Below, piece after piece: positions 1 to 64,000 of a stretch of 64,000 bases of DNA (position 1 is the stretch's first letter; each line of letters opens with the position of its first letter). The notes beneath the pieces were generated by a model, which searched no databases, was not told the origin of the DNA, and worked only from the letters and a program-made list of their open reading frames with translations. The stretch is from assembly GCF_018141425.1 (NCBI RefSeq), contig NZ_CP058561.1, positions 2,728,001-2,792,000 on the forward strand, written 5' to 3'. The position numbers and the translations under genes were made by a program. This DNA comes from Vallitalea guaymasensis. Its GTDB lineage: Bacteria > Bacillota > Clostridia > Lachnospirales > Vallitaleaceae.

Positions 1-1602
1 AAAAATGATATGGAAAGCAGAAAAATTATGGATAGACTAATCTGTGGTGATGTAGGCTATGGAAAGACAGAAGTAGCTATAAGGGCTGCATTCAAGTCAG
101 TTCAAGACGATAAACAGGTAGCTTATCTAGTGCCTACTACCATATTAGCTCAGCAGCATTATAATAACTTTGTCCAAAGGATGAAAGATTTTCCTGTAAG
201 AGTAGAGATGTTATCAAGATTCAAAAGTCAGAAAGAACAGAAAAAGATAATAGATGATACCAAAAAAGGCTTGGTTGACATACTTATAGGTACTCATAGG
301 ATAATATCAAAAGATGTTGTATTCAAAGACCTGGGATTACTTATTATAGATGAGGAACAGAGATTTGGAGTAGCACATAAAGAGAAAATCAAGAAAGTAA
401 AACAAGATATAGATGTATTAACACTAACAGCAACCCCTATACCAAGAACTCTTCATATGAGTCTCATAGGTATAAGGGATATGAGTGTGCTCGAAGAGCC
501 GCCAGAAGAGAGACATCCTATTCAGACTTATGTGCTTGAGCATAATGAAGAATTGATTAAAGATGCTATATATAGAGAATTGTCAAGAGGCGGGCAGATA
601 TATTATGTTTACAATAGAGTCAAAAAGATTGATGAAGTAGCAGACTGGATAAGTAAGATGGTACCAGAAGCTAATGTGGCATTTGCTCATGGACAGATGA
701 ATGAACGGGAACTCGAAAATATCATGTTTGAGTATATTAATGGTGATATTGATATACTTGTCTGTACAACAATAATTGAAACAGGTCTTGATATTCAAAA
801 TACCAATACAATAATCATTCAGGATGCAGATAGATTAGGCTTGTCCCAGCTTTATCAGTTAAGAGGTAGGGTTGGAAGGTCTAACAGGGTTGCATATGCT
901 TACTTATTGTACAAAAAAGATAAGATATTACAAGAAACAGCTGAAAAAAGATTACAAGCCATAAAAGAATTTACCGAGTTTGGGTCAGGTTTCAAAATAG
1001 CCATGAGAGACCTTGAAATCAGAGGAGCAGGTAATCTTCTTGGAGCAAGACAACATGGTCATATGGAATCAGTTGGTTATGATTTGTATTGTAAACTATT
1101 AGAAGAAGCAATCCATGAAGTCAGTGATGACAAAGTAGAGGAACGTTTTGAAACATCTGTTGAATTGAATGTTGATGCTTTCATTCCATCTACTTATATC
1201 AAAGATGAAATAAGAAAGCTTGGTGCTTATAAAAAGATTGCTAGCATAGAAGACGAAAAAGATTATTATGATGTGCAGGAAGAGCTTGAAGATAGATATG
1301 GTGACCTTCCAAAATCAGTTGTCAATCTATTGGATATAGCTATCATGAAAGCTGTTGCCAATAAAGCTGATATCGTGAACATTGAGCAAAAAGGTGAAAA
1401 CATCAAGTTTGAAGCTAGAAAAGATGCTAGGATTAATCCTGACAAAATACCTGAGCTGTTAAATAAATATCGAAATCAATTATTTTTTACAATTAATAAA
1501 GCACCATATTTTACGTATAAGATTAGCAGAGTCGATAAAAAACAATTTTTCAGACATATTAAGAATGTGTTACAAGACATAAAAGATTTGAAGGATTCAT
1601 AG
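1..1602 (+). CDS. mfd: Transcription-repair coupling factor Mfd, C-terminal part (5' end outside window)
   Basis: This is the C-terminal part of the Mfd translocase, which removes stalled RNA polymerase from damaged DNA and recruits UvrA. The frame is open from base 1, so the ATG at base 10 is internal and the gene starts outside the window. Visible helicase motifs are Walker [10 protein letters not shown], the DEEQ box in [27 protein letters not shown] and the QLRGRVGRS motif. The last ~100 residues match the TRCF C-terminal domain. About 530 of the usual ~1,150-1,180 residues are present. Mfd directly before a PrsA-like gene and spoVT is the order seen in Bacillus and many Clostridia. Identification is secure. 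Confidence 0.96.
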
Positions 1603-1707
1603 GTTTAAACTATAATGAAGATAGACATATAATTAGGGAACAATTAGTAACTTCTATGTCCACATGATATAAGTTGCTGACTGATTTCTATGTTAGGAGA
1701 GATAAAA

Positions 1708-2862
1708 ATGAAAAGCACTTATGAATTGATAAGTAAGTATATTCTGCTTTTCATGTGCATCTTCTGTTTAGTGGGTTGTAGTAGTAAAAAAGAAGTAAAA
1801 GAAGAACTTAATTTCTATGAAGACAATGATAAGTTGATTGCCATTGATGATGTAGACATTAAGGTTGATGAGGTAATGCCATATTTACTGCAGGTTAAAA
1901 TGGAGTTTGAAGAATTAGGTGGAGAAGATGTCTGGGATCATAATGATTTTAGTGGAGGGAAAAAGGCTGAAGATGTTGCCAAATTAGCGGTACTTGATAA
2001 TCTAATACGTACTAAGATTTTGGTAAAGAAATCAGATGAAATGGGGATAACTATTACTGAGAGTGAAGAAAAAGATGTAAACGCCCAAGCACTAAAATAC
2101 TATAATGATTTAGAAAAAGCAGATATAGAAAATTATCATTTAACCAAAGAAAGTATTTTCAATTCTTTTAAGGAATATAGACTAGTGAATAAGGTCATTG
2201 TTGAAATGACAAAGGGATATGTTCCAAAAGAAGAAGAATTGAACAACAAGTTATTAGAAAATGAAAATTATGCAAAATTAAAATCAAGTAGCCTAGAAGA
2301 TATGCTGCTTAGCTTAAAAGTGGTACACATATTTATTAAGACCCATGAGAAAAATGACAACGGTGAATATGTGCTTATATCACCTGATATTGAAGAAAAA
2401 GCCAAGAAAGAGATAGAAGATATATATAAGAAAGCTGTTGATGGCGAAGAATTCGCTAGTCTAGTAAAGAAATATTCACAAGATGAATCTACTAAAGATA
2501 ATAATGGCGAATATATACTTCCAGTTAGACTTTTAGATGATAATTTCCAGAGTCTAATAGAATTAGAGCCTGGAGAGATAAGTGACATAAAGAAGAGTGA
2601 TTACGGATATCACATATTTAAAGTAATAGAAAAAATTCTTCCTACAGATGAAGAAGTAAAAGAATTTGAAGAAGAATTCAAGAAATATGAAAGTCAGTTG
2701 AAAGAGGAATATAAAGAACAACTAAAAAATAGTGCATTTAATAAAATATATGATGAATGGAAAAATAATACAGTTGTAGACTTGAATGAAGATTTGTGGG
2801 CTAGGATAGATATTTTCGGTAATATTAATGAAAATCCAATAAGTGACAAAAACATTGAATGA
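1708..2862 (+). CDS. PrsA/SurA-like peptidyl-prolyl isomerase lipoprotein
   Basis: This is a probable extracytoplasmic folding factor with a parvulin (PpiC-type rotamase) domain. The start at 1708 is chosen over the ATG at 1690 because AGGAGA at 1694-1699 sits at the right distance before it. Residues ~1-24 form a signal peptide ending in the lipobox LVGC, so the mature protein should be a membrane-anchored lipoprotein. A SurA_N-like helical part is followed by the PpiC domain (roughly residues 205-310), with VVHIFIK, a YSQDEST stretch and the LEPGEISD...GYHIFKV end. The C-terminal tail is acidic and helical. It lies between mfd and spoVT, where B. subtilis has no prsA but many Clostridia carry a PrsA-like gene. 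The specific client is unknown. Confidence 0.85.
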   Translation: MKSTYELISKYILLFMCIFCLVGCSSKKEVKEELNFYEDNDKLIAIDDVDIKVDEVMPYLLQVKMEFEELGGEDVWDHNDFSGGKKAEDVAKLAVLDNLIRTKILVKKSDEMGITITESEEKDVNAQALKYYNDLEKADIENYHLTKESIFNSFKEYRLVNKVIVEMTKGYVPKEEELNNKLLENENYAKLKSSSLEDMLLSLKVVHIFIKTHEKNDNGEYVLISPDIEEKAKKEIEDIYKKAVDGEEFASLVKKYSQDESTKDNNGEYILPVRLLDDNFQSLIELEPGEISDIKKSDYGYHIFKVIEKILPTDEEVKEFEEEFKKYESQLKEEYKEQLKNSAFNKIYDEWKNNTVVDLNEDLWARIDIFGNINENPISDKNIE

Positions 2863-2885
2863 AATAAATGTTAATATCTAATAAT

Positions 2886-2918
2886 AAGGACTAAGAGGTA
2901 ATCTTAGTTCTTTTTTTT
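2886..2918 (+). terminator. Rho-independent terminator after the PrsA-like gene
   Basis: GACTAAGA pairs with TCTTAGTTC and is followed by a run of eight T. Confidence 0.8.
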
Positions 2919-3003
2919 ATTATTAACATCATCAAAGCTGATAAGAGTAAAATTTAATTTGAATAAATTGGTATTTGGTCTTAAGTTTAAAACTGTCAAA
3001 TTA

Positions 3004-3033
3004 TGAATATTATAGTTAAATTGTTGCATACTA
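3004..3033 (+). promoter_or_regulatory. Sigma-G-type promoter of spoVT
   Basis: TGAATA at 3004-3009 and CATACTA at 3027-3033 are separated by 17 bases. This matches the known sigma-G consensus (-35 TGMATA, -10 CATACTA). spoVT of B. subtilis is a sigma-G gene, so the element and its position agree with the downstream gene. Confidence 0.8.
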
Positions 3034-3075
3034 TTATTGACAGCTTTGTGATGACTATCTAAAGGAGGTAATAAT

Positions 3076-3627
3076 TTGAAAGCAACAGGTATTGTAAGAA
3101 GGATAGATGATCTTGGTAGAGTAGTTATACCAAAAGAAATAAGAAGAACATTAAGGATAAGAGAAGGAGACCCCTTAGAGATATTTACTGATAAAGATGG
3201 AGAAATAATACTTAAAAAATACTCACCTATCGGTGAACTTGGTACATTCGCTAAACAGTATGCAGAAGCTTTGGCACAAACTACAGGACATACTATATGC
3301 ATATCTGATAAAGATCAAGTTATCGCTGTATCCGGTGGCTCCAAAAGAGAATTTTTAGAAAAACAAATAAGTAAAGAATTAGAAGAAGCAATAACTGAAA
3401 GAGAAACAATACTTGCTAACAAAGATGAAAAGAAATTTATAGATATTTTATATGATGGAGAAAACGACGAATATATTTCAGAAGTTATAACTCCTATAAT
3501 ATCAGAAGGTGACGCTATAGGAGCTGTCATATTCTTGAGTAAGGATAGTAAAATAAAAATGGGTGAAGTTGAAACAAAACTTGCTCATTCAGCAGCAGGT
3601 TTTTTAGGAAAACAGATGGAACAATAA
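3076..3627 (+). CDS. spoVT: Stage V sporulation protein T (AbrB-type regulator)
   Basis: SpoVT is a DNA-binding regulator of forespore genes. The first ~50 residues are the AbrB/MazE-type swapped-hairpin domain (ATGIVRRIDDLGRVVIPKEI), and residues ~60-180 are the GAF-like sensor domain. The length of 183 aa is close to the B. subtilis protein (178 aa). The start codon is TTG, seven bases after the strong AAAGGAGG site. It is transcribed from the sigma-G-type promoter just upstream and followed by its own terminator, so it looks monocistronic. Identification is secure. Confidence 0.96.
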   Translation: MKATGIVRRIDDLGRVVIPKEIRRTLRIREGDPLEIFTDKDGEIILKKYSPIGELGTFAKQYAEALAQTTGHTICISDKDQVIAVSGGSKREFLEKQISKELEEAITERETILANKDEKKFIDILYDGENDEYISEVITPIISEGDAIGAVIFLSKDSKIKMGEVETKLAHSAAGFLGKQMEQ

Positions 3628-3632
3628 GAAAT

Positions 3633-3660
3633 AGACTGGGTTAGATAACTCAGTCTTATT
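3633..3660 (+). terminator. Terminator after spoVT
   Basis: AGACTGGGTT pairs with TAACTCAGTCT across a short loop, followed by TATTTA. Confidence 0.65.
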
Positions 3661-3854
3661 TAATGCATCTTTGCGATATTAGTAATATATGACTATTCAT
3701 AAGAGCATATATTACTATGAGGCATAACTTAATGCGACCTATAGTAAAATAAAAAAAATTGATAATATTAAACTAATTTACATAGACTACAAAAAATATT
3801 TATTTATTAGTAAATTATATTATGGTATAATTTGTTATATATTATCTGATTGGA

Positions 3855-4661
3855 ATGATTGTGGTGACAAAAATTAACAAAAATAATAAAAATTATTCTT
3901 TTGAAGAGCTCAAAAATATCATTAGAGTATTGAGAAGTGAAGAAGGTTGTCCTTGGGATAAAGTTCAAACACATGAAAGCCTTAGAGGTGGTACCTTAGA
4001 AGAAGTATATGAGGTATTGGAGGCAATTGATAATAATGATATGGAAAACCTGCAAGAAGAACTTGGAGATATGTTATTGCACGTAGTATTCCATTCTCAA
4101 ATAGCTACTGACAATGAGAATTTTACTATTGATGATGTAATTGATGGCATATGTGAGAAACTAATCAGAAGACATCCACATGTATTCAAAGAAAAACAAG
4201 ATAAATCGCCCGAAGAAGTTACTGTAAAGTGGAATGAAATTAAAAAAGTTGAAAAAAATAATATTTCCTATACTGAGGACATGAGAAAAGTGCCAAAAGC
4301 TCTTCCTGCATTAATGAGAGCAGTAAAAGTTCAAAAAAAAGCTAGAGATGCAGGTTTTGATTTTACAGATACAAGCCAAGTCATTGCTAAGGTACACGAG
4401 GAATTGGAAGAATTAGAGGAAGCCATGAGAATTGGTGATAATTGTAATATTATGGAAGAATATGGGGATTTACTATTTTCAATGGTTAATATTTCAAGGT
4501 TTTTGAAATTAAATACTGAATTTTCCTTGACAAATGCTACAGAAAAGTTTATAAATAGATTTGAGGGAATAGAAAACCTTGTAATGCAAAAAGGTTTAAG
4601 CATGAACGACATAACAATGACTGAACTGGACAAGTTATGGGAGCAGCTTAAAGAACATTAA
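3855..4661 (+). CDS. mazG: Nucleoside triphosphate pyrophosphohydrolase MazG (YabN C-domain type)
   Basis: MazG hydrolyses (d)NTPs to monophosphates and pyrophosphate, a house-cleaning activity. Two MazG modules are visible. The first has CPWDKVQTHESL and the metal-binding EEVYEVLEA and EELGDMLLHVVFH helices. The second has EELEELEEA and EEYGDLLFSMVN. At 268 aa it lacks the N-terminal methylase domain of B. subtilis YabN and matches the stand-alone MazG. The start is uncertain: ATG 3855 has only a weak site before it, and GTG codons at 3861 and 3864 are in frame. The position between spoVT and hup-rqcP is the standard Clostridia order. Confidence 0.93.
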   Translation: MIVVTKINKNNKNYSFEELKNIIRVLRSEEGCPWDKVQTHESLRGGTLEEVYEVLEAIDNNDMENLQEELGDMLLHVVFHSQIATDNENFTIDDVIDGICEKLIRRHPHVFKEKQDKSPEEVTVKWNEIKKVEKNNISYTEDMRKVPKALPALMRAVKVQKKARDAGFDFTDTSQVIAKVHEELEELEEAMRIGDNCNIMEEYGDLLFSMVNISRFLKLNTEFSLTNATEKFINRFEGIENLVMQKGLSMNDITMTELDKLWEQLKEH

Positions 4662-4665
4662 GAAT

Positions 4666-4723
4666 AATCGTTTAAACGATTGTTTATAAAGCTAAGAATA
4701 TTCTTAGCAGCGCATATATGCGC
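4666..4723. repeat. Three perfect palindromes in tandem between mazG and hup
   Basis: Three perfect palindromes follow one another: AATCGTTTAAACGATT (4666-4681), GCTAAGAATATTCTTAGC (4691-4708) and GCGCATATATGCGC (4710-4723). The first begins a few bases after the mazG stop. The last is followed by CTTTGTT, so it could act as a weak terminator. As DNA, each could also be a binding site for a dimeric protein. Confidence 0.7.
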
Positions 4724-4767
4724 CTTTGTTCAAAATAATATAATATTAAAGTAGAGGAGGAGTTATT

Positions 4768-5046
4768 ATGAACAAAGCTGAATTAGTTACGGCTATGGCA
4801 GAACAAACTGAATTAAGTAAAAAAGATGCAGAAAAAGCGTTAAAATCATTTATTGATGTAGTTTCAAACGAGTTAAGTAATGGGGGCAAAATTCAATTAG
4901 TTGGATTTGGTACTTTTGATGTTACTGAAAGAGCAGCAAGAGAAGGTAGAAACCCACAAACTGGAGAACCAATGCAAATTGCAGCTTCAAAAGCTCCAAG
5001 ATTCAAAGCTGGAAAAGCTTTAAAAGACGCTGTAAATGGTCGCTAG
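4768..5046 (+). CDS. hup: HU family DNA-binding protein
   Basis: HU is a small histone-like protein that bends and compacts DNA as a dimer. The 92-aa protein shows the complete fold: N-terminal helices (NKAELVTAMAEQTELSKKDA), the GFGTF turn, and the DNA-grasping arm with RNPQTGEPMQI and its conserved proline, ending in the usual basic helix. GAGGAGG lies seven bases before the ATG. It is followed by its own strong terminator. Placement before rqcP matches the hbs-like genes in the yab region of Clostridia. Confidence 0.97.
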   Translation: MNKAELVTAMAEQTELSKKDAEKALKSFIDVVSNELSNGGKIQLVGFGTFDVTERAAREGRNPQTGEPMQIAASKAPRFKAGKALKDAVNGR

Positions 5047-5065
5047 GTAAGACAATTAATTTCTA

Positions 5066-5097
5066 AAAATCTGCACTATATGGTGCAGATTTTTTTG
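5066..5097 (+). terminator. Terminator after hup
   Basis: AAATCTGCAC pairs with GTGCAGATTT across a six-base loop, followed by a T run. Confidence 0.85.
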
Positions 5098-5138
5098 TTT
5101 AATTATATATATAAATATACTAAAAGGCAGGTGGTAAT

Positions 5139-5378
5139 ATGAGATTAGATAAATATCTAAAGGTATCAAGGTTGATCAAGAGAAGAACCGTAGCTAATGA
5201 GGCATGTGACGCAGGTAGAATCAAAATCAATGAAAAAGTAGCTAAAGCAGGAGCGAAAGTATCTGTTGGAGATATAATAGAAATTCAGTTCGGTAATAAA
5301 GCGGTTAAGGTAGAAGTATTAATTGTAAAGGAAACAGTCAAAAAAGATGAAGCTAAAGATATGTTCAAGTATCTATAG
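5139..5378 (+). CDS. rqcP: S4-domain RNA-binding protein RqcP (YabO/Hsp15-like)
   Basis: This 79-aa protein is almost entirely one S4 RNA-binding domain (MRLDKYLKVSRLIKRRTVA...AGRIKINEK...VSVGDIIEIQFG). In B. subtilis, YabO/RqcP works with RqcH on stalled 50S subunits to add C-terminal alanine tails in ribosome-associated quality control. GGCAGGTGG lies before the ATG. Its order, directly ahead of yabP-yabQ-divIC, is the same as in B. subtilis. Confidence 0.92.
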   Translation: MRLDKYLKVSRLIKRRTVANEACDAGRIKINEKVAKAGAKVSVGDIIEIQFGNKAVKVEVLIVKETVKKDEAKDMFKYL

Positions 5379-5382
5379 AACG

Positions 5383-5426
5383 AAAGGTTGCCTCATAGTA
5401 TTTCAATGGATGAGACAGCCTTTTTC
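5383..5426 (+). terminator. Terminator after rqcP
   Basis: AGGTTGCCTCAT pairs (with two mismatches) with ATGAGACAGCCT, followed by TTTTTC. Confidence 0.7.
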
Positions 5427-5532
5427 TATCTTTTTAACGGTACGTCCCATAAAAACACATTAGATTAGAATAAATCCCTCTATAGGTTAATATAATGAAT
5501 TATAGGTAATCCACATTAAGAGGAGGGTAAAC

Positions 5533-5814
5533 ATGGAAGAAAAGCATACTAATATGAACCATAGGTTAGTTATCAATGATAGAGAAAGAATTTCTATAAC
5601 AGGAGTTTCTGATGTTATATCTTTTGATACGGACGTTGTCATGGTTGAGACTGAGATGGGAACGCTTACCATTAAAGGTTTAGAACTACATGTTAATAGG
5701 TTGAATCTAGAAAAAGAGGAATTAGAATTAGATGGGCAGATTGAAAGCTTAGAATACAGTGATGGTGCTAGATACGGGTCTAAAGGATCATTTATGTCAA
5801 AATTATTTGGTTAG
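5533..5814 (+). CDS. yabP: Sporulation protein YabP
   Basis: YabP is a conserved spore-formation protein made in the mother cell. The 93-aa sequence has the family hallmarks: HRLVINDRERISITGV, an SFDTDVVMVETEMGTLTIKG beta stretch, and LHVNRLNLEKEELELDGQI with a C-terminal SLEYSD. AGGAGGG precedes the ATG. It is followed after seven bases by yabQ, and the two are almost certainly cotranscribed. No clear sigma-E promoter could be picked out by eye. Confidence 0.93.
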   Translation: MEEKHTNMNHRLVINDRERISITGVSDVISFDTDVVMVETEMGTLTIKGLELHVNRLNLEKEELELDGQIESLEYSDGARYGSKGSFMSKLFG

Positions 5815-5821
5815 GTGATTT

Positions 5822-6310
5822 ATGAATAGTTTAGTAAGTGCTCAAGCAATCAGCTTCATTATGTCAATACTAAGTGGTCTTTTTCTAGGATTTGTGTATG
5901 ATTTAGTTAGAGTTCTTAGAAGAATAATAAAACATCCTAAATGGCTTATCAATGTACAAGATTTTATATTTTGGCTATTTGGAAGCTTTATAATATTCCT
6001 GGACATATTTAAAAACAATAATGGTGTCCTAAGAGGATTCTTATACATAGGAGTATTCTTAGGCTTAATAATCTATTTCTTCTTAATAAGCAAACTAGTA
6101 TTAATGATATTCATGAAAATATATTCCTTCATAGCTAAAATAGTAAAATTCTTGTTCAAGATAATAATAGGACCAATAAAACTTTTACTTCGTCCTATCA
6201 ATTTTGTAGTCAGAAAAATATATAAACTCTTGAAAAAATTCGGCAAATGGTTGATAATAAAATATAAGAAGATTATTAAGGACGTAAAAGTGATATTTAA
6301 AAAGAAATAG
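5822..6310 (+). CDS. yabQ: Sporulation membrane protein YabQ
   Basis: YabQ is a mother-cell membrane protein needed for spore cortex formation in B. subtilis. The 162-aa protein has N-terminal hydrophobic segments with the family signature GLFLGFVYDLVRVLRR and about three membrane helices up to residue ~105. The C-terminal half is a strongly basic helical tail. It overlaps no gene and starts seven bases after yabP in the classical yabP-yabQ-divIC order. Confidence 0.93.
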   Translation: MNSLVSAQAISFIMSILSGLFLGFVYDLVRVLRRIIKHPKWLINVQDFIFWLFGSFIIFLDIFKNNNGVLRGFLYIGVFLGLIIYFFLISKLVLMIFMKIYSFIAKIVKFLFKIIIGPIKLLLRPINFVVRKIYKLLKKFGKWLIIKYKKIIKDVKVIFKKK

Positions 6311-6374
6311 ATATATTAACTTAAAGTATGATAAAACAGCTTTAAGCATATACAAATGTTGTTACGAGAAAGGA

Positions 6375-6677
6375 ATGATAGTTTACTTGAGAAGAAAAAG
6401 AAAAAAAACAAAAGCTATATTGTTTTCTACACTAGTATTAATACTACTAACCGTTGTCGTAAGTATTAGAGTATCAACACTGTATGTTAAGAATCTCCAG
6501 CTAGAGAAAGATGAGATGAAGCTAGAACAGCAAATAGAAGCAGAAGAAGAAAAACACATAGACCTGTTAAAACAAAAAGAATACATTAAATCGGATGAAT
6601 ACATAGAACAGTTGGGAAGAGAAAAATTTGGACTAGTTAAACCTGATGAAATAATATTTGTAAATGAAGAAGAATAA
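6375..6677 (+). CDS. divIC: Septum formation initiator DivIC/FtsL-type protein
   Basis: This is a bitopic cell-division protein: a basic cytoplasmic start (RRKRKKTK), one membrane helix, then a coiled coil (LQLEKDEMKLEQQIEAEEEK) and the family end YIEQLGREKFGLVKPDEIIF. It acts in the divisome with FtsL and DivIB. The ATG at 6375 lies only a base or two after AAAGGA. The TTG at 6387 (MRRKRKK...) has better spacing and may be the true start. A terminator follows immediately. Confidence 0.92.
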   Translation: MIVYLRRKRKKTKAILFSTLVLILLTVVVSIRVSTLYVKNLQLEKDEMKLEQQIEAEEEKHIDLLKQKEYIKSDEYIEQLGREKFGLVKPDEIIFVNEEE

Positions 6678-6713
6678 GAGGTTTCCTGTTTAAGGAAATA
6701 CTCTTTTTTTTTG
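6677..6713 (+). terminator. Terminator after divIC
   Basis: AGAGGTTTCCT pairs with AGGAAATACTCT (one bulge) and is followed by nine T. Confidence 0.85.
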
Positions 6714-6813
6714 TGAGCTTTTATATTCTTAGAGGCTTAAGGATAAACATATTAATTGTTTTAGACTGTCGCGGAAAGGATTAAGATTGAAATAGACAAC
6801 GGTTGTATGTTGA

Positions 6814-6916
6814 AACCATATATAGTGATAATCACTCTGGTTACGTTTGTTGCTTCTAGCTGTTTTTAAGGTATGGCAACAAGCCGTAAAAGTCGTTATT
6901 ATCACTATATATGGTT
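6814..6916. repeat. 103-bp palindromic element with nested stems in the divIC-spoIIE gap
   Basis: The 19-bp arms AACCATATATAGTGATAAT (6814-6832) and their perfect complement (6898-6916) enclose a second stem (TTACG and TTGTTGC at 6841-6853 pairing with GCAACAA and CGTAA at 6876-6889). A smaller 10-bp inverted repeat, TTATTTAATT, lies at 6999-7008 and 7030-7039. No gene is seen between divIC and spoIIE (6714-7432). The gap holds this element, repeat copy A and the spoIIE promoter. The element looks like a MITE-like hairpin or a structured RNA. Confidence 0.65.
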
Positions 6917-7104
6917 AGTTCTATATTTACCACTCTTAAGCCAGTAAAAAGAATGCGGTTGTAGCCTACATTACAAAGTAAAAGGTACAAGGTAATTATT
7001 ATTTAATTAAATTATAAATTAGCTTAATAAATTAAATAAGCCCGTTATTTCACACCTTCAACCACCTTATGTTTATAAGCTTATACTAATGATTAAAACA
7101 CCGA

Positions 7105-7214
7105 GTGGAGATAGTATAGGGGAATATGAAGCAGTGAGCCATGGACGGCGAACTCAGCCCTTTAAACACGGACGTTTAACGGGCTGACGTAATATTTCCC
7201 TATACTATCTCCAC
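7105..7214 (+). repeat. Structured repeat, copy A
   Basis: This is one of three copies of a dispersed element. The outer stem (GTGGAGATAGTATAGGG with its complement CCCTATACTATCTCCAC) closes a core in which all three copies keep the same 24-base block at 7135-7158, beginning TGAGCCATGGACGG and itself a hairpin (TGAG/CTCA). A second hairpin has TTTAAAC and GTTTAA around ACGGAC inside a CAGCCC/GGGCTG stem. Other copies lie at 9950-10111 and, inverted, at 14156-14255. Confidence 0.8.
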
Positions 7215-7280
7215 GACCCTTACCCACCTATAAACATAATAACCCACCTCTATTCGATAATTAACCTATTCATGAGAAAA

Positions 7281-7348
7281 TTTGTCTAAAAGTTTTTTTA
7301 TTTTGGATACAAGTTATGACAAACAATTCCATTTGCATCATATATAAT
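7281..7348 (+). promoter_or_regulatory. Possible Spo0A-controlled promoter of spoIIE
   Basis: Two sites resemble the Spo0A box (TTTGTCRAA): TTTGTCTAA at 7281-7289 and, on the other strand, TTTGTCATAA at 7323-7314. A -10-like TATAAT lies at 7343-7348. B. subtilis spoIIE is driven by sigma-A with Spo0A~P bound at such boxes, so the layout fits. The individual matches are imperfect. Confidence 0.45.
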
Positions 7349-7432
7349 TAGTTCTCACCAAGAGATGATTGGATTAGTCCACCAGTGATTAATCATAATT
7401 AAATAATTTTTTGAGAAGGGGAGGAGAGTATT

Positions 7433-9808
7433 ATGGATAAAACTAACATTACAATAGGACAAACTAGGATGATGATATCCAAAAAAGATAAAATACAAAA
7501 AGAAGGATTAAAAATACTAAAATTAATTTTTATGTATGCTGTAGGTCTAATGATGGGTAGGGCAGTAATTTTTAATAATATGAATCCTATGGCAATGGCA
7601 TACTTTTCAGCGGTATATATTGATAAGAAAAATCGGATATGGATGTTCTTTTCAGTTTTGATAGGTTTACTTACTGCTATGCCTATAATAGATGCATTGA
7701 AATATGCACTAATTATGATACTCATAGTATCGGTAAATTCTATTTTAGATATAAAAGGCAAGAAACCCTTGCTGGTCCACGAGGGGGTGATAGCTGCAAC
7801 CAGCTGTTTGATTATTACGATCACTGCTGGAATCATACAAAACAACGTATTCAATAATATGCTTGTTTCATTATTAGAAAGTGCTTCTATATTTTCATTG
7901 GTATTGATATATGGGCGTGGACTCAAATATTTGTTTGAGCACGAAGAAGATAAAAAAGCAACTAATGAAATATTGATCAGTGAAGCCATAATAATGGGTA
8001 CAGCAGTTGCTGGTATAGCTGACATAACTGTTATGGGATTAGGATTCATAGAAATCTGGATATTCTCAGTTATCTTGATTCTAGGATATAGGCACGGAAT
8101 TGGTACAGGTGCCATAATAGGTGTGATATCTGGAATAGTATTAGTTCTAATGGGTAGATATGAACCGGAGATAATAGGTATATTTGGTATGGTTGGAATA
8201 CTGTCAGCGCTATTTCGGGAATTAGGGAAAGTAGGTAGTATAATAGGATTCTCTCTAGGTACAATTGGTTTATGGTATTTCATATCTCCCCTTAACCTGG
8301 ATTTCCAGATAGTAAAAGCCTTGATTGTAAGTGTAGGTATATTTGCTATATTGCCCAACGAACAAGAGCAGATATATTCAATGAAAAAAACCTCAATAGA
8401 AGAGGATAAATATATAGATAAAGTACAAGGAATCATAAGTGAGAAGTTAAATAATTTTTCCGATTCTTTTCAAAATATTGCTAAGACTTTTGAACATATA
8501 TCTGAAAGGAGAGTGAATCTAACAACTGAGGAGGTGAATAAACTCTTAGATGATGTAGCGGAAAAAGTATGTAAAGACTGTAGCATGTGCAAAATGTGCT
8601 GGCAAAAAGAGTTTTACGATACATATAGAACAGTATTTAGTATTTTTTCCGCTGTAGAAAATAAAAATCAGATAACTGAAGAAGATATTCCTGAAGTCTT
8701 TATTAAAAAATGTATAAAGCCAAAGGAATTCATCATAACAACAAATAGATTATTTGAATTATATAAAATAAATCTAACTTGGGAAAATAAAATTGCTGAA
8801 AACAGACAACTAATATCCCAGCAGTTTTATTCCGTTGCAGATATCATTGACAAGTTAGGGAATAATTTATATAAGAATATAGAGTTTAATACAGATTTGG
8901 AAAATAAAATTTCTGAGGAATTAAAAAAGGACGATATACTTGTTAAAGATGTGGTGGTATATAAAGCAAGGAATCAAAGGATGGAAGTAAGTCTCAAAAT
9001 AAAATATGATGGAGATAAAACGAAAAGCATGAAAGATATAACTCCTGTAATTAATAAATTCACCAAGAAAAAAATGAGATTAGAAGAAGGGTGCAAATAT
9101 ATTAACGGGAGTAAGTATTGTCAAGTGAAATTTATTGAAAGTGAGGTTTACAGAATAGCAAAAGGGGTTGCTAGAGCCAGTAAGGACTATAAAGATATAT
9201 CCGGTGACAGTTATACCTTTTTGAATCTGCCGAAAGGACAAGATATCGTTGCACTCTCAGATGGAATGGGTACAGGATTGAAAGCTTTCAAAGAAAGTAA
9301 AGCTGCTATTGAATTGTTGGAACAATTGCTGGAAGCGGGATTCGATGGTGAAACAGCAATAAAAATGATAAATTCAATACTTGTATTAAAATCTAGTGAA
9401 CAAACTTTTTCAACTCTGGATATGGGTTTAGTTGATAGATATACGGGTGTATGTGAATTTGTGAAAATTGGGGCTGCATCGTCATTCATAAAGAGAGGAA
9501 ATAAAGTGGAGGTAGTAAAATCAACATCTCTCCCTATGGGAATGTTGAATGAAATAGAAAGTGAATCAACTACCAAGAATCTAAGAAATGGCGATATGGT
9601 CATAATGGTTACAGATGGAATATTAGATTGTGAGGATGAGGAAATTGATAAAGAGAAGTGGGTAGAGGAGTCTCTACATAAATTGGATAGTAGAAATCCA
9701 CAGGATATGGCTGATTACATATTAGAAGCAGCCAGAGAAAAGACAGGAGGTATGTTGAAAGATGATATGACTGTACTGGTCATGAGAATATGGGAAAAAG
9801 CGGGATAA
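7433..9808 (+). CDS. spoIIE: Stage II sporulation protein E (SpoIIE phosphatase)
   Basis: SpoIIE is the membrane-bound PP2C phosphatase that dephosphorylates SpoIIAA and so activates sigma-F in the forespore; it also interacts with FtsZ. The N-terminal ~300 residues contain about ten hydrophobic segments. A central regulatory part follows, with the Cys cluster KVCKDCSMCKMCW (~residues 378-390). The PP2C domain spans ~590-790, with LSDGMGTGLKA and MVTDGILDCEDEEID as metal-binding motifs. Length is 791 aa, close to the usual ~820. GGGGAGGAGAG lies before the ATG. It is followed by a strong terminator and repeat copy B. Confidence 0.97.
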   Translation: MDKTNITIGQTRMMISKKDKIQKEGLKILKLIFMYAVGLMMGRAVIFNNMNPMAMAYFSAVYIDKKNRIWMFFSVLIGLLTAMPIIDALKYALIMILIVSVNSILDIKGKKPLLVHEGVIAATSCLIITITAGIIQNNVFNNMLVSLLESASIFSLVLIYGRGLKYLFEHEEDKKATNEILISEAIIMGTAVAGIADITVMGLGFIEIWIFSVILILGYRHGIGTGAIIGVISGIVLVLMGRYEPEIIGIFGMVGILSALFRELGKVGSIIGFSLGTIGLWYFISPLNLDFQIVKALIVSVGIFAILPNEQEQIYSMKKTSIEEDKYIDKVQGIISEKLNNFSDSFQNIAKTFEHISERRVNLTTEEVNKLLDDVAEKVCKDCSMCKMCWQKEFYDTYRTVFSIFSAVENKNQITEEDIPEVFIKKCIKPKEFIITTNRLFELYKINLTWENKIAENRQLISQQFYSVADIIDKLGNNLYKNIEFNTDLENKISEELKKDDILVKDVVVYKARNQRMEVSLKIKYDGDKTKSMKDITPVINKFTKKKMRLEEGCKYINGSKYCQVKFIESEVYRIAKGVARASKDYKDISGDSYTFLNLPKGQDIVALSDGMGTGLKAFKESKAAIELLEQLLEAGFDGETAIKMINSILVLKSSEQTFSTLDMGLVDRYTGVCEFVKIGAASSFIKRGNKVEVVKSTSLPMGMLNEIESESTTKNLRNGDMVIMVTDGILDCEDEEIDKEKWVEESLHKLDSRNPQDMADYILEAAREKTGGMLKDDMTVLVMRIWEKAG

Positions 9809-9828
9809 TTATTATTATAAGTACTAAT

Positions 9829-9862
9829 AGCGGAGAAATATTAAAGGTTTTCTCCGCTTTTA
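9829..9862 (+). terminator. Terminator after spoIIE
   Basis: AGCGGAGAAA pairs with TTTCTCCGCT and is followed by TTTT. Confidence 0.85.
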
Positions 9863-9949
9863 ATCTTATCGGAAAACACTATTTTAGCACATGAAATAGT
9901 TGTTATACTACAGTAAGCTCCTATAAATATTATTTGAATATCGAGCGTA

Positions 9950-10111
9950 AATAGTATAGGGGAATATGGAGCAATGAGCCATGGACGGCGAACTCAGCAT
10001 TTAACCTGACAGCCCTACTGGACTGTCAGAAATAATAATGGATTCGATGTCCAGAATTATTTAATTAACATGGACGTTTAATTAGCTGACGGAATATCCC
10101 CCTATACTATT
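9950..10111 (+). repeat. Structured repeat, copy B (with extra hairpins inserted)
   Basis: The outer stem AATAGTATAGGGG/CCCCTATACTATT and the conserved TGAGCCATGGACGG core are as in copies A and C. The second hairpin is enlarged by ~55 bases that form two further hairpins (CTGACAG/CTGTCAG and AATAAT.TGGA/TCCA.AATTATT). Its outer flanks (CGTAAATAG and TTGGAGCGACTGTTAG) match copy C. It fills most of the 464-base gap between spoIIE and tilS, where no gene is seen. Confidence 0.78.
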
Positions 10112-10272
10112 GGAGCGACTGTTAGATGTATACAAGATATTAACAAACTGTTAATAATGAAGCATATATAACAAAGATTTAACTTGACTATTGATTTATT
10201 TGAACAAGTCTAGTATATTAAAAGAGTCACTTATTTATGGCTAAACAGAAATTATAAAGGATGTAAAGATGT

Positions 10273-11640
10273 ATGGTAGATAAGGTGTTAAACACTATCC
10301 AAAAGTTCAATATGATTGACAAAGGTGATAATATCATCATTGGTGTATCAGGTGGAGCTGACTCCATATGTTTATTACATATGCTATATAGTTTGAAAAG
10401 TAAGTTGGATATAGATTTACATGTTGTACATGTTCAACATGGTATTAGAGGAGAAGATGCAGATGAAGATGCAAAGTTCGTAGAAAAATTCTGCGATGAA
10501 AGAGGTATTGTATGTCATGTGTATTATTTTAATGTTAAAAAGTTAGCAAAAGAAAATAAGCTATCCGAAGAAGAAATGGGTAGGAAAGTAAGATATCAAG
10601 TTTTTTCAGATGCAAGTAAAGAATTTAGTGGTACCAAGATCGCTTTGGCACATCATATAAATGATAATGCTGAAACAATAATAATGAATTTGCTAAGAGG
10701 AACAGGAATTAAAGGAATCGGTGGAATACGTCCCAAAAGAGACAATATCATTAGACCATTGATGGAGTGTACAAGAGAAGAAGTTGAAAAATACTGTGTG
10801 GATAATGATATAAAATACAGAGACGATTATACTAATCAGATGGAAATATACACTAGAAATAAGATTCGTCATACTGTTATACCTTACATTGAAAATAATT
10901 TTAATCAGAACTTCATTACTAACTTAGTTAACACAGCTAATCTAGTAAGAAGCGAAGATGATTATATAGATAAAATTGTTTTAAAAGAAAAAGAAAAAAT
11001 TGTAAAGATAAAAAATAAAGAATATTCCATAGATACAAATGAATTTTTACAATTGGATACAGTCATTAAAAGAAGGCTGGTAAGACACATCATCGGAGAG
11101 ATTAGCTCATTGAAGGATATTGAATACAAACATATCAATGAGATAATTCAGTTAGCCGATAAACAAGTAAGTAAAAGAATAAATTTACCAAAAGGATTAA
11201 TAGCAAAAAAGACGTATGACAGTATCATAATAACCAATTTGGGAGAAAATAAGATAAATGATTTTGAATATGAAGCAGAAGATTTATCAAAAATCTATAT
11301 AAAGGAATTAAATAAACATTTAGATTTTCGCATTATTGAGGAGAAAAAATATAATATTCCTAAAAATTTATATACGAAATGGTTTGATTATGATAAAATA
11401 AAAGATAATTTGAAGGTTAGAAGTAGAAAGAGTGGAGATTTAATCGCCATAAAAGGAATTAATGGTACTAAAAAGTTAAAAAAATATTTTATTGATTGTA
11501 AAATTCCGAAAGAACAACGAGATGCTATACCACTTCTAGCTGATGGAAACAATATAATTTGGGTCATCGGTTATAGAATAAGTGAAGCATACAAGGTTAC
11601 TGCTTCAACCAAAAAAATATTAGAAGTAAGATATTATTAG
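10273..11640 (+). CDS. tilS: tRNA(Ile)-lysidine synthase TilS
   Basis: TilS makes lysidine at position 34 of the CAU-anticodon isoleucine tRNA, which changes both charging and decoding. The PP-loop ATPase motif SGGADS is at residues ~25-30, followed by HVVHVQHGIRGEDADEDA, the AHHINDNAETIIMNLLRGTG stretch and the YTRNKIRH motif. The C-terminal domain ends in KKLKKYFIDCKIPKEQR and a WVIGYRIS end. Length (455 aa) is normal. It is followed after 11 bases by hpt, the usual tilS-hpt-ftsH operon. Confidence 0.96.
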   Translation: MVDKVLNTIQKFNMIDKGDNIIIGVSGGADSICLLHMLYSLKSKLDIDLHVVHVQHGIRGEDADEDAKFVEKFCDERGIVCHVYYFNVKKLAKENKLSEEEMGRKVRYQVFSDASKEFSGTKIALAHHINDNAETIIMNLLRGTGIKGIGGIRPKRDNIIRPLMECTREEVEKYCVDNDIKYRDDYTNQMEIYTRNKIRHTVIPYIENNFNQNFITNLVNTANLVRSEDDYIDKIVLKEKEKIVKIKNKEYSIDTNEFLQLDTVIKRRLVRHIIGEISSLKDIEYKHINEIIQLADKQVSKRINLPKGLIAKKTYDSIIITNLGENKINDFEYEAEDLSKIYIKELNKHLDFRIIEEKKYNIPKNLYTKWFDYDKIKDNLKVRSRKSGDLIAIKGINGTKKLKKYFIDCKIPKEQRDAIPLLADGNNIIWVIGYRISEAYKVTASTKKILEVRYY

Positions 11641-11651
11641 AGGAGGATATT

Positions 11652-12179
11652 ATGATGCATAATATACAAACATTAATATCTGCTGAAGAGTTAAACGCAA
11701 GAACTGCAGAATTAGGTAAACAAATATCAGAAGACTATAAAGGTAAAGAAGTTCACTTGATTTGCGTACTCAAAGGCGGAGTAATGTTTATGGTTGACTT
11801 ATCAAAACAAATTCAAGACATTCCTGTTACAATGGATTTTATGGCTGTTTCAAGCTATGGGAATGAAGTATCGAGTAGTGGTGTAGTTAAAATAGTAAAA
11901 GATCTTGATGAGTCAATTGAGGGTAAGGAAGTAATAATTGTTGAAGACATTATAGATTCAGGTAGAACACTTAGTTATTTGGTTAATATCTTAAAAGACA
12001 GAAAACCAAATAGTATCAAAATATGTACATTATTAGATAAACCAGATAGAAGAGTTGTAGATGACGTACAAGTCGATTATACAGGGTTTACTATACCTGA
12101 TAAATTTGTTCTAGGTTATGGTCTTGATTATTTACAAAGATATCGTAACCTACCATATATTGGAACAATGGATAGTTAA
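11652..12179 (+). CDS. hpt: Hypoxanthine phosphoribosyltransferase
   Basis: This purine-salvage enzyme converts hypoxanthine or guanine plus PRPP to IMP or GMP. The type I phosphoribosyltransferase motif VIIVEDIIDSGRTL is at residues ~97-110. The CVLKGGVMFMVDL loop and the SYGNEVSSSG flexible loop are typical of bacterial Hpt. AGGAGGATATT precedes two consecutive ATG codons, either of which could initiate. It sits between tilS and ftsH as in other Firmicutes. Confidence 0.96.
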   Translation: MMHNIQTLISAEELNARTAELGKQISEDYKGKEVHLICVLKGGVMFMVDLSKQIQDIPVTMDFMAVSSYGNEVSSSGVVKIVKDLDESIEGKEVIIVEDIIDSGRTLSYLVNILKDRKPNSIKICTLLDKPDRRVVDDVQVDYTGFTIPDKFVLGYGLDYLQRYRNLPYIGTMDS

Positions 12180-12232
12180 TATTTGATAGACAAAACCGTA
12201 AATATTCTAAAGATAGGAAAGGAGGCAAGCAC

Positions 12233-14134
12233 ATGAAAAAAAATATTAAAGGATTTAGTTTTTATGCGCTTTTACTTTTAGTTTTACTTATCGCAGTTTT
12301 TATATCAAGTAACAGATTTGACACTATGAAAGGTGACTATGGTTATCAAGATTTAGTTAAAGAAATTGATGATGTTGTCAGAATTGAAGTTAAACAGAAT
12401 GCAGAGATACCTACCGGTATTGTAACAATCTATTATGATAATACTGATTCTAGAAGTTTCCCAATCACTAATACAACAAAATTTGAAGAAAATATGGAAC
12501 AATATGGGAAAAAGGTATATGTGAAAGATATTGTAAGACCAGGTTGGTTTATTCAAATACTTCCATCACTGATAATTCTTATTCCAGTAATTTTCTTATT
12601 AATCTTTATAATGAATCAAGCCCAAGGAGGCGGCGGTGGAAACCGTGTTATGTCTTTTGGTAAAAGCAAAGCTAAAATGGTAGTAGATGAAAATAAAAAG
12701 ATTACATTCCAAAACGTAGCTGGACTTGAAGAAGAGAAAGAAGAATTAGAAGAGGTAGTAGAATTTCTTAAGAGTCCTCGTAAATTCGTAGAACTTGGTG
12801 CTAGGATACCAAAAGGTGTTTTATTGGTAGGACCTCCAGGAACAGGTAAAACATTACTTGCAAAAGCAGTAGCAGGAGAAGCTGGAGTACCATTCTTTAG
12901 TATTTCTGGTTCAGATTTCGTTGAGATGTTTGTCGGTGTAGGTGCATCTAGAGTAAGAGATTTATTTGACCAAGCTAAAAAGAATGCTCCATGTATAGTT
13001 TTTATTGACGAGATTGATGCTGTTGGTAGAAAAAGAGGAGCAGGACTTGGTGGAGGTCATGATGAAAGAGAGCAGACTCTTAACCAATTACTTGTTGAAA
13101 TGGATGGATTTGGAGTTAATGAAGGTGTAATTGTTATAGCTGCAACCAACAGAGCAGATATATTAGACCCTGCATTATTACGTCCAGGTAGATTTGATAG
13201 AAAAGTTGTTGTAGGAAGACCTGACGTCAAAGGTCGTGAAGAGATATTAAAAGTACATGCAAAAGGGAAACCTTTATCAGATAATGTTAATTTGAATGTT
13301 ATTGCAAAAACAACAGTAGGATTTACTGGTGCTGATCTTGAAAACTTATTGAACGAGGCTTCAATATATGCTGCAAGAGCTAGTAAGAAAGTTATCGAAC
13401 AAGAAGATGTTCAAAAAGCATTTATTAAGTTAGGTGTGGGTACAGAAAAGAAAAGTAAAGTACTCACTGAAAGAGAAAAGAAAATTACAGCTTATCACGA
13501 GGCTGGTCATGCTATATTATTCCATGTATTACCTCTTGTAAATCCTGTACACAGTATTTCAATAATACCTACAGGTTACGCTGGTGGTTATACTATGCCA
13601 TTACCTGAAACTGATGATACTTATCAAAGTAAAAAAGAAATGGAACAAGACATAATAGTTGGACTAGGTGGTAGAGCCGCTGAACAAATCATTTTTGACG
13701 ATATAACAACAGGTGCATACGGTGATTTACAACAAGTAACATCAACTGCAAGAAATATGGTTGTTAAATTTGGTATGAGTGATGTGATAGGACCTATCCA
13801 GTTTGGAAACGATAATGATGAAGTATTTATTGGACGAGACTGGGGTCATACAAGAAATTATGGCGAAAACATCGCTGGATTGATTGATAGTGAAATAAAA
13901 CGTATTGTGGATAATGCTTACAATGAAGCTCTAAGATTATTAAATGAGAACATGGATGTTATGCATAAAACAGTACAATTATTATTTGAGAAAGAAAAAA
14001 TAACAGGAGAAGAATTTGCAGCTTTATTCGATAAAGAATATAAAAAGGTAGATAAAAGCGATGTAGATTCAGTTGTAGTAGCTCCTTTGGAGAAGCAAGT
14101 GAAATTAGATGTAGATAGTGGAGAAGATAAGTAA
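12233..14134 (+). CDS. ftsH: ATP-dependent zinc metalloprotease FtsH
   Basis: FtsH is the membrane-anchored AAA+ protease that degrades unassembled membrane proteins and regulators. Two N-terminal membrane helices (residues ~8-25 and ~107-127) flank an external domain. The AAA module has Walker A GPPGTGKT, Walker B FIDEIDA and the RPGRFDR arginine fingers. The protease domain has the zinc motif HEAGH (residues ~423-427) and the distal Asp region DLQQVT. Length (633 aa) is normal. AAAGGAGG precedes the ATG. Confidence 0.97.
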
Positions 14135-14155
14135 TAAATTGCTAACAGTCACTCC

Positions 14156-14255
14156 AATAGTATAGGGGAATATTTCGTCAGCCGATTAAACGTCCGTGTT
14201 TAAAAGGCTGAGTTCGCCGTCCATGGCTCACTGCTTCATATTCCCCTATACTATT
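14156..14255 (-). repeat. Structured repeat, copy C (inverted)
   Basis: Read on the minus strand, this matches copies A and B: the AATAGTATAGGGGAATAT outer stem, the identical TGAGCCATGGACGG block, and the second hairpin TTAAAC-ACGGAC-GTTTAA inside CAGCC/GGCTG. It starts 21 bases after the ftsH stop. Copies B and C face each other around tilS-hpt-ftsH. Confidence 0.8.
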
Positions 14256-14311
14256 TACGTTCGTAACAGGTATATTTATTATATGTATTAAATTAAAATT
14301 AGCTTTATAAG

Positions 14312-14339
14312 AAAAGGATGACTTTTGTCATCCTTTTTT
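14312..14339. terminator. Bidirectional terminator between ftsH and the DUF188 gene
   Basis: AAAAGGATGAC pairs with GTCATCCTTTT around a tetraloop. The T run serves ftsH, and the A run serves the converging DUF188 gene. Confidence 0.8.
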
Positions 14340-14796
14340 ATAGAGTAATATCATTACTTAATGTATTTAATATGAGTTTTCGAAAGTTATTTTCGAATTT
14401 GGTGTCGTGGTCTATGCTTCTTTTTTTCATTTTGGAATAACGTTTTTTTGCTCTTCTGGCTTGGCCGGAAATATGTCTTTCCATAAGAAGTCTATTTATA
14501 TTGTCGTTGGAATAGATAAAGCCGTTTGGGTGGATAGCAGAGGCTTTTTTGCTTAGAGCCATGGTTGCTACGCCGTAATCTCCGGTTATTATTATATCGT
14601 TTTCCTTTGTTCTATTTATCAAAGCAAAATCAACAGCATCTTTTCCTTTTCCAATAACAAATATGTTACAGTAATCATTTTCATATATATGTGATGAATC
14701 TATAAAAATGTCTACAGGGATGTTATATTCTTTTGCAATTCGTATTATAATATTTTTTACGGGACATGCGTCTCCATCAACAAGTATTTTGATAAT
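14338..14796 (-). CDS. YaiI/YqxD (DUF188) family protein with probable ATT start codon
   Basis: This is a member of the DUF188 (YaiI/YqxD) family, whose biochemical role is not established; its fold resembles PIN-like nucleases. The protein begins with the family start KILVDGDACPVKNII and continues through VIGKGKDAVDF, IIITGDYGVATMALSKKA and RRAKKR. The frame has no ATG, GTG or TTG before the conserved N-terminus. A strong AAGGAG site (14808-14803) lies six bases before ATT (14796-14794), so ATT is the likely initiator, giving 152 aa. An ATG inside, at 14622, would remove the conserved DGDACP part. A sequencing error at the start codon is the alternative. Confidence 0.82.
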   Translation of the reverse strand: MIKILVDGDACPVKNIIIRIAKEYNIPVDIFIDSSHIYENDYCNIFVIGKGKDAVDFALINRTKENDIIITGDYGVATMALSKKASAIHPNGFIYSNDNINRLLMERHISGQARRAKKRYSKMKKRSIDHDTKFENNFRKLILNTLSNDITL

Positions 14797-15071
14797 AAAC
14801 CTCTCCTTAAAAACAATAAATTCACCTTTTGTATTTTGTATCAGGTATAGATTAATAATTCAACTTTCCCACCTTTAATTAGCTCACCTGTATATAATAT
14901 TGAAGTGGGAAAGTCCAGTTAATAATATTATTATACAATAATATTAGATTGTTTGCTATAATATAGACAAGCCTATTTAAATAATTGCTATAGAGCCGGC
15001 AGATGTTTAGTTCTAGTAGGTTTGTGTAAACAAGGAAAATATATTGAACTTATTGAAATGGGTGTATTGAA

Positions 15072-17426
15072 ATGTCTTCTAATAAATTAAGTATATCAGT
15101 AAGAGAGCTCATAGAATTTGTTCTACGTTCTGGTGATATAAAGTCAGTTTTTTTAAGCTCAAGCAGAGCAGTTGATGGTATAAAAGCCCACCAGAAGATA
15201 CAGAAGAGATTTAGTAAGGAATATGATGCTTATGAATCGGAAGTACCGGTAAAGGATAAAGTATTAATAGATGATATAGAATTAGATATAAATGGGCGCA
15301 TTGACGGTATTATTTTTGATGATATAATAATTATTGATGAAATAAAATCAGTAAACAAATCGTTGGAAAATATTGATGAAGATTACAATAAGCTGCATAT
15401 AGCCCAAGGCAAGATGTATGCATATATATATGGGAAACAAAATAATATAGACAAGCTGAAAGTTCAATTAACATATGTTGAGCTTGGTAGCTATGCTATA
15501 AAACAATTTCAGAATGAATTTACTCTTAAGGAATTAGAAGAATTTTATTTTAGTGTAATAAATCTTTATATAGAGTTTGCTAAGAAGATAATTACTTATA
15601 ATAGGTTAAGGGATGAAAGTGTAAAAGATCTACAATTTCCATTTGATTCTTTTAGAAAAGGTCAAAGGAAATTTATGAATAGTGTATATAAAGTAATAAT
15701 GGAAGACGAGAAATTATTTGCTAGAGCTCCAACAGGGATAGGCAAGACTATGGGGACTCTTTATCCTGCTATAAAATCTATGGAAAAGAAGAATTCCAAG
15801 ATATTTTATCTTACAGCTAAGACTATTGGAAGAGATGTAGCAGAAAAAGCCATTAAGCTCCTTGAGGGCAATGGACTAAAGTTAAAAAGGGTTCTTATAA
15901 CTGCAAAAGATAAGATATGCTTGAATGAAGAGAAAAAATGTGACAGTAAATATTGTGAATATGCAAAAGGACACTATGATAGAATAAACGGTGCTATTGG
16001 TGAGTTGCTGACGGCAACTGATAATTACAGCAGGGATACTATTTTAGAGTATGCCAAGAAATATCAAGTATGTCCTTATGAATTGACTCTTGATTTAGCG
16101 CTTTTTAGTGATTGCATCATCTGTGATTACAATTATGCTTTTGACCCTAGTGCAGTACTGAAGAGATTTTTTGTGGAAGGTAACGGCAGCTATCTATTTT
16201 TAATAGACGAAGCCCATAATCTAGTTGACAGGGCAAGGGAAATGTATTCTGCTACCATGTACAAAAAGCCTATATTGAAATTAAGAAGAATAGTTAAGGA
16301 TATAGATAAAACCCTTTATAGATACTTGGGAAAATTGAATAGTTTTATGATTGAAAAGAGACGTGAATGTGAGATTCTAGGGGATTTCATGGTAGAAGAA
16401 TATTATTCAGAGGATTTTGTAGATATACTTAGAGGTATCATACACAGAACTGAAAAGATCTTTGGCAATCTGGTAGAATGGGAACACATGGATGAATTAC
16501 TTGACTTCTACTTTGACAGCTATGATTTTGTGAAGAAGGCAGAACTCTATGATGATAGATATATAACATATTATGAAAAGATACAAGATGACGTATTGAT
16601 GAAGCTTTTTTGCTTGGATCCATCGGGTAATCTAAGGGATTATATGGGAAATGCAAAGTCTACGGTGCTTTTTTCGGCTACATTAACGCCTATGGATTAT
16701 TTTGTCAAGATACTTGGAGGCAATGAAAAGAATTATGGATTGACTCTTGAATCACCTTTTGAACAAAAGAATCTATGTTTATTAATAAATAATAAGGTAT
16801 CTACAAAATATAAGAACAGGCAGAAAACCTATATAAATGTTGTAGAGACTATCTACAATACAATTAAGGGGAAAAAAGGGAACTACATCATATTCTTCCC
16901 TTCCTACAAGTATATGAATGATGTGTATGACACTTTTATTAACATAATAGAAGATGATGATATAAATATCATAAAACAGGAAAGAGGACTAAGCGAAAGT
17001 GAGAAAGATGATTTTCTAGGAGAATTCCATAATGAGAGAGAAGATTCATTTGTAGCTTTTGCAGTATTAGGGGGTATGTTTGGTGAAGGTATAGATTTAA
17101 CAGGAGAAAAACTTAGTGGTGCAGTTATAGTAGGGGTTGGGTTACCTTCTATATGCAACGAAAGGAATCTTATCAAGAATTACTTTGACAATACATCTGA
17201 TAACGGTTATGAGTATGCCTATATGTATCCTGGGATGAACAAGGTTATGCAGGCGGCAGGAAGAGTCATTAGAACAATGAATGACGTAGGCATAGTTGTC
17301 CTTATAGATGAGAGATTTGGCAGTAATCATTACAAAAGGATTTTTCCTTATGAATGGAATCATGCTGTGTATGCATCTAGTGATTTGTTGAAGAAAAAAG
17401 TTGATGGTTTCTGGGAGAATTTATAA
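15072..17426 (+). CDS. XPD/DinG-like DNA helicase with N-terminal PD-(D/E)XK-like nuclease domain
   Basis: This is a superfamily 2 helicase of the COG1199 type. Residues ~1-180 look like a PD-(D/E)XK nuclease domain, with INGRIDGIIFDD and IIDEIKSV carrying the acidic and Lys residues. The helicase part has Walker A PTGIGKT (~residues 219-225), four cysteines consistent with the XPD iron-sulphur cluster (CLNEEKKCDSKYCEY...CPYE), the LIDEAHNL DEAH box, the FSATLTP motif and QAAGRVIRT. It probably acts in DNA repair. GGGTGT before the ATG is a weak ribosome site. It is not obviously cotranscribed with its neighbours. Confidence 0.88.
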   Translation: MSSNKLSISVRELIEFVLRSGDIKSVFLSSSRAVDGIKAHQKIQKRFSKEYDAYESEVPVKDKVLIDDIELDINGRIDGIIFDDIIIIDEIKSVNKSLENIDEDYNKLHIAQGKMYAYIYGKQNNIDKLKVQLTYVELGSYAIKQFQNEFTLKELEEFYFSVINLYIEFAKKIITYNRLRDESVKDLQFPFDSFRKGQRKFMNSVYKVIMEDEKLFARAPTGIGKTMGTLYPAIKSMEKKNSKIFYLTAKTIGRDVAEKAIKLLEGNGLKLKRVLITAKDKICLNEEKKCDSKYCEYAKGHYDRINGAIGELLTATDNYSRDTILEYAKKYQVCPYELTLDLALFSDCIICDYNYAFDPSAVLKRFFVEGNGSYLFLIDEAHNLVDRAREMYSATMYKKPILKLRRIVKDIDKTLYRYLGKLNSFMIEKRRECEILGDFMVEEYYSEDFVDILRGIIHRTEKIFGNLVEWEHMDELLDFYFDSYDFVKKAELYDDRYITYYEKIQDDVLMKLFCLDPSGNLRDYMGNAKSTVLFSATLTPMDYFVKILGGNEKNYGLTLESPFEQKNLCLLINNKVSTKYKNRQKTYINVVETIYNTIKGKKGNYIIFFPSYKYMNDVYDTFINIIEDDDINIIKQERGLSESEKDDFLGEFHNEREDSFVAFAVLGGMFGEGIDLTGEKLSGAVIVGVGLPSICNERNLIKNYFDNTSDNGYEYAYMYPGMNKVMQAAGRVIRTMNDVGIVVLIDERFGSNHYKRIFPYEWNHAVYASSDLLKKKVDGFWENL

Positions 17427-17461
17427 TCAAACAAAATATGGGTAAGAGGTAATTAAGGGAA

Positions 17462-17512
17462 ATATATTGAACTTTTTAAAAATGGGTGTGTAGATGTTCA
17501 AGTTCAATATAT
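17462..17512. repeat. 13-bp inverted repeat before ansA
   Basis: ATATATTGAACTT (17462-17474) is the exact complement of AAGTTCAATATAT (17500-17512). The left half with its AAATGGGTGT continuation is also found just before the helicase start (15044-15065), so the two genes share a related upstream sequence. Confidence 0.6.
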
Positions 17513-17535
17513 GTAGTTGAAAGGATGGGTTTTAG

Positions 17536-18528
17536 ATGAAAAAAGTAGCATTGATTTTTACAGGTGGAACAATATCCATGATGGTTGACGAAAGGCTGAA
17601 GGCAGCTATACCAGCACTGTCTGATAAGGATATAATTTCAAAAGTGTCGGGTATAGAGAAAATGGCACAGATTGAGGTTATACACTATGGTGCTTATCCT
17701 GGGCCTCATATTGTTCCTAACATGATGTTGGACATTGCAAGAGTCACTAACGAACTTCTAAGCAGAGAAGATATAGCAGGAGTAGTAATCACACATGGTA
17801 CTGATACCCTAGAGGAGACAGCATATTTTCTTGATCTTGTCATCAACTCGGAAAAACCAGTTGTTGTAACAGGTTCTATGCGTAATGGTTCAGAATTAGG
17901 CTATGATGGACCAGCTAACCTGGCTGCTTCAATATGTACAGTTTGTTCTGAGGAATCTAAGAACAAGGGTGTATTGGTAGTCATGAATAATCAAGTGAAT
18001 GCAGCAGATGAAGTAACTAAAACTCATACATTAAGTCTTGACACATTCCAGAGTATGGATTTCGGTCCTCTAGGCATTGTAGACTCTGATCAAGTCATCT
18101 ATTATAGAAACAGAAAAAAAGCTTCTAAGATTGTTACGGAAAATATAGAGAACAGGGTTGCTCTTATTAAAGCTGTAGCTGGTCTTGGTTCAGAATTCAT
18201 TGATTATCTTGTTGATAATGATTATAGAGGTATCGTCATAGAAGCTTTAGGTAGAGGAAATCTTCCCCCAACCATGTTGGAAGGTATACGGAGAGCAATT
18301 GACTTGAACATCCCAGTAGTCATAGTATCAAGATGCTCAAAAGGAAGAGTACTGGATTCATATGGTTACCAAGGAGGAGGAAGACAACTAAGGGATATGG
18401 GAGTAATACTAGGAGATAATCTATCAGGACAAAAGGCAAGAATCAAACTTATGATAGTCCTTGGAGTGACTAAAGATGTAGGTGAAGTAAGACAGATTTT
18501 CGAGAAGGACTTATACAAAAAAATATAA
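17536..18528 (+). CDS. ansA: Type I (cytoplasmic) L-asparaginase
   Basis: The enzyme hydrolyses L-asparagine to aspartate and ammonia. The first catalytic threonine lies in FTGGTISM, and the second in ITHGTDTLEETA. GSMRNGSELGYDGPANLAAS is the usual family segment. There is no signal peptide, which fits the cytoplasmic type. Length 330 aa is normal. A ribosome site (GAAAGGATGGG) precedes the ATG. Some homologues act on glutamine or in amidase roles, so the substrate is inferred. Confidence 0.93.
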   Translation: MKKVALIFTGGTISMMVDERLKAAIPALSDKDIISKVSGIEKMAQIEVIHYGAYPGPHIVPNMMLDIARVTNELLSREDIAGVVITHGTDTLEETAYFLDLVINSEKPVVVTGSMRNGSELGYDGPANLAASICTVCSEESKNKGVLVVMNNQVNAADEVTKTHTLSLDTFQSMDFGPLGIVDSDQVIYYRNRKKASKIVTENIENRVALIKAVAGLGSEFIDYLVDNDYRGIVIEALGRGNLPPTMLEGIRRAIDLNIPVVIVSRCSKGRVLDSYGYQGGGRQLRDMGVILGDNLSGQKARIKLMIVLGVTKDVGEVRQIFEKDLYKKI

Positions 18529-18550
18529 GAAAAATGTTAAAAAATGGGGC

Positions 18551-18676
18551 TGTGCAAAAACTAGCTTTATTAGTTTGACCTTTTTGTATATAATTGAAAG
18601 GGACATAAATTGATGAAAATATTAGTTGTATAATACTACTAATAAAAATAGTCAAATTATTGAAAGTTTATGCACA
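18551..18676. repeat. MITE-like inverted-repeat element after ansA
   Basis: Left arm TGTGCAAAAACTAG...TTTGAC and right arm GTCAAA...AAAGTTTATGCACA are imperfect complements of ~27 bp enclosing ~70 AT-rich bases. The outer GGGGCTGTGCA resembles the ends of IS1182-type elements. The gap 18529-19006 holds no convincing gene: only this element and a terminator. Confidence 0.6.
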
Positions 18677-18787
18677 CTTATTTCTGGGTTAATGCTATAA
18701 TTATTATTGTAAAACCCCCCAATACAATATATATAAATAATAAAGTTTTTGCTACACCCCATAAGAACAAATACCTTCTCCTTAAAG

Positions 18788-18823
18788 AAAAAAGACAGCC
18801 GATCGGTAGGCTGTCTTTTTTAT
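18788..18823. terminator. Terminator hairpin
   Basis: AAAAAGACAGCC pairs with GGCTGTCTTTTT around GATCGGTA. It is symmetrical, so it can act in both directions. Confidence 0.75.
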
Positions 18824-19006
18824 TTTACAGTAAAAAGTACCTACAGATGACAAGGCGTAGCCTCTTTTCTTGTATACTATGAAATCTTTACTGATATTTG
18901 GGAAGAATATAGTTAAGATAAGTTATTAAGACGACAATTTTAATTAAGCTATATTAACTTGTATAACTTATATCAGTAACGAATATAGTGTATAGAGGTG
19001 ATGTTA

Positions 19007-19231
19007 GTGAGAACTTATTATAAAAGCTGTTTTTTGAAAAGAAATAATTTTATAAAATTGATACTAAATGCTAATAATAAAAAAGTGATTGAGATAGGAA
19101 ATGATGTAAGAAGTAATGTAACAGTTTATATAAATACAGATGTATTTGCTTCAAAAAAAGAAGCTATAACAAAATATAATAATAGAATTGATCACTTATA
19201 TAATTGGGGATATGATATCGTTGAAGATTAG
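19007..19231 (+). CDS. Small hypothetical protein
   Basis: I do not recognise this ~74-aa protein. GAGGTG (18995-19000) lies six bases before GTG 19007, which is the preferred start; GTG 18998 and ATG 19001 overlap the ribosome site. The sequence has a basic start (RTYYKSCFLKRNNF), no membrane helix and no known motif; the second half alternates charged and polar residues. It ends 38 bases before the GH13 gene and might be cotranscribed with it. Confidence 0.5.
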   Translation: MRTYYKSCFLKRNNFIKLILNANNKKVIEIGNDVRSNVTVYINTDVFASKKEAITKYNNRIDHLYNWGYDIVED

Positions 19232-19269
19232 TTCTGGAAAGATTAGATAAGGAGGTTTGGCTTAATCCT

Positions 19270-21372
19270 ATGTTACATAAGACTTTTAGAGAACTTTCAT
19301 TAGCACAAAAATTATTACTGTATATTGATAATAATAAACCAATACTAGATGAAAGAGCAGTTTTTAGTGATGGAACCAAGGAATATAGAATACCTTGTGA
19401 ACCAAAAGCTGATGAACCAGTAAAAGTTAGGTTAAGGACCAAGAAGGATAATATAGACAAAGCTTTTGTAATCTGCAATGGCAATAGACTGGAATTGTTA
19501 ATTGATGAAACTGACGAATTATTTGATTATTATGCTGGAGAAATCAACCTTGAAAAAGAGATAATAGAGTATTATTTTGAAATAAACATCGGTAGTTTTA
19601 GATGTTATTATAATAAAAGAGGTATCAGCCGTGAACCTAATACCCATTTCAATTACAGGATATCACCTGGATTCAAAACTCCTGACTGGGCAAAAGGAGC
19701 CATATTCTATCAAATTTTTGTTGATAGATTCTATAATGGTAATGAAAGTAATGATGTTGTAGATAATGAATACTTGTATGTAGGTAACTTTACAAGAAAA
19801 ATAAATGATTGGTATAAGTACCCAGATGCTGATAGTGTAAGAGATTTCTATGGTGGGGACCTTAAGGGGATAATTGATAAACTTGATTATCTAAGTAATT
19901 TAGGTATTGATGTAATATATCTTAACCCCATTTTTGTTTCACCATCTAACCATAAATATGATACCCAAGATTATGACTTTGTTGACCCTCATTTTGGTGT
20001 TATAGTCAATGATGGAGGGGAAGTTCTTAATGATGATAATCCATGTAATGAATATGCCACAAAATATATAATGAGAACTACTAATAAAGAGAATCTGGAA
20101 GCTAGTAATCAATTATTGGTGGAACTCATTGAACAAGTACATTCAAGAGGTATGAAAATTATTCTTGATGGAGTCTTCAATCATTGTGGTTCCTTCAATA
20201 AATGGCTGGATAGAGAGAATATATATAAGAATCAAACGGAATATGATATAGGGGCGTATGAATCAAAAAACAGTCCTTATACTAGGTTTTTTCATTTCCA
20301 TTGTAGATGTGAATGGCCAAACAATACCAACTATGATGGATGGTGGGGTTATGAGACTTTACCCAAACTTAATTTTGAAGGATCAGCAGTATTGTATAAC
20401 TATATAATGAACATAGCTAGAAAATGGGTTAGTCCACCCTTTAATGCTGATGGATGGAGATTGGATGTGGCAGCAGACCTTGGGTATTCACAAGAATTCA
20501 ATCATATGTTTTGGAGAGATTTCAGAAAATCTGTAAAATCGGCTAAGGATGATGCTATTATACTTGCAGAGCATTATGATAATTCAAGAGATTGGCTTTT
20601 AGGAGATCAATGGGACACAATCATGAACTATGATGCATTCATGGAGCCTGTCACATGGTTTTTGACAGGTCTAGAAAAACATAGTGATGAATATAAAGGA
20701 GAATTGCTTAATAACCATAAAGCATTTTTTGATATCATGACTCATAATATGCAAAGCTTTTTAACTGGCTCCTTATTGACTGCCATGAATGAATTATCCA
20801 ATCATGACCATTCAAGATTTATGACTAGAACTAATCACATGGTAGGTAGAACCAACAATCTTGGACCAGAGAAGGCTAATGAGAATATTAATAAAGGGAT
20901 TATGAAAGAGGCAGTAGTAATTCAGATGACTTGGCAGGGAGCGCCAACTATATATTACGGAGATGAAGCAGGTCTATGTGGATGGACTGACCCGGATAAT
21001 AGAAGAACATTTCCATGGGGAAAAGAAGATCAGGAGTTACTTTCATTCCACAAAGAAATAATATCCATTCATAAGAGATATCAAGCTCTTAGGACGGGTT
21101 CATTGAAATATCTATATGGAGAATGGGGAGTCATCAGTTATGGAAGATGGGATGACAATGATAAATTAGCAATTGCAGTTAATAATAATGATGAAGAAAG
21201 AAGTTTTCATATTCCTGTATGGGAATTAGGGATAACGGATTCCCAGAGCATGGAAAGAGTTATACTTACGACTAGGGATAGTTTCAATACGGATAAAGAA
21301 AAATATGAAGTGGAAAGAGGAAAAATAAGATTAACATTACCAAAGTATAGTGCTATAATTATATCTGGTTAG
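19270..21372 (+). CDS. GH13 glycoside hydrolase (neopullulanase/cyclomaltodextrinase type)
   Basis: This is a cytoplasmic alpha-glucan hydrolase of family GH13. Residues ~30-125 look like a CBM34-type N-terminal domain. The TIM barrel begins at AKGAIFYQIFVDRFYNG. Conserved regions are DGVFNHCG, the nucleophile Asp in DGWRLDVAAD, the acid/base Glu in ILAEHYD and the third Asp in LSNHDHSRF. No signal peptide is present. GGAGG lies 14 bases before the ATG, a rather long spacing. It probably opens linear or cyclic maltodextrins. It is separate from the maltodextrin operon at 52 kb but may work on the same substrates. Confidence 0.9.
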   Translation: MLHKTFRELSLAQKLLLYIDNNKPILDERAVFSDGTKEYRIPCEPKADEPVKVRLRTKKDNIDKAFVICNGNRLELLIDETDELFDYYAGEINLEKEIIEYYFEINIGSFRCYYNKRGISREPNTHFNYRISPGFKTPDWAKGAIFYQIFVDRFYNGNESNDVVDNEYLYVGNFTRKINDWYKYPDADSVRDFYGGDLKGIIDKLDYLSNLGIDVIYLNPIFVSPSNHKYDTQDYDFVDPHFGVIVNDGGEVLNDDNPCNEYATKYIMRTTNKENLEASNQLLVELIEQVHSRGMKIILDGVFNHCGSFNKWLDRENIYKNQTEYDIGAYESKNSPYTRFFHFHCRCEWPNNTNYDGWWGYETLPKLNFEGSAVLYNYIMNIARKWVSPPFNADGWRLDVAADLGYSQEFNHMFWRDFRKSVKSAKDDAIILAEHYDNSRDWLLGDQWDTIMNYDAFMEPVTWFLTGLEKHSDEYKGELLNNHKAFFDIMTHNMQSFLTGSLLTAMNELSNHDHSRFMTRTNHMVGRTNNLGPEKANENINKGIMKEAVVIQMTWQGAPTIYYGDEAGLCGWTDPDNRRTFPWGKEDQELLSFHKEIISIHKRYQALRTGSLKYLYGEWGVISYGRWDDNDKLAIAVNNNDEERSFHIPVWELGITDSQSMERVILTTRDSFNTDKEKYEVERGKIRLTLPKYSAIIISG

Positions 21373-21422
21373 AAAAAATAGGAAGGACCAGTTAGGTAAT
21401 GCATATGGTTAATAACTTCCGT

Positions 21423-21505
21423 AAGATAGACTCTGTTCAGCTGTTTGGATTCTAAACATTTTGTTTAATAAGAATCTGAAAATACTGCTGAATAGAGTCT
21501 ATCTT
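21423..21505. repeat. Long hairpin between the GH13 gene and the response regulator
   Basis: Arms AAGATAGACTCTGTTCAGC (21423-21441) and GCTGAATAGAGTCTATCTT (21487-21505) pair over 19 bp with one G.T. An inner stem (GATTCT/AGAATC, AAACA/TGTTT) continues the hairpin. No T run follows, so it is not a standard terminator. It is probably a MITE-like element or a 5' structure of the downstream mRNA. Confidence 0.65.
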
Positions 21506-21566
21506 GCTAGTATATTAATGCAGTGTATTATTGATGGGTCTTTTTAATATATAGGAGGATTATTCA

Positions 21567-22253
21567 ATGAGTACCATATTAATGGTTGAAGATGACTTTT
21601 CACTTGGCATGGGAATCAAATTTGCTTTGGAAAAGGAAAATTATAGAGTAATACACGCAAAAAGCAAGAAAGAAGCTGAGGCAGAAATACTGAAAAACAG
21701 TTTTGATCTAGCTTTATTAGATATAACATTACCAGATGGAAACGGATACGAGTTGTTCACTAATATACAGAAAGTACAGGATATACCTGTTATTTTCCTT
21801 ACAGCACTAGATGAAGAGGTCAACATAGTTACTGGTCTTGATATGGGAGCGGATGATTATATAACAAAACCATTCAAGTTAAGAGAACTCATTTCGAGAA
21901 TAAACGCAGTACTTAGAAGGACTTCAGTTAGAGAAAAAAAGAATACCCTTACTTCAGGGGATATGGTTTTATATCCAGATAAAATGAAAATATATAAAAA
22001 TGCTGTGGAGATTGATGTAACAAAAACTGAATATAAAGTATTGAACTATTTTATGAAGAATGGGCAGCAGATATTAAGTAAAGAACAACTACTGGAACAT
22101 CTATGGGATATAGAAGGTAATTATATAGACCAGAATACGTTAGCTGTATATATGAGAAGAATCAGAGAGAAAATAGAGGACAACCCCTCTAGACCTGATT
22201 ACATACAAACAGTTAGAGGTGTAGGTTACATATGGAATAAGAAGGTATTATAA
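21567..22253 (+). CDS. OmpR/PhoB-family response regulator
   Basis: This is a two-component response regulator. The receiver domain (residues ~3-115) has the acidic pair EDD, the phosphoacceptor Asp in LALLDITLPDG (~residue 51), the FLTA Thr region and the ITKPF Lys. The winged-helix output domain (~125-225) ends in the YIQTVRGVGYIW signature. Its kinase gene starts 31 bases downstream, followed by an ABC exporter, so it probably controls that exporter in response to an envelope stress or an antimicrobial. Confidence 0.94.
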   Translation: MSTILMVEDDFSLGMGIKFALEKENYRVIHAKSKKEAEAEILKNSFDLALLDITLPDGNGYELFTNIQKVQDIPVIFLTALDEEVNIVTGLDMGADDYITKPFKLRELISRINAVLRRTSVREKKNTLTSGDMVLYPDKMKIYKNAVEIDVTKTEYKVLNYFMKNGQQILSKEQLLEHLWDIEGNYIDQNTLAVYMRRIREKIEDNPSRPDYIQTVRGVGYIWNKKVL

Positions 22254-22284
22254 TTTCCAATGGAGTTAATTACAGGAGGATAAA

Positions 22285-23541
22285 ATGATAAGATATTTTA
22301 AAAAAGAACCTTTCATATATAATATTTCTAAGATATCCTTGGGGCTAATGGGAGCTATAATGATAGTTTTCTATTTGATATCCAGCAATATGGTTGAACA
22401 GTTACATAGACAGCAGATATTGGACGATTATAATATCATAGGTGGTTTAGCTACTTTGGTTCCTGATAAGGAAAAAGAAATCGCAAATATATTTTTAGAG
22501 GGAAAAAATGATCAATATATCATGGCAGGGAAAAAGCTTCTGAATAAATATGGATACACCCAGGATATGGATATCAGCTACAGCAAAGATTTTTATGCAA
22601 AAGCCAAAAAGATGATGACATATAACATGATAATGCTTATCTTAATTTTTATAATTATCCTATTTTATTTTTCTAAGAGTATTATATATATCATGAAAAA
22701 AATAGAATTGTTTTCTAGAGGGATAGATAAAGTAATGGATGGGGATTATTCTGTACATTTAGCTACCAATAATGAAGGAATAGTTGATAGGATAGGACAT
22801 CAATTCAATCTAATGACTAGGAGATTGGAATTAAGTATAGAAGAAATCAAAAACAGTCGAGAACAAATAAAATCTATAGTAACAGATATATCACATCAAT
22901 TCAAGACACCTCTTTCTTCCATAAAATTATTTAATTCTTTGATGCTGGAAGATGAAGTTGATAAAGAAAATCAGGTAAAATTTTTGGAAAGAAGCAAAGA
23001 AGAGATAATCAAGCTTGAGTGGTTGATTAATTCACTTGTTCATATATCTAGATTAGAAGCAGGAATGATTCAATTAAAAAGAGAGAATAGGGATATCAAA
23101 AAAACTGTTTTAGATGCTATAAACGGGATATATCTGTCTGCTGGTGAAAAAGGAATAAATATTAACATAGAACAATTAATCAACGTAGATATAAATCACG
23201 ATAAAAAGTGGACAAAAGAAGCCATATTCAATCTGTTGGAAAATGCTGTGAAGTATACAGAAGACGGGGGAAGTATAACTGTAAACATGGAAAGATTAGA
23301 GACTTCCGTTAAGATAGTAATCAAGGATACGGGTATAGGCATTTCCCCAAAAGAGCAATTCAAAGTTTTTGACAGATTCTATAGAGGAGAATCAGAAGAA
23401 GTGCAGAAAAAAGAAGGTTCAGGTGTAGGGTTATATCTTACTAAAAGAATTATTGAAGAACAAGGAGGTACAGTTACAGTACGTTCAACATTGAATAAGG
23501 GTACAACATTTTGCATATTATTCTTCCTTACAGATTTGTAA
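22285..23541 (+). CDS. Sensor histidine kinase
   Basis: Two membrane helices (residues ~14-34 and ~112-133) bracket an external segment of ~75 residues. A HAMP-like linker follows (ELFSRGIDKVMDGDYS), then the H-box SHQFKTPLSS with the phosphoacceptor His (~residue 207). The ATPase domain has the N-box LLENAVKYTEDG, DTGIGIS and GSGVGLYL. It pairs with the response regulator just upstream. The external part is longer than in BceS-type intramembrane sensors, so it may sense a ligand directly. Confidence 0.93.
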   Translation: MIRYFKKEPFIYNISKISLGLMGAIMIVFYLISSNMVEQLHRQQILDDYNIIGGLATLVPDKEKEIANIFLEGKNDQYIMAGKKLLNKYGYTQDMDISYSKDFYAKAKKMMTYNMIMLILIFIIILFYFSKSIIYIMKKIELFSRGIDKVMDGDYSVHLATNNEGIVDRIGHQFNLMTRRLELSIEEIKNSREQIKSIVTDISHQFKTPLSSIKLFNSLMLEDEVDKENQVKFLERSKEEIIKLEWLINSLVHISRLEAGMIQLKRENRDIKKTVLDAINGIYLSAGEKGININIEQLINVDINHDKKWTKEAIFNLLENAVKYTEDGGSITVNMERLETSVKIVIKDTGIGISPKEQFKVFDRFYRGESEEVQKKEGSGVGLYLTKRIIEEQGGTVTVRSTLNKGTTFCILFFLTDL

Positions 23542-23653
23542 GATAAATTGAAATAAAAATGTAAGCTATGGAGTATATACTATTCACATAAAGATAATTA
23601 AGTCCAGTTACTTATAAGATAGAGTCAAATATATAGTCTATGGAGGAATAGAA

Positions 23654-24325
23654 ATGAACGTACTAGAGACAAAAAATCTAAAGAAGTTTTATGGAAAAGA
23701 AAATATAGTAAAAGCTGTTAATAATCTTGATTTGACAATAAAAGAAAAAGAATTTGTTGCAATAGTTGGAACATCAGGTTCTGGTAAGAGCACATTACTG
23801 CATTTGTTAGGAGGGTTGGACAGACCTACAGATGGTAAGGTTCTAATTGAAAACCAAGATATATATTCAATGAAGAATGAGCAGTTAGCTGTTTTTAGGA
23901 GAAGAAAAATAGGGTTCATATTTCAATTCTTCAACTTAGTACCAGTTCTCAATGCTTACGAGAACATAACATTACCTATTGAGTTGGATGGTAAGAAAGT
24001 AGATACTGATTATGTTCAAGATTTGATGAATACCCTAAAAATATATGACCGAAGAGAACACTTGCCAAGTGCCTTATCTGGCGGACAGCAGCAAAGAGTT
24101 GCAATAGCTAGAGCATTAGCCTCAAAACCATCTATCATATTAGCTGATGAACCTACAGGAAATCTTGATTCAAAGACAAGTGAAGAGGTTCTAGGACTAT
24201 TGAAGCTATCAGTTAAAAAATATCATCAAACATTAGTTATGATAACACATGATGATTACATCGCCCGTATGGCAGATAGAATCATTAGAATTGAAGATGG
24301 GAAAATAGTTGAGGGAGGTAGATAG
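23654..24325 (+). CDS. ABC exporter ATPase (MacB/BceA type)
   Basis: ABC ATPase of 223 aa: Walker A GTSGSGKST (~residues 38-46), Q-loop, signature LSGGQQQRVAIARAL, Walker B IILADEPTGNLD and the switch His in MITHDD. This is the LolD/MacB/BceA subclass that partners FtsX-type permeases. The permease starts one base after its stop codon, so the two are translationally close. The context (two-component genes just upstream) suggests antimicrobial peptide or cell-envelope stress response. Confidence 0.93.
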   Translation: MNVLETKNLKKFYGKENIVKAVNNLDLTIKEKEFVAIVGTSGSGKSTLLHLLGGLDRPTDGKVLIENQDIYSMKNEQLAVFRRRKIGFIFQFFNLVPVLNAYENITLPIELDGKKVDTDYVQDLMNTLKIYDRREHLPSALSGGQQQRVAIARALASKPSIILADEPTGNLDSKTSEEVLGLLKLSVKKYHQTLVMITHDDYIARMADRIIRIEDGKIVEGGR

Positions 24326-24326
24326 T

Positions 24327-26723
24327 ATGAGTGTAATGGTTAAACTAGCAAGAAAGTATGGTAAATCCTCTAAGAGTAAGTCAGGATTAATATTATTGGC
24401 TATCATATTATCTACTTGTCTAATAACAACTATAGCGACTTTTGCAGTAAGTATAAGAGAGATGAATCTAAATAATGTCATTGGTTCTTATGGAAAAGCA
24501 GAAGCTAGATTTACTAATGTCAATGAGAAACAGATCGATATGTTGAAACACCATATTCAATTAGAGGAAGCAGGAGTTTATTCTAATGTAGCTGATGTGA
24601 CAGATATGAATAATTATAGTTTGTCCTTATTATATGCTGATGAAGAAGGAGCAGACCTATTATCACTCAAAGTGGTAGAAGGTATATTTCCACAAGAAGA
24701 TAATGAAATAGCTGTATTACCTTCGGTATTAGAACGATTTGAATTACCAGTAGAGTTAGGTCATAACATTACTATGGAATATAGTACAGGTAATGGAGAT
24801 TCATATAATGAAAAATTCAAGGTTGTAGGAATTCTGAAAGAAAATAATATGATGGCTGTCAATAAGACCGGGTTAGGATTGATATCTGAGAGTTTTATGA
24901 GGAAAATAGATCCCCAATTAGTACATAAGGATATAGCTCTTAAATTAAAGGATGATAGTGATGTTTATAACAAGATATTAAAGATATCAATGGATTTAGA
25001 AATTGAGGATGAAAATATTTCGTTCAATGAGATGCTCCTTAATGAAAAACGAAAAAATATTACTAACATGATACCTTTTGCAATATTAGGATTAATGGTT
25101 ATTATTGCAACTATCATAGTAATATATAATATTTATTATATTTCTGTTGTGGAGAGGATACAGCAGATAGGTATGCTGTCATCTCTTGGTACATCTCCAA
25201 AGCAACTAAGAAAGATGATTATATATGAAGGTATCATATCATCAATGAAGGGTATACCATTGGGAATATTGTTGGGATATCTGATTAGTAATATATTAGT
25301 ACCTATGATACCTCTTAGCAATAATATAGAAATGGTATTTCCGTTATATATTATTCTTATAGCTGCGGGTGTTTCCTTATTCACAATAAGGCTGGCATTG
25401 GTAAAGCCAAGTAAAATAGCAGCTAAAATATCTCCAATAGAGGCATTACGTTATTCACAGGTAAGTACAACTGGCAAAAAGACCACTAAAAAGACTAAGC
25501 ATACTAGACTAGGTGCAGTTGGTAAAATGGCTTATTTGAACCTATGGAGAAATAAAAAACGTACAATAATGACTATGCTGTCTCTAACTATGAGTGGAAT
25601 ATTATTCATTACATTCTCATCAATCTTTAACAGTATGAGAGTAGATAATCTCACAAGCAATTACGTAGCTGGGGATTTTGATATTGTTAATACTGATTCT
25701 GGAAAAGATAATATTGATGATATGAACAATATCATAGAGCAAGTTATTGAAATGGAAGATGTAAAAAATATTGTTAAAACAAGACATAAGATAGTCACAA
25801 TGGAATATGATAGTGAAAAGATGGATGAGCATAAGGAGCAATATGGTAATTATGATGGAACGGTCAACTGTGATGTTTATGGATATGAAGATGTCACTCT
25901 AAAAAAATTGGCAGATAAAATCTTAGAAGGAAACTTGGATTTAGATAAATTAAATCAAGGTAGGTATGTAATATATTCAGGAGATAAAGATGAAGATAAT
26001 TATCATACTGGAGACAAAGTATTATTCAATGTAAATAAGGGTGATGATACAAGTTTTACAGAAGAATTTACAGTGTTAGCAGTTACAGATATATTACCAA
26101 TAAGTAATAATAGACATAGTATAGGACCTACTTGGATAGCACATGAAAAAATAGTTAAGGAATACCTAGGAGAGAATAATTACAAAAAAATATCTGTCAA
26201 TGTTAATGAAAATTCAGAAGAAGAGGTTAAAACAGAATTAGAGACACTACTAGCAAATTATGATGATGTAGAGGTAGCTGAATATAAAAGCCTTTTTGAT
26301 GAGTACAACAGACAAAAGAATTCCATGCAGTTCATTGGAATGGTGCTTGTTTTCGTTATTGGATTAATTGGTTTGCTGAATTTGATTAATACTATGATAA
26401 CTAGTATCTTGACCAGAAAAAAAGAGCTTGGTATGCTTCAAGCCATTGGATTATCTGATAAACAGTTAAATACTATGTTGCAAGTAGAAGGAATGTATTA
26501 TTCGTTGATCAGTGGAGTTTTGGCATCAATATTTGGTATACGTATTGCCAAAATCTGTTTTGAAGTATTTAGCAAAGAAGCGACATATGCCAAATGGCAA
26601 AGTCCAATAAAAGAAATAATATTGATGCTAGTTGTTCTAATAATTGTCCAATATATTTTGACTCATTTTATAACCAAAAAGCTTAATAAGGAGTCCATTA
26701 TAGATAGAATAATACGCGTTTAG
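24327..26723 (+). CDS. FtsX-type ABC permease (large, two FtsX domains)
   Basis: Membrane permease of the exporter encoded with the preceding ATPase. ATG 24327 is preferred because GGGAGGT lies seven bases upstream; the TTG at 24309 lies inside the ATPase gene. Helices: one near residues 22-45, a set of three around 250-365, one near 420-440 and three in the last ~140 residues. Two FtsX-type domains are visible (IQQIGMLSSLGTSPKQLRKM and KELGMLQAIGLSDKQL). The large external loops carry no recognised fold. At ~798 aa it is longer than BceB (~650 aa). The substrate is unknown. Confidence 0.9.
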   Translation: MSVMVKLARKYGKSSKSKSGLILLAIILSTCLITTIATFAVSIREMNLNNVIGSYGKAEARFTNVNEKQIDMLKHHIQLEEAGVYSNVADVTDMNNYSLSLLYADEEGADLLSLKVVEGIFPQEDNEIAVLPSVLERFELPVELGHNITMEYSTGNGDSYNEKFKVVGILKENNMMAVNKTGLGLISESFMRKIDPQLVHKDIALKLKDDSDVYNKILKISMDLEIEDENISFNEMLLNEKRKNITNMIPFAILGLMVIIATIIVIYNIYYISVVERIQQIGMLSSLGTSPKQLRKMIIYEGIISSMKGIPLGILLGYLISNILVPMIPLSNNIEMVFPLYIILIAAGVSLFTIRLALVKPSKIAAKISPIEALRYSQVSTTGKKTTKKTKHTRLGAVGKMAYLNLWRNKKRTIMTMLSLTMSGILFITFSSIFNSMRVDNLTSNYVAGDFDIVNTDSGKDNIDDMNNIIEQVIEMEDVKNIVKTRHKIVTMEYDSEKMDEHKEQYGNYDGTVNCDVYGYEDVTLKKLADKILEGNLDLDKLNQGRYVIYSGDKDEDNYHTGDKVLFNVNKGDDTSFTEEFTVLAVTDILPISNNRHSIGPTWIAHEKIVKEYLGENNYKKISVNVNENSEEEVKTELETLLANYDDVEVAEYKSLFDEYNRQKNSMQFIGMVLVFVIGLIGLLNLINTMITSILTRKKELGMLQAIGLSDKQLNTMLQVEGMYYSLISGVLASIFGIRIAKICFEVFSKEATYAKWQSPIKEIILMLVVLIIVQYILTHFITKKLNKESIIDRIIRV

Positions 26724-26951
26724 TGAAATAAAATAACTTTTTATAAAAAATATTAAAATATTTTTAAAAAACCCTTGATTTTTTTCTGAAATAGTATATG
26801 ATTATATAGAACCTTGCATTATAAGTAAAAAATTATCAAGTTAATAAACGAGAATTATCTAATATTAGATTTAATAATATAGTTCGAATTTTTATTGATG
26901 AATTATTTACAAGTAATTTAAGGAAAAATAAAAATTCGGAGGTAAGAGATT

Positions 26952-27149
26952 ATGACTGGTACAGTTAAATGGTTTAATTCAGACAAAGGTTTTGGTTTTA
27001 TTTCAACAGATGAAGGAAATGACGTATTCGCTCATTATTCACAAATTCAAAAAGACGGTTTCAAAACTTTAGAAGAAGGCGAAAAAGTTTCTTTTGACGT
27101 AGTTGAAGGAGCTAAAGGTCCTCAAGCTGAAAATATCGTAAGTCTATAA
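26952..27149 (+). CDS. csp: Cold-shock protein
   Basis: 65-aa single cold-shock domain with both RNA-binding motifs, KGFGFI and DVFAHYS. It acts as an RNA chaperone. CGGAGG precedes the ATG. A possible promoter (TTGATT, 16-base spacer, TATGAT) lies ~150 bases upstream, which would give a long leader such as cold-shock mRNAs often have. The gap 26724-26951 holds no gene. A strong terminator follows. Confidence 0.95.
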
Positions 27150-27161
27150 TTATAATAAATC

Positions 27162-27192
27162 GACCTAAAGATTTTATCTTTAGGTCTTTTTT
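27162..27192 (+). terminator. Terminator after the cold-shock gene
   Basis: GACCTAAAGA pairs with TCTTTAGGTC around TTTTA, followed by six T. Confidence 0.85.
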
Positions 27193-27229
27193 ATTGGAAA
27201 ATTTAGTGATATAATAGGTAAGTGTATCT

Positions 27230-27317
27230 GGAGAGATGTCCGAGTGGCTTAAGGTGGTGGTCTCGAAAACCACTGTGCGGCAAAACCGCACCGAGGGTTC
27301 AAATCCCTCTCTCTCCG
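27230..27317 (+). tRNA. tRNA-Ser (anticodon CGA)
   Basis: The acceptor stem GGAGAGA pairs with TCTCTCC, with G as discriminator. The anticodon stem GTGGT/ACCAC holds the seven-base loop CTCGAAA, giving anticodon CGA (reads UCG). A long variable arm (TGTGCGG...CCGCAC) marks a class II tRNA, and the T arm is GAGGG TTCAAAT CCCTC. CCA is not encoded. Its 3' part is the integration site of the element that follows, and a partial second copy lies at 40881-40937. Confidence 0.95.
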
Positions 27318-27318
27318 T
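27287..27318 (+). repeat. Left attachment core (attL), within tRNA-Ser 3' end
   Basis: 32 bp from the variable arm through the T arm and acceptor to the first base after the tRNA, identical to 40906-40937. Confidence 0.85.
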
Positions 27319-27377
27319 CATTACAAGGCTTGGGTAGACATGAGTATATATTCATGCCTATAAAACCCGTTACACGT

Positions 27378-27396
27378 GTGCCTAAAACGTGCCTAA
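27378..27396 (+). promoter_or_regulatory. Possible integrase arm-binding sites, left
   Basis: GTGCCTAA occurs at 27378-27385 and 27389-27396, 11 bp apart, covering the end of the integrase gene. A matching pair with the same 11-bp spacing lies near the right end at 40735-40752. Confidence 0.5.
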
Positions 27397-28439
27397 GCCT
27401 GGTAATTTAATATCACCCAATAATCTTTTTTGAGATTCAATGGATGAGTGAATGTAGGTATCCGTTGTTATTTTGGTTGTTGAGTGGCCTAACTTATCAG
27501 CTACAGTCTTTAAGTCCTTTCCCTTATTAAATAGTATAGTTACGTGAGTATGCCTTAATCCATGGAACGATATGTGGTAGTTATATTTCCTAGCAATTAT
27601 GGTAAACCTTTTACCTAATGTGACAGGATTTATAAATCGTCCGTCTGGTCGCCTGCAAAAGAATCCACTATCTATATATTGAGGACCATATTTGAGTTGT
27701 TGTTCTTTTCTTTGAATTAGATACTGCTTTAGTATTCTTGATACATCAGGGAATATATATACAGGTCTAGTACTTCTATGTGTTTTAGTAGAGTCTAGAG
27801 TCCATTTTTTTTCTATATACACCAAGTTATCCTTAACATAAATTTCGTTACGATCTAAATGAATATTATAGTCTTGTAAGCCACAAATTTCACCTTCACG
27901 CATACCAGTAGTACCAGCTAATAATACAGGTATGAAATAATCGGTATTTTTGAATATATGAAATAATCTATAGAATTGTTCTTCTGTTATAAATTTTGTT
28001 TCAGGGGTTGTTGCTTTTGGCGGTTGTACGCTTTGAGCATAGTTGAAAAGAATCATTTGCCAACCAACCGCATGTTTGAACATTTGATGTAATAACCGAT
28101 GATGTTTAAGTGCTGTTGTACCAGAAAGCCAGCACCACCTATTACTTTAGGTTTAGTTAAATGAGTATAGTAATTTTGAAGAATTATAGGTTTAATTTCT
28201 TTAATGTTCATATCCCCAAAGTATGGTATTATATGATTCTTCATCATCAGTCTATATCTTTTTTGGGTATTTAGTTTTACGTTTAAAACGACATAGTTGT
28301 CATACCAAATCTCGCAATATTGTCTCATTGTTATATGACCACTTAAAAGATGCTTATTTTTTTCGTGCTCATTCAAGTATTCTCGCATAGCATTATTAGC
28401 TTCCTTTTTAGTCGCGTATGGACCTTTTAGATAAACTCT
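27382..28439 (-). pseudogene. int: Tyrosine-recombinase integrase, frameshifted and 5'-truncated
   Basis: The catalytic domain is intact, with Arg in GTTGMREGEICGL, the HGLRHTH box, GHSTTKIT and the Tyr in TDTYIHSS. The core-binding domain (MRQYCEIWYDNYV...IIPYFGDMNIKEI) is in another frame. The two join if one A is restored in an A run near 28100, giving VQQHLK-HHRLLHQMFKHA. Upstream, readable sequence (YLKGPYATKKEANNA) stops soon; the usual N-terminal arm-binding half is missing, and the frame runs into the repressor remnant. The gene would have excised and integrated the element at tRNA-Ser. In its present state it should be inactive. Confidence 0.88.
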
Positions 28440-28700
28440 TTATCTAAATACCATTTTATTAATTGTGTCAAATCTTGTCTTTGTTTTTCATTGAGCTTAT
28501 CGCTATGTTCTTCTAACAATGAATATGCTTCTGTTAAATTTTTTTCAACTTTATTAGAATACCCTTTACTTTCATGAAATGTTATATTAACGTCTTCAAT
28601 GCCTTTACCAGAAGTAAAGTACTCTACATCAACATTAAATATAATGCTAATTTATTAAGTAGATCAGTATCAGGTTTTCTATAATTATGTTCTAGTGAAC
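28427..28700 (-). pseudogene. Remnant of a phage-type (CI-like) repressor
   Basis: Minus-strand translation gives HSSLEHNYRKPDTDLLNKLA, then after restoring one T a NVDVEYFTSGKGIED stretch, and ends in QRQDLTQLIKWYLDKEFI. This is the pattern of an XRE helix-turn-helix repressor: the end of the HTH, then the linker. The N-terminus and part of the HTH are missing beyond ~28700. Its stop overlaps the truncated start of the integrase, so a deletion appears to have removed the region between them. Confidence 0.6.
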
Positions 28701-28750
28701 TGTGCCATAGCTATAGAGAAAAGGGTAAGAGCAAGAAGAAACAAATTGTT

Positions 28751-29362
28751 TTGTTTTCAGCCGATTACTATAGACTTGTTGAAGAAAAATGGTTTTGTTT
28801 ATGGGATTATATGTGGTTAGAAAATCCTAAAAGAAATCAAGTCTTTACTTCTTTTTGCTCGTTTGTTGGAATTGAATTTGATAATATGTATGACTTTATA
28901 GAATCGAAAGTAGAAAGAGTAAGAAAACCATTAATCAAAGAATACAAGCAGACAGAGGAATACAAGACTAGCAAAAAGCATGATGGAATAATCACAGCAC
29001 ACCGTAAGGCTAAAAAAGAGTTTGAGGAAAAGTATGGAACTTGTACATATGATATGTGCTACACCGTATTTGGAGAGTTATGGAACACAAAAAAACTTGA
29101 ACAAATAAAGGCTATTTATAAAACTAAACAGAAATATAAAGAGCAGTATAGTAACTATTACAACAATAACAGCTACAGTAATAGCAATTATGATTACAGT
29201 AGCTTATTCTCAGCAACATCAGCTTATACAGACAAAGAGAAGGACATGCTTAAAACTATCTATAAACGAATGGCTACAGTATTTCATCCAGACAATAAAA
29301 ATGGTGATGAAGGAATAATGAAATTTATCAATTCTAAGTTAAAAAACGAATGGGGTATATAG
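28751..29362 (+). CDS. J-domain-like protein, probably 5'-truncated
   Basis: The C-terminal ~50 residues resemble a DnaJ J-domain, with the HPD motif in ATVFHPDNKNGDEGIMKFIN. The middle is a charged helical region followed by an Asn/Tyr/Ser-rich linker (SNYYNNNSYSNSNYDYSS). The annotated start is a TTG without a ribosome site. The same frame is open back to about 28695 (HSYREKGKSKKKQIV), so the original N-terminus was probably lost at the junction with the repressor remnant. J-domain proteins recruit DnaK; the client here is unknown. Confidence 0.55.
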   Translation: MFSADYYRLVEEKWFCLWDYMWLENPKRNQVFTSFCSFVGIEFDNMYDFIESKVERVRKPLIKEYKQTEEYKTSKKHDGIITAHRKAKKEFEEKYGTCTYDMCYTVFGELWNTKKLEQIKAIYKTKQKYKEQYSNYYNNNSYSNSNYDYSSLFSATSAYTDKEKDMLKTIYKRMATVFHPDNKNGDEGIMKFINSKLKNEWGI

Positions 29363-29467
29363 TGGATACTAAGTAATTTATCCAGTATCTACAAAAGGAA
29401 GGAGATAATATGGTTATTAATGCAAAAAAATAAGACCTACATTCAAAACATAGATATGATACCAGCC

Positions 29468-29511
29468 AAGATAGGCTATATAACTCCGACAAGTCTATTA
29501 TAGCCTATCTT
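29468..29511. repeat. 13-bp inverted repeat in decayed region
   Basis: AAGATAGGCTATA and TATAGCCTATCTT are exact complements 18 bases apart. No T run follows. The surrounding 29363-29804 contains only broken coding remnants. Confidence 0.55.
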
Positions 29512-29569
29512 GACAAGAAAAACAATATCAAATTAAGGTTAAGACTTTGATTAACAAATGAGGTGATAA

Positions 29570-29680
29570 ATGTTGAAGGGCTGTATCTTAATAAGTAGAA
29601 CAATTATTGAAAGTAAAATATGGCAGAAACCACCTCTTTACATAAAGGTATGGCTAACAGTATTTGTCCTGAACCTCTAA
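29570..29680 (+). pseudogene. Stub of a DnaD-like replication protein
   Basis: A 36-residue reading frame with a good ribosome site (GAGGTGAT) contains SRTIIESKIWQKPPLYIKVW. This resembles the N-terminus of DnaD-domain phage replisome organisers (SRKIxESxIWxKPPLYLKVW). It stops where the family normally continues. I read it as the remains of the element's replication gene. Confidence 0.5.
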
Positions 29681-29804
29681 TGCCAAATGGTAACACAACT
29701 TAAAGTAAAAAAGAATCGTGATGGTGGCAAGGGAATTGTAGATATGACATACATAAAAGAAAGATTAGTATTCAAGGAGAGTTAATTAATGGATATTAGC
29801 ATAC

Positions 29805-30044
29805 TTGGAGAAATTAGAAACGATACAGATGTATTATGTTAGAGCATATAAAGGAAACGCATATAGTGACAGTGAAATAAAGTCAACAAAATGCTTGATA
29901 AAAAATCATGATTTTTATGATGTTGTTAATAATGAATCAGTAACTTTTAAATACCAATTATCTCCAGAAGAAAAGCCGACTTGTTATAAAAATAATTATA
30001 GCGTTAATTACTATAATGGCAGAACCTATCCTGTATTTATTTAA
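29805..30044 (+). CDS. Hypothetical protein, uncertain
   Basis: A ~79-residue frame with no recognised motif; it is rich in Tyr, Asn and Lys (MYYVRAYKGNAYSDSEIKS). The start is unclear. It lies in a region of broken genes and may itself be a remnant. Confidence 0.3.
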   Translation: MEKLETIQMYYVRAYKGNAYSDSEIKSTKCLIKNHDFYDVVNNESVTFKYQLSPEEKPTCYKNNYSVNYYNGRTYPVFI

Positions 30045-30368
30045 CCTATAGAGAGTCGATGGTTCCTCAAAAGAACCACTGACTTATGCCACCTAAATTT
30101 TAAGAGGGCTATAACTCAAGGTCGGTTTTAACAAATGACCTTTGAATTGTTAGACGACTTGAAGGCTAAAGATTCGGACTGTTTAAAAGTAAACATAAAT
30201 GGATATACTGTATAATGTCTACTACATAAAAAGTGGTGACATTGTATGTCACTCTTGACATAATATAATATTTTGAGTATTATTAAAGTGTACCCCATTT
30301 GTACTCCAATGCAATAAATAAAAAGTAAGCAATTAGCCGAGCAATTGGCGATCATTTTATATTAAAGA

Positions 30369-30413
30369 AAAATAATCACAGTCCTACTGGCAGGCAGGTG
30401 TGATTATTTTTTT
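30369..30413. terminator. Terminator hairpin at the 3' end of the toxin gene
   Basis: AATAATCACA pairs with TGTGATTATT across a loop containing CCTGCC/GGCAGG elements. A T run follows on the plus strand, and a shorter T-rich stretch on the minus strand, so it can work both ways. It overlaps the toxin stop codon. Confidence 0.75.
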
Positions 30414-30493
30414 GTCGTTTTAGTTGTATTTATAATTGCAATGACAAGCATTGCAAATAGTATCATAAGAGATAAACACTCATAAATAGACAT
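30404..30493 (-). CDS. Type I toxin, Hol-Tox/TxpA-like hydrophobic peptide (29 aa)
   Basis: A 29-residue peptide with the pattern of Firmicute Hol-Tox/TxpA toxins: start MSIYECLSLMILFAMLVIAI, one membrane helix, then a Thr/Lys-rich tail (TTKTTKK). The very strong AAGGGGGTGA ribosome site five bases before the ATG is typical of these genes. So is the hairpin terminator directly over the stop codon. Such peptides damage the membrane unless an antisense RNA silences the mRNA. The antitoxin RNA is not obvious; it could run on the plus strand into the shared terminator. The locus may have helped the element to persist. Confidence 0.75.
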   Translation of the reverse strand: MSIYECLSLMILFAMLVIAIINTTKTTKK

Positions 30494-30735
30494 AAGCGTC
30501 ACCCCCTTATCTTTAGTGGGAGTATCGCCAATCACCCTGCATAATTGCTTACTTAAAATCTATTATACACCATAGTTTATCTCCTGTACAAGATAAATTG
30601 AAATAACAATAGCCTACCTAGCAACGATTTTCCGATTTGGAAGCATAATATCAATTGAAGGTAGGTCTTTTAAGTTAATTACATATAATAGTTCTATTTA
30701 TTACTATTTACTAAAAGAAAATTTAGTACAGATAT

Positions 30736-30776
30736 AAACCTACTTCATTAATTAGGGGTAGGTTTTATTTTTTTTT
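30736..30776 (+). terminator. Terminator hairpin
   Basis: AAACCTAC pairs with GTAGGTTT across a 14-base loop, followed by TATTTTTTTT. It lies upstream of the unknown operon. The gap 30494-30928 otherwise shows no gene. Confidence 0.65.
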
Positions 30777-30928
30777 GCACAAAAATAAATTAAGTCGTGG
30801 TAATGTCGTTTAGTTATGGGGCATACTAAAAAAATACTGCTCAAACTATTTGAAATAATTGAATTCTGATGTATAATAATCAACAACATAAAAAAATATC
30901 ATAAATTAATATATAAGGGGAGAGGAGT

Positions 30929-31483
30929 ATGATAAATTTATTAGAGCAAAGAGGTGGACTAGATATGCTAAAAACACTTTTTTTATATCTCAAAACATCT
31001 AATGATGCTTGTAGTGGTAGTAAGTATATTTATTCCTTTAGTAATAGGAAAATAGTGGGCGTTGATGTAGAACGATATAATACCAAGAGTAGTAGATACT
31101 CTCTGCAACATGAATGCAAAATTAACCCCTATAAGTTGTCTAATGAGATATTTAGTAATTTATTTAATTATGGAATAAATAATGCTAACCATATTAGAAT
31201 AACAAATATTGAAATGCAAGACTTTGAGAGTGATGACATAGAAGAACTTCATATATTATTAGAGAACTTGCTATACAATCGCTATGATAATATAATTGCT
31301 AACTTGAACTATATTATTGATGTTTATGATGCTAAATTAATGAGTATTACCTTCAAATACAAAGGATATGACATTAAATTAGGAAGTGAAGGTGTGGTTC
31401 GAATCGATGCACCAAATGAGGTCTTTTCTGATTTTTTATATGATAAAGAGATCAATTCATTAATATTAGGTGCGAGATTATGA
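30929..31483 (+). CDS. Protein of unknown function (first gene of the unknown operon)
   Basis: I do not recognise this 184-aa protein. A strong GGGGAGAGGAG site precedes ATG 30929; ATG 30965 is an internal alternative. The sequence is mixed alpha/beta without membrane helix, signal peptide or obvious catalytic motif. It contains SNRKIVGVDVERY and a C-terminal TFKYKGYDIKLGSEGVVRID. Its stop overlaps the next start (ATGA), so the two are translationally coupled. Confidence 0.7.
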   Translation: MINLLEQRGGLDMLKTLFLYLKTSNDACSGSKYIYSFSNRKIVGVDVERYNTKSSRYSLQHECKINPYKLSNEIFSNLFNYGINNANHIRITNIEMQDFESDDIEELHILLENLLYNRYDNIIANLNYIIDVYDAKLMSITFKYKGYDIKLGSEGVVRIDAPNEVFSDFLYDKEINSLILGARL

Positions 31484-32120
31484 TTAAACTATTTAGGGAT
31501 ATATCAAAGAATGGGTTGCTAAAAGAATTTATTAGGGTAATATTGCTTAATATCTTTTATATTCTTTTTGCAGGATCTGTAGGTAAATTTTTAGGTTTTT
31601 GCAGATTTTTACTAAACCAATATGTGTACAGGCTAAAATAATGAATACAGTTACTGACGATAGAACATATTTGGTACAAGGCAAATACAATGAATATAAT
31701 CAAATGATTTTAGTATTAGAAGTATGTGATGTAATTAGCAAATGGAAAAAAGTAGCCTTGTGGTACATAAATAAAAAGGGTTCTCTGTGGGTTGATATTT
31801 GCATTGAAGATAATAAGAAAAGTATGATACTTGCTCCGATAGCTGTATATAGCGACGAATATAATATTCATGAGTATGGATTTACGTATAATATATCAAA
31901 AGCAATATTGAACAATTTAAAGCATAGTGAAGAGACTAGGTATGAAGTGAAATTTCAGGCAAATCTAAATAGTGATGCAAATCAAATTGCTACTACGAAT
32001 TGTACAAAGACTATAATTCCTAGAATCTGTGTAGAAAACGCAAATGGATTCATTCTATCTAAATTAATTAAATTAAATACTAATGATAAACCTTTTAAAG
32101 TGGTTTATAAATACAATTAG
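31480..32120 (+). pseudogene. Protein of unknown function, apparently frameshifted (second gene of the operon)
   Basis: Translation from ATG 31480, which overlaps the previous stop, gives a 53-residue piece with one membrane helix (IRVILLNIFYILFAGSVGKF). It ends at ~31640. A second frame, open from 31599 to 32120, gives a 173-residue soluble piece (QIFTKPICVQAKIMNTVTDD...). Joining them near 31590 needs one indel in the T-rich GGTAAATTTTTAGG. The downstream piece has no ribosome site of its own. No known domain is seen. Alternatively these are two real genes, the first a tiny membrane protein. Confidence 0.5.
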
Positions 32121-32130
32121 GAGGCATTTT

Positions 32131-32919
32131 GTGAATAGTGTAATATGGAAATTAGATAAAACAATAGATGAGATATATGATTTATTAGAAAAAACTAGGT
32201 GCATTGAATCCGATCACAATAATCCTAGTGTTAATCTTACTTATGAATGGAAAAATAAAAATAAACAAAAAATATCTAATTATGATTGTGTTACTGCAAT
32301 GGCGTGTTTGGATAAGTTCACTGGTTTTAAAGTAAATACAAGTTATAGTCATGCTTTGTTTTTGGAATATAATAACTCAACGTATTGTAATATAATAGGG
32401 GTTAAAGGTGTTGAAGCTCGGATAAGAACTAAGTTAATGGAAAAAGGCAAATATTCGCCTTGGGGTAAATTAATGTTTAAAAATATAGATGGGTATACAT
32501 TCGAAAAAGATTTTTTCTACTGGTTATTAAGTAAAAAAGGGGAAAAAATAGGAAGTAATAATATTACAATATTAGATATAAGTGAATTTCAATGTAACAC
32601 AGATCGAAATGCTGACAATTATAGTGGTGTATCAAGATATGGAAACATTGATAACAAACCACCCTTACAAGCGTTAATAAGTGCTTATGAAGATATAAGT
32701 AGTTTGCAAATGCATATTAAAAAGAATAATAATCAATATGTCTTTAGATTAGATAATGATGGAAGAGTAGATATAAAATTAGAAAGCTGTGGAGAGTTCG
32801 CCACTCAAAATCCACAGCAATTAAGTATTTTTGAAGCAGTTATTCATATTTATTATACTATTATACCATTGCTGCGACAGCAATACAATAAAGATATGCA
32901 AAATAGATGGAAGGTATGA
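32131..32919 (+). pseudogene. Protein of unknown function, 3' end displaced by insertion sequences (third gene of the operon)
   Basis: GTG 32131 is the likely start, six bases after AGGAGG; the frame is open further upstream but overlaps the previous gene. The 262-residue remaining product has no motif I recognise; the start is DKTIDEIYDLLEKTR and the middle is polar. The last codons lie in the 27-bp target duplication of the IS1202-like element. On the far side of that element (from 34742) the frame continues (RWKDTILQSLIQDNAISLIS...MSIDDIQKL) until the IS1182-like remnant. The true C-terminus is therefore lost. Confidence 0.65.
32888..32914 (+). repeat. 27-bp target-site duplication, left copy
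   Basis: 27 bases identical to 34715-34741, flanking the IS1202-like element. Confidence 0.9.
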
Positions 32920-33046
32920 TTGATTTATGATAATGTCTTAGTGTACCACAATTGATTATGTCCTATTTTTTTTAATTATGGTATATAATAAAACCTCATG
33001 TATTTTATAGGCAGAGGTGATTATCATTAGAAAGGTAGACTTAAAC

Positions 33047-34456
33047 ATGACAGAACAATATAAATATGAAATTATTAAAAGATTAGTTGAAACTAAAGGG
33101 AACAAGGACAATGCAGCTCTGAAACTAGGCTGTACTAGACGAAATATAAATCGTTTAATCAAAGGTTATTTAGATCAAGGAAAGATTTTCTTTATCCATG
33201 GTAATCGTGGTCGTAAACCATCACATACAATAGAAGACAATATCAAAGAAAATATCTTAAATCTTTATCGAACAAAATATTATAACACAAACTTCACTCA
33301 TTATTGTGAGTTGCTAGAAGAGCATGAAAAAATCAAGGTTTCTGTAAGTACTGTACAAAACATTCTTATGTCTGAAGGGATGCTTTCACCTAAAGCTAGA
33401 CGTGTTACTAAAAAGAGAATGCGTCTTAAGTTGAAAAAACAAAGAAATGCTACTAAATCAAAGAAAGAGGTTGCTAAAATTACAGAAAACATAGTTGCTC
33501 TTGAAGATGCTCATCCTCGTAGACCACGCTGTGCTTTTTTAGGTGAGATGATTCAAATGGATGCTTCTGTACACTTTTGGTTTGGGGATAAAAAAACTCA
33601 TCTACATATTGCTGTTGATGATGCTACAGGAACTGTTGTTGGAGCATATTTTGATAGACAAGAAACGTTGAAAGGCTACTATAATGTTTTTCATCAGATT
33701 TTAAATAATCATGGTATTCCCTATATGTTTTATACTGATAGACGTACTGTCTTTGAATATAGGCAAAAAAAATCTCCTTCTCTTGAAAAGGATACTTTTA
33801 CTCAGTTTGGTTATGCTTGTAAACAGTTAGGGGTCGAAATCAGAACAACCAGCAATCCACAAGCCAAAGGTCGCGTAGAACGAATGTTCCAAACATTACA
33901 ATCACGCCTACCAATCGAATTAAGATTAGCAGGCGCAACAACCATAGAACAAGCAAATATATTTTTGGACTCCTACATACAAAAATATAATGCTAAATTT
34001 GCTCTGCCTCTTAATAATATCAAATCTGTTTTTGAAAAACAACCCGATAATGAAAAAATTAATCTTACTCTTGCAGTTCTTGTAAATCGTAAGATTGATA
34101 ATGGTCACTGTATCAGATTAAACAAAAAGTATTATAAACCTATAGATTCTAATGGCTACCCTGTTTATTACCATAAAGGTACACTGGCTCTAGTTATTAA
34201 ATCTTTTGATGGACAACTATTTACAAGCATAGGAGAAAAAGTATACACTCTAGACGAGATACCAGAACATGAATATACATCAAGAAATTTCCATTACCCC
34301 CAAAGCACTGAAAAACCTCGCAAAAGATATATTCCACCAATGTCTCATCCGTGGAAAAAGAGTACTTTTACAAAGTTTGTTAAAAAGCAAAAACACTATT
34401 ATGAACAATCCTTTGAGTCTGCAATGTACTCCCAAGCTTTGACCATTGCTAAATAA
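33047..34456 (+). CDS. DDE transposase of the IS1202/ISNCY group
   Basis: The protein (~470 aa) has an N-terminal helix-turn-helix (NAALKLGCTRRNINRLIKGY), then an rve-type integrase core. The catalytic residues are readable: Asp in IQMDASVHFWF, Asp in FYTDRRTVFEY and Glu in AKGRVERMFQTLQ. A C-terminal DNA-binding part ends in basic residues. ATG 33047 was chosen; the frame is also open from GTG 33017, which sits within a GAGGTG stretch. The gene looks intact, so the element may be active or recently arrived. Confidence 0.9.
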   Translation: MTEQYKYEIIKRLVETKGNKDNAALKLGCTRRNINRLIKGYLDQGKIFFIHGNRGRKPSHTIEDNIKENILNLYRTKYYNTNFTHYCELLEEHEKIKVSVSTVQNILMSEGMLSPKARRVTKKRMRLKLKKQRNATKSKKEVAKITENIVALEDAHPRRPRCAFLGEMIQMDASVHFWFGDKKTHLHIAVDDATGTVVGAYFDRQETLKGYYNVFHQILNNHGIPYMFYTDRRTVFEYRQKKSPSLEKDTFTQFGYACKQLGVEIRTTSNPQAKGRVERMFQTLQSRLPIELRLAGATTIEQANIFLDSYIQKYNAKFALPLNNIKSVFEKQPDNEKINLTLAVLVNRKIDNGHCIRLNKKYYKPIDSNGYPVYYHKGTLALVIKSFDGQLFTSIGEKVYTLDEIPEHEYTSRNFHYPQSTEKPRKRYIPPMSHPWKKSTFTKFVKKQKHYYEQSFESAMYSQALTIAK

Positions 34457-34489
34457 AATTCCATAAAAATAGCTTTTATGCCGCGAAAG

Positions 34490-34625
34490 TCTATTTATAA
34501 TGAGAAAATGGCATGTTATGCTTTCTTTACAAGGCATCCCATGCTTTACTTGCTATGCCACAAAACAGGTTAGGGGATGCCTCTGATGCATCAAAACATG
34601 CCATTAGAGGCTCGTTGTAAATAGA
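34490..34625 (+). other. 136-nt hairpin structure in the IS 3' region
   Basis: TCTATTTATAATGAG (34490-34504) pairs with CTCGTTGTAAATAGA (34611-34625) through 15 pairs, two of them G.U. Nested inside are AATGGCATG/CATGCCATT and AAGGCATCCC/GGGGATGCCT. G.U pairs suggest the structure matters as RNA. It lies 34 bases after the transposase stop, inside the element. Confidence 0.6.
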
Positions 34626-34714
34626 ACCGTGGAATAAATGCGGAAGTTATTAAAGCACCTAAAAATCGGTGCTTATATTTTGAAAATTTCGGGACATTTT
34701 CAAAAATGCTTGAC

Positions 34715-34741
34715 ATAAAGATATGCAAAATAGATGGAAGG
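34715..34741 (+). repeat. 27-bp target-site duplication, right copy
   Basis: Identical to 32888-32914. It is followed by the displaced 3' continuation of the interrupted gene (34742 to ~34843). Confidence 0.9.
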
Positions 34742-34843
34742 ATACGATCCTGCAATCGTTAATTCAAGATAATGCTATTTCATTAATCAGTACAATGTTG
34801 GATGAAACAGGTATGTCAATAGATGATATTCAAAAGTTAAGGG

Positions 34844-35648
34844 GCTGTTGCATTAGCCAATAAAATTGGCTAATGCAAGCCTTTTTTTGTGCATTGATTA
34901 ACTTCTTTGACAGCATATCTAATACTAATTTTCAAAAATGGGGTAATTTAATAGACGTTCCAATAAACGTATAAAATATATTGATTCTGTAAAATTTAAA
35001 TACTAAAAACTATGCACTTTTCTTGACTGAGTGTAGATATTTCCCTAGGCGACCATTTTGTATTTTTCGATGTAGTTTATTCATGTTATTTCCTAAGGCG
35101 AGAAAGATACTCTCAGCTAAAACATTCTGTGTACCACGGGTTAAATATCTTCTGAATCCCATATCCTGTTTGATTTGTGCAAAGGAGCCTTCTGCTTGAA
35201 TACTTCTATTTATCCGCAACTCAATACCTTCATCACTAACTATCCGTACCAAATCCTCTTTTCGATATTTCATGAATTCTTTAGAAATCTCTAAGCGTTT
35301 GGTTCTTTCTTCTAACGGTGTTTTACAGTTGCGTCCTTTAATGCACTGGGCTTTATAATTACTATCTTTGCAATCTTCGCATTGATACTGGGTCTTTACC
35401 ATCTGGTATCCTGTTCTACTTTTTCTGTTAATTGTACCTGTTACTTCTAGGCGTTTGCCATTCTTACAAATATAGGTATCTGTATCCTTTTCATAATCCA
35501 TATTTTCTACACGGCTAATATCATTTTTGTATTTTCGCTTCTTTGATATTTCGTAGTTTGCAGGTTTTATAAAAGCTATCTGTCCATTTTTCTCTATAAA
35601 TCCATAATTTTCTTCGCTTTCATATCCTGCATCAGCCACTACTAAATG
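34844..35648 (-). mobile_element. IS1182-like insertion-sequence remnant
   Basis: The left edge begins GGGGCTGTTGCATTAGCC and forms a terminator-like hairpin (TTGCATTAGCCAA/TTGGCTAATGCAA plus T run), typical of IS1182 ends. The other end is missing: transposase sequence stops at ~35648 and unrelated DNA follows. Confidence 0.75.
35010..35648 (-). pseudogene. IS1182-family transposase, C-terminal half only
   Basis: The readable part starts at (L)VVADAGYESEENY, which is the middle of the DDE domain, and continues through a Cys-rich zinc-ribbon-like insert (QCEDCKDSNYKAQCIKGRNC) to the conserved Glu region RSIQAEGSFAQIKQDMGFRRY and LALGNNMNKLHR. The first half, including the first catalytic Asp, is absent, so the gene is dead. 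Confidence 0.85.
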
Positions 35649-35725
35649 TCAAGTTAGGTATAAAAAAATTAATTGTTAGTATTTAAACATTTGATACGAA
35701 ATAGAACGTAGATTTGGAGGTTTTT

Positions 35726-36415
35726 ATGAATTATTTAAATGAAGTGAATAGTTTGAAAAGTTGATATGACATAAAATATGATCTAGATAAATTGCCTGAT
35801 AAATGCCCAATATGTAATTATGCATGTGAGCCAATTCCAGTACTCTCTTATAATAGAGGTAAAAATTTTAACGATAATAGTGAAGTGGTTTTTCTAGTAT
35901 GTGCTTGTCCAAGAAACGATTGTAAAGAATTATTTTTGGTAAGATATAAAAAGATATATTATGATGCAGATATGTATAGTTTGGTAGGATATTCACCTTT
36001 TAAGTATAAAGACATAATTTTTGAAGAATGTATTTCTGATATATCCCAAACTTTTGTAGATATATATAATCAAGCAATGAAAGCAGAAAAGTATAATCTT
36101 ATTGATATCGCTGGTGTAGGGTATAGAAAGGCACTTGAATTTCTAATAAAAGATTATTCAATCAAGAAAAATCCTGATAGCAAAAATGAAATAGAAAACT
36201 CGTTTCTAGGCAAATGTATAACCACTTTTATAAAAAATGAAAACATTAAACTATGTGCAAAAAGAGCTACATGGATAGGAAATGACGAAACACATTATCT
36301 AAGAAAATGAATTGATAAGGATATTTCAGATATGCGGGCATTAATAAATTTAACGATTAATTGGATAATAATGAAAGAAAATACAATTAAATATCTAAAA
36401 GAAATGAAAGATTAG
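35726..36415 (+). pseudogene. DUF4145-like protein with two in-frame TGA codons
   Basis: A strong GGAGG site lies six bases before ATG 35726. The frame is interrupted by TGA at codon 13 (35762-35764) and TGA at codon 195 (36308-36310) and ends at TAG 36413-36415, giving 229 residues if both are read through. The part between has a CPIC...CACPRNDC zinc-ribbon-like start. It also has the DUF4145-type segment AMKAEKYNLIDIAGVGYRKALEFLIKDY, and ends TWIGNDETHYLRK. Sequence continues sensibly after the second TGA (IDKDISDMRALINLTINW), where Trp is expected. The simplest reading is two TGG-to-TGA mutations. Confidence 0.7.
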
Positions 36416-36481
36416 TTTTTACAATTAAAGAATTATTTCGTTAATGTATACAAAAAGCAAAACAAGAAAGGGGAATAATAT

Positions 36482-36745
36482 ATGAATTATAATATTTATC
36501 AAGCAAAAAGAATGAGAGAGGAAGGGGATGGGTTACCTTCAATTAAAGAAATTGTAAAAGAAAAGCTAATGAATAGTGATGTAGAATTGAAGAAAGAGCA
36601 AATAGATGAACAAGTCTGTTTAATAATAAAATTGAGTAAGGATGAATCAATTTCTGGTGCAACTAGTACTGCTTTAAGAGAACTTGAATCAGAAGGCAGC
36701 ATAGACCATATATCACATGGGTATTGGAAAAGGACAAGTATATAA
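36482..36745 (+). CDS. Small hypothetical protein
   Basis: I do not recognise this 87-aa acidic protein. GAAAGGGG precedes the ATG. It is predicted mostly helical, with SIKEIVKEKLMNSDVELKKEQIDEQ and a C-terminal ATSTALRELESEGSIDHIS; the latter resembles a wing or helix of a small DNA-binding protein, but this is weak. No membrane segment. Confidence 0.5.
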   Translation: MNYNIYQAKRMREEGDGLPSIKEIVKEKLMNSDVELKKEQIDEQVCLIIKLSKDESISGATSTALRELESEGSIDHISHGYWKRTSI

Positions 36746-36848
36746 AGTTGGTAATGATAACCTGACTTAAGCAAAAGTATTATTTAGGATATTAGTCAAA
36801 AAAACTTAGTTTATACTACTAAGAAATATTCTTCAAGAAGGGGTAATT

Positions 36849-37321
36849 ATGAATAAGATTAAGTTATTAGCAATTTCATTAATACCAATAGTTATAGGAT
36901 ATATAATGAATTTATTAATTCTAGTACCAGGAATAGGTGTTTCTGTATTATATATAATGCCAATTATTATATTGATATATTGGTATTGGTAGGCTTGAAG
37001 TTTTCAGAGACTATTCGTAATCCTTTATTAGGAATTGTAAGTGGTAACTTTTTTGGGATATTATCACTTTGTATTTATTATTGGCAATTTATTATACTAG
37101 ACAATCAAAAAAGAAGTATGTTTTTAGCGGGAATATCACAGTATTTTACTGTTCCATTAAACATATTAACTGCTAAAATTAGTATGCTTTTTGATAAGTC
37201 TCCAAGTATTATTGATCATAATAATATATTAAATATGCATTTTAGTGGGACAATCATAATGATAATAACCTTTGTCATAGGATATATAGTTGGATTAAGA
37301 AAAAATAAGAATCAGCATTAA
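36849..37321 (+). pseudogene. Small membrane protein, frameshifted
   Basis: ATG 36849 (GAAGAAGGGG upstream) gives two membrane helices (LLAISLIPIVIGYIMNLLI and a second ending IYWYW) and then a stop at ~36992. The next frame continues with VGLKFSETIRNPLLGIVSGN and two more helices to 37321. Restoring one G in TATTGGTATTGG-GTAGGC joins them into ~157 aa with four helices. The function is unknown. Confidence 0.6.
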
Positions 37322-37849
37322 AGCACTCCTTAATTGGCACTATACTAAAATAAGCTTTAGGACAGGCAAAGGATTTACTTTCTTAATTGAAGGTAGACCC
37401 TTTTTTATTGCTTATTATTAAATTATTTGTTAATAAATCGGGAAACGTGTTATAATATAGATTAAAGTTATATTTAGTATATACAAATCATAGTTTGCTT
37501 TTATATATTAAGTAATATAAGTAAATATAAAGATTGCACAAATTATAATATTTGAATATATAAACATTAGTTGTAAATATAACTAAAAATGTATGATTAA
37601 TTTAGAGATAAATAATAAAAATAGAATAATAAGTAATATTTAACATATAATATTCTTGTATATTATTGAGATGTTTGTTATATTAACCAAAAATTTAAAA
37701 TGTTATTGAATAAATAATTATTAATAGTATAATATAGGTAAAAGAGTTGAAAAATGTAGATTTATAGTAGATATATATAAATAATAAATTAAATGTTATT
37801 AATGCTGCAGCTTTAATATAAATAAAATAATGTATATGGAGAAAAAATA
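37322..37849. other. AT-rich gap without genes
   Basis: I see no gene in this ~530-base, very AT-rich stretch. A weak hairpin-like stretch with a T run lies around 37380-37408. The rest is A/T-biased and could hold the promoter of the secreted protein that follows. Confidence 0.5.
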
Positions 37850-38743
37850 ATGAAATATATTAAAAAAACAAAAATGTTAAATTTGTTTGCTTTAGTTCTA
37901 ATTATAGTTATGGCAATTCCTTATGTAAGTTATGCACAAACAAGCAATATTAAGAGTGAAAAAGAAATTAAAGATAAAAAAGATTTAGTTAAACAAGCTA
38001 AATTAAACTTTGAAAACTTAAAGGTATCTAATAATAATCTATTGGAAGAAGGTAATAAATTATTACTTGAACTATATAGTGAAGGTTACAGTGAGAAATA
38101 TATCGCTGAGGAAGCAAAAAAATATGGAATATATGTTTTGATTTCAGAAGAAGAACCTGAAATGTCTATGAGAAGTACAGAAACAAATGCAGATGTATCT
38201 AAACCATTGATAAGTTATAATGCAACTGATGATACATGGACTGTCACTGGTGGAGGGTACTGGACCTCTGAATATGCTTTTTATAACGATACAGAGTTAA
38301 AATGGGATACAGGTAAGCGTACTGGAGCAATTGGTAAACTAGATGTTGGAGGAATATCTATAACAAATATTCATGGAAATACGGAAGGAGTAATGATTGA
38401 AGACGCTTACTTATGTTCTGGAGATCAATACAAATTAAATGATAATAATAAGATTAGAAATATAAAAACTGTTAATGATACAAAAGGTGTAGCAATATCC
38501 TTCCAAGATGCATACTATGATTTTACTGGTGAAGATATTTATCAGGGCTACCGTTGGGCGATACAAGCAAAATTTACAAGTGAATTTGCAAATATTTCTT
38601 GTAATATAAAATCATATTTTTTACATACATATAAAAGTGCTAATATAGGAAAATTTCATTTTCACAGTGATGGTACTTTTGATGTAGATATGGAAAATGC
38701 TGAATACTCATGGGATAAATATTCTCAATCAAAAAGTCACTAG
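37850..38743 (+). CDS. Secreted protein of unknown function
   Basis: The 297-aa product starts with a clear signal peptide (basic MKYIKKTK, hydrophobic core, VSYAQT cleavage region). A lysine-rich helical part (~residues 30-100) precedes a C-terminal domain that reads as beta-rich (DDTWTVTGGGYWTSEYAFYND...). No catalytic motif or cell-wall anchor is seen. Lack of Cys-rich or lytic motifs argues against a bacteriocin or lysin. It is cargo of the integrated element, with its own terminator downstream. Confidence 0.7.
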   Translation: MKYIKKTKMLNLFALVLIIVMAIPYVSYAQTSNIKSEKEIKDKKDLVKQAKLNFENLKVSNNNLLEEGNKLLLELYSEGYSEKYIAEEAKKYGIYVLISEEEPEMSMRSTETNADVSKPLISYNATDDTWTVTGGGYWTSEYAFYNDTELKWDTGKRTGAIGKLDVGGISITNIHGNTEGVMIEDAYLCSGDQYKLNDNNKIRNIKTVNDTKGVAISFQDAYYDFTGEDIYQGYRWAIQAKFTSEFANISCNIKSYFLHTYKSANIGKFHFHSDGTFDVDMENAEYSWDKYSQSKSH

Positions 38744-38772
38744 TAAGAATTATTTATTAAAATGATTAAACA

Positions 38773-38820
38773 AATCTCCTACCTGATAGAAGTTAGTTAA
38801 TATCAGGTAGGGATTTTATT
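38773..38820 (+). terminator. Terminator after the secreted protein
   Basis: AATCTCCTACCTGATA pairs with TATCAGGTAGGGATT and is followed by TTATT. Confidence 0.8.
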
Positions 38821-39031
38821 GTTTACTGTAGAGCTTAGTTATTTGTATGTAGCAAGTAGCATTACAAAGATCAGACCTATTAGCATATTAACGATAAATA
38901 GTATCTGAATTAATTCAATGGATTATAGAAAAAAGAACTAGATAAATAGTTCATAATCATAGTTGAATAGAAATTAATATAATAGTAAATACTTTAAGTT
39001 ATTAAAAGTCTTTTTTATGGAGGTAAATTAA

Positions 39032-39592
39032 ATGAAGAAAAAAATTTTTGGGGGGATTATATTATGTTTATTATTAGCTTTTGGTTATAAATATTATTGT
39101 TATAATTATTCTAACGAAGGTATATTAGAGAATGTAATAAATAGAAATGGATATATTTTAAATAAAATAAATGAACCAGTAAGTATCAAATTATTTGTTA
39201 AGCCCGAATGGATACCTTATAATTCTATTAAAGAGGTAGACTTAGGAGAGAAACTTTTAGAATTGCATTCTACAGATATTATTCTAAATAATATTAAAAA
39301 TACTGGAAATAATATTGATTTCAGTTTTCAGACTAAATATAGTTTGAAGTTTAATAGTGGAACATTTATATATAATGGAATTCTCAATGAGAACGGAACA
39401 TGTACATTAATAACTACATATAAAAATCTTATATTATATGATAAAAACAAAAAACAAATTCAGCTAGGTCAATGTGGTTCCAATTCTAAGGGCTTTTCGT
39501 TTAGCATTATACCTGAAAATTATAAATACATAGAAGAAGGGTTTTATGTTGAATATAGTGGATTTATTCTATATGAGTATATAAAGAAGTGA
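39032..39592 (+). CDS. Membrane-anchored or exported protein of unknown function
   Basis: A 186-aa protein with an N-terminal hydrophobic helix (IFGGIILCLLLAFGY) and no obvious cleavage site, so it is probably an anchored extracytoplasmic protein. The rest reads as beta-strand-rich (FSFQTKYSLKFNSGTFIYNG). TGGAGG precedes the ATG. No family recognised. It sits between the secreted protein and the structured RNA in the element. Confidence 0.65.
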   Translation: MKKKIFGGIILCLLLAFGYKYYCYNYSNEGILENVINRNGYILNKINEPVSIKLFVKPEWIPYNSIKEVDLGEKLLELHSTDIILNNIKNTGNNIDFSFQTKYSLKFNSGTFIYNGILNENGTCTLITTYKNLILYDKNKKQIQLGQCGSNSKGFSFSIIPENYKYIEEGFYVEYSGFILYEYIKK

Positions 39593-39725
39593 ATGCTGAT
39601 TTTTTGATTTATAATATATTACTAAATGAATCTGCTTAATAAATACAATTATGGTTTAATGTATTCTAATTACTATGATTATTTTATAAAATTATAATAT
39701 TTAATAAAGCACTGATTAGTACATG

Positions 39726-39752
39726 GGAGTCTACCGTATTGTAGGCTCTTTA
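39726..39752 (+). terminator. Terminator after the exported protein
   Basis: GAG-T-CTAC pairs with GTAG-G-CTC, followed by TTTAAAA. Confidence 0.6.
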
Positions 39753-39816
39753 AAAATACATTCATAAATTAATTAATGAACAAAGGTAAGGTTAATACAT
39801 AATGTGATTTGAAAAG

Positions 39817-40725
39817 GGACTATCCAAAAGTGGACTGTCTTTTTTTTCATTGCTCAATGTGTTCAATACTTAATCACAAAACTGTCCATCTTAGAGCAAA
39901 GTCAATGATATTGACCTCGTTTCGCAAAATTGAGATACCATGTGAATAATGTTTACCCTGTAGTTTTTCCCCAGAAGTGGAGAAGGGTACTTCGATAATA
40001 TCGAACTACCTTTTGTCACAACTTGCTGCGAACAACCTCGACCGACAAAACTGTCGAATGTAAAGAGTGAAATCCGTCCTTTAGAAGATTACTATAATGA
40101 GGTCGGCTCAAATTTGAGCCAATCAAGATAATACCCAGAGGTGCATATAGTGCACCTCCGAAATTTCTGATTTGTTTAAAGGAAAATGAGCTTGATTTCC
40201 CAAAACTGTAAATCAAATTAAGTACCTTTAGGGCTACCCTCTTTTAGAGGGAAAGCTTTATTCTTTAAAGACAAAACTCTCATAAGTCACTGCATGAGGT
40301 GCATCCAAAATTGGACTGACCTCTAATACCGTCCTAGTACTACAGTATGAATTCAAGGTGACATTAGCCCAATCCAAAATTGGATTTAGTAAAATAGGTC
40401 TCCTTAAAATTAAGGAGTCGAATTCTTCAAAGTAACCACGAATTAGGCAGATTTTAAATCGGGCGAATATGCAATCTTAGGTCATTCCCCAAATATGGGG
40501 AAACAGATTAATAGTCCAAATGGGGTTATGTCTAAGTTCACCACCGCCTTAAAATTAAGGAGATGCATATAAGGTTATACATGATGTACAACAAGTAATG
40601 TTAAGCCATGTTAGAGAATGAGGTCAAATACTTTCCCAAGATGTTGGGAATCAAAGGTGCAAGATATGCACTTTAAGTTGGAGGTGATCTATAGCAGGCA
40701 ATTATATATTGTCTGCTTTTTATTA
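39817..40725 (+). ncRNA. Large ornate structured RNA candidate (GOLLD/ROOL-like)
   Basis: Nearly 0.9 kb with no credible gene is packed with short hairpins and closed by an intrinsic terminator at 40693-40725. Clear stems: 39901-39915, 39991-40005 (enclosed by GGTA/TACC), 40043-40056, 40105-40120, 40138-40158, 40237-40251, 40256-40270, 40296-40323, 40371-40386, 40400-40417, 40485-40502, 40547-40560, 40633-40650 and 40654-40674. Most are 4-8 bp stems closing a six-base loop of the type AAAANT. The first hairpin (39818-39839), followed by eight T, may instead be a terminator of upstream transcription. Position next to a tRNA and an attachment site inside a phage-like element matches known GOLLD and ROOL RNAs, which are ~600-850 nt. 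I cannot confirm either class by eye; it may be a new one. Confidence 0.65.
40693..40725 (+). terminator. Intrinsic terminator ending the structured RNA
   Basis: AGCAGGCAAT pairs with ATTGTCTGCT (one G.T) around a TATAT loop, followed by TTTTATT. Confidence 0.85.
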
Positions 40726-40734
40726 ATCAAAAAC

Positions 40735-40752
40735 GTGCCTATAATGTGCCCA
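40735..40752 (+). promoter_or_regulatory. Possible integrase arm-binding sites, right
   Basis: GTGCCTA (40735-40741) and GTGCCCA (40746-40752), 11 bp apart, in the same orientation and spacing as the pair at the left end. Confidence 0.5.
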
Positions 40753-40880
40753 TAAATTATCCACGAATAACGAATTATGCAATAAAATACCCTATGGTAG
40801 TATATAGTGTAATACTTATAAGCTTTATTAAACCTACATTATGGCAATTTATTGTATTATTTAGATGTTGAGGGATTGAA

Positions 40881-40937
40881 CTCGAAAACCGCTGTGCGTT
40901 ACAAGCGCACCGAGGGTTCAAATCCCTCTCTCTCCGT
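40881..40937 (+). repeat. Right attachment site (attR): partial tRNA-Ser 3' half
   Basis: CTCGAAAACC (anticodon loop and stem), a variable arm that differs from the intact tRNA (TGTGCG-TTACAA-GCGCACC), and then 32 bases (40906-40937) identical to the intact tRNA 3' end. There is no matching 5' half, so this is not a functional tRNA. The diverged variable arm still pairs with itself, as would be expected if the copy came from a different but related tRNA-Ser. Confidence 0.85.
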
Positions 40938-40951
40938 TGGCTTTGAGGTGG

Positions 40952-41000
40952 AACGTCCTTGAGAAACCCTTTGAATGTAGGGTTTTGGGGGCGTTTTTTT
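40952..41000 (+). terminator. Terminator after the attR site, probably the original tRNA terminator
   Basis: AACGTCC and the inner AAACCCT pair with AGGGTTT and GGGGGCGTT, followed by seven T. Confidence 0.75.
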
Positions 41001-41202
41001 GTTCTGTGGGGAACGGATTGGAATTTGTTGGCGAACAGTTGCAGCTGATGGTATGAACAGTGTTAGAATAAGCTATAAAACATTGACTAGTTATTTAAAT
41101 GATTATATAATAATAATAATTGATAGGCAATTATAAAACTAAAAATTAATTAGAAAAAAAGTAAAATGTCTATTAATAATAGAAAATATAAGGAGTGTTT
41201 TT

Positions 41203-41259
41203 ATGAATATGAATAGAATAAGTAGCATTTTAGTAAGGGTGGCTATAAATAACAGATAA
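41203..41259 (+). CDS. Possible regulatory leader peptide (18 aa)
   Basis: The reading frame MNMNRISSILVRVAINNR follows an AAGGAG site and lies ~90 bases before the phosphotransferase gene. Its last codons, AAT AAC AGA, are exactly complementary to TCTGTTATT at 41281-41289. Leader peptides of this size control translation of several ribosome-targeting resistance genes through ribosome stalling. This is an inference from layout. Confidence 0.5.
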   Translation: MNMNRISSILVRVAINNR

Positions 41260-41318
41260 AGAGTACTTGAATAACTTTGGTCTGTTATTCAGCTACCTTA
41301 ATAGTAAGTTTATTAAGG
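41248..41318 (+). promoter_or_regulatory. Alternative-pairing leader before the phosphotransferase gene
   Basis: AATAACAGA (end of the leader peptide) can pair with TCTGTTATT (41281-41289). The same bases form a different hairpin, TGAATAAC (41268-41275) with GTTATTCA (41284-41291). A third hairpin, CCTTAATA/TATTAAGG (41296-41303 and 41311-41318), follows just before the ribosome site AAGGAGG. The first two pairings are mutually exclusive, as in attenuators. Confidence 0.5.
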
Positions 41319-41349
41319 AATTAAGAATAATGAATCAAAGGAGGCTCAT

Positions 41350-42363
41350 ATGAGCAGAAATCAATTAATCAAATCACTTGAACAGTCAATTAATTTAAAT
41401 TATGATTTGCCCAATGTGACGTTGAAACAACTAGAAGGTCATCAGGGGGGTCAAAATCTAGTATTTTATTTGGTATCAGATTTAGAAAAAGCTTTTGTAA
41501 GGCTTACCATTCGTCCAGATAGAGATAGGAATGCTTTGCTTGAAGAAATTAGGTTCATCAGACATTTACATGCATCTGATGTTTCAGTTGCTATCCCTAT
41601 AGAGTCTTCTGATGGTAGCTTTGTAAATAGTTTTAGTTTTGAATCTGATAGCATTAATTATGTCATTTTTGAAGTTGCAAAAGGTGAACAACTATGTGAC
41701 AGAGGTTATCAGTATATTGAAGGAAAATCTTTAAGTGAGCACCACTATAATTGTGGTAGGCTCATTGGTCAATTACATAATGCTTCGGAAAATTATGTCC
41801 CACATCAAGGGATGAAAAGGCATGATATAGTAACCCACATGAAGAAATTGATACAAAATTATCTACCTGGCCATCTCATAAAAGTAAAAAAGAAATTTAA
41901 TGAATTAATTTGTCAATTAGAATCTCTGGATATATCAAAAGAGACTTATGGACTAATTCATGGAGATTTTGGAGATGGAAATTACAACATTGATTATGAT
42001 AATGGGAAGATAACCTTATTTGATTTTGATGATAGTGGTTATTGTTGGTATATGTACGAACTTGCAGATGCATGGAGAGCGTCCCAAGGTTGGGTAATGT
42101 TTGAAGAAGATACTAACAAGCGTAGAATTAGAATGGAAGAAATATTTGATCATATACTGGATGGTTATCGTTCTGTTAGAAAGCTGAATGATTCCCAATT
42201 AAAACTTTTACCTCTTTTTCTCAAATTCGTAGAGATGGAAGGCTTTCTGGATGAATTAAGATACTTAACAGTTACAGAAGGTGAAGTGAAATTTGATGAA
42301 GATTTAATGGAACAGGTTAGAAATATTGAAAATGATATCCCATATTTAGGATTGTATGAATGA
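41350..42363 (+). CDS. Aminoglycoside phosphotransferase (APH)-family kinase
   Basis: A 337-aa kinase-like phosphotransferase. It shows the catalytic loop LIHGDFGDGNYN (Brenner-type motif with Asp and Asn, ~residues 204-215) and the metal-binding LFDFDDSGYCWYMYELA that takes the place of DFG. The N-terminal lobe contains the nucleotide-binding beta strands. The substrate cannot be told from sequence; the family includes aminoglycoside and macrolide kinases, homoserine and choline kinases and YihE-type protein kinases. AAGGAGG precedes the ATG. The leader-peptide structure upstream would fit a resistance gene. Confidence 0.82.
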   Translation: MSRNQLIKSLEQSINLNYDLPNVTLKQLEGHQGGQNLVFYLVSDLEKAFVRLTIRPDRDRNALLEEIRFIRHLHASDVSVAIPIESSDGSFVNSFSFESDSINYVIFEVAKGEQLCDRGYQYIEGKSLSEHHYNCGRLIGQLHNASENYVPHQGMKRHDIVTHMKKLIQNYLPGHLIKVKKKFNELICQLESLDISKETYGLIHGDFGDGNYNIDYDNGKITLFDFDDSGYCWYMYELADAWRASQGWVMFEEDTNKRRIRMEEIFDHILDGYRSVRKLNDSQLKLLPLFLKFVEMEGFLDELRYLTVTEGEVKFDEDLMEQVRNIENDIPYLGLYE

Positions 42364-42440
42364 TAAACCCGTTCTTTTAATATGATTTTTATAATGTTAA
42401 TGAAAGATAAATAAAATAGTCAAAATAATAATAATCTATT

Positions 42441-42485
42441 GCCTAAGTAGTAACTAAAAACAGTTAATTGCTTAGGCTTATTTTG
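42441..42485 (+). terminator. Terminator after the phosphotransferase gene
   Basis: GCCTAAG pairs with CTTAGGC, with an inner TAACT/AGTTA stem, followed by TTATTTTG. Confidence 0.7.
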
Positions 42486-42584
42486 TCTATTCCTTTACCA
42501 CTTTTATCCCATTTTTTTCATCACAAATAACTATTATTGGGGTCATTATTGAGGTGTGGGGGTTAGAGAATTTCCTCAAATAAT

Positions 42585-42625
42585 AAAACCACTACAATTT
42601 AGCGAATAAATTGTTGTGGTTTTTT
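42585..42625 (+). terminator. Second terminator hairpin in the gap before the HelD-like gene
   Basis: AAAACCACTACAATTT pairs with AAATTGTTGTGGTTTT (one G.T), followed by TT. The gap 42364-42817 holds no gene. Confidence 0.75.
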
Positions 42626-42817
42626 ATACTTAGATAATAAAATTTAAGGTCACAAAGCAATAATATATATTGCAATTTATAAATAATATCAATTCTAAAA
42701 TTAGGTAAACTTGTATTCAATACTATAACACAAATCAAACTATAAGTCTAGTATTTTTTTTCTTTTTCTATAGAATAAGAGATACATTCAAATTAATAGA
42801 TATGGAGGTAAAAAGTT

Positions 42818-45028
42818 ATGGAAGCTAAAATGCATAAGGATTATATGGAAGAAACGGAAAGATTAGAATATATCAAACAAATGATTGAAGAGGAAATAGT
42901 ATTGTTAAGTAATAAAACCTATACTGTATTAAATGAGGATGTTATTGCAGAGATAGTATATATGGATAACCAGAGGATGAAAAAGCTTGAAACGTCAGCT
43001 CATAATCCCTATTTTGGAAGAATTGATTTTAGAGAAAGGAATCAAGATAAGCTAGAAAATATTTATATAGGTAAAGCATCCTTAATGGATACTGATAGTG
43101 ATGAAGATGGAGTCATGCTTATTACGGATTGGAGAGCGCCAATCTCTACCCTGTATTATGATGGTAATATTGGAAGTGTTAAATATAATTGTCCAGCAGG
43201 TAATATTGGTGGGGAGTTATCATTAAAAAGAAACTACAAGATTGAAAATGGACATTTGGAAAAAATAACAGATATTGATGTATCAGCATTAGATGAAATG
43301 CTTTTAGAAGCATTAGAAGATAAAAAGGATACAAAATTAAAAGATATCGTTTCGACGATTCAATCAGAACAGAATGAAATCATTCGAGCAGATTTGACGA
43401 AATCGCTAATTATACAAGGTGTTGCTGGAAGTGGGAAGACTACTATTGCATTACATCGAATTGCATATTTAATCTATACGTACCAGCATAGATATAGACC
43501 CCATGAATTCATGATCATTGCACCCAATAAACTGTTTTTACAATATATAGAGGATATGTTACCAGAATTAGGTGTTGAAGATGTAGAACAAACGACTATG
43601 GAGGACCTAACAAAAAATATTGTAGCAGAACACTTTTCTATAAGTGAAGATGATGATAAATTAAAGAAAATTATTGAAAATGAAAGTGATAAAAATTTGG
43701 TGGAATCCTTAAGAGCTATATCTCGTATAAAAACTGACTTGAAATATAAAGTTATACTTGAAGAATTCGTTGATGAAATAATTAACGAAATACTTCCTAA
43801 AGATGATTTGATATTTGAAGGAGTTCTAATAATAGAAGCAAGTGAATTATCTAGAATATTTCATGAGAATTATAAAAGATATTCTGTGTTGAAAAGTATA
43901 AAATTAGTTAAGAAATTAATGACTACAAGATTTGAAAATAGTAAAAGTGATATAGAAGACAATATATATGCAACTATAAACCAGAGACAGATCAATCTTG
44001 AAAAAGATGAAAAAAACATAAGCAACCAAAATGAAGAGATTAAAAAAATTCATCTGGAGCAACAGAGTCGCATAAAAAACATGAAAAAGAATTTCATAAA
44101 ACTCATGAATACTTACCTGAAAGAGCCTAAACAATCAATACTCAAATATTATGAGAAGTTTTTGATAAAAGATAAATTTATTAATAAGCTTATTAGCGAT
44201 AAAGAATATTTAATGGATTACTTTAAAGAAATGTCCAAAAATATTCGAACAAATAAAATGGTTGAAATAGAAGACCTGCCAGCCCTCATGTATTTACAAC
44301 ATAAATTAATAGGAGCTAAGAATATATCAAATACTAAGCACATTGTAATAGATGAAGGACAGGATTTTGGAACTTTCCAATATTATATATTAAGGGATAT
44401 AATGAAAGAAGCTACGTTCACTATACTTGGAGATATTGCCCAAGGTATTAACTATCATAGAGGTACTAGTGATTGGGAAGATGTCAAACAAAAAGTATTC
44501 AAGGATCAATGTCAAATAAAGTATCTGCAGCAGAGTTATCGTACTACAGTAGAGATTATGAATGCAGCTAATGAAGTAATTGGAAAGGTAGAAGATGAGA
44601 ATATTATATTAGCACATCCAGTACTAAGGCATGGGGCACAAGTTGAAAAAATTAAAAAAGATAGTTATGGAGATATAGTAGATTGTATTGCCACAGAAAT
44701 AAATAAACTTATGGATAAGTATAATTCTATAGCAATTATAGGTAAAAATAATCAGCAGTGTGAAAAAATATATGATCAAATGACGAGTAAAGGAATTGAT
44801 GTTCAATGGTTGAAGGACAGAGAATCAGAGTACAGTCAGCAAATTGTATTGTTACCTTCCTATCTTGCAAAAGGATTAGAATTTGATTGTGTTATTATTC
44901 CTGGTGGAGGAGAAGATAATTATAAAATGAATAAACTGGATGGAATGTTGTTATATGTATGTATGACAAGGGCATTACATGAGCTAAGAATATATTATGT
45001 GAATGAATGTAGTGAGTTGTTAAAATAG
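42818..45028 (+). CDS. helD: HelD-like RNA polymerase-recycling ATPase (UvrD/Rep superfamily)
   Basis: HelD frees RNA polymerase from stalled complexes with DNA. The 736-aa protein starts with a long charged coiled coil (ETERLEYIKQMIEEEIVLLSN), the arm that enters the polymerase secondary channel. The typical DWRAPISTLYYDGNIGSVKYN follows. Superfamily 1 motifs are present: Walker A GVAGSGKTTIA (~residues 203-213), the KHIVIDEGQDFG motif, QQSYRTT and MTRALHELR. Some HelD/HelR proteins give rifamycin resistance, so its position after an antibiotic-kinase-like gene may be meaningful, but a shared role is not shown. Confidence 0.88.
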   Translation: MEAKMHKDYMEETERLEYIKQMIEEEIVLLSNKTYTVLNEDVIAEIVYMDNQRMKKLETSAHNPYFGRIDFRERNQDKLENIYIGKASLMDTDSDEDGVMLITDWRAPISTLYYDGNIGSVKYNCPAGNIGGELSLKRNYKIENGHLEKITDIDVSALDEMLLEALEDKKDTKLKDIVSTIQSEQNEIIRADLTKSLIIQGVAGSGKTTIALHRIAYLIYTYQHRYRPHEFMIIAPNKLFLQYIEDMLPELGVEDVEQTTMEDLTKNIVAEHFSISEDDDKLKKIIENESDKNLVESLRAISRIKTDLKYKVILEEFVDEIINEILPKDDLIFEGVLIIEASELSRIFHENYKRYSVLKSIKLVKKLMTTRFENSKSDIEDNIYATINQRQINLEKDEKNISNQNEEIKKIHLEQQSRIKNMKKNFIKLMNTYLKEPKQSILKYYEKFLIKDKFINKLISDKEYLMDYFKEMSKNIRTNKMVEIEDLPALMYLQHKLIGAKNISNTKHIVIDEGQDFGTFQYYILRDIMKEATFTILGDIAQGINYHRGTSDWEDVKQKVFKDQCQIKYLQQSYRTTVEIMNAANEVIGKVEDENIILAHPVLRHGAQVEKIKKDSYGDIVDCIATEINKLMDKYNSIAIIGKNNQQCEKIYDQMTSKGIDVQWLKDRESEYSQQIVLLPSYLAKGLEFDCVIIPGGGEDNYKMNKLDGMLLYVCMTRALHELRIYYVNECSELLK

Positions 45029-45033
45029 GCTAG

Positions 45034-45067
45034 AAGGGTTTACGACTATGAGCGTAGACCCTTTTTA
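45034..45067. terminator. Bidirectional terminator between helD and the DUF4179 gene
   Basis: AAGGGTTTACG pairs with CGTAGACCCTTT, followed by TTT; it lies between convergent genes. Confidence 0.8.
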
Positions 45068-45089
45068 AATTAATAATTACTATTATACG

Positions 45090-46142
45090 TTACTTATCCG
45101 ATTCTAAAGGAAATGTTACTTGCCAATTCCCTTTAGTAAATAGACCACTAGTAACAAAATCTCCCAAAAGAGAATACTGTTCTATTTCAGCTTGTGAAAT
45201 ATCAAATACATATTCCATATAATTTATACGTTCGCCATCATCAGAAGTATGGGTAAATGCAACATTATAATCGCATTTAATCTCATTCCCTTTTTTATTT
45301 TTTAGGGTAAAAAATCCATGATTATCTTTATTTAATGGATTAGTAACACCTATTTGAATATGCAGCATATCATCCACATAACCAATACCTGTAAAGTCTA
45401 TACCCTCAACAGGGAAATTCATTGGTTGAGAGGGAAGTAGTACATTTGAGGTATCTTCATCAGATAAGAATTTTTCAAAGTTTCCTCCACCACCAATTAT
45501 TTCAACTTCCTTAGTTTCAGATGCCACTCTTATGGTTGAAAGATCAATATCTAATGGTATTTGGTCGTATACGTGTTTACCACTAATAAACTCCCTTACT
45601 GAAAAGGTTATCTTGTCTCCTGTAATATTTTTGTTTCCCCATTCAGTCATAGAGATAAGGAATGTTGCGGTTTTCGTAGTATCTTCATATCCAATAAGCT
45701 GACAAGTGGCTGAACTATTGAAAGGACGATTAATGGAATAACTATCATACAAATCAGTGGTTTCATCAATTCTATCTCCTGTAAGATCTTGCATTGTAAT
45801 ATAAATTTCTGCCTTGTCTTCATGGATATAAGTAGCAACAACTTCCAGTTTGATGCCATTGTCTTCACAAGATTTTTGAACTGGCATAAAAAACTGTGCA
45901 ACATTGGGAGAAAGATAGTACATTAATTCATAAACAGAAGGTATTCTTGCTGCCAATATAGGTAACGTTGTAAATATGCAAATTGTAAGAACAGCTACTA
46001 TAATTATTGGTTTGCGAAACAATAATTTATGCTGTTTTTTACTTGATACAGTTGAAGTAGCTGAACTAATTGTTTTATTAACAAGTTCTGGTGATGGATA
46101 AATCTGTTTATTCATGTGATTATATTTTTCTCTAAACATCAT
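45090..46142 (-). CDS. DUF4179-domain membrane protein, probable anti-sigma factor
   Basis: A 350-aa protein with a cytoplasmic ~50-residue N-terminus, one membrane helix (IIIVAVLTICIFTTLPIL) and a large external part, the arrangement of DUF4179 anti-sigma-like proteins. The external part starts SVYELMYYLSPNVAQFFMPVQ, the usual DUF4179 region. GGAGG precedes two ATG codons. The start overlaps the end of the sigma-factor gene by 11 bases, so the pair is cotranscribed. The likely role is to hold the sigma factor until an external signal arrives. Confidence 0.85.
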   Translation of the reverse strand: MMFREKYNHMNKQIYPSPELVNKTISSATSTVSSKKQHKLLFRKPIIIVAVLTICIFTTLPILAARIPSVYELMYYLSPNVAQFFMPVQKSCEDNGIKLEVVATYIHEDKAEIYITMQDLTGDRIDETTDLYDSYSINRPFNSSATCQLIGYEDTTKTATFLISMTEWGNKNITGDKITFSVREFISGKHVYDQIPLDIDLSTIRVASETKEVEIIGGGGNFEKFLSDEDTSNVLLPSQPMNFPVEGIDFTGIGYVDDMLHIQIGVTNPLNKDNHGFFTLKNKKGNEIKCDYNVAFTHTSDDGERINYMEYVFDISQAEIEQYSLLGDFVTSGLFTKGNWQVTFPLESDK

Positions 46143-46620
46143 AATCCTCCTTTAAGATTTCTTTTAGCTTGCGTCTTGCCCTGGTTAGCTGTGTTCTTAC
46201 AGTAGATGGTTTTTGTTTCAAAATTTCACTTATTTCTGTAATACTCAAATCCTCGTAGTAGAACAGGTGTATTACTGCTCTATATTTTTTTGGTAACTTT
46301 TGAAGTTCATAGTTCAAATCATTTTCCTCACTTAATTCAAAAATGATAGTATCATCTAATGGCGCTGTTTTTTTACTCCAAGAAGATGCCCAAATTTTTT
46401 TAGTACAGTTGATGGTGACTCGTATCAACCATGCTTTTCTATGTTCTTCACTTTCAAAGTGTGGATGCTTATTTATATATCGTAAAAATACTTCTTGGAA
46501 TATGTCATCAGCATCACTTTTATTTCTCATTTGGGAGAATGCCAAACGATAGACCATATCTGAATAAAATCTTACTACATTGTCTATGCAATCATCCGTA
46601 CGTAATGATTCAGGTTCCAT
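46132..46620 (-). CDS. ECF-type RNA polymerase sigma factor
   Basis: A 162-aa sigma-70 family member with region 2 (MRNKSDADDIFQEVFLRYI) and region 4 (ALPKKYRAVIHLFYYEDLSI...TVRTQLTRARRKLKEIL in outline), and without regions 1 and 3. The pairing with a DUF4179 protein is common in Firmicutes and suggests control by an envelope signal. The gap 46621-47004 (384 bases) upstream holds no gene; it must contain promoters for this operon and the divergent sugar genes, but no clear -35/-10 pair stands out. Confidence 0.9.
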   Translation of the reverse strand: MEPESLRTDDCIDNVVRFYSDMVYRLAFSQMRNKSDADDIFQEVFLRYINKHPHFESEEHRKAWLIRVTINCTKKIWASSWSKKTAPLDDTIIFELSEENDLNYELQKLPKKYRAVIHLFYYEDLSITEISEILKQKPSTVRTQLTRARRKLKEILKEDYDV

Positions 46621-47004
46621 AAATTAAATTCCCCTTTCACTATTAATACCCTTTACCTATGCAAAAAGCTACAAGAAATCAAAAAAAATATAGACTTAAT
46701 TTAAAACCAATACAAAATGATGACTAATATACATCATGAACATTCAAAAGAGCAATTTATGGTAATAGATACTTTATATTATATTACCACAGAAAGTATA
46801 GAAATCTAATCAAGTCCATAAATATCCATATGTAGAGAAGAGTAAATAAAAAAGCAGAATAACCCATAATAAGAGCAAAAAAATCCCTATTATTATATTT
46901 AGCAATAATGTATACTTACAAAAAGTAATTTTCAACTCTGTATTTATTCATGTTTCAACAAAATAGTAAATATAATAGTTATGCAACTGATATAAGGAGG
47001 GATA

Positions 47005-47883
47005 ATGATGAGATTATCAACATCAACTAATATTATGGATAGGTATCAAAGTATTCAAAATAAAATAACACTTGAAGAGTGTATAAAAGCTTGTGCAAAG
47101 GCAGGATATAAGGTGCTTGACATTAACTTTTGTGATATGTCAAATGAGGGGATGCCTCTTACATTTGATAATTGGGAAGAATGGGTTGACAGTATTGGTG
47201 AATTAGGTTCTAAGCTTGGAATTGAATTTTCTCAATCTCACTCAGCATTTTACAATGTATGTGATATGACTATTGAAGATCGTCCTTGGCGTGAAGAACT
47301 TGTTAGACGAGCTATAATAGGGTCTGCAAAATTAGGGGTCAAGTGGGTTGTATTCCATGCAGGTACCGTTTATGATAATGGTTTTTCAGCAGAGAAATCT
47401 AAAAAAAGCAACCTTGAGTATTTTGCTCCACACATAGAACTTGCTAAAAAAGTAGGGACAGGAATTGCTATAGAAAACCTTTTTGAGCTTCCTGTGGAAA
47501 GAAAGCGAAGATATACAGGAACTGTAGAAGAACTAATTGATATTGTTGATAGTATTAATGATTCATCAGTAGGTATATGTTGGGATTTCGGTCACGGAAA
47601 CTTAATGGGAATTGATCAAAACAAAGCGTTAAGGCAGATAGGAAAAAGATTAGCGGCTACTCATGTAGCAGATAATTCAGGCAAAAGAGATGATCATGTA
47701 GCACCTTTTTACGGTCAGATAGATTGGGCTCCACTTATGAAAACCTTGAAGGAAATCAAGTATCAATATGATTTCACATATGAAATACATAACTTTACAA
47801 ATAGAATGCCTATTGAACTCAGAGAAACTGCATTAAAACATTCAGTAGAGATAGGTGAATACTTGTTAAGTTTAGCAAAATAG
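47005..47883 (+). CDS. TIM-barrel sugar isomerase/epimerase (AP endonuclease 2 family)
   Basis: A 292-aa xylose-isomerase-like TIM barrel. Metal-site residues are readable in EFSQSHSAFYN, VVFHAG, IAIENLFE, CWDFGHGNLMG and HVADNSGKRDDH. AGGAGGG precedes the ATG. It abuts the alpha-mannosidase gene, so it probably rearranges a sugar released by that enzyme. The exact sugar is not known. Confidence 0.85.
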   Translation: MMRLSTSTNIMDRYQSIQNKITLEECIKACAKAGYKVLDINFCDMSNEGMPLTFDNWEEWVDSIGELGSKLGIEFSQSHSAFYNVCDMTIEDRPWREELVRRAIIGSAKLGVKWVVFHAGTVYDNGFSAEKSKKSNLEYFAPHIELAKKVGTGIAIENLFELPVERKRRYTGTVEELIDIVDSINDSSVGICWDFGHGNLMGIDQNKALRQIGKRLAATHVADNSGKRDDHVAPFYGQIDWAPLMKTLKEIKYQYDFTYEIHNFTNRMPIELRETALKHSVEIGEYLLSLAK

Positions 47884-47901
47884 ATGCGAAAGGACATTTG
47901 T

Positions 47902-50586
47902 ATGAAGACACAAACTAAAATTTCAGTTATGCCCCATACTCATTGGGATAGAGAGTGGTATTTTGTATCATCAAAATCATTAATGTTTTCACTACACAAT
48001 TTTAGAGAAGCAATGGATTACCTAAAGGAAAACGATGACTTCAAATATTTTTTACTGGATGCACAAGTATCTATTATTGATGATTATATAAAATACTATC
48101 CTGAGGATGAGGAATTAATCAAGGAGCTTATTTCTACAGAAAGGTTAATAATAGGACCATGGTATACACAAACAGATCTTTTGGTTATAGGCGGCGAATC
48201 TATAGTTAGAAATTTGTATTATGGTATGGATAGAGCTAAAGAGCTTGGCAATACAATGCATGTAGGATATGTTCCAGATAGTTTTGGACAATCAGCTCAA
48301 ATGCCTCAAATATATAATGGGTTCAACATTGATAAATGTGTTTTTAGAAGAGGAAAATCAGAAAAGCAAATAGATAAAGCGGAATTTTATTGGGAAGGAC
48401 CAGGCGACTCTAAGGTATTTACTCATAACATAGTAGATTATGGAAATATGATTAATCCTCCACGAGAAAAAGATGAAATAATAGAATATTTCAATGGTAA
48501 GATAGATGAATTATTACCACTATCAACAAGCAACCATATCTTACTTATGAACGGACAAGATCAAAGACCTATTAGAAAAGATTTGTTAGAAATCATAGAA
48601 AAAGCAAGAGAAGAAGGATTAGACGTAGAAATCAACAATCTATATAATACGTTAGAGGTGTTAGAAGCTGAGGGTATCAAGAATGGTAATATACCTACAT
48701 TCCAAGGAGAATTTACCTTTGGGCAAAAGAGCAGAGTACATAAATCAATATTTTCTAATAGAGCTGATTTGAAAATATTAAATAATAAAACAGAAAATAA
48801 GATTGTTAATATAATTGAACCAATGTGTACTATAGCTTATAGTTTAGGCATTAGATATAATCATAAAGCTATAGAGGAAATGTGGAAACTGATGTTTGAA
48901 AATGCTGCACATGACAGTATAGGAATGTGCAATTCAGATACAGTAAATAGGGATATTGAAAGTAGATACAAAAGAGTAAATGATCTAGCAGATAATCTCT
49001 TTGAAATAGTGGCAAGGCTTATTGGGCAAGGTATACCAGAAAAAGATGTATTCCAATTTCAAGTATATAATTACCTTCCATATAAGAGAAGTGATGTTAT
49101 GAAGGTAACATTATTTACTCCAGGAACAAACTTCAAGGTTATGGATTCTAAAGGGGAAGAGCAAAAACATTATATAATAGATAGCAAGAATGTTACAGAA
49201 AAGATATATAACGATTCTATAAGTGAAGTAGGAGTAAATGGTGATTATAATCCTAAATGGGTAGAAGATAAGGTAGAGATATATGAGACTACTATGTATT
49301 TACACGTTAAAGATATAGATTCAATGGGATATAAAACTTTATATTTCAAGCAATTGGGAAAAGTATCGGAAATTTCTTCACAGGATAATGATAATAATCA
49401 AATAATAGAGAATGAATTCATTGAAGTAAAAATATCAAAAGAAGAAGGAATAACAATTTTTGATAAAGAAACAAAGAAAGAAATAAAAGGTTTCTTTAAG
49501 GTAGAAGACAGTGGTGATGACGGAGATACTTATGATTATTCAGAGCCTAGAGAAGATAGATATTACTATACTGATTCTACGGATATATCTGATGTTTCTA
49601 TAGAAAAAAATCCTCTAGTTCAAAAAGTTTCATTTAACATGAAAATGAGAATACCAAAAAATCTTATTTCCAGAAAAAATGATGTATTGGATAGTGAAGT
49701 AGTTTTAAAAGTAGATATGATTATCAAAGATGGAGATAGAAAAGTAGATATAAATGTAACTATGGATAATCAAGCTATTGAGCATAGAATGAGAATCTTA
49801 TTCAAGACAGAAATTGAATCAGAGTTATCTATAGCAGATCAGCAATTTGGTAGTATCAAAAGACCAACATATTTAAAAGAAGTTGAGATATGGGAAAAAG
49901 AAGGTTGGGTTGAAAAGCCTAGAACCTTAGAGCCAATGCAAAGTTTTGTAACTTTAAAAAATGGAGATTATGGAGTAGCAGTGATAACTGATTGTGTCAG
50001 AGAATATCAAATCGTTGGTGAAAAACTGGATACAATAGCAGTTACAATGTTCAGGTCAGTCCCTTATATGGGTAAAGGGAATCTATTAGATAGACCAGGT
50101 AGAGCATCAGGTATGGAATGGGAGACTCCAGATGCTAAATTGTTGAAGGAAATGAAATTTAATTTTTCTGTATTATTGTATACAGATGATAAGGAAAATT
50201 ATTTATCAAAACTATCAAAAGAGATTTTTACTCCATTGAAAGCATATCAAGCAGCAGAGTTCAAAAATAATTTTGAGTATTTTATTCTTAATAAAAGTGT
50301 TAATAGAAATAAAAAAGACAATTATTCTCTATTAGAATTTAATGGAGGCAATGCAATATTAAGTGCATTCAAAAAAGCTGAAAAGAATGATGGATATATT
50401 TTAAGAGTATTCAATGGAAATATTGAAGATTCTTTGGAAGATGAGATTCGATTTGTTGATATGGAAAAAAGAGTAGTGTCAGAAGTAATGTTAGACGAGA
50501 CTACAGTAAAAACAGAATTGGAGAACACAGAGAAAGTCTCTATGAATTTGGAAGGTAGCGAATTTAAAACATTATTTCTAAAATAG
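47902..50586 (+). CDS. GH38 alpha-mannosidase
   Basis: An ~894-aa family GH38 enzyme. HTHWDREWYF near the N-terminus supplies zinc ligands, and VGYVPDSFGQSAQMPQI carries the nucleophile Asp. DSIGMCNSDTVNRDIE lies in the three-helix region, followed by the large beta C-terminal domains. ATG 47902 is preferred because AAAGGA lies seven bases upstream; the ATG at 47884 directly follows the previous stop and has no site. No signal peptide, so it acts in the cytoplasm on imported mannosides. No transporter lies directly beside it. Confidence 0.9.
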   Translation: MKTQTKISVMPHTHWDREWYFVSSKSLMFSLHNFREAMDYLKENDDFKYFLLDAQVSIIDDYIKYYPEDEELIKELISTERLIIGPWYTQTDLLVIGGESIVRNLYYGMDRAKELGNTMHVGYVPDSFGQSAQMPQIYNGFNIDKCVFRRGKSEKQIDKAEFYWEGPGDSKVFTHNIVDYGNMINPPREKDEIIEYFNGKIDELLPLSTSNHILLMNGQDQRPIRKDLLEIIEKAREEGLDVEINNLYNTLEVLEAEGIKNGNIPTFQGEFTFGQKSRVHKSIFSNRADLKILNNKTENKIVNIIEPMCTIAYSLGIRYNHKAIEEMWKLMFENAAHDSIGMCNSDTVNRDIESRYKRVNDLADNLFEIVARLIGQGIPEKDVFQFQVYNYLPYKRSDVMKVTLFTPGTNFKVMDSKGEEQKHYIIDSKNVTEKIYNDSISEVGVNGDYNPKWVEDKVEIYETTMYLHVKDIDSMGYKTLYFKQLGKVSEISSQDNDNNQIIENEFIEVKISKEEGITIFDKETKKEIKGFFKVEDSGDDGDTYDYSEPREDRYYYTDSTDISDVSIEKNPLVQKVSFNMKMRIPKNLISRKNDVLDSEVVLKVDMIIKDGDRKVDINVTMDNQAIEHRMRILFKTEIESELSIADQQFGSIKRPTYLKEVEIWEKEGWVEKPRTLEPMQSFVTLKNGDYGVAVITDCVREYQIVGEKLDTIAVTMFRSVPYMGKGNLLDRPGRASGMEWETPDAKLLKEMKFNFSVLLYTDDKENYLSKLSKEIFTPLKAYQAAEFKNNFEYFILNKSVNRNKKDNYSLLEFNGGNAILSAFKKAEKNDGYILRVFNGNIEDSLEDEIRFVDMEKRVVSEVMLDETTVKTELENTEKVSMNLEGSEFKTLFLK

Positions 50587-50635
50587 GCAAATAGCAAAAA
50601 ATCTATAAGTATTAGTATTATAAATAAAAGACTAA

Positions 50636-50744
50636 GAGTGGTTCTGTTTCACAATACATTATTTTTAGTAACCTTCCCTTACCGTTAAAGAAAGTTTATC
50701 TTGTTATGCTGAATAAGATAAAATGTATTGTGAGACAGCCACTT
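50636..50744. repeat. MITE-like element with 23-bp terminal inverted repeats
   Basis: Left arm ends CTGTTTCACAATACATT (to 50660), and right arm starts AATGTATTGTGAGACAG (from 50722). The outer GTGG/CCAC completes the ~23-bp pairing. An inner stem, TTATCTT/AAGATAA, is present. The end sequence resembles IS1182-type ends (GGCTGTCTCA). The gap 50587-50810 contains nothing else. It could end transcription from both converging genes. Confidence 0.65.
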
Positions 50745-50810
50745 TTAATCAATAGTCTGTTTCAAGATTTTAGGTTTAGTCCATATTAATTGTTAAATAA
50801 TATTTGAATT

Positions 50811-51335
50811 TCACTTGGACATAATATCAGAATTATTCTTATAACATAGATTATAAAGATCTAAAAATTTTAATCTCGTTTCCATAGCACTGTAGGAAAC
50901 ATCAAATTTATTAGCAAGATATAATATATTTCTATTCAGATTTTTTCTGATAGAGATATAAGGCATGAGGATTTCACCAGCCACTATATCAGCTTCCAAA
51001 TCCAATATACGAAAATCATCATCTGTTAATGAGCTGATATCAAATGAGGTATAATGATTCATGATTATATGACCTATCTCGTGAGCAATAGTAAATTTAC
51101 ACCTCTGTTTTTTAATACCTTGCGCATTATCAATAATTATACAATAATTTTTTGTTTTAGGGTTGTAGAGGGTATAGCCTTCTTCTCCACATAAATCATC
51201 AATTTCGAATTTCCATTTCATAAGGTATACAATCTTAATAGGATCAATAGGATAAGATTTTATATTAAGGCTTTTCAAAAATGTTCTTCCTACTTGTTTG
51301 GCATATTCATATCTAGGTTTCTTAGGTACATTCAC
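50811..51335 (-). CDS. ImmA/IrrE-family metalloprotease
   Basis: A 174-aa zinc protease with the HExxH motif in IAHEIGHIIMNH (~residues 84-95) and the downstream Glu in DLEADIVAGEIL. GTG is the start, after AAGGAGG. It is the second gene of a pair with an XRE-type repressor 25 bases upstream. In the ICEBs1 model, ImmA cleaves the partner repressor ImmR; here the pair could control a neighbouring promoter. No integrated element is visible next to it. Confidence 0.88.
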   Translation of the reverse strand: MNVPKKPRYEYAKQVGRTFLKSLNIKSYPIDPIKIVYLMKWKFEIDDLCGEEGYTLYNPKTKNYCIIIDNAQGIKKQRCKFTIAHEIGHIIMNHYTSFDISSLTDDDFRILDLEADIVAGEILMPYISIRKNLNRNILYLANKFDVSYSAMETRLKFLDLYNLCYKNNSDIMSK

Positions 51336-51360
51336 TACAACGATTCCTCCTTATGAATGA

Positions 51361-51690
51361 TTACTCGTCCTCCAAAAAAGCTTTCATCAACTTAACCATT
51401 TTTGCTCTGGCTTCTGGTGTCAATTCTTTTGTAGCACGTCTTAATACTTTTATTCCTTCAGGAAATTCTTCCTCAAGATAATCTACTGAAGATTCTTTAC
51501 CTCCTACAAGATAATCAATTGTAACACCAAAAAAATCAGCTATTTGCTTTAATGTCTCAGGATTAGGTCTTCTGTCGTCTCTTTCATATCCTGAAATTGT
51601 TGTTACTGCAATATTCAATGCATTGGCTAAATCACGCTGATACAAGCCTCGTTCATTTCTCAGATATTTTATTTTCTCTCCTAATGTCAT
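51361..51690 (-). CDS. XRE-family transcriptional repressor
   Basis: A 109-aa protein with an N-terminal helix-turn-helix (KYLRNERGLYQRDLANALNI and TTISGYERDDRRPNPETL) and a short helical C-terminal part (LTPEARAKMVKLMKAFLEDE). ATG 51690 has a clear AGGAGGG before it; upstream in-frame codons lack one. It is cotranscribed with the ImmA-like gene, and is divergent from the maltodextrin operon. It probably represses its own promoter. Confidence 0.9.
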   Translation of the reverse strand: MTLGEKIKYLRNERGLYQRDLANALNIAVTTISGYERDDRRPNPETLKQIADFFGVTIDYLVGGKESSVDYLEEEFPEGIKVLRRATKELTPEARAKMVKLMKAFLEDE

Positions 51691-51844
51691 AAATTTCCCT
51701 CCTGACATGAAATTGAATAAACATTCACATAATAAAATTCTTAGTAATTTATCCTTTAATAGTATTATAATACACGTTATGAGTGATGTCAATTTGCAAA
51801 AGCTTTATTATAGTAAATGTATTGAATTATTTTAATACAAAGTA

Positions 51845-51872
51845 TTGACAAAATAGTAAAAATGAGTAATAT
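51845..51872 (+). promoter_or_regulatory. Sigma-A-type promoter of the maltodextrin operon
   Basis: TTGACA at 51845-51850, a 16-base spacer and TAATAT at 51867-51872. Confidence 0.65.
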
Positions 51873-51884
51873 TAATAATATAGT

Positions 51885-51896
51885 GCAAACGGTTGC
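51885..51896. promoter_or_regulatory. LacI-family operator 1
   Basis: GCAAACGGTTGC is a near-perfect palindrome with a central CG, as in MalR/LacI-type operators. It starts 12 bases after the -10 box, so bound repressor would block initiation. Confidence 0.7.
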
Positions 51897-51938
51897 CTTA
51901 GATAATCATATAAAGCAACTGTTACTTTATTTAAATTT

Positions 51939-51954
51939 ACTTAAACGGTTAAGT
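51939..51954. promoter_or_regulatory. LacI-family operator 2
   Basis: ACTTAAACGGTTAAGT shares the AACGGTT centre with operator 1 and lies 54 bases downstream (about five helical turns), so the two could be bridged. Confidence 0.55.
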
Positions 51955-52057
51955 GTTATGATTCATTAAATATAATGATATATCTGCTAATTTTGTAATT
52001 AATTATCTCACATAGATTAATTATATTAGTGGTTATCAAGAATGAAGGCGGTGATAT

Positions 52058-52114
52058 ATGAACCATAACGTCAGTATTTTTCTTAGTTATATGAACTTAG
52101 TTGAGGTAGAATGA
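52058..52114 (+). CDS. Possible 18-aa leader reading frame
   Basis: MNHNVSIFLSYMNLVEVE follows GGCGGTGAT and ends 18 bases before the binding-protein gene. It may be a leader peptide or chance. It shows no repeat of a regulatory amino acid and no clear alternative hairpins. Confidence 0.25.
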   Translation: MNHNVSIFLSYMNLVEVE

Positions 52115-52132
52115 AAATAGGAGGAAAATATT

Positions 52133-53491
52133 ATGAGAAAAATGACTAAATGTTTGTCATTACTATTAACTTTTGTTGTAATTATTGGATTATTTACTGG
52201 ATGCGGTAACAAAGACAAGAAAGAAGAAACTACAAGTGGTGAAAATGCTGTATCAAAAGAAGAAGGAGATTCTAATTCTGGAATAAATGCATCTATCGTT
52301 GTACAGGTTGAAAAAGATTGGCTTTTCTATTATCGGGAAGCCGCTGAGAGAGTTAAGGCTAAGAACCCTGGAGCAAGTATTGAATTTAACGTAACAGGTT
52401 CTTTTGATCATCTTGATGTATTAGATTCAACAGATGTAACTAACAAAGATATTGCAGATGTATTTGCATTTCCAGCAGATAGAGTCTATGGTTTATCTCA
52501 AAATGAAGTTTTAGCAGAGTTAGATGCTAAAACAATGGCAGCTAATGTAGGTGGTTTTGATGATTATGACAATGGTCTTGGTGGTAATTTTAATGTTGAT
52601 GGTCATTATCTAGCATTTCCTTTAAATATAGAGACATTAATTAATTTTGGTAATAAAGCAAATGCAGAAGCAAAAGGAATAGATTTATCTAAACCTATAG
52701 AATTCAGTGAACTTGAATATAGAGACATGTTAGTAAAAGTATTTGATGCTTGGTTTGGAGTTGCTTTCACTAATTCAGTTGGAATCGAGTTATTAGGTAA
52801 AGATGATTCAGGTAATTTATATTCAGATATGACAAAAGAATTCACAGAATTAACTGAGGACCAACAAAATCTATTCAAAGTTTTATTCAACTATTGGAAA
52901 GAGCATAATGAAGCAGGAACAGATTTATGGGATAAAGAGGCTGTAGGCGGATATATGGACGCTGAATTCACAACTGGTGGTAACAATTCAATTCGTTTAG
53001 AAGGTCCATGGGCAACAGCAGGATTATCAGAAAAAGCTAGTAATGGCGAAGAACTTCAGATTTTACCAATCAATCAAGTTACTATTAATGGAAAACCATT
53101 AGCACATTGGAAAAGTGGTTGGGGACTTGGAATTAATGCAAGAATTGAAGAAGACAAAGATAAGATGGCACTTGCTCAAGCTATGATAGAAGAAATCGTT
53201 AATAGAGATTACGCAGTTGAATTATTCAAAGCTACAGGTAAAATCTTAGAAAATGTTGATGAATCAGTATATGAAGAATCAGACCTTGAAGATATGGATA
53301 AAAAATCAATAAAAGCTGTTATAGAATCTTACAAAACTGCACCAGCTAGACCATTATTCACAGAATGGGGTTCAGTATGGTCCACATGGGAAAATGCAAT
53401 ATTATCATGGTCAGCAGTTAAACCAGCAACAGTTGAAGACGCTTATGCTGAAGTAAAAGCTGCATTTGATGCAATGATGACTAACTTCTAG
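52133..53491 (+). CDS. Maltodextrin-type ABC solute-binding lipoprotein
   Basis: A 452-aa extracellular binding protein. The signal peptide ends in the lipobox LFTGC, and a Ser/Glu/Asn linker precedes the binding domain. The domain resembles the maltose/maltodextrin-binding family (KDIADVFAFPADRVYGLSQ, RLEGPWATAG). It delivers sugar to the permeases encoded next. AGGAGG precedes the ATG. The operon's enzymes (two GH13 hydrolases) point to alpha-glucan oligosaccharides as the ligand. Confidence 0.9.
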   Translation: MRKMTKCLSLLLTFVVIIGLFTGCGNKDKKEETTSGENAVSKEEGDSNSGINASIVVQVEKDWLFYYREAAERVKAKNPGASIEFNVTGSFDHLDVLDSTDVTNKDIADVFAFPADRVYGLSQNEVLAELDAKTMAANVGGFDDYDNGLGGNFNVDGHYLAFPLNIETLINFGNKANAEAKGIDLSKPIEFSELEYRDMLVKVFDAWFGVAFTNSVGIELLGKDDSGNLYSDMTKEFTELTEDQQNLFKVLFNYWKEHNEAGTDLWDKEAVGGYMDAEFTTGGNNSIRLEGPWATAGLSEKASNGEELQILPINQVTINGKPLAHWKSGWGLGINARIEEDKDKMALAQAMIEEIVNRDYAVELFKATGKILENVDESVYEESDLEDMDKKSIKAVIESYKTAPARPLFTEWGSVWSTWENAILSWSAVKPATVEDAYAEVKAAFDAMMTNF

Positions 53492-53512
53492 GTGTATATA
53501 TAAAAAATACAT

Positions 53513-53549
53513 AATTAAAGAGAGGTTAATGATTAGTCTCTCTTTAATT
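53513..53549 (+). terminator. Stem-loop between binding-protein and permease genes (partial terminator)
   Basis: AATTAAAGAGAG and CTCTCTTTAATT form a perfect 12-bp stem, with no T run after it. Such stems after a binding-protein gene usually protect or attenuate the message so that more binding protein than permease is made. Confidence 0.65.
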
Positions 53550-53573
53550 ACCTTTTATTGAGGTGATGAGACT

Positions 53574-54032
53574 TTGAAAGGTTATACAAAATTACCTAAA
53601 AAACATCTTTATATTATAATTTTAACCTTGGGATTTATAATTTTCTTATTATCATTAGAGGTTATGATGAAAGTTAAAGATATAAATATGTTTAACAACT
53701 GGCTAAAAGATAATAAACAATATACTATAGCAAATTTAGAGAACGCAGATTTTTTCAATACGTATATATCAATTAATCTTTCATTATATTTTCAGAGGAT
53801 TATTGTCCCAATAGGATTAGGTATTCATACGTATCTGGCATATGTAAAGCTAAGAATCAATAAATTATTTGTATTCATATGGACTGTTTTATTGATCGGG
53901 TCCATTTTATATACAGTAGTAGGATTGAAAAATCTTGCTGTATTTTCATATATGTATATTGGATTATATATTATAGTGATATTCACCGTTCTATCCTTAA
54001 TGACGGTTATTGAAAAATGTGAAAATCCCTGA
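53574..54032 (+). CDS. Small membrane protein of the maltodextrin operon
   Basis: A 152-aa protein with four membrane helices (first LYIIILTLGFIIFLLSLEV) and a short external loop. The start is TTG after GAGGTGATG. I do not recognise a family. It lies between the binding protein and the permease and is cotranscribed, so it may be a small partner of the transporter. Confidence 0.7.
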   Translation: MKGYTKLPKKHLYIIILTLGFIIFLLSLEVMMKVKDINMFNNWLKDNKQYTIANLENADFFNTYISINLSLYFQRIIVPIGLGIHTYLAYVKLRINKLFVFIWTVLLIGSILYTVVGLKNLAVFSYMYIGLYIIVIFTVLSLMTVIEKCENP

Positions 54033-54037
54033 AAGGT

Positions 54038-56134
54038 GTGGTATCAAACTTGAAAAGAGTAAATGAATTTTTGTACGATGATATTGGGAATGCTTATGAA
54101 AGAAAGAATCTATATCTAAAAGAAATCGCTACACTATATAATGAATACGACGAAACAAAAGATAAAAGCTTACTGAAGAAAATAAGCAAACTGAAGCAAA
54201 ACAAAAAACAGCATCCATATGTAATAGAATTGGATAAATATATTGAGAAAGAAAAAATATTTAATAAAGAACTAAAAGGAAAAGAAAGAAAGTACATAGA
54301 CAATCTACCAAAGAATCTTTCACATAAAATGAAAAGACTGAAGATAAATCTATTTTTAAGTGAGCAGAGGAAAGATTTTTATAAAGATTATGTTGATATC
54401 AGTTATGAAGCAAATTATAAATATGAAAAATCTCTTATTGAAATAGATCAATTACCATCTATCATAGAGCATCTAGAAATAAATGAAGATGAGTTGAAAA
54501 AAGCGAAGCTCAGTAAAAAGAACATTAATCCCAGTGAGCAAAGCAAATCAAAAGCTGAACTGAAGGCTTATATTACTGAGCAAAAGAAAATATTAGATAA
54601 TAATATTGAAAAATTGAAAACAAAAAGAAAACATAGACAGATTTCAAAAAAAGCATTGAACGAAGGAATTAAAGAACTCAAAATACAATCCAAAGAAAAT
54701 ATCAATGTAAAATCTTATGAAATTCCTCTTAAGAATGCTAAGGAATTAATTAAGAACAAGAAATTTGAGATTAACAATAATTCTAAAAGAAAAAGAATGG
54801 TGTTAAATGCCAACATATCAGATTTGAGGCGAAAAATGCCAACTGAAGTGGAAAATAATGTTCCGTATAAAGGCTTTTTAACTTTTTTACTCCCAGGTGT
54901 TGGACAGTTACTTAATAAGCAGTATATAAAGGGAATGTTATTTTTTATTATAAGTCTTTTTATATATGCTGTTGCCATACCTTATGCATTAGGTTTCGGC
55001 AATTATCAAGGTAATGGAATAGCTGGACTTGTGTCTCTTGCACAGGGAGGTAGAAAAATAGATAAATCCCTGATATTCATGATTGAGGGTATCATTGCAA
55101 TATTTATGATAGTCATTGGGATTATATTGATGTATGTATCTTTTAAAGATGTACATCATGTGGAAAAAGATAAAATAAAGGGAATTCGTCCTAAAAACTG
55201 GTTTGAAACCAAAACAAGCATTTCAGAAGATGGATTTCCATATATAGCATCACTTCCTGCTCTATTGGTCACTATATTTATTGTTTTAGTACCTATAACA
55301 ACTGCTATATTACTTTCATTTACAGGGATGGATCCAAAACATCAATCAAAATTTACTTGGATAGGTCTTAGTAATTATAAGTTAATAGCTTTGGGAGAAG
55401 GAATTGCCGGTTCAGCATTCTGGTTAATATTAGGCTGGACTCTAGTTTGGACAGCAGTTGCAACTACGTTAGCGATTTTAATTGGATTTTTCTTAGCAAT
55501 TCTAGTCAATAACGAAAGAATCAAGGGTAAGGTAATCTTTAGATCAATTTATCTATTACCTTGGGCAGTACCTGCATTTATTACCATAATGTTTTTCAGC
55601 ATCATGTTTTCACCAAATGGAGCTATAACGGAGATAATATCTTCTATTTTTGGAAGACAGATTGTAGTTAAAAACGATCCTAATCTATCACGTATTGCAC
55701 TTATTTTGATGCAAGCCTGGTTAGGTAGTTCATATATATTTTTACTGTCTACAGGTGTATTACAAGCTATACCAGGAGATTTGTATGAAGCCGCTAGGAT
55801 AGATGGTGCCACAGCTTGGCAGAAATTGAAACGTATAACACTACCAATAGTCCTTTTTCAAACAGCACCATTACTAGTAGGACAGTATACTTTTAATTTC
55901 AATAACTTTTCTATAATTTATTTATTTAACAGCGGTGGACCTTTTAATCCAAGTAAATATGGTAACCTAGCTGGAACAACGGATTTACTTATTTCTTATA
56001 TATTTAAGTTAACAACAGAAAATCAATATCAATCTATTGGAGCAGCGATAACAGTTGTCATATCTTTAGGGTTAATGCTATTTGCCTTTATTGGTTTCAA
56101 GAACTCTAAAGCTTTCAAAGAGGAGAAATTGTAA
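54038..56134 (+). CDS. MalF-type sugar ABC permease with long N-terminal extension
   Basis: The last ~300 residues are a standard MalF-type permease: six helices and the EAA loop EAARIDGATAWQKLKRITLP. Before this lies an extension of ~370 residues, longer than in typical members: a lysine/glutamate-rich coiled coil (~residues 1-270), then a GVGQLLNKQYIKGMLFF hairpin and three more helices. The start may be GTG 54038 or TTG 54050; both have a modest AAAGGTG upstream. It overlaps the next gene by one base (TAATG). Confidence 0.88.
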   Translation: MVSNLKRVNEFLYDDIGNAYERKNLYLKEIATLYNEYDETKDKSLLKKISKLKQNKKQHPYVIELDKYIEKEKIFNKELKGKERKYIDNLPKNLSHKMKRLKINLFLSEQRKDFYKDYVDISYEANYKYEKSLIEIDQLPSIIEHLEINEDELKKAKLSKKNINPSEQSKSKAELKAYITEQKKILDNNIEKLKTKRKHRQISKKALNEGIKELKIQSKENINVKSYEIPLKNAKELIKNKKFEINNNSKRKRMVLNANISDLRRKMPTEVENNVPYKGFLTFLLPGVGQLLNKQYIKGMLFFIISLFIYAVAIPYALGFGNYQGNGIAGLVSLAQGGRKIDKSLIFMIEGIIAIFMIVIGIILMYVSFKDVHHVEKDKIKGIRPKNWFETKTSISEDGFPYIASLPALLVTIFIVLVPITTAILLSFTGMDPKHQSKFTWIGLSNYKLIALGEGIAGSAFWLILGWTLVWTAVATTLAILIGFFLAILVNNERIKGKVIFRSIYLLPWAVPAFITIMFFSIMFSPNGAITEIISSIFGRQIVVKNDPNLSRIALILMQAWLGSSYIFLLSTGVLQAIPGDLYEAARIDGATAWQKLKRITLPIVLFQTAPLLVGQYTFNFNNFSIIYLFNSGGPFNPSKYGNLAGTTDLLISYIFKLTTENQYQSIGAAITVVISLGLMLFAFIGFKNSKAFKEEKL

Positions 56135-57027
56135 TGGGAATGTTCAAGAAAAAAAGTGATTTATATCTATCGGATAAACAACCTTTAACATTAATGGGTA
56201 AAATAGGAATATTTTTCTCTTACATAGTATTGCTTTTTTGGTCATTAGCCATTTTATGGCCTTTGTATCAAATGGTTGTATCAGCATTCAATGGTGCTCA
56301 AGGACAGTATCTAATGCTGAACAGAGATTTTAATTTTTCTATCAAACACTTTAAATATTTATTTGAAGAGACTTTGTATCTAAGATGGGTAGTCAATACT
56401 ATTTTTATAGCTATCACAAGTGCAATCCTAACATTGATTATAGTTTCTTTTACTGGATTCGCTTATTCAAGGTATAGATTCAAAGGGAGAAAAGCCTCTT
56501 TAATGACTATTATGTTAATTCAAACCATTCCTGCTTTTGCAGGGATTACAGCATATTTTACTATGCACTCTATTATTTCCTCAGTTATTCCATCATTTTC
56601 TAGACAAATGATGTTAATACTCATTTATTCTGGTGGGGGTATTGCAGGAAATACATTTATTCTAAAAGGTTATCTTGATTCAATATCTTCAGAGTTGGAC
56701 GATGCAGCTAAGATTGACGGGTGCTCCAATATGAAAGTATATAGATTGATTATAATGCCTATTGCGAGACCTATGTTAGCAATTATAGCTTTATGGTCAT
56801 TCATCGGTCCTTTTATGGACTATCTATTGCCAAAAGTATTGTTGACAAGCCCAGAATCCTATACATTGGCTGCTGGCTTATTTACTCTTATTAATGATTT
56901 TAGAACACTTAATCAACCAGCTTTTGCAGCTGGAGGGTTGTTGACGGCAGTACCTATTGTCATTATGTTTACGCTTCTACAAAAGCAATTAGTATCAGGT
57001 TTATCAAAAGGTTCGGTAAAAGGTTGA
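56134..57027 (+). CDS. MalG-type sugar ABC permease
   Basis: A 297-aa permease with six helices. The EAA loop is degenerate (ELDDAAKIDGCSNMKVYRLIIMP), as is usual for MalG-type subunits. Its start codon overlaps the stop of the MalF-type gene, so the two are translationally coupled and form the membrane pore. It ends with the MalG-like tail QLVSGLSKGSVKG, the typical family end. Confidence 0.93.
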   Translation: MGMFKKKSDLYLSDKQPLTLMGKIGIFFSYIVLLFWSLAILWPLYQMVVSAFNGAQGQYLMLNRDFNFSIKHFKYLFEETLYLRWVVNTIFIAITSAILTLIIVSFTGFAYSRYRFKGRKASLMTIMLIQTIPAFAGITAYFTMHSIISSVIPSFSRQMMLILIYSGGGIAGNTFILKGYLDSISSELDDAAKIDGCSNMKVYRLIIMPIARPMLAIIALWSFIGPFMDYLLPKVLLTSPESYTLAAGLFTLINDFRTLNQPAFAAGGLLTAVPIVIMFTLLQKQLVSGLSKGSVKG

Positions 57028-57069
57028 TTATATATTGTATTGATTTTATACATATAAACAGGAGGCATT

Positions 57070-58155
57070 ATGAAAGTAGAATTTAAAAACATTGGTAAAA
57101 AGTATGAAGGTAGAGAAGATTTTACGTTAAGAAATATTAATCTGGATATAGAAGATAAAGAATTCTGTGTAATTCTAGGACCATCTGGATGTGGAAAAAC
57201 CACACTACTCAGAATGGTTGCAGGATTAAATTCTATTACTGAAGGAGACCTTTTATTTGATGGCTTGAGAGTCAATAAAGTGGCACCAAAAGACAGGGAT
57301 ATTGCAATGGTATTCCAATCATACGCATTATATCCTCATATGACTGTCTATGAAAATATGGCTTTTTCATTATCTATGAGAAAAGAGAGGAAAAAAGTTA
57401 TACATGATAGAGTTATGGAAGCTGCTGAAGTACTTCAAATAAAAGATTATCTATATTCCAAGCCATCTGATATATCAGGAGGGCAAAGACAGCGTGTTGC
57501 ATTAGGACGTGCAATGGTTAGAAAACCAAGTGTATTTTTAATGGATGAACCATTATCCAATCTTGATGCAAAATTAAGAGAACATATGAGAGTCGAACTT
57601 GTTCGTTTACATAAGACCTTGGGTACAACATCCATCTATGTAACCCATGACCAAACTGAGGCAATGACCATGGCTACCAAGATCGTGCTTATGAATGGTG
57701 GTAAAATACAGCAGGCAGGAAAACCAGAGGAGTTTTATAACAAACCTCACAACATATTTGTAGCAAAATTCATTGGTTCACCAACCATGAACCTCATCAA
57801 AGGAAAAATGTCAAATGGTATGTTTATCTCAGATGATAAAGTCATAAAGATAAAACCAAATAATAATGACTTAGAGCTTCTGAAACCATATGAAAATAAA
57901 TCAGTGACTGTTGGACTTAGACCTGAGAGATTCACCAGTGGTAAGGGATTAGAAGATACTTTTGAATGTACTATAGATGTTATTGAAATGCTGGGAAAAG
58001 AAAAGATACTCTATACCAAAACTAAGACAGATAAAGATATCATTATTTCTACACCAGGACATCATGTATACAATGAAGGGGAACGTCACTCATTTGGTTT
58101 TGACCTATCAGCAATACACTTTTTTGATACAGAAACGGAGATTAGAATTAATTAA
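57070..58155 (+). CDS. Sugar ABC transporter ATPase (MsmX/UgpC type)
   Basis: A 361-aa ATPase with Walker A GPSGCGKTT (~residues 38-46), signature DISGGQRQRVALGRAM, Walker B VFLMDEPLSNLDAKLR and switch His in VTHDQTEAMTMA. A C-terminal TOBE/OB-type domain (~240-361) follows, as in MalK and MsmX. It energises import by the two upstream permeases. AGGAGG precedes the ATG. An own ATPase in the operon is notable because many Firmicutes share one MsmX among several sugar importers. Confidence 0.94.
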   Translation: MKVEFKNIGKKYEGREDFTLRNINLDIEDKEFCVILGPSGCGKTTLLRMVAGLNSITEGDLLFDGLRVNKVAPKDRDIAMVFQSYALYPHMTVYENMAFSLSMRKERKKVIHDRVMEAAEVLQIKDYLYSKPSDISGGQRQRVALGRAMVRKPSVFLMDEPLSNLDAKLREHMRVELVRLHKTLGTTSIYVTHDQTEAMTMATKIVLMNGGKIQQAGKPEEFYNKPHNIFVAKFIGSPTMNLIKGKMSNGMFISDDKVIKIKPNNNDLELLKPYENKSVTVGLRPERFTSGKGLEDTFECTIDVIEMLGKEKILYTKTKTDKDIIISTPGHHVYNEGERHSFGFDLSAIHFFDTETEIRIN

Positions 58156-58173
58156 TAAATGAGAGGGGAAAGC

Positions 58174-59766
58174 ATGAACAAAAAGATTGGAATTGTTTTT
58201 GTTTTATTACTTACCATACCACTAGCACTTAGCGGCTGTACTAAAGGTAATAAAACCACTGTGAATAACAGCCTAAATGGTGTTTGGTATGAAATTTTTG
58301 TCAGGTCATTTGCTGACAGTAATAATGATGGTATTGGGGATATAAATGGTATTATTGACAAACTGGATTATCTCAATGACAATGATCCCTCAACAGATGA
58401 TGACTTAGGTATTAATGGTATTTGGCTGATGCCTATAAATCCCTCACCTTCATATCATGGTTATGATATAACAGATTATTATGATATCAACCCTGATTAT
58501 GGCACATTAGATGACTTCCAACGGTTACTTGAAGAAGCACATAAGAGGAATATAAAAGTAATTATGGATTTGGTACTTAACCATTCATCTTCTCAACATC
58601 CTTGGTTTACTGAAGCAGTTAATGATGAGAATAGTGACTATAGGAGTTATTATGATATCATGCCTGAGGATGCAGAGGGTTATAAATTTGATATGCAAAT
58701 CTGGGGACATAATGCTTGGAATAAGATAGGTAATAATTATTATTACGCCATTTTCTGGGATGGAATGCCAGATTTTAATTATAATTCACAAGCCCTAAGA
58801 GATGAAATGATAAAAGTAGCAACATACTGGTTAGAAAAAGGTGTTGATGGTTTTAGAATCGATGCGGTTCCACATATTTTTGGTTTAGGTGAATTACCTG
58901 AAAATGAAGATTATGATAGTAAAACTAAGGATTGGTGGCAGGAATTTGATACTGCCCTTAGAAAAGTCAAGCCAGACTATTATTTAGTTGGTGAAATATG
59001 GGAAGCTAATGAAAAAAGAGCAGTCTATGCAAGTAATTTTGATACTTCCTTCAACTTTGACCTTAGTGGTGAAGGTATATTGGGAATGGTTAAATTTGAG
59101 AGAGATTTTGGTCGTAGAAATAACGGATTGATTCAAGAACTGGATATGAATTATTCTGCTATCAATAAATACAGTGATAATTTTATTGACGCACCATTTC
59201 TAAGTAATCATGATACCCAAAGGGCAATGGATTTTCTAGATGGAGATTTGACAAATATGAAACTTGCCACTTCCATTTATATGACTTTGCCAGGTAATCC
59301 TTTTATCTATTATGGTGAAGAGCTTGGAATGAAAGGAAATAAACCAGATGAATATATACGTGAACCTTTTATATGGGGAGATTCCTATCAAACAACGTGG
59401 AAGCCATTAGACTCCAATAAAGATGCATTAAGTGTTATTAAGCAAGAAGAAGAAAAAGATACACTACTAGATTATTATAGAAAGATAATCAGACTTCGTC
59501 AAAATAATAATGCGCTAATGTCTGGAGAACTAGTAGGAATTGAAACCATCAGTTCAAAAGTGGTTGCTTATGAACGAAAGTATGAAGATGAAACATTAAT
59601 AGTTGTACATAACTTATATTCAAATAAGATAAAGATTGATAAGAAAGAATTAGAAAAAGATTATGAATTAGGTGAGGTTTTATTTTCTAACCCACAGCAA
59701 CCATTAATAGAAGATAATACCATTGAATTACCAGGAAAATGTAGTATAATCTTTAAGGTTAAATAA
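58174..59766 (+). CDS. GH13 alpha-amylase lipoprotein
   Basis: A ~530-aa extracellular amylase. ATG 58174 is chosen over ATG 58159 because GAGAGGGGAA lies directly before it. The signal peptide ends in the lipobox LSGC, so the enzyme is anchored outside the cell. A calcium-binding loop (DSNNDGIGD) is present, as are LVLNHSSSQHPW, the nucleophile Asp in GFRIDAVPH, the acid/base Glu in LVGEIWEA and the third Asp in LSNHDTQRA. It cuts starch to oligomers that the adjacent transporter takes up. Confidence 0.93.
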   Translation: MNKKIGIVFVLLLTIPLALSGCTKGNKTTVNNSLNGVWYEIFVRSFADSNNDGIGDINGIIDKLDYLNDNDPSTDDDLGINGIWLMPINPSPSYHGYDITDYYDINPDYGTLDDFQRLLEEAHKRNIKVIMDLVLNHSSSQHPWFTEAVNDENSDYRSYYDIMPEDAEGYKFDMQIWGHNAWNKIGNNYYYAIFWDGMPDFNYNSQALRDEMIKVATYWLEKGVDGFRIDAVPHIFGLGELPENEDYDSKTKDWWQEFDTALRKVKPDYYLVGEIWEANEKRAVYASNFDTSFNFDLSGEGILGMVKFERDFGRRNNGLIQELDMNYSAINKYSDNFIDAPFLSNHDTQRAMDFLDGDLTNMKLATSIYMTLPGNPFIYYGEELGMKGNKPDEYIREPFIWGDSYQTTWKPLDSNKDALSVIKQEEEKDTLLDYYRKIIRLRQNNNALMSGELVGIETISSKVVAYERKYEDETLIVVHNLYSNKIKIDKKELEKDYELGEVLFSNPQQPLIEDNTIELPGKCSIIFKVK

Positions 59767-59817
59767 TAAAAGAAATAATTAAAAAAGAATTGATTAAAGC
59801 ATCAGGAGGAAAACATA

Positions 59818-61680
59818 ATGAATATTGCAGCAATCTATCATGAAGCGAAAAGTAAATATGCATATGCATATGATAAAGAAACGGTTCATATAAAAATTCG
59901 AACAGGAAAAGATGAAGTAGATGAAATAAAATTAATATATGGAGACCCATTCCATTATGGTCCAAAAGAAGATGAAGTTAATACAAGTGAATGGAAGGCA
60001 GATAGTTCATTAGGTATACCTATGTTAAAAGAATATTCAACAGGTATGCATGACTATTGGTTCTGTGAGATCAAACCAAAATGGAAAAGAGCTAAATACG
60101 CTTTCCTAATTAAAAATAAAGATACAAAAGTAATTTTTGGCAGTAGAGAAATTATTGATTTGAATACTGTTGATGAGAAAAAAAGAATATATAACTTAGA
60201 AAATTTCTTCAATTTCCCTTATGTGAATCATGAAGACATTTATGATGCTCCTAAGTGGGTGGCTGATACTACATGGTATCAGATTTTCACTGAAAGATTT
60301 TCTAATGGGGATTTATCCATCAATGATGAGAACGTATTAGAATGGGGAAGCATTGATAATGTTACCAATGATATGTTTTTTGGTGGAGACCTAAGAGGTG
60401 TAATCAACAAATTAGATTATATAAAAGATATGGGATTCACTGGAATTTATTTTACACCGATATTCCAATCTCCTTCTAGTCACAAATACGATATAGAAGA
60501 TTATTATAAAATTGACTCTCATTTTGGGACTAATGATACTTTTAAAGAACTAGTACAGGAAGCTCATAAAAGAGGGATTAGAATAATGCTTGATGCAGTA
60601 TTCAACCACTGTGGATGGAGACATCCTTATTGGCAGGATGTTGTTAAAAACGGAAGAGACTCCAAATATTATGACTGTTTCTATATAAATGGAGATTCTG
60701 TTGTCAATTTCCCTCTGGATGATAATAATGATCCAGATATAGATAATATGACATATGACAACTTGGTCAACTTCAATTATGCTACTTTTGGTTTTACACC
60801 TAGAATGCCAAAATGGAATACAGATAATGAATTAGTTAAAGAGCATCTAATGGGAGCGGCTAAGTACTGGATAGAAGAATATGATATAGATGGATGGCGA
60901 TTAGACGTATCCAATGAAGTATCCCATGAATTCTGGAGAGAATTCAGAAAAGAAGTAAAAGGAGTAAAAAAAGACGTTGTAATTATAGGAGAAAATTGGG
61001 ATGAAGCCTTCCCATGGCTACATTCAGGACAATTTGATTCAACTATGAATTATGACCTATTAATGCCTATCTGGTCCTTTTTTGGGAAAAATAATAACTT
61101 ACATATAAAACCATCTACTTTTATAGAAGCAGTTAATAGAGTACTTACTACATATCCTAAAAATATATTGAAAAATATGTTTAATCTAGTAGATAGCCAT
61201 GATACAGAGAGGATTTTGACAGTCTGCTATGAAAATGCTGATAAAACAAATCTAGCATATTTATTTCAGTTTACATTCCCAGGCACTCCAAGTATCTACT
61301 ATGGAAGTGAAGTAGGAGTAAATGGAAATACTGATCCTAACAACAGGAAGTGTATGGTTTGGGATAATGATAAGCACAATGATAAGATTAAGAATCATCT
61401 TAAGACATTAATTAACCTTAGAAATACTTATAAAGCTTTTAATAGTACAGAACTTAGATGGGTTGATTACGATAATGAAAAAGAATATCTAATCTACAAA
61501 AAGGTTAGTGGTGAACAAGAATTATATATCATCATGAATAATAGCAACCAAGAGCTTAATATTACATTACCAGAACAACTTATGAATAAAAAGGTAGAAG
61601 ATATCTATAACCAACAGGAAATGAACCTATCAGACGAAGTTGTAATGGAAGAAAATTCATTTTTGATCTTAAGGCTTTAA
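59818..61680 (+). CDS. GH13 cytoplasmic neopullulanase/cyclomaltodextrinase
   Basis: A 620-aa enzyme with an N-terminal CBM34-type domain (~1-120) and a catalytic barrel. Conserved regions: DAVFNHCGW, GWRLDVSNE (nucleophile), IIGENWDEA (acid/base) and LVDSHDTERI. No signal peptide. CAGGAGG precedes the ATG. It would degrade the imported maltodextrins inside the cell. It resembles the separate GH13 gene at 19270-21372 in architecture. Confidence 0.93.
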   Translation: MNIAAIYHEAKSKYAYAYDKETVHIKIRTGKDEVDEIKLIYGDPFHYGPKEDEVNTSEWKADSSLGIPMLKEYSTGMHDYWFCEIKPKWKRAKYAFLIKNKDTKVIFGSREIIDLNTVDEKKRIYNLENFFNFPYVNHEDIYDAPKWVADTTWYQIFTERFSNGDLSINDENVLEWGSIDNVTNDMFFGGDLRGVINKLDYIKDMGFTGIYFTPIFQSPSSHKYDIEDYYKIDSHFGTNDTFKELVQEAHKRGIRIMLDAVFNHCGWRHPYWQDVVKNGRDSKYYDCFYINGDSVVNFPLDDNNDPDIDNMTYDNLVNFNYATFGFTPRMPKWNTDNELVKEHLMGAAKYWIEEYDIDGWRLDVSNEVSHEFWREFRKEVKGVKKDVVIIGENWDEAFPWLHSGQFDSTMNYDLLMPIWSFFGKNNNLHIKPSTFIEAVNRVLTTYPKNILKNMFNLVDSHDTERILTVCYENADKTNLAYLFQFTFPGTPSIYYGSEVGVNGNTDPNNRKCMVWDNDKHNDKIKNHLKTLINLRNTYKAFNSTELRWVDYDNEKEYLIYKKVSGEQELYIIMNNSNQELNITLPEQLMNKKVEDIYNQQEMNLSDEVVMEENSFLILRL

Positions 61681-61754
61681 TAATATATTTATTTGTGTTT
61701 TAATTATTATATATAGTATAATATATAAAACAATTTTTATAATAAATAAGGAAA

Positions 61755-61788
61755 TCTGTTGAATTAAATCAGATATTAATTCAACAGA
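61755..61788. promoter_or_regulatory. Palindrome just before the LacI-family gene
   Basis: TCTGTTGAATTAA and TTAATTCAACAGA are perfect 13-bp arms around eight bases, 13 bases before the lacI-type ATG. It could be an RNA hairpin or an autoregulatory site. It does not share the AACGGTT core of the two operators upstream. Confidence 0.5.
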
Positions 61789-61801
61789 TAAAGGTGATAT
61801 A

Positions 61802-62713
61802 ATGAAAAAGGTTACGCTGAAAGATATTGCTGACCATGCTGGTGTGTCAGTAGCATCAGTTTCTTATGTACTCAATAACAGAACGGACCAGAAGATCAGT
61901 CTTAAAACAAGAGAGAAAATTCTGGAAGTGGCTTATGAATTGAACTATGTTCCTAACATAGCTGCCAGGACTCTTGCTAATAAGAAATCTTCTTTGATAG
62001 GTATACTAATCATTACTAGTGAAAATGAAGACCCTTGGGAAAAATTCTTATATACAGATTTGGTGAGAGAGCTGGAAAAAGTAATGAGAAGGAATAACTA
62101 TGATGTTATTGTAAGTACCATCAGCGTTACAAAACCTGAAATTGACATTACATCAAAAAGAGTTCTAGAGGGTGTATTTCTAATTAATGTAAGGGGAGAT
62201 ATATTCTATAAACTATCAACGAAAATATCGGCACCCATGATAATAGTTGACAGTTTAATTGAAGATAGATATTTCCACAAGATCACGTGGAATTTTTCTA
62301 AGGCTATAGCATCTATAAAAAAGATTTATAATAGAGAAGAAATCTTTCTTGTGACCAGTAGATACAATGATAAAAGGATTATGGAATATATCAGAGATGA
62401 TTTTAACAAGGAACTTATCTATGAAATGGATTCTGTAGAAGAATTAGAAAGTTTCCTTGAAAGAAATAAGGATAAAAAAGGTATAATTATAAATGAATTC
62501 ATTGGCGATATGGCTTCCAGATTCATTGATAATAAGAATATCTTTGTTATATCCATATGCGGTAGTGATTATTTACTGGATAAAGATATAAGAACGGTTG
62601 TATTCAGCAATAAAAAGAAAGCGGTATTAGCATCTAATCAACTATTTAAATTGATAGATAAGCAATACAGTGATAATAAATATATTTATGTTAACCATAA
62701 TAAACCTAAGTAA
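61802..62713 (+). CDS. LacI/GalR-family transcriptional regulator
   Basis: A 303-aa regulator. The N-terminal LacI helix-turn-helix (TLKDIADHAGVSVASVSYVLNN) and hinge helix (NIAARTLANK) are standard. The effector-binding part is shorter and less conserved than in typical 330-340-aa members. It probably binds the two AACGGTT-centred operators at 51885 and 51939 and controls the maltodextrin operon it closes. AAAGGTGAT precedes the ATG. Confidence 0.9.
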   Translation: MKKVTLKDIADHAGVSVASVSYVLNNRTDQKISLKTREKILEVAYELNYVPNIAARTLANKKSSLIGILIITSENEDPWEKFLYTDLVRELEKVMRRNNYDVIVSTISVTKPEIDITSKRVLEGVFLINVRGDIFYKLSTKISAPMIIVDSLIEDRYFHKITWNFSKAIASIKKIYNREEIFLVTSRYNDKRIMEYIRDDFNKELIYEMDSVEELESFLERNKDKKGIIINEFIGDMASRFIDNKNIFVISICGSDYLLDKDIRTVVFSNKKKAVLASNQLFKLIDKQYSDNKYIYVNHNKPK

Positions 62714-62727
62714 TTATGGTTAACATA
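62687..62727. repeat. 15-bp inverted repeat over the lacI stop codon
   Basis: TATGTTAACCATAAT and ATTATGGTTAACATA are perfect complements with an 11-base loop, followed by GGTATTTCTTTATTT. It is probably a terminator without a perfect T run. The gap 62714-63024 holds no gene. Confidence 0.65.
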
Positions 62728-63024
62728 GGTATTTCTTTATTTGTAGTATTATCAAGGCTATTCTACAAATCTGACTACGCATTTTGAGTAAATTAATCAT
62801 AAAGTTGTCAAATTGTTCATTGACATTACACGTAATGAGTATTATAATATTATTATGGTAATAATAATAAAAGTACTTATCTATTTTTATATTACAAAAT
62901 TAATGAAATATATTTTTTTATACTCAACTACTCGTTTTGAGTAATAATAATCTTCTTTTAGAATATTGAACTTATAATGATAGTTAAGTATAGAGAAATA
63001 TCAGAACAAATTGGAGGTTAATGA

Positions 63025-63447
63025 ATGAATATTTTATATGGCTCTTATGAGGATTTATTAAAAAGAATATCTGTTATAAAATTAAGATTGGATTCTTATA
63101 AAAAAGAGAAGGAATTGCTTGTAAATGTATTAGAAAGTGGAAAACAAAGTGTTATAAAAGTCAAGGATGAGAGAATATCATACATGACTTACTTAAAGGA
63201 AATTAAGATAATGGATTCACATATATTACTACATGAGGAAGAACTCATCCGTTTGATAAAGGAAAAAGAGAAGATAGATAGTATAATGGGTGGGTTAGAA
63301 GGAACTAATGAGAGAGTTTTCTATTATAGAATTGTCAAAGGTATGACCCAAGAACAGACCGCTGAAAAATTATATATGTCAGCTAGACAAGTACAGAGAA
63401 TCGAGAAAAAGTTGGAAAATGGGAATATGGTTACTACTCCCATTTGA
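63025..63447 (+). CDS. Phage-like sigma-70 region-4-type protein
   Basis: A 140-aa protein with an N-terminal coiled coil (residues ~1-90) and a C-terminal helix-turn-helix of the sigma region 4 kind (RVFYYRIVKGMTQEQTAEKLYMSARQVQRIEKKL). Such proteins (ArpU/DUF1492-like) control late genes in many Firmicute prophages. TTGGAGG precedes the ATG. No other clear prophage gene is visible at this end, although the next frame could belong with it. The stop overlaps the next possible start (TTGA). Confidence 0.75.
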   Translation: MNILYGSYEDLLKRISVIKLRLDSYKKEKELLVNVLESGKQSVIKVKDERISYMTYLKEIKIMDSHILLHEEELIRLIKEKEKIDSIMGGLEGTNERVFYYRIVKGMTQEQTAEKLYMSARQVQRIEKKLENGNMVTTPI

Positions 63448-63715
63448 AATATTTAATTGAAATAGCTATACAGATTACAGCTATAATAACCATTATAATT
63501 ATTGGCAAAATAGCAGTATCTGTTGATAAACCTAGAGAGGTTGATTTTAAAATTTTTATTCCTTGTGTCAGAGGTAAGATGTACATATTTTATCTAATAA
63601 AGAAGCTTATAATTGTGAAGGTAATGATATAAGAATACAATCATCGAATGGTAAATTATTATTTAATAATGAGGAAGTAGTAACAGTTGGCAATGTACTA
63701 GCTGTGTTTGGATAA
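63444..63715 (+). pseudogene. Membrane protein, possibly frameshifted
   Basis: TTG 63444 overlaps the previous stop and gives one membrane helix (IQITAIITIIIIGKIAVSV) followed by DKPREVDFKIFIPCVRGKM. After ~63580 another frame continues with ILSNKEAYNCEGNDIRIQ and ends at TAA 63713-63715 (VTVGNVLAVFG). An indel near the AAGATGTACAT stretch would join them into ~90 aa. Whether these are one broken gene or two is not certain. Confidence 0.4.
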
Positions 63716-63722
63716 AATTAAT

Positions 63723-63754
63723 CCTAAACAAAGATTTTAAATATCTTTGTTTAG
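63723..63754. terminator. Bidirectional terminator between convergent genes
   Basis: CTAAACAAAGAT and ATCTTTGTTTAG form a perfect 12-bp stem; it overlaps the stop codon of the minus-strand gene. Confidence 0.7.
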
Positions 63755-64000
63755 ATAAGGTAGAATATTTTTTTGGTAGAAGGATAGTGTAATGCAAGTC
63801 CTTCCCATATATTCTACAGCATTGGAAATATCAAAGGTAATAAGTGCTTCATGCGTTTTCCCGCTGATAAGTGTAGCTGTTTTTTTGTTAGATTCATCAC
63901 GAAATAAAAAACCATAACCATCGTCAAAAGAACTATATATATAATGAATGTCTTCTAATCCAACATAATTTATGTCATCTATATTGTATATTGGGATGCC
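63737..64000 (-). CDS. Hypothetical protein, C-terminal part (5' end outside window)
   Basis: The minus-strand frame is open to the window end and gives 87 residues: GIPIYNIDDINYVGLEDIHY...FLFRDESNKKTATLISGKTHE...ITLSFYQKNILPYLNKDI. I recognise no family. The AATDISGKT-like beta pattern might be part of an exported beta-rich domain, but this is weak. Confidence 0.6.
   Translation of the reverse strand, partial: GIPIYNIDDINYVGLEDIHYIYSSFDDGYGFLFRDESNKKTATLISGKTHEALITFDISNAVEYMGRTCITLSFYQKNILPYLNKDI

Follow-up and report, generated by a model that had tools for sequence, protein, structure and literature searches.

Positions 39848-40725 of the window, the stretch of 64,000 nucleotides of Vallitalea guaymasensis DNA that was analysed, probably encode a large folded RNA (probability roughly 0.6), read from the plus strand or with its strand left open. 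The core of the original prediction was a large folded RNA located where an integrated element ends, and this part is well supported by the evidence that a single sequence can provide. Its proposed membership in the GOLLD or ROOL class was not upheld, as cmscan returned no match to either at E <= 5. The features are collected in Table 1.

Coding content was low. The longest open reading frame inside the stretch had 66 aa (minus strand, 40016-40216), and none of the five frames of at least 30 aa matched PHROGs at E <= 1, in agreement with the predicted lack of a credible reading frame. No tRNA was called inside. The GC content was 0.37, compared with 0.20 across the 211 bases directly upstream; it ranged from 0.34 to 0.41 in 150-base segments, with a step near 39830. 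At the right edge, a consensus terminator scan listed a plus-strand site with a T tail at 40693-40717, in line with the terminator expected there. Three further terminator-like sites from the same scan lay within the region, each on the minus strand, so that four were found in the 2.6 kb scanned against 1.2 +/- 1.2 expected. The left-hand hairpin with its eight T was read from the sequence and was absent from the scan list. It probably ends an upstream unit and does not belong to the candidate RNA, and the start of a plus-strand RNA was therefore placed at about 39848. The originally proposed span of 39817-40725 thus kept its right edge and lost its left one. Promoter-like sites were not above chance, with 17 found and 15.4 +/- 3.8 expected, and the scan found none on the plus strand between 39436 and 39920. 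This lack counts against a plus-strand reading, as does the minus-strand position of three of the four terminator-like sites.

Table 1. Positions within the window of the candidate RNA gene, its internal and flanking features and the integrated element.
Feature	Position	Strand	Remarks
Candidate large structured RNA gene	39848..40725	. (+ slightly preferred)	Hairpin excess, folding energy, GC 0.37, no ORF >66 aa
Longest perfect hairpin	40138..40158	.	8 bp, 5-nt loop
Predicted closed domain, UCACC/GGUGA closing helix around several hairpins	40536..40690	.	Single-sequence folding, predicted on both strands
Terminator-like site (intrinsic type), where a plus-strand transcript is proposed to end	40693..40722	+	10-bp stem, 5-nt loop, T-rich tail
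Terminator-like hairpin (39817-39839) with eight T	39814..39847	+	Read from sequence
Promoter-like TTGATT-18-TATAAT (10/12)	40701..40730	-	Right edge, directed leftward into the region; chance occurrence possible
tRNA-Ser(CGA), left attachment site	27229..27319	+	ARAGORN, Rfam
Partial tRNA-Ser copy (3' part), right attachment site	40881..40937	+	57 nt, 91% identical to the tRNA
Tyrosine integrase over two overlapping frames (broken)	27382..28388	-	ORFs; PF00589, PF14659; phrog_1
Transposase genes	33017-34456 and 35010-35639		Carried by the element

Hairpins were counted as non-overlapping perfect stems of at least 6 bp with at least two G-C pairs and loops of 3-9 nt. The region held nine, compared with 1.02 +/- 0.97 and a maximum of four in 100 dinucleotide shuffles. 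Twelve were counted when 5-bp stems were admitted (loops 3-8) and 17 when mismatches were admitted. The excess behind the predicted "at least fourteen" hairpins is therefore real, while the number itself lies between 9 or 12 perfect and 17 mismatched ones. The count was extended, with loops of 3-8, to 2771 segments of 900 nt from this genome, taken from 864 kb (the window and 40 further stretches of 20 kb each); only three segments contained at least six perfect stems, all of them overlapping this region. Three segments with five stems followed, all in one stretch and all overlapping the RNase P RNA of this genome (L053, 18018-18371; Rfam 314.7 bits). With RNase P RNA as the runner-up of a blind scan, the density measure does find real RNA genes. 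Two 16S genes of this genome showed 2.3 perfect hairpins per 900, and another of its stretches (L021) reached six over and before a 16S gene start in a separate scan with loops of 3-9. The count is not fully specific, as two stretches of other genomes were also rich in hairpins with loops of 3-9. L011, with regulatory and coding sequence of a phage, reached nine per 900, arising partly from repeated operator-like palindromes, and L003, which covers part of a gene and the sequence upstream of it, reached seven. The 9-mer CAAAACTGT occurred three times in the region, with one near copy in addition (39877, 40046, 40201, 40272); any 9-mer present three times was seen in 3 of 200 shuffles. A CRISPR-like or TIGR-like array was rejected, there being no regular repeats in the region.

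Folding energy also departed from chance. The predicted energy of 39849-40725 lay below that of all 100 shuffles, on both strands and in 12 of 12 settings. The strand is left open, with a slight preference for plus based on the edge terminator and on base composition, namely purine and A skew.

A decayed element of 13.7 kb (27229-40937), integrated in tRNA-Ser with both ends identifiable, has the region at its right end. The tRNA-Ser copy begins 156 bases past 40725, close to the predicted distance of about 150 bases to an attachment site. Besides the features of Table 1, the element carries a DNA-binding protein family (phrog_1305) and genes without known function, among them ORF 28751-29362 (phrog_32441), which has a homologue on a phage-like contig of Vallitalea sp. 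McD1.25. In this species of the same genus, a near relative of the integrase was found at the same tRNA. Repeats of the type AACGTGCCTA were seen by eye at 40727-40765, beside the right attachment site, and also between tRNA and integrase in Vallitalea sp. McD1.25 (L013, about 820-850). They are possibly integrase arm sites. Around tRNA-Ser sites, 11 stretches (nine from relatives, two from this genome) gave best counts of 2 to 6 hairpins per 900, the count of six belonging to this genome at a 16S gene. In one relative (G007), an element at a comparable site was, by eye, coding at its right end. Relatives of five element proteins were not found in viral contigs by scans that detect close relatives only, nor in two protein searches of phages, and PADLOC matched none of ten proteins. 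Antisense control of element genes was considered and rejected, since complementary matches of at least 12 nt numbered zero, compared with 1.8 +/- 1.4 in shuffles.

Known RNA families did not account for the region. Nothing in Rfam 15 reached the gathering score, and a permissive cmscan (E <= 5, either strand) gave no match to ROOL, GOLLD, OLE or introns. The best weak match inside was a Rickettsia leader with an E-value of 1.7 and 27 bits, where the threshold is 60. As a positive control, ROOL (RF03087) was found at 130.4 bits (gathering 99.1) in Lactobacillus salivarius pMP118, a plasmid with a described lncRNA (PMC5643018). ROOL was the sole positive control, and GOLLD, represented by its conserved 3' region, gave no match at E <= 5. 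We take the GOLLD model to have been present in the Rfam library used.

Homologues were sought by blastn in the same genome, where the region was present in one copy only (E <= 0.01), in phages and plasmids, which gave no match, and in related genomes, including six of the genus. Among 22 family genomes, four besides the own genome matched over 25-40 nt at E <= 0.05. With scoring limited to the two best candidates of each genome, four of 392 order genomes besides the own matched over 25-40 nt at E <= 0.001, and no others did among 391 class (E <= 5e-4) and 398 phylum genomes (E <= 1e-3). Short matches in six stretches (L003, L005, L006, L007, L008 and L009) were dismissed by eye as coding sequence, terminators or unrelated. 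A 40-nt match of 82.5% in G019 was likewise set aside, as it had no hairpin context (best count 1 in 900, L004). One match of 25 nt (96%) linked 39914-39938 to positions 3641-3665 of stretch L010 from Vallitalea sp. McD1.25, on the contig that also carries the homologue of ORF 28751-29362. An exact 19-nt scan of genome contigs returned four records. One, judged by its length and position, was that same Vallitalea sp. McD1.25 contig; the others came from a Bacteroides, a Chlamydiia MAG and one bacterium MAG, with no evident kinship. In viral contigs, no matches to a 20-nt version or to two other 19-mers of the region were obtained. The few short blastn matches were judged to be chance.

Two single-sequence covariance models of sub-domains were also searched, R1 on 392 and R2 on 344 order genomes. 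R1 had two weak matches besides itself, both rejected as lying, by eye, inside open frames. R2 gave weak matches at five places in four genomes besides itself. Two of these were the G234 sequence already encountered, and one fell inside a 625-aa ORF, presumably HtpG-like. For both models, the matches that were inspected lay in open frames. The R2 matches in G040 and G331 are known as alignments only. In these searches no credible relative was found, and with no homologue in the searched genomes there was no covariation to count. Samples above family level were drawn from larger groups and overlapped, few candidates were scored and the covariance models used stricter filters, so distant relatives may have been missed. 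Among the genomes, phages and plasmids searched, the candidate RNA appears to be an orphan. No paper was found that names this locus.

The main competing explanation is a structured RNA on the opposite strand, starting near 40693 and running left. This is unlikely on balance. The minus strand had the lower z in every run: -6.4 compared with -4.0 for plus at full length (100 shuffles), -6.9 compared with -4.4 at span 150 (60 shuffles), -8.2 compared with -4.4 (30 shuffles) and -10.6 compared with -3.5 (20 shuffles). Because the true strand gave the lower z for four of four control sequences (RNase P, ROOL and two halves of one 16S gene), energy favours minus here, and the promoter-like site at the right edge points the same way. 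However, no T-rich terminator was seen at the left end of such an RNA, whereas plus has one at its right end, and three terminator-like sites fall within it on its own strand. Composition also speaks for plus. The purine, A and G skews of three of three control RNAs lean as the plus strand does here, but more strongly, and the 12 loops examined are A-rich on plus (26 A, 15 T, 5 G, 1 C).

An improbable explanation does without a folded RNA: a cluster of palindromes would act at the DNA level, as binding sites for proteins, as cruciforms, or as hairpins of single-stranded DNA that serve replication, packaging or recombination. The near-perfect stems, the position by the attachment site and two hairpin pairs with common sequence (16 and 13 nt) are compatible with it. 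So is the lack of G-U bias, pairs in or beside the hairpins amounting to 22 G-T and 24 A-C, which would be expected without selection on either RNA strand. However, the ROOL control likewise has no clear bias (14 G-T, 12 A-C). Most stems have sequences of their own and are not copies of one site, and the GC island, A-rich loops and terminator are all RNA-gene-like. A very diverged, undetected member of ROOL or GOLLD is highly improbable. Size, the phage-like element, the nearby tRNA copy and a base composition near that of the ROOL control fit such a member, whereas the search that scored the control at 130.4 bits matched neither family on either strand at E <= 5, and the hairpin style is unlike that of the tested ROOL.

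The preferred reading is a noncoding RNA gene of about 0.85 kb, carried by a decayed phage-like element in tRNA-Ser at the element's right end. Transcription would most likely proceed on the plus strand, starting at about 39850 and stopping with the terminator at 40722, and the transcript would fold into several hairpin domains. The RNA may act as a folded molecule itself, as proposed for ROOL, perhaps with a role during the life cycle of the element, which is a guess from its setting. It is conceivable, though tentative, that it represents a further class of large ornate RNA, one that is new and separate from ROOL, GOLLD and OLE, made up largely of near-perfect short hairpins and carried by tRNA-integrating elements of Vallitalea-like Clostridia. 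If this is true, a large RNA at the end of a mobile element whose hairpin style is unlike that of the tested ROOL would suggest more than one origin of such RNAs, and it would offer another system for asking what large ornate RNAs do.

ROOL is a large noncoding RNA found in phages and prophages, in many cases close to tRNA islands, and both ROOL and GOLLD form RNA cages, an unexpected property (PMC12286853). The base composition of the region is close to that of the ROOL control. The two differ in hairpins, with none perfect in the one ROOL tested and nine here. Hairpin density, which the original prediction had taken as fitting the GOLLD and ROOL class, is consequently no argument for ROOL. 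The contrast in energy is weaker than that in hairpins, since the z of the control was close to -1 for the 543-nt match to the model but -3.8 (true strand) over the 839-nt interval holding it. Large phage and satellite RNAs exist, some of them not assigned to ROOL or GOLLD (PMC12286853, PMC7567579), and the broad kind is thus already known. The phage ICP1 has an ncRNA of roughly 800 nt and the phage satellite PLE the IIR transcript, both large and lacking ORFs; its authors liken the ICP1 ncRNA to GOLLD and ROOL by length only (PMC7567579). The present region is similarly large and ORF-less, although those two were shown to be transcribed, whereas the RNA here is a candidate from sequence. The IIR RNA of PLE is homologous to gene leaders in antisense orientation, in contrast to the candidate, which has no antisense match of at least 12 nt to its element. 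The marks of the broad kind, a large phage or mobile-element RNA, are a long stretch without ORFs and structure beyond chance, and both are found here.
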